Of a DNA stretch of 11,025 nt, positions 1-11,025 are shown one piece after another. Origin of the DNA: Dehalococcoidales bacterium. GTDB taxonomy: Bacteria; Chloroflexota; Dehalococcoidia; Dehalococcoidales; UBA5760. Position 1 is the stretch's first letter, and every line of letters begins with the position of its first letter. The position numbers were made by a program, and so were the translations under genes. The notes beneath the pieces were generated by a model that had not been told where the DNA came from, ran no database searches, and worked only from the letters and a program-made list of their open reading frames with translations. The DNA is taken from positions 1 through 11,025 of the forward strand of contig JAGYOC010000113.1 in assembly GCA_018399795.1 (NCBI GenBank). Direction: 5' to 3'.

Positions 1-160
1 GTGCCCCACAGTCGGGACAGAATTTGTGGAATTTCCAAAATCGCCAGGTCGCTCCGCACCCGGGACACTTTACTGTCCAAGGTTCACCGCAATTGGGACA
101 GTAAGCAGCCACACTACTGATGGTAGCCCCACAACCAGGACACTTGTTCCATTCTGTCAT
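1..160 (-). CDS. Double zinc-ribbon protein, N-terminal part
   Basis: The first 53 residues of a protein whose end lies beyond the left edge. It starts MTEWNKCPGCGATISS and carries eight Cys in four CxxC pairs: C7/C10, C21/C24, C32/C35 and C48/C51, making two C4 zinc ribbons in tandem (DZANK-like). The spacer between ribbons is aromatic (ATWRFWKFHKF at 37-47). GGAGG lies five bases before the ATG, and the gene begins 13 bases after the gvpO stop, so it is the next gene of the operon. Zinc ribbons of this kind usually serve as protein-protein or nucleic-acid contacts rather than enzymes. The missing part may hold a further domain. A link to the GvpJ zinc ribbon is possible but unproven. Confidence 0.85.
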   Translation of the reverse strand, partial: MTEWNKCPGCGATISSVAAYCPNCGEPWTVKCPGCGATWRFWKFHKFCPDCGA

Positions 161-173
161 GCTTCCCTCCGCT

Positions 174-428
174 TTAGTCTTCCTCTGTTTCACCACGCTT
201 GCGCAACCTCTTTCTCTTAAAGCCGAGGAGGTTGCCCTCGCTGTCTAGACGAACTTCATAAATTCCTAACACATCCATGCTATCCGGTATAGCCTTTCTC
301 TCCACTGCTTCCAGGGAAACTACCCATTCGTTTTCTGCTTTAGATAGCCCCATAACCGAGTTGACAGGCAGCTTGCTGAGGCTGGCAAACTCATCCTGCG
401 CCTTTTTGGTTATCTCATCAGCATTCAT
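174..428 (-). CDS. gvpO: Gas vesicle protein GvpO
   Basis: An 84-residue protein of the GvpO family. After a short helical start (ADEITKKAQDEFASL at 3-17) comes the conserved domain: VNSVMGLSKAENEWVVSLEA at 22-41, then VERKAIPDSMDVLGIYEVRL at 42-61, then DSEGNLLGFKRKRLRKRGE. The W.V..E..E...IPD..DVLG.YEV..D..G pattern is diagnostic. GvpO is required for vesicle formation in haloarchaea and may affect gvp expression. It lies after a 332-base gap and just before the zinc-ribbon gene, rather than next to gvpN as in gvpACNO. The ATG at 428 is preferred over one at 464, which lacks a ribosome binding site. Confidence 0.9.
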   Translation of the reverse strand: MNADEITKKAQDEFASLSKLPVNSVMGLSKAENEWVVSLEAVERKAIPDSMDVLGIYEVRLDSEGNLLGFKRKRLRKRGETEED

Positions 429-440
429 AGTATCTGTAAT

Positions 441-446
441 CCTCCT
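441..446 (-). promoter_or_regulatory. Ribosome binding site of gvpO, unusually far from the start
   Basis: AGGAGG on the minus strand, with 12 bases before the ATG at 428. This spacing is longer than at the other genes here (4 to 9 bases). It still favours the 428 start over an in-frame ATG at 464, which has no ribosome binding site and would put this AGGAGG inside the coding region. Confidence 0.55.
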
Positions 447-538
447 TTTCAGCCACATGCCCACGTACTACTGGTAGGCTGCCTGGCTACGCACCGGCAA
501 ACATCTTCTACCTCATCGCGCGCCAAAGTTGAAATGTC

Positions 539-676
539 CTATCCTTTGGTTTCTTCCTGACCGCTGGCTTCAGTAGTCTTATTTTCAGCAACTGCAGGCT
601 CTGGCTTCGTCTCGACTTTAGTTGCACTCTCCCCTCGTTTAAAGAATGCTCTAATCTTCTATACTTCCTTCATCAT
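539..676 (-). pseudogene. Small Lys/Glu-rich reading frame broken by an amber codon
   Basis: GGGAG and an ATG four bases later open a frame of 45 codons that reads MMKEV, then TAG, then 39 further sense codons before a second TAG at 539-541. The part after the first stop (KIRAFFKRGESATKVETKPE and on to EETKG) is biased to Lys, Glu, Thr, Ala and Pro, like a disordered tail, and looks coding. No usual start codon lies between the amber codon and the second stop. One base change (for example from TGG or CAG) would explain a recent knock-out of a small protein. A sequence error or chance frame are also possible. The family is unknown. Confidence 0.3.
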
Positions 677-760
677 GCATCTCCCTTTCCAAATCAACAC
701 ATCGCCACCACCAAGCAGCGATTCTACTGCCCACGGGTTAGTGGCACAAGGGCTTTGCTT

Positions 761-1012
761 TCAGGAGCCACAGCTTGTTTTCTTCTCCCGATACTCTTTT
801 GCGGCTATGGCTCGCTGTGCCTCGTCCCAGTCCTTCCAGATGCCATATCTTAACATGGTCTCCATTCCGGCAAGAGCGGTCCTCAGCTTTACGCCCAGCA
901 GCGGAATGCCAGCCACTTGGATAATAAGGTCAGCGTCAAGCACCAAACCTTTATCCAGCACCCTGTCCAGAAGGTCTACCAGTGTCGCGTGGGTGTCTCG
1001 AGTCGGGTTCAT
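761..1012 (-). CDS. gvpM: Gas vesicle protein GvpM (GvpA/J/M family)
   Basis: An 83-residue GvpA-family protein. The beginning MNPTRDTHATLVDLLDRVL, then LDADLIIQVAGIPLLGVKLR at 25-44 and TALAGMETMLRYGIWKDWDE at 45-64, resemble haloarchaeal GvpM, where the PTKD start, the AxIPLxGI stretch, the AGM-TM-YG pattern and EWD end are typical. GvpM is a minor, aggregation-prone protein needed in small amounts for assembly. The ATG overlaps the gvpL stop (1009-1012) and GGAGG lies four bases upstream, so it is coupled to gvpL as in the haloarchaeal LM pair. GvpJ is the other possible label, but the true GvpJ here is the zinc-ribbon protein upstream. Confidence 0.92.
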   Translation of the reverse strand: MNPTRDTHATLVDLLDRVLDKGLVLDADLIIQVAGIPLLGVKLRTALAGMETMLRYGIWKDWDEAQRAIAAKEYREKKTSCGS

Positions 1013-1815
1013 TTCACCTCCTCTTTAGCTGGCACAACAGGTTTTGAGACAAAGCTATAGGGAGGCCAGGGACCAGAAAAATGTACCGAGAAGCCTTCCA
1101 TCTTGCTGACTTTCTCCAGTTCTTCTCCCAGGTTATCTACCTTCTCCCTAGCCACCAGACACGAGAGATTGAGCAGCATTACCTTACTTCTGTCCGCCTT
1201 TCTGGTTTTCTCTACCGCCATATCATCACAGTGGCGCTTGACCCTCGCGTAGAAGTCTTTAAACCAGTTATCGGCAAGCCTTTCCATCTCAGCCTTCACT
1301 GCTTTTTCCACCTTCTGCTTGTACAGATAAGCCGCCCCGGGTGATTTGGAGGCCATCTCATCTCTGATTTTTCGAATCTCGTTGCTTTCTTCTGAAATCC
1401 GCTTTGCTACTACGCTGTGGGCGTAGTAGATTTGCACCGCGTACTCATCCCTGCCTTCTATCTTCTCCATTACGGACTGAAGTCGCTCGCAATCTTCCCC
1501 AAGCCAGTCCCTTACCACCTGGTCAGGAGAAACAGCATCGCTTTTAGATTGCAAAATGGTGTCGAGGCCCATGGGGATGATGGTGCCAAGCTCTTTCTGC
1601 GCTTTATCCAGAACACCCTGATGTGTCCTTACCCACGCTTTCACAGTCCCCTCGTCACTCGATTGATACGGCTCGGCAGGGCAGTCATGAACGATGGCAC
1701 AAAAGCCCCTGTAAGGAATAGTACGTACCTCATTACCTCCTATTCCTATCAGACCCAGACTGACCGCCTTTCTGCTGGCAGCCACTCCGTATATGTATCG
1801 CCCTCTATTCTCCAT
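1009..1815 (-). CDS. gvpL: Gas vesicle protein GvpL
   Basis: A 268-residue GvpF/GvpL protein. It opens GRYIYGVA (5-12), has CAIVHDCPAEPY at 39-50, then VKAWVRTHQGVLDKAQKELG at 58-77 and TIIPMGLDTIL at 78-88. The HQ.V.D.A...GT..P...DTIL pattern is that of GvpL rather than GvpF. A charged helical centre (about 130-215) is followed by the C-terminal signature GPWPPYSFV at 248-256. GvpL contacts many other Gvp proteins and is thought to organise the assembly complex. It starts three bases after the ParA stop; GGTGAG lies 11 bases upstream, a modest ribosome binding site. The end overlaps the gvpM start by four bases. GvpF in this window is a distant paralogue. Confidence 0.93.
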   Translation of the reverse strand: MENRGRYIYGVAASRKAVSLGLIGIGGNEVRTIPYRGFCAIVHDCPAEPYQSSDEGTVKAWVRTHQGVLDKAQKELGTIIPMGLDTILQSKSDAVSPDQVVRDWLGEDCERLQSVMEKIEGRDEYAVQIYYAHSVVAKRISEESNEIRKIRDEMASKSPGAAYLYKQKVEKAVKAEMERLADNWFKDFYARVKRHCDDMAVEKTRKADRSKVMLLNLSCLVAREKVDNLGEELEKVSKMEGFSVHFSGPWPPYSFVSKPVVPAKEEVK

Positions 1816-1818
1816 TTG

Positions 1819-2619
1819 TCATCTGCTCACCTGACACATGTAATCTGCAAGCTTCCGGTAACTTTCGATGGCATCACATCGAGGATTGTAGCTGAAAATC
1901 GACTTCCCCTCATGCCAGGCTTTGGCCAGGTCGACCCTTTTCCGTATCTGCACTTCGGTCATCACTTTCCACCCAGCTTCTGACTCCCGCTTCTCCTGTA
2001 ATTCTGCCAGGACTCTTCCCGAAACCGAGTTAGAAGTCACCATATTGGGCACGATAGCCACAATTTCGATATCAGCATCCAGGACATCTTTCAACTCCCG
2101 CATCTCGGCCTCCAGTGTCTCTATGCCCCGGATTGACGCATCCTCGGCTTGAACTGGCACGAGCACCCTCCTGGCGGCAAGGAGAACGCTATCTGTCACG
2201 ATATTAACCGTAGGGGCTGAGTCTATCAGGCAAATTGCCCAATCGGCGCCGAAAGCCTCAAGCAATCTCTTGAGTCTGCTTTCACCTGCTCTCTGCACGA
2301 CCAGTTCGTCTTCGAGCCGGATGAGCGACTCATGCGCCGGCATTACCCAGAAATTCTCCACCGGTGTGATGAAACCTCTTATCTGCTCCACAGCCCCCCT
2401 TAATATAAGGTCAGCAAGAGGAAAATCTTTGCGTGTATATATGGCTTTAAGGCCGCATCCTGCCGTCAGGTGCCCCTGCGGGTCAAAATCCACAAGAAGA
2501 ACCTTTCGCCCCTTTTCGGCAAGCGCCGCTCCAAGATTTATCGTGGCGGTCGTCTTGCCCACTCCTCCCTTGGGGTTAGCTACTGCCAGGGTATATCCCT
2601 GTCCTTGTCCGGTTACCAT
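1819..2619 (-). CDS. ParA/Soj-type ATPase
   Basis: A 266-residue ParA-family ATPase. The deviant Walker A KGGVGKTT is at 17-24, with the signature Lys two residues in from the motif start. Walker A-prime VDFDPQGH is at 43-50, and Walker B CLIDSAP at 130-136. The fold continues with VLVPVQAEDASIRGIETLEA at 152-171 and AIVPNM at 188-193. ParA proteins cycle on the nucleoid and move or space cargo such as plasmids, carboxysomes or chromosomes. No ParB gene or parS-like repeats are visible here, which argues against a plasmid partition cassette. Inside a gvp operon, between gvpK and gvpL, the likely job is positioning or segregating vesicle clusters; this is inference. The start overlaps gvpK by 44 bases, suggesting coupled translation. 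Confidence 0.95.
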   Translation of the reverse strand: MVTGQGQGYTLAVANPKGGVGKTTATINLGAALAEKGRKVLLVDFDPQGHLTAGCGLKAIYTRKDFPLADLILRGAVEQIRGFITPVENFWVMPAHESLIRLEDELVVQRAGESRLKRLLEAFGADWAICLIDSAPTVNIVTDSVLLAARRVLVPVQAEDASIRGIETLEAEMRELKDVLDADIEIVAIVPNMVTSNSVSGRVLAELQEKRESEAGWKVMTEVQIRKRVDLAKAWHEGKSIFSYNPRCDAIESYRKLADYMCQVSR

Positions 2620-2941
2620 TTTCCCGCTCTTCAGGTTCCTCCTGCCACTTCTCCGGGTTGATTAGTCTATCTATGACATCATCTACAATGTCGTCCAGCC
2701 CATCCCTCACTGTCCGAACTGACTCACTTATGCCTTGCTCTTCTTTTATTTCTTCAAGGGCAATGTCGAGGTCCATCAGGGCTCTTCCCAACCGCTCACA
2801 CTCCTCCTCCGTTAAGGCCCCGCTCTCCATTCTCTTTAATGCCTGGATTTTGAGAGCATCTCTGATGACCTCAACCACAGCCAGAACCAGCCCCAACACC
2901 CCATGCTTTAGGCTTTTCTCATCGACGTCAACCACAGACAT
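2576..2941 (-). CDS. gvpK: Gas vesicle protein GvpK
   Basis: A 121-residue GvpK family protein. The conserved core is present: LKHGVLGLVLAVVEVIRDAL at 11-30, QALKRMESGALTEEECERLG at 33-52, LMDLDIALEEIKEEQGI at 55-71, and VRDGLDDIVDDVIDRLINPE to 97. GvpK is essential for assembly in clusters where it has been tested. The ATG at 2941 is chosen because it lies two bases after the preceding stop and begins the conserved part; an upstream in-frame ATG at 3022 would put 27 unrelated residues inside the Hsp20 gene. The last 14 residues overlap the start of the ParA gene by 44 bases, and that tail (NGNRTRTGIYPGSS) is not a known GvpK feature, so the C-terminus may have grown by loss of an earlier stop. 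Confidence 0.93.
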   Translation of the reverse strand: MSVVDVDEKSLKHGVLGLVLAVVEVIRDALKIQALKRMESGALTEEECERLGRALMDLDIALEEIKEEQGISESVRTVRDGLDDIVDDVIDRLINPEKWQEEPEERENGNRTRTGIYPGSS

Positions 2942-2943
2942 AT

Positions 2944-3468
2944 TTACCTTCCCTTCTTTAGACGCACTTCCAGGATTCCGTTGCGGCAGGCCGTTTTCAA
3001 AGTCTCCCCCTTCACCTGACAACCAAGCTCAATCTCCTTCCGGTAGCTCTTGGCGGCAGTTGTCCTGGTAGACAGGGAAAGGATGTCACCGGTAGCCCTG
3101 AGCTCCAGGTCTACCAGGTCAACACTGGGCACCTCAGCTATGACTACGACCTCTCCGGACTCGTGGAAAACGTCCACCTGTGGTTCAACCACTTCGGCCG
3201 CGTTTGTCTTTTTGGCACCTCTCCGTTTCGTTAATGGCCCGTCACTTCGTGCGTGCTGCGTGCTGGCTCCCGTGAATCGGCGATTGATGCTTGTCCCTCC
3301 CCTTCTCCACTCCTCATTGCTTACTACTTCACTCCCACCAGCCTTCTTTAACTTTTCCCTGAGTTCCTCAAGCTGCTCTCTCGCGCCTTCCGGGGAGGAG
3401 AGAAGCTGCCCCAAGTCTATGTTCAGGCCCAGAAAGTCAGCCTTGCTGTCTCTGCCATCCTCTGTCAT
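2944..3468 (-). CDS. GvpH-type Hsp20 small heat-shock-like protein, copy 2
   Basis: A 174-residue protein. Residues 12-43 (LGLNIDLGQLLSSPEGAREQ and on) are amphipathic and recall the N-terminal part of the first GvpH. A low-complexity basic linker with Ser/Thr/Arg covers 45-92, and an alpha-crystallin-like domain covers about 96-174, with PQVDVFHESGEVVVIAEVP, GDILSLSTR and the closing NGILEVRLKK. It lies between gvpJ and gvpK, much where gvpH and gvpI lie in the haloarchaeal gvpFGHIJKLM series, so it may be the true positional GvpH. AGGAGG precedes the ATG by 5 bases or so. Its stop lies two bases before the gvpK start. Cys at 150 and 161 in the domain are unusual for Hsp20 but may mean nothing. 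Confidence 0.87.
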   Translation of the reverse strand: MTEDGRDSKADFLGLNIDLGQLLSSPEGAREQLEELREKLKKAGGSEVVSNEEWRRGGTSINRRFTGASTQHARSDGPLTKRRGAKKTNAAEVVEPQVDVFHESGEVVVIAEVPSVDLVDLELRATGDILSLSTRTTAAKSYRKEIELGCQVKGETLKTACRNGILEVRLKKGR

Positions 3469-3522
3469 GACTCCTCCTCTCTAGCGTCTGTCTCCATAGG
3501 GGTGGTGTTTACCTATTGGTCC

Positions 3523-3897
3523 TCACTCGGTCGGTATCTCAGAGGGTGCTCTGGATCCATTGTTCCTGACCTTGGCGCTTACCCAACCGCACCAGGGGCA
3601 CCCGTCGTTCAAGAGCTCCTGGGAAGAGACGCGCTTACCACATTGAGGGCACTCCTCTTTACCCACCTGGGCTTCTTTCCAGGCGTCCGTTTCAAGATTG
3701 GTGCCACTGGGGAATTCCAGCCCGTACCTGGCGGCGGTCTCAAAGGAAGCCAGGGCAGCTCTTATCTTGATTCCTAAAAGCTCCACTCCGGCCACCGATA
3801 CGCAAATATCGGCATTAATGACCAGCCCCTTGTCCAGAACGCGGTCAATAACATCGGCCAGACCAGAGACTTCGTCCTTCGTTGCTTGCAGTGGCAT
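3523..3897 (-). CDS. gvpJ: GvpJ with an added C-terminal zinc ribbon
   Basis: A 124-residue GvpA-family protein. Residues 11-70 match GvpJ closely: LADVIDRVLDKGLVINADI, then SVAGVELLGIKIRAALASF, then ETAARYGLEFPSGTNLE, the last being a phrase typical of GvpJ rather than GvpA. GvpJ is a minor protein that helps determine vesicle shape and nucleation. Beyond the usual domain, residues 83-103 form a four-Cys zinc ribbon (CPQCGKRV at 83-90, CPWCG at 100-104), and the tail NNGSRAPSEIPTE looks disordered. GvpJ normally ends in an acidic tail without Cys. The start ATG follows GGGGGTG and lies four bases after the gvpG stop. The stop precedes the second Hsp20 gene by 54 bases. Zinc binding is inferred from Cys spacing. 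Confidence 0.92.
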   Translation of the reverse strand: MPLQATKDEVSGLADVIDRVLDKGLVINADICVSVAGVELLGIKIRAALASFETAARYGLEFPSGTNLETDAWKEAQVGKEECPQCGKRVSSQELLNDGCPWCGWVSAKVRNNGSRAPSEIPTE

Positions 3898-3901
3898 TTA
3901 C

Positions 3902-4153
3902 TCACCCCCTTTGACTTTGATATTCCCTCACTGCCCTCAGCCTCTCCATAAGCCGGGCTTCCATCTCCTCGTATTCCTCTTCGCTTAACTCGCCATCCTG
4001 CAGCAGCAGCTGGAGCTGCTGAAGCCTCTCCTTGATAGACTCCTCGGTTATCAGCCGTTCCTTATCAACCTCGTCTCTCATCTTTTCCAGTATGTCCTTA
4101 CCAAGAGTTAGAGGAGCGCCAATTAGAACATCGTAAAGAAATTTACTTATCAA
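3902..4153 (-). CDS. gvpG: Gas vesicle protein GvpG
   Basis: An 83-residue protein of the GvpG family, the same size as the haloarchaeal protein. It has a short hydrophobic start (LYDVLIGAPLTLGKDILEKM at 6-25), then an amphipathic charged helix with LQQLQLLLQDGELSEEEYEE at 44-63 and a basic end. GvpG is a minor protein that interacts with GvpF and GvpL in assembly. It starts at a TTG that overlaps the gvpF TGA stop (four-base overlap 4150-4153), with GGAG 8 bases before it, so translation is probably coupled to gvpF. Confidence 0.9.
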   Translation of the reverse strand: MISKFLYDVLIGAPLTLGKDILEKMRDEVDKERLITEESIKERLQQLQLLLQDGELSEEEYEEMEARLMERLRAVREYQSQRG

Positions 4154-4902
4154 CTCACCGACTCCAGCCTCACGTTGACAAAATTGTAGGGGGCCAAGGG
4201 GCCCACATACTTGAAGTTAACCTTACCCTGATACTGGGAATCCAGCTTGAAAACCTCTTTCTGGAAGTCACTCTCCCTGGCTCTCTCTACCAGAAAGGAT
4301 GCATTCAGGATATTCTTCACTCCCAAGGGATTATTCAGTCTGGCATCAATAGAGAGCCCCTTGAGGAGGGTGTAAACCCGGTCAGCGTACTTTGCCTTCC
4401 AGTCCAGGGCGATACGCTCTACCATCTGGCCAGCTTCCGTCAGCAGCCTCTGTGCTTCGATGGGAGACGGGGCGGCATTTATCTTTGCCTTCAGTCTGGC
4501 TAGTTCCTCGTTTTCGCCCTGAAGCTCCTTAATCATGGCCTCCTGGTCCCAGAAGACCTTCAGCTCGACCTCCACCTTGCCGCCAAGCCGCTTCAGCTCG
4601 TCCATAAGAGCTTGGTAATTCTTCTCCAGTATCTTGAGCACATCGTCCTTGCTGTTCGCAATCATGCCGAAGCCCATGGGGAGAAGGGTATAACTCTTCA
4701 GCAGTTCGTCTTGACTGATGGTGTGGGCCCGGACATTCTTCCTTGTCGGGTCAATCTCCTCAAAACCGGTATCGCTGACCACGGCCGCCAGCTTCTGAAG
4801 GTTGGTAGTGTACACCTCGGCGTCCCCCACGCCTGGGAAAGCGAATCTCCTGGGCTCAGGTTCCTCGATAATGCCGTAGATATATTTGCGCTCTAAAGAC
4901 AT
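4150..4902 (-). CDS. gvpF: Gas vesicle protein GvpF
   Basis: A 250-residue member of the GvpF/GvpL family, essential minor proteins that bind GvpA and help start vesicle assembly. The family N-terminus is clear: KYIYGIIEE at 6-14, LAAVVSDTGFEEIDPT at 38-53, and LLPMGFGMI at 73-81. A central charged helical region covers about 90-170, and the C-terminal signature GPLAPYNFV is at 234-242. PMGFGM is the form found in GvpF, while the second family member in this window has PMGLDTIL as in GvpL. The start ATG directly follows the Cdc48 stop with no gap, and GAGAGG lies 8 bases upstream. The end overlaps the gvpG start. Confidence 0.95.
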   Translation of the reverse strand: MSLERKYIYGIIEEPEPRRFAFPGVGDAEVYTTNLQKLAAVVSDTGFEEIDPTRKNVRAHTISQDELLKSYTLLPMGFGMIANSKDDVLKILEKNYQALMDELKRLGGKVEVELKVFWDQEAMIKELQGENEELARLKAKINAAPSPIEAQRLLTEAGQMVERIALDWKAKYADRVYTLLKGLSIDARLNNPLGVKNILNASFLVERARESDFQKEVFKLDSQYQGKVNFKYVGPLAPYNFVNVRLESVS

Positions 4903-7041
4903 CTATTCGCCTCTCTGCCTTTTTAGCCAGTCCATAGCCAGTTTAAAATGCTTCCGGGAAATTTCCAGTTTATCGCCTCGCCGCTCACCCTGGACAGATT
5001 CCCTGATGGCGACCAATGAAGCCTCACGGCAAATAGCCTCAATATAAGAGCCGGTCAAGCCTTCTGTCTCCTGGGCCAGCAGCTGGTGGTCGACATCACT
5101 CGCCAGAGGCTTTCCTTGAGTGTGAACTATGAATATTTCTCGCCGTGCCCTTTCATCGGGCAGCGGAAACTCCAGAATGAAATCAAATCTGCCCGGCCTC
5201 AGGATGGCCGAATCAATCAGTTCCATCCGGTTGGTGGCGGCCACGACCAGCGCTCCTTTCAGCTCCTCCAGACCATCCAATTCGGTCAGGAACTGGCTTA
5301 TCGCCCTCTCCGTAGCCTGAGAGTCCCTGGCCAGTCCCCGCTCGGGAACCAGCGCGTCAAACTCATCGAAGAAAAGGATACACGGGCTTGCCTGTTTAGC
5401 TTTTCGGAATACCTCCCTTACACCCCGCTCTGACTCGCCAACATACTTTGACATCAGCTCCGGCCCCTTAACCGAGATGAAGTTGACCTCGCTCTCGTTG
5501 GCCAGGGCTTTGGCAACCAGGGTCTTTCCTGTCCCCGGCGGCCCGGAGAGAAGAATGCCTTTCGGCGGATTGACCTTTGCCTCGCGGAACAGCTCAGGAT
5601 ATTTGAGCGGCCATTCCACCGCCTCCGCCAGCTTCTGTTTCACCTCACCCAGGCCCCCTACGTCCTCCCACTTTACGTTGGGCACCTCGACAAAGACCTC
5701 ACGAATCGCAGATGGCTCTATCTCCTTGAGAGACTCAGTGAAGTCAGCCATCGTCACCTCAAGCTTGAGCAGCGTTTCGTAAGGAATCTCATCTAACTGG
5801 AAGTCAATGCCGGGCATAATCTTTCGCAGGGCATTCATCGCCGCCTCGCGGCACAGGGCCTCAAGGTCGGCGCCGACAAAGCCATGGGTAATTTGAGAGA
5901 GCCTCTCCAGGTCCACATCTTGGGCCAGCGGCATACCGCGCGTGTGGATGTGAAGAATCTCGATACGCCCCCTCTGATCAGGGATACTGATGGCAATCTC
6001 CCGGTCAAACCTACCTGGACGACGGAGCGCCGGGTCAAGCGAGTTAGGAATGTTGGTGGCGCCGATAACAATTATTTCTCCTCGTGACTCCAGCCCATCC
6101 ATGAGCGCCAGAAGCTGGGCAACCACTCTCCTCTCCACCTGCTTTTCCCCACCCATCTCCTCTCTCTTGGGGGCAATGGCATCGATTTCATCGATGAAAA
6201 GAATAGCTGGCGCATTGGCTTTCGCCTCTTCAAAAACCGCTCTGAGGCGGCCTTCACTCTCCCCGTAGAACTTGCCCATAATCTCCGGGCCGGTGATGTG
6301 CGTGAAGTAAGCCGCCGTCTCTTCAGCGACGGCGCGGGCAATCAGTGTTTTGCCGCAGCCGGGGGGACCATGGAGCAGCACTCCTTTGGGGGGGTCTATA
6401 CCTAGGCGCTCGAATACCTGTGGGTATTTCAGCGGAAGCTCGATCATCTCCCTGACCCGCTGCAGTTCCTTTCCCAGCCCACCGATATCCTCGTAGGAAA
6501 CCTTAAACTCCCTGGCCTTGGCTTCCCCCTTTTCCGCAACCTCGATTCTCGTTCTGGAATGTACCAACACTGCTCCTTTGGGAACGGCGCTGACAACCAC
6601 GAAATCCTGGCTTCGCGTGCCGAAAAGATTGGCTCTTATCGTATCCCCCTCAACCAGAGCCAGCCCATCTAGCAGGGTACCGATATATCTGGCATCTCTT
6701 TCCCGGCTGATTAATCTGCTCAGCGTTAGGGGACTCAACACTATCTTGTCAGCTGGCAGGCAGCTGGTTTTTTGCACGTTTACCTTCTCGTCCAGCGAAA
6801 CCTGGGCATTGCCCCGCACAAGCCCATCCATCTGGATGAGGGACTTGCCCCGGTCCTCGGGATAGGCTGGCATAATCTTGGCGACGGTGTTTCGTTTGCC
6901 CTCAATCTCGGTGACGTCTCCCACCTGGGCACCCAGACTTTCCAGGTCCTGCGGGTCAATCCGGGCAATTCCCCGTCCCACATCCTTCGGTTTTGCTTCG
7001 CTAACACGAAGGGTCAGCGACTTGACATCAGTGGTCACCAT
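4903..7041 (-). CDS. Cdc48/VCP-type double AAA+ ATPase
   Basis: A 712-residue protein with the full Cdc48 plan. The N-domain (1-175) has the double-psi barrel pattern ([19 protein letters not shown]). D1 has Walker A GPPGCGKT at 225-232, Walker B ILFIDEID at 280-287 and an arginine-finger region RRPGRFD at 340-346. D2 has GPPGTGKT at 500-507, ILFFDEFD at 555-562 and RPGRFD at 615-620. The D1 pore loop reads KFYGES (257-262), aromatic as in archaeal VAT rather than the KLAGES of eukaryotic p97; D2 reads KYVGES. Cdc48 proteins thread and unfold substrates by ATP hydrolysis. No proteasome-docking HbYX tail is present (it ends KRQRGE). The gene lies 16 bases after gvpH and directly abuts gvpF. 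The ribosome binding site (GAAGAG) is weaker than its neighbours'. A role in vesicle assembly or disassembly is inferred from position. Confidence 0.95.
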
Positions 7042-7057
7042 GTCATACTCTTCTTGG

Positions 7058-7594
7058 TCATTTTTCTTTTTCGACAGTAATCTCTAGTATTCCATTCTGG
7101 TAGGTGAACTTTAGCGACTGTGGTTTTACCTTGCTGGGGACTAAAATCTCCTTGGCGTATTTTCTGTTGGTATCGGAAGCAGTGAGATTCAGAATATCCC
7201 CGACTGCTTCGACTTTGATTTTGTCTTCAGATACTCCTGGTAGTTCAGCAATGACCACGATGTGGTCTTCTTCATCGAAAATATCCACGATTGGTTCTCG
7301 AACCTCCTCTACCACCGGCCCCTTTGGTGTTTTGCGTATATTGCCGAAGCTCTCAACCATGGGCTTCCCGTCGAGTGTCCCAACGCTGAAGCCGTATACG
7401 CCCTTTACCCCCTTAGGCAAACCAGTAATCTCACCCCTTTTCTCAACCCCTTCCTCTTTCAATCTGTCGGCCAGGTCAATAACGTTGCCCAGCCCTTTGA
7501 ATAATCCGCCAAAGCTTATCTTCCCGGCGCCGAAATCAATTTCGACCTTTTCCTCCTCTTTTTTCTTATTCTTCTCATCTTCTTTGTCAGCCAT
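7058..7594 (-). CDS. gvpH: GvpH-type Hsp20 small heat-shock-like protein, copy 1
   Basis: A 178-residue protein. It opens with a very acidic/basic tract ([16 protein letters not shown]), then a Gly-rich segment with [20 protein letters not shown] at 26-45, which looks like the N-terminal part of GvpH. A C-terminal alpha-crystallin domain covers about 101-178, with [20 protein letters not shown] at 101-120, [10 protein letters not shown] near 131-140 and the closing [10 protein letters not shown] motif. GvpH proteins are Hsp20-like and thought to act as chaperones for hydrophobic shell proteins. The ATG at 7594 has AGGAGG 7 bases upstream, which favours it over an in-frame ATG at 7633 that would lie inside gvpN. 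It shares its layout with a second Hsp20 gene farther down the operon. Confidence 0.9.
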
Positions 7595-7607
7595 GCCACG
7601 CCTCCTT

Positions 7608-8513
7608 TCAAAAGTATACAGCAAGGGCTTCATCTATCACCCGCCTTACCTCTTCTCTCTCCTGCCGAGGCACCTCGGGCATCAAGATGTCGAGACAGGT
7701 CTGCCTGAAGGCGTGCTTGCTTCCAAACTCTGTCTCTCCCTTTAACTTCAAAATCTTGCCCATCACGATGCAAGCTCGCACCGTTGGCGTGAGCTTATTT
7801 GATTTGGCCTCTCTGACCTTGCTTACCAGGCTGACAATACGCCGGCCTTCCTCAAGGGAAACCCCAGACTTCGCTTGAGTGATAGCAACCTCGGTCTCTT
7901 CATCAAAGTTGTCTAACTCTATCGTTACCATACGGTCGCGTAGGGCGTCCTGACTTTTATAAACCCCGGCATATTCCTCTGGATTAGAGGTGAATATGGC
8001 GGTGAAGTTGGGGTGCACCTTCAGGTAACTTTTGCCGCCTCTGGCAGCGGGAAGGGGGAGAATTCTCTCTTCGAGCACTGAAAGCAGGATGTTGTTCGCC
8101 TCCGGATGTGACCTGGTGGACTCGTCGTAGACCAGGGTGAACCCATACTGACAGGCAGTGGTAAGGCGGTTGTCGATCCAGTGCGATGTTATACTCTCAT
8201 CGGTCTTCAGCACCGAGCGGATAAAATTATCCTTCAAGTATTTCTTGCGGTATCCGGAAAGCCTGCCAACAAGGTCAGAGCTGTTAAACTCGTGGTCTCC
8301 GTAGATAAGCACCGCCGGCTTACCTAACTGAGCGGCCACGTGTAGAGCCAGGGTAGTTTTTCCCACCCCGGCTGGACCAGCGAAATGCACCGGGAAGCCT
8401 GCCCTGATATAATCAAGGACTCGGTTAGTGAGGCCCTTTATATAAGGTGTTTCGACAAAATCAGCACCGGGCTTGACACTAAGCGTCGTTGCCAGCTCAG
8501 TTTCTGTGTTCAT
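7608..8513 (-). CDS. gvpN: Gas vesicle AAA+ ATPase GvpN
   Basis: GvpN is a MoxR-like AAA+ ATPase needed for normal growth of gas vesicles. With the start at 8513 the product is 301 residues. Walker A GPAGVGKT is at 46-53, Walker B FTLVYDES at 124-131, and the sensor-1 region FTSNPEEYAGVYKSQDAL at about 174-191 is a GvpN hallmark, followed by Arg residues (RDRM) in the position of an arginine finger. A C-terminal helical lid follows. The start is placed at the ATG preceded by GGGAG with 8 bases spacing; an ATG five codons earlier (8528) is possible but has no near ribosome binding site. Its stop lies 13 bases before the GvpH start. The assignment is secure, and only the exact start is open. 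Confidence 0.95.
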   Translation of the reverse strand: MNTETELATTLSVKPGADFVETPYIKGLTNRVLDYIRAGFPVHFAGPAGVGKTTLALHVAAQLGKPAVLIYGDHEFNSSDLVGRLSGYRKKYLKDNFIRSVLKTDESITSHWIDNRLTTACQYGFTLVYDESTRSHPEANNILLSVLEERILPLPAARGGKSYLKVHPNFTAIFTSNPEEYAGVYKSQDALRDRMVTIELDNFDEETEVAITQAKSGVSLEEGRRIVSLVSKVREAKSNKLTPTVRACIVMGKILKLKGETEFGSKHAFRQTCLDILMPEVPRQEREEVRRVIDEALAVYF

Positions 8514-8537
8514 TGCCACTTCTCCCATAATTTCAAA

Positions 8538-8930
8538 CTAGTACCTCAACTCAATCTGGTGATTTGGCCCACGTGCGGGCGTCTTGGCCCCTGACACTGC
8601 GCAATCGTCATCTTCCCAGCGGGCGCGCTGGAGTTCATGTCTTAGCTCAGTTAGAGCACGGTTCCTGTTTATCGTCATCGCCAGCTTTTCCCTTGCCTTG
8701 AGTAACCGCTGCCTGGACCTATTTACCGATGTCTCTTGTGCGTTAAACCGCCTTCGCTCCTTCTCCAGAATCTGCGGCAACCGCCGGTCAGTCACAGATT
8801 CCAGATGCGCAACTTCCTCTCCTGTCTTGGACAAGGAGTTTGTCGTCCTGGGCTTCTCGCTTCGAGCGACATCCAGGCTAGTTCTAACCTGGCGTATTGT
8901 CCTGATATTTCTTAGAGCCTCGCTTTTCAT
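8538..8930 (-). CDS. Basic helical protein of the gvp operon, function unknown
   Basis: A 130-residue, strongly basic protein I do not recognise. The first 30 residues are rich in Arg and Ser/Thr. Residues 40-110 look helical and heavily charged, with REKLAMTINRNRALTELRHE as the clearest part, and the tail is Pro/Gly-rich and ends IELRY. There is no Cys pair, P-loop or membrane segment. It begins 7 bases after the GvpC-like gene with GAGG placed 7 bases before the ATG, and gvpN starts about 24 bases after its stop, so it belongs to the same message. Between a GvpC-like gene and gvpN it sits where other clusters carry surface or assembly accessory proteins. No function is assigned. Confidence 0.65.
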   Translation of the reverse strand: MKSEALRNIRTIRQVRTSLDVARSEKPRTTNSLSKTGEEVAHLESVTDRRLPQILEKERRRFNAQETSVNRSRQRLLKAREKLAMTINRNRALTELRHELQRARWEDDDCAVSGAKTPARGPNHQIELRY

Positions 8931-8937
8931 AATAGCC

Positions 8938-9837
8938 TCACTCGCCGGCTACCGGATAATAAAGCTTCTCTTCCTTGCGGATTTTGCCTTCGTCAAGCAG
9001 TCTCCTTGATGCCCGCCCGAGAACTACCGGAACAACACCCAAGGTCTCGGCAACCTTCGCCAGGGTTATTCCATCGGGATGATCGTTGATGGCCGTCAGC
9101 AGCTTAATTTCCAAGTCGGGGACTTCCTCCTCCACTGGCGGGACTTCCGCCACTCCAGCCTTCTCTGGCTGGTGCCTCAGCTCCTGCCATGCCGCTCTTG
9201 CCTCATTAATATCAATTCTAAGCTCTGCCTGGGACCTGCGAAACTCGCTCCGCATCCCTTTGACACTGGATTCCGTCTCAGCCCTGGCTTTGGCCAAATC
9301 GTCTCTTAGCTGCTTCCCAGTCTCCTGTCGAGACTTGCTAAGGTCCTTTAGTATGTCTTGGGCACTAGTGAGTAGTTCTCCAACCTCAGATTTGCGGTTC
9401 GACTGGCTCTGGGCCAAGTCCTTCCTCAGCTTACTGCTCGCTTGCTTCCGCTGAGACCCGAAGCCTTTGATGGCTTCCCGGGCGTCTCCTAGAATTGTGT
9501 TGACACTAGACCTGCGCTCGGCTGACCCCTGGGCTAGTTCCTTGCGCAACTGAGCACCCTGTTCTTTCCGTGATGTCTGAAAGCCTTTTATGAGCCCCTG
9601 CGCATCCCCTAGCACCGCTTGGACCGCTGATTTTCTGCTTGCTTTGTCCTGGGCCAAGTCCTTCCTTAGCTTAGCCCCTGCCTCTGCCCGCGACGCTTGA
9701 AAGCCTTTTATCAACTTCCGAGCATCGTCGGTTGCATATTTTGCCTCTTCTTTCACTTGCTTGACCCAGTCCATTCTCTCCTCCCTTGAAGAGGCGATAT
9801 CCTGAATCAAATCCTTCATTGCAGTACCGATTCCCAT
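8938..9837 (-). CDS. GvpC-like repeat protein with C-terminal winged-helix-like domain
   Basis: A 299-residue protein in three parts. Residues 1-37 hold a leader similar to that of the preceding coiled-coil protein. Residues 38-197 are four tandem 40-residue helical repeats, each with an IKGF-like start, an SR pair, a central KLRKDLAQ-type block and a final RKS..V.. helix. Residues 198-217 continue as helix, 218-240 are an acidic Pro/Glu linker, and 240-299 resemble a winged helix (LEIKLLTAINDHPDGITLAK, then a helix ending RRLLDEGKI and a short strand YYPV). GvpC proteins also have tandem helical repeats (about 33 residues in cyanobacteria) that lie across the GvpA ribs and stiffen the vesicle; the position after gvpA fits this. 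The winged-helix part is not a usual GvpC feature. The ATG at 9837 follows GGAGGAGGGT. Homology to GvpC proper is inferred from architecture, since the repeat length differs. Confidence 0.7.
   Translation of the reverse strand: MGIGTAMKDLIQDIASSREERMDWVKQVKEEAKYATDDARKLIKGFQASRAEAGAKLRKDLAQDKASRKSAVQAVLGDAQGLIKGFQTSRKEQGAQLRKELAQGSAERRSSVNTILGDAREAIKGFGSQRKQASSKLRKDLAQSQSNRKSEVGELLTSAQDILKDLSKSRQETGKQLRDDLAKARAETESSVKGMRSEFRRSQAELRIDINEARAAWQELRHQPEKAGVAEVPPVEEEVPDLEIKLLTAINDHPDGITLAKVAETLGVVPVVLGRASRRLLDEGKIRKEEKLYYPVAGE
9247..9726 (-). repeat. Four tandem 120-base coding repeats in the GvpC-like gene
   Basis: Four in-frame units of exactly 40 codons: 9607-9726, 9487-9606, 9367-9486 and 9247-9366. 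The register is visible in the DNA as GGGCCAAGTC-like blocks at 9291, 9411, 9531 and 9651 on the plus strand, 120 bases apart. The first three units are most alike; the fourth has drifted (KDL in place of KGF, DDLAKA in place of KDLAQ). Each unit may itself be two related half-helices, since an SR pair recurs about 18 residues apart. Confidence 0.9.
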
Positions 9838-9863
9838 ACCCTCCTCCTTTTTACAATTTGCAT

Positions 9864-10547
9864 TTAGTACCGCCGGTGGCGACCAATGTCTCGCCGCTGC
9901 CGACCAAAGCGGGCCAGCAGCCTTTCCACTTCCTGCCGTCGCAACTCTCTGCCGGCCTTTCGCTCTTGACCGGCTTGGGCCGCCTCAAGCTGCCTCAAGT
10001 CTTCCAGCCCTAAAAATTCTCCTCTCTCCACCAGTCTTTGCAGCTTATGATTTATTTCCTCCTGCTCCATCCAAAAGGAGTCGAGCCGCAACTGGAACTC
10101 ATGGAAAAGGGAAAAAACCTGCTGACCTTTGTCCCGATAAGCAGTTCGAATCCTAGCGATTGTTGCCTCAAGAGCCTCTTTACCTGCCTCATCATAGGTA
10201 AAGTTTACCAACTGTTGCCGCAAAGAGGTTACCAATTCCTTCTGCTTGTCCAGATATCTTTCCAACTCCTGCTTAACACGCTTGCGCTCTTCTTCGATCT
10301 CCCGTTTCTTCGTCTCCGATTCAGAAATAATCCTCTCCATTAGCAGGTCAAAGTCTTTCCTTCGAAGAGAGCAATTACTAACCAATATTTCTCGTAAGCT
10401 GGCCTTTAACCCTGCCCTCTTCTCAGCAACTTCAGCTAAACTTTCGTTAAGACTTGCTGTCGCATAATAGAATTCGGTAACCAACTCTTCTACCAGTGAC
10501 ATTCTATTTTCGTAAGAGCTGATGAGGTCTAAAACCAAGTCTTTCAT
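9864..10547 (-). CDS. Coiled-coil protein of the gvp operon, function unknown
   Basis: A 227-residue highly charged protein predicted to be nearly all helical. Residues 70-115 are a dense Glu/Lys/Arg region that should form a coiled coil (REIEEERKRVKQELERYL and neighbours). A second helical part covers 120-215, and the end is very basic (RFGRQRRDIGRHRRY). No enzyme motif, signal peptide or membrane segment is seen. The start ATG at 10547 is chosen because GAGG lies 6 bases before it and because the first 30 residues closely match the start of the next protein (MKDL..D..SS...RM..V, then YAT). A longer frame running back into gvpA is not supported. It may bind the vesicle surface or scaffold assembly in the manner of GvpC, but that is inferred from the shared leader and position only. 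Confidence 0.75.
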   Translation of the reverse strand: MKDLVLDLISSYENRMSLVEELVTEFYYATASLNESLAEVAEKRAGLKASLREILVSNCSLRRKDFDLLMERIISESETKKREIEEERKRVKQELERYLDKQKELVTSLRQQLVNFTYDEAGKEALEATIARIRTAYRDKGQQVFSLFHEFQLRLDSFWMEQEEINHKLQRLVERGEFLGLEDLRQLEAAQAGQERKAGRELRRQEVERLLARFGRQRRDIGRHRRY

Positions 10548-10565
10548 TTCATCCTCGAGTTCAGG

Positions 10566-10626
10566 GAGGGGACAGGCTTGGCAGGCACGCTTAGCAGAGC
10601 TAAGGGTACTCTGGCAAAATCCCCTC
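10566..10626 (-). other. Nested inverted repeat in the gvpA downstream spacer
   Basis: The 88-base spacer between gvpA and the next gene holds a perfect six-base stem CTTAGC/GCTAAG with a three-base loop (10590-10604). It lies between a perfect seven-base pair of arms, GAGGGGA (10620-10626) and TCCCCTC (10566-10572). No U-run follows the stem, so it does not look like an intrinsic terminator. It could be an RNA structure that stabilises the gvpA message or gives partial attenuation, which would fit the need for far more GvpA than downstream proteins. This role is inference. Confidence 0.45.
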
Positions 10627-10635
10627 GCCTCAGTC

Positions 10636-10845
10636 CTAAGCTTCGGCCGGAGCGGTAAGTCCAACTGCCTCGGCATACTTCAAGTAGGTCTCAACACCGG
10701 CAATGACCACTCGAGCCTCAACAGTAAGGACTTCTAGTCCAAGCAGGGAGACTCTGACCCAGGCATCTACGACGATGCCCTTGTCCAGAATCCTGTCAAG
10801 AACCTCAGCCAATCCTGAAGGCGCCATCGAAGTCTGTACTGCCAC
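10636..10845 (-). CDS. gvpA: Gas vesicle structural protein GvpA
   Basis: GvpA is the small hydrophobic protein that polymerises into the ribbed wall of the gas vesicle. The 69-residue product is close to the usual 70 or so. It carries the family signature almost without change: [19 protein letters not shown] at residues 12-30, then the two-strand hairpin [20 protein letters not shown] at 31-50, then [13 protein letters not shown] at 51-63. The start is GTG with AGGAGG upstream; it overlaps the regulator stop by one base. It differs from the GvpJ and GvpM paralogues in this window by lacking a long tail and by keeping the Trp-29/Arg-31 region typical of the main shell protein. Identification is very secure; whether other gvpA copies exist elsewhere in the genome cannot be seen. 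Confidence 0.97.
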
Positions 10846-11025
10846 TAGCTTTCACCTCCTTCCTTTTCAGATTCGGACGGAAAGAGCGATCCCCTGAGCG
10901 GTATGTTGTTTCGCTCAAGGAAGGCCCTGAAGTCCTCAGTGTGAACACGATAATGACCGCTGGGGAGCCTAAATCCGGCTAGTTTGCCATCTCTAATCCA
11001 CCGGCGAACTGTAGTCCTACTTACC
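10845..11025 (-). CDS. Helix-turn-helix DNA-binding protein, excisionase/MerR-like, C-terminal part
   Basis: The last 59 residues of a protein whose start lies beyond the right edge. It begins [15 protein letters not shown], followed by a PSGHYRV stretch and [15 protein letters not shown]. This is the pattern of the excisionase/MerR-type winged helix (HTH type 17): a recognition helix, a wing with a Gly-His-Tyr-Arg turn, then a closing helix. A short charged tail, ESEKEGGES, ends at a TAG codon. The final G of that TAG is the first base of the gvpA GTG start, so the two genes overlap by one base and are very probably translated from one message. The inferred role is a transcriptional regulator of the operon, possibly autoregulatory. 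The missing N-terminus might hold another domain such as a receiver. It is too short to tell a phage-type excisionase from a dedicated gvp regulator. Confidence 0.8.
10855..10860 (-). promoter_or_regulatory. Ribosome binding site of gvpA
   Basis: AGGAGG on the minus strand, 9 bases before the GTG start of gvpA and inside the last codons of the regulator gene. It supports the GTG start over the internal ATG six codons later. It also shows that gvpA has no leader of its own inside the window. Confidence 0.75.

Follow-up and report, generated by a model that had tools for sequence, protein, structure and literature searches.

GvpC is usually described as a protein that stiffens the gas vesicle shell. 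In Anabaena flos-aquae it is a predicted long repeat helix, encoded after gvpA and before gvpN in the order gvpACNJKGFVW, and the available text of PMC10185304 gives it five repeats plus short termini only, so that this GvpC carries no winged helix. According to what is accessible of PMC9994262, a 33-aa repeat spans four GvpA subunits spaced by 12.1 Å, and Glu52 and Glu59 are the numbers of the GvpA residues reported to contact GvpC. On the Halobacterium plasmid pNRC100, where gvpA, gvpC, gvpN and gvpO are followed by a ParA gene, GvpC has Halo_GVPC repeats, an acidic linker and a C-terminal domain which matches ROS_MUCR (E 1.9e-6, over the Pfam cut-off). The available text of PMC9372576 describes repeats of 38-40 aa and a globular tail, a zinc finger, which forms dimers. 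GvpN and GvpO are bound by this tail, and it also makes contacts to GvpF, GvpH, GvpI and GvpL; between GvpA and GvpC no contact could be seen with the assays used there. A DNA-binding-type GvpC tail therefore has a published role in protein contact, at least in the accessible part of that source. Another shell component of a protein organelle with a C-terminal HTH-type domain is EutK of the ethanolamine microcompartment, a BMC-domain protein without such repeats. The role of its HTH tail is undemonstrated as far as PMC5821096 is available; upon deletion of eutK, most Eut microcompartments were polar, and a ParB-like role has been suggested by the authors (PMC12487888, accessible part).

A literature search retrieved no paper joining gas vesicle, GvpC and winged helix, and those joining gas vesicle, GvpC and helix-turn-helix dealt, judged by their listing, with Serratia regulators, a Halobacterium review and a genome comparison. 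No title on gas vesicle positioning was among the matches listed for vesicle placement and sharing at cell division (ParA, McdA and nucleoid included). The locus described here indicates that Chloroflexota appear to coat gas vesicles with a long rod protein ending in a fold usual in DNA-binding proteins, and through this tail the vesicle might attach to the chromosome or to the machinery that assembles it.

A gvp cluster with a repeat protein at the gvpC position

The repeat protein is encoded in a gvp cluster within the window, i.e., the whole stretch of 11,025 nucleotides that was analysed. All genes of the cluster are on the minus strand, including:

10845..11025, minus strand: partial small HTH gene of the HTH_17 type, directly upstream of gvpA and cut by the window end
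10636..10845, minus strand: gvpA, with Glu52 and Glu59 present
9864..10676, minus strand: second coiled-coil protein, 270 aa, with the same N-terminal motif as the repeat protein; likely start ATG at 10547
8938..9837, minus strand: GvpC-type repeat protein with C-terminal winged helix, ORF of 299 aa
8538..8930, minus strand: 130-aa protein with weak coiled-coil matches only, at the same place in loci L001-L004
7608..8528, minus strand: gvpN-type AAA ATPase (AAA_5, E 5.5e-17), conserved after the repeat protein
2576..3022, minus strand: gvpK
1819..2619, minus strand: ParA-family ATPase inside the gvp cluster

In the direction of transcription the partial HTH gene comes first, followed by gvpA, the 270-aa coiled coil, the 299-aa repeat protein, the 130-aa protein, the gvpN-type ATPase, an Hsp20 and a CDC48-type ATPase (TIGR01243), then by gvpL/F, gvpG, a GvpJ-type protein, a second Hsp20-like protein and gvpK, and at the end by ParA, gvpL/F, another PF00741 protein and gvpO. 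The second Hsp20-like protein has no Pfam match at 0.01 and was tied to the first one by BLAST through relatives. The ATPase at 7608..8528 is presumably GvpN, a name given for its position and for features typical of GvpN, Pfam yielding only AAA_5. The repeat protein is located between gvpA and gvpN with one further gene on each side, as gvpC is placed after gvpA and before gvpN in Anabaena flos-aquae, and the window GvpA possesses both Glu52 and Glu59. The gas vesicle setting, already proposed by a sequence-only reading of this DNA, is supported by this cluster and by its recurrence in other genomes.

A scan of genome contigs with the single protein confirmed no relative, and a profile scan yielded six loci (L001-L006). 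Four of them (L001-L004) keep the order gvpA, 270-aa protein, repeat protein, 130-aa protein and gvpN, and in L002-L004 the small HTH gene precedes gvpA, its L002 counterpart matching HTH_17 (E 3.9e-11). The plasmid collection gave no match.

Several other features of these clusters were observed. An ArsA-type ATPase gene is found just upstream of the HTH-gvpA start in L002 (7517-8494) and L004 (4174-5118), identified by Pfam in L002 only, and another ArsA-type ORF is near gvpN in L073. The CDC48-type double AAA ATPase (window 4903-7041) has a counterpart near Hsp20 and gvp genes in several Chloroflexota loci. The GvpJ-type protein (window 3523-3897) ends in a zinc-ribbon-like CxxC-CxxC tail with a weak DUF7129/rubrerythrin-like match.

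Architecture of the repeat protein

The 299-aa protein is divided as follows:

9721..9837, minus strand: residues 1-39, N-terminal motif MGIG..MKDLIQDIASSREER, conserved family-wide and common to the neighbour gene 9864-10676
9241..9720, minus strand: residues 40-199, four 40-aa helical repeats, from self-comparison and the helix in the AlphaFold2 model
9118..9177, minus strand: residues 221-240, Pro/Glu-rich disordered linker (pLDDT <50 at 220-239)
8941..9117, minus strand: residues 241-299, winged-helix domain, from the AlphaFold2 model and Foldseek

Self-comparison and AlphaFold2 bear out the leader, the four 40-residue helical repeats and the Pro/Glu linker that had been read from the sequence. 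The mean BLOSUM62 score reached 1.155 for a shift of 40 residues and 0.97 for one of 80; in 300 shuffled versions, the best value at any shift from 10 to 120 was 0.15. The 40-mers begin at residues 40, 80, 120 and 160 and are pairwise identical at 9-25 of 40 positions; the repeats had been called exact, which holds for their period of exactly 40 but not for the copies. In the AlphaFold2 model (65-sequence alignment) residues 4-220 form one helix, 220-239 are disordered and the C-terminal domain is compact, with three helices and two strands (mean pLDDT 85.9, pTM 0.29). The repeats are basic, with a net charge of +15 across residues 41-200, and at the N-terminal motif a 53-aa stretch matches the neighbour 9864-10676 (38%, E 2.6e-7).

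With its tandem helical repeats the protein falls into the range of about 33-40 aa expected for a GvpC. The proposed likeness to GvpC stands for position and architecture, but not for sequence: a profile check of the repeats against GvpC families, which had been suggested, found no GvpC model among the Pfam matches of the window protein up to E 10, nor was one among the 25 Pfam families shown of the 246 matched by 65 family members. The alignment with Halobacterium GvpC by hhalign reached a probability of 0.1, i.e., no sequence relation was found. As no GvpC Pfam model matches, the term GvpC-type is assigned here by position and architecture; the sequence comparison to known GvpC covers Pfam and Halobacterium GvpC, the cyanobacterial protein being likened by description. 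From the latter the window protein differs in its period of 40 and in having no Pfam GvpC match. Matches to apolipoprotein, MCE and CCDC90 models were read as generic amphipathic-helix similarity. In layout the protein resembles Halobacterium GvpC, with repeats of 38-40 aa, an acidic linker and a C-terminal DNA-binding-type domain in both, yet the tail is a Ros/MucR-type zinc finger there and a winged helix here, without detectable sequence similarity. The earlier statement that known GvpC proteins are not DNA-binding overlooks this Halobacterium domain.

The winged-helix tail

Structure prediction and a Foldseek search agree with the earlier proposal that the C-terminal segment is a winged helix, the predicted models comprising three helices and a two-stranded wing. 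Many Foldseek matches of the tail are nucleic-acid-binding winged helices, and many, of the MarR/SlyA type and Zalpha, superimpose with an rmsd of about 1.0-1.8 Å over about 55 residues; this family tally is drawn from Foldseek's own list, and families absent from that list may match as well. These proteins have the fold in common with the tail, but here the domain is the end of a rod. O-methyltransferases were matched as well. In those enzymes the winged-helix part serves dimerisation, and the fold alone is therefore no proof of DNA binding. A sequence search of the PDB with an alignment of the tail gave a best E of 0.069, which was of no use.

Assignment of the window tail to the Pfam families MarR and EutK_C did not succeed. 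Pfam MarR scored 14.4 bits for the window protein, below the cut-off of 24.6, and EutK_C (PF16365) was absent from its Pfam matches up to E 10. Among 65 family members, 40 matched EutK_C with E values of at most 1, the best being 7.7e-6, and precomputed annotation with it exists for two relatives (P0031 and P0065). As a MarR-type model, MarR_2, matches nearly as many relatives (36 of 65), EutK_C was rejected as the family of the window tail.

Across the 120 listed close proteins, basic residues are kept on helix 3 and the wing, as expected for a DNA-binding winged helix, at domain positions 36 (119/120), 39 (114/120) and 49 (120/120), position 31 excepted. The average charge is -3.1 for the first half of the domain and +3.9 for the second. 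Given the basic helix 3 and wing, DNA contact by the tail is possible. Position 31, also on helix 3, is basic in none of the 120, but in 21 of 21 divergent coat proteins (2 of 23 were too short to count) and in all but one of the 98 stand-alone domains that were long enough among 104. Helix 3 of the close proteins starts with Pro at 31 (86%), Val or Ile at 32 (99%) and Val at 33 (96%). Judged from these residues, the lack of a basic residue at position 31 might mean either that this lineage binds DNA differently or that helix 3 faces a protein.

Conservation and repeat period

A protein search with a threshold of E 0.01 gave 137 proteins, counting that of the window, and most of the listed ones aligned over their full length. 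Where names were given among the matches listed, these were hypothetical proteins of Chloroflexota/Dehalococcoidia or generic labels. The coat-protein type is real, conserved and unannotated in the source names listed, and it bears a winged-helix tail on a protein that is GvpC-type by position and build. The tail was present in 143 of 143 proteins listed by two full-length searches, both queries of which carried it, so that tailed matches were favoured.

For the 120 listed of the 137 proteins, which the per-protein statistics cover, the strongest repeat lag was 40 in 70, 33 in 41, 51 in 6 and 47 in one, and not significant in two. Members with a period of 33, the period of cyanobacterial GvpC, have seven residues fewer per repeat than those with 40. 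Arithmetic on the published spacing, which is not a binding test, gives a span of 4.7-5.0 GvpA for 40 aa, 3.9-4.1 for 33 aa and 6.0-6.3 for 51 aa; the 47-aa period fits more poorly (5.6-5.8).

Distribution among 393 genomes of one class

The survey covered 393 genomes of the class of G002 (Dehalococcoidales), the genome of locus L002. The family model matched 24 genomes and GvpL/F 28 (27 over the cut-off), with both in 18 (odds ratio about 108, p 3e-19, a p value that is overstated since genomes within a class are related). Among the 28 GvpL/F genomes, gvpA or gvpN could be mapped in 21, the other seven being not fetched or showing neither. Of these 21 genomes, 16 have a winged-helix-tailed protein next to gvpA, gvpN or both, including one with the tail cut by the contig end (G049), one with a broken gene (G085) and two whose contig begins too late for gvpA to show (G010, G146). 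Three genomes (G035, G041, G060) have a tailless repeat-type protein, and in two (G028, G200) no repeat protein was seen beside the gvpA or gvpN; hence, some gvp clusters do without the tail. Between clusters the repeats diverge strongly and the tail stays. In L066, a long gvpN ORF, considered as a fusion or as a sign of a missing GvpC, was put down to a wrong start site; another frame there contains a repeat-type ORF of 124 aa without the tail.

The tail also occurs outside the coat protein. L005 and L006 match the profile over the tail only and have no recognised gvp gene nearby; both encode small proteins (9839-10198 and 1892-2389, respectively) with a hydrophobic N-terminus, a linker and the same winged-helix tail, which suggests that the tail is a portable module. 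A profile search further found 104 small stand-alone winged-helix proteins, and some sources name the forms of 62-69 aa IclR- or Lrp-type regulators. In five genomes (G105, G119, G163, G185, G217) a winged-helix ORF of 62-110 aa adjoins a GvpK-like gene, and these genomes, which are possibly incomplete, yielded no match to GvpA or GvpL/F; given this, the copies beside GvpK may have another job. The pairs of a GvpK-like gene and a stand-alone winged helix (L056-L060) would represent GvpK without vesicles, and in L058 a response-regulator-like gene is upstream of the pair. One stand-alone copy is beside gvpL/F (G320), another has no gvp neighbour (G056).

Possible functions of the tail

From this architecture and gene neighbourhood we infer coating, display and a docking partner. 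The protein would lie as a single long helix along the GvpA ribs and stiffen the shell, each 40-aa repeat (60 Å) spanning about five GvpA subunits, compared to four for the cyanobacterial 33-aa repeat (49.5 Å). The flexible linker would hold the winged helix off the vesicle surface, so that many copies would be exposed on a coated vesicle. The tail would then serve to dock GvpN, GvpK, GvpO or another copy of itself while the vesicle is assembled or its coat polymerises, a role modelled on the unrelated globular tail of Halobacterium GvpC. A GvpC-type coat protein whose winged helix docks other vesicle proteins is the reading which we consider most likely, with about an even chance of being correct, and it is placed above DNA binding because Halobacterium GvpC is a closer precedent, from gas vesicles, than EutK. 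The place between gvpA and gvpN, the 16 of 21 survey genomes, Glu52 and Glu59 of GvpA, the basic repeats, the subunit arithmetic and the stand-alone copies beside a GvpK-like gene count in its favour; against it count that no similarity to known GvpC was seen, that the protein is tailless or absent in five survey genomes, that the copies beside GvpK may serve otherwise and that the assays of PMC9372576 showed no contact of GvpC to GvpA. The start of helix 3, with Pro and hydrophobic residues at positions 31-33, would suit protein contact; the basic residues conserved in helix 3 and the wing would fit nucleic acid at least as well.

Those basic residues lead to a second explanation, which we regard as tentative and rather unlikely, namely that the winged helices displayed by the coat bind the nucleoid at low specificity and thereby spread, anchor or partition the vesicles, perhaps with the cluster-encoded ParA, as proposed for EutK in ethanolamine microcompartments. 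The many nucleic-acid-binding fold matches, the near-invariant positions 36, 39 and 49 and the unequal charge of the two domain halves fit this idea, but the position-31 basic residue of divergent and stand-alone domains is absent from all 120 close proteins. Some relatives match EutK_C, yet the window protein does not, and the phenotype of the eutK deletion with its suggested ParB-like role (PMC12487888) is to be set against a DNA binding of EutK that is itself undemonstrated in the accessible text of PMC5821096 and PMC12487888.

The evidence from ParA is similarly divided. The window ParA shares 36% identity with that encoded next to gvpACNO on pNRC100, which may, however, serve the plasmid, and 77% with the ParA of L075, which is sited between gvpK and gvpL/F. 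Among the 34 stretches that were mapped, L075, from the same genome as L002, is the only one with ParA beside gvp genes. A weak ParA match in L003 sits past a non-gvp gene and resembles a CooC-type ATPase. A recurrent ParA-cargo pair of the McdAB kind was not found, ParA being seen in the window and L075. That the tail generally works with ParA was rejected on this count, some of the clusters being long, though many stretches are partial. For the window ParA, a part in vesicle partitioning is possible.

That the repeat protein acts off the vesicle, as an assembly scaffold or chaperone which shares only the operon, seems improbable; it would agree with the missing GvpC profile match and with a weak similarity to apolipoproteins and generic coiled coils, but not with the gvpC position, the 33/40-aa periods and the GvpA contact residues. 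Still less probable is a vesicle-load sensor, in which free protein would sit on the gvp promoter until vesicles draw it away and thus feed back on transcription, since the winged-helix fold and the regulator names of stand-alone forms are countered by a separate HTH_17-type gene directly before gvpA, by helix-3 residues which, unlike those of a shared operator reader, vary between clusters, and by a 220-residue rod that would be odd for a regulator.

Implications

Two lineages, Chloroflexota and Halobacterium, end GvpC in different folds that normally bind DNA, which raises the testable question whether vesicles are docked to the nucleoid or to assembly factors through GvpC. The family with its repeats of 40, 33 and 51 aa likewise offers a test of whether a GvpC repeat corresponds to a whole number of GvpA subunits. 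It is conceivable, though we rate it as somewhat doubtful, that the coat protein of Chloroflexota vesicles studs them with DNA-binding winged helices and that the vesicles are held on the nucleoid or partitioned by it; haloarchaea may have arrived at this arrangement with a zinc finger of the Ros/MucR type. If true, GvpC would have an overlooked function in tethering a gas organelle to DNA.
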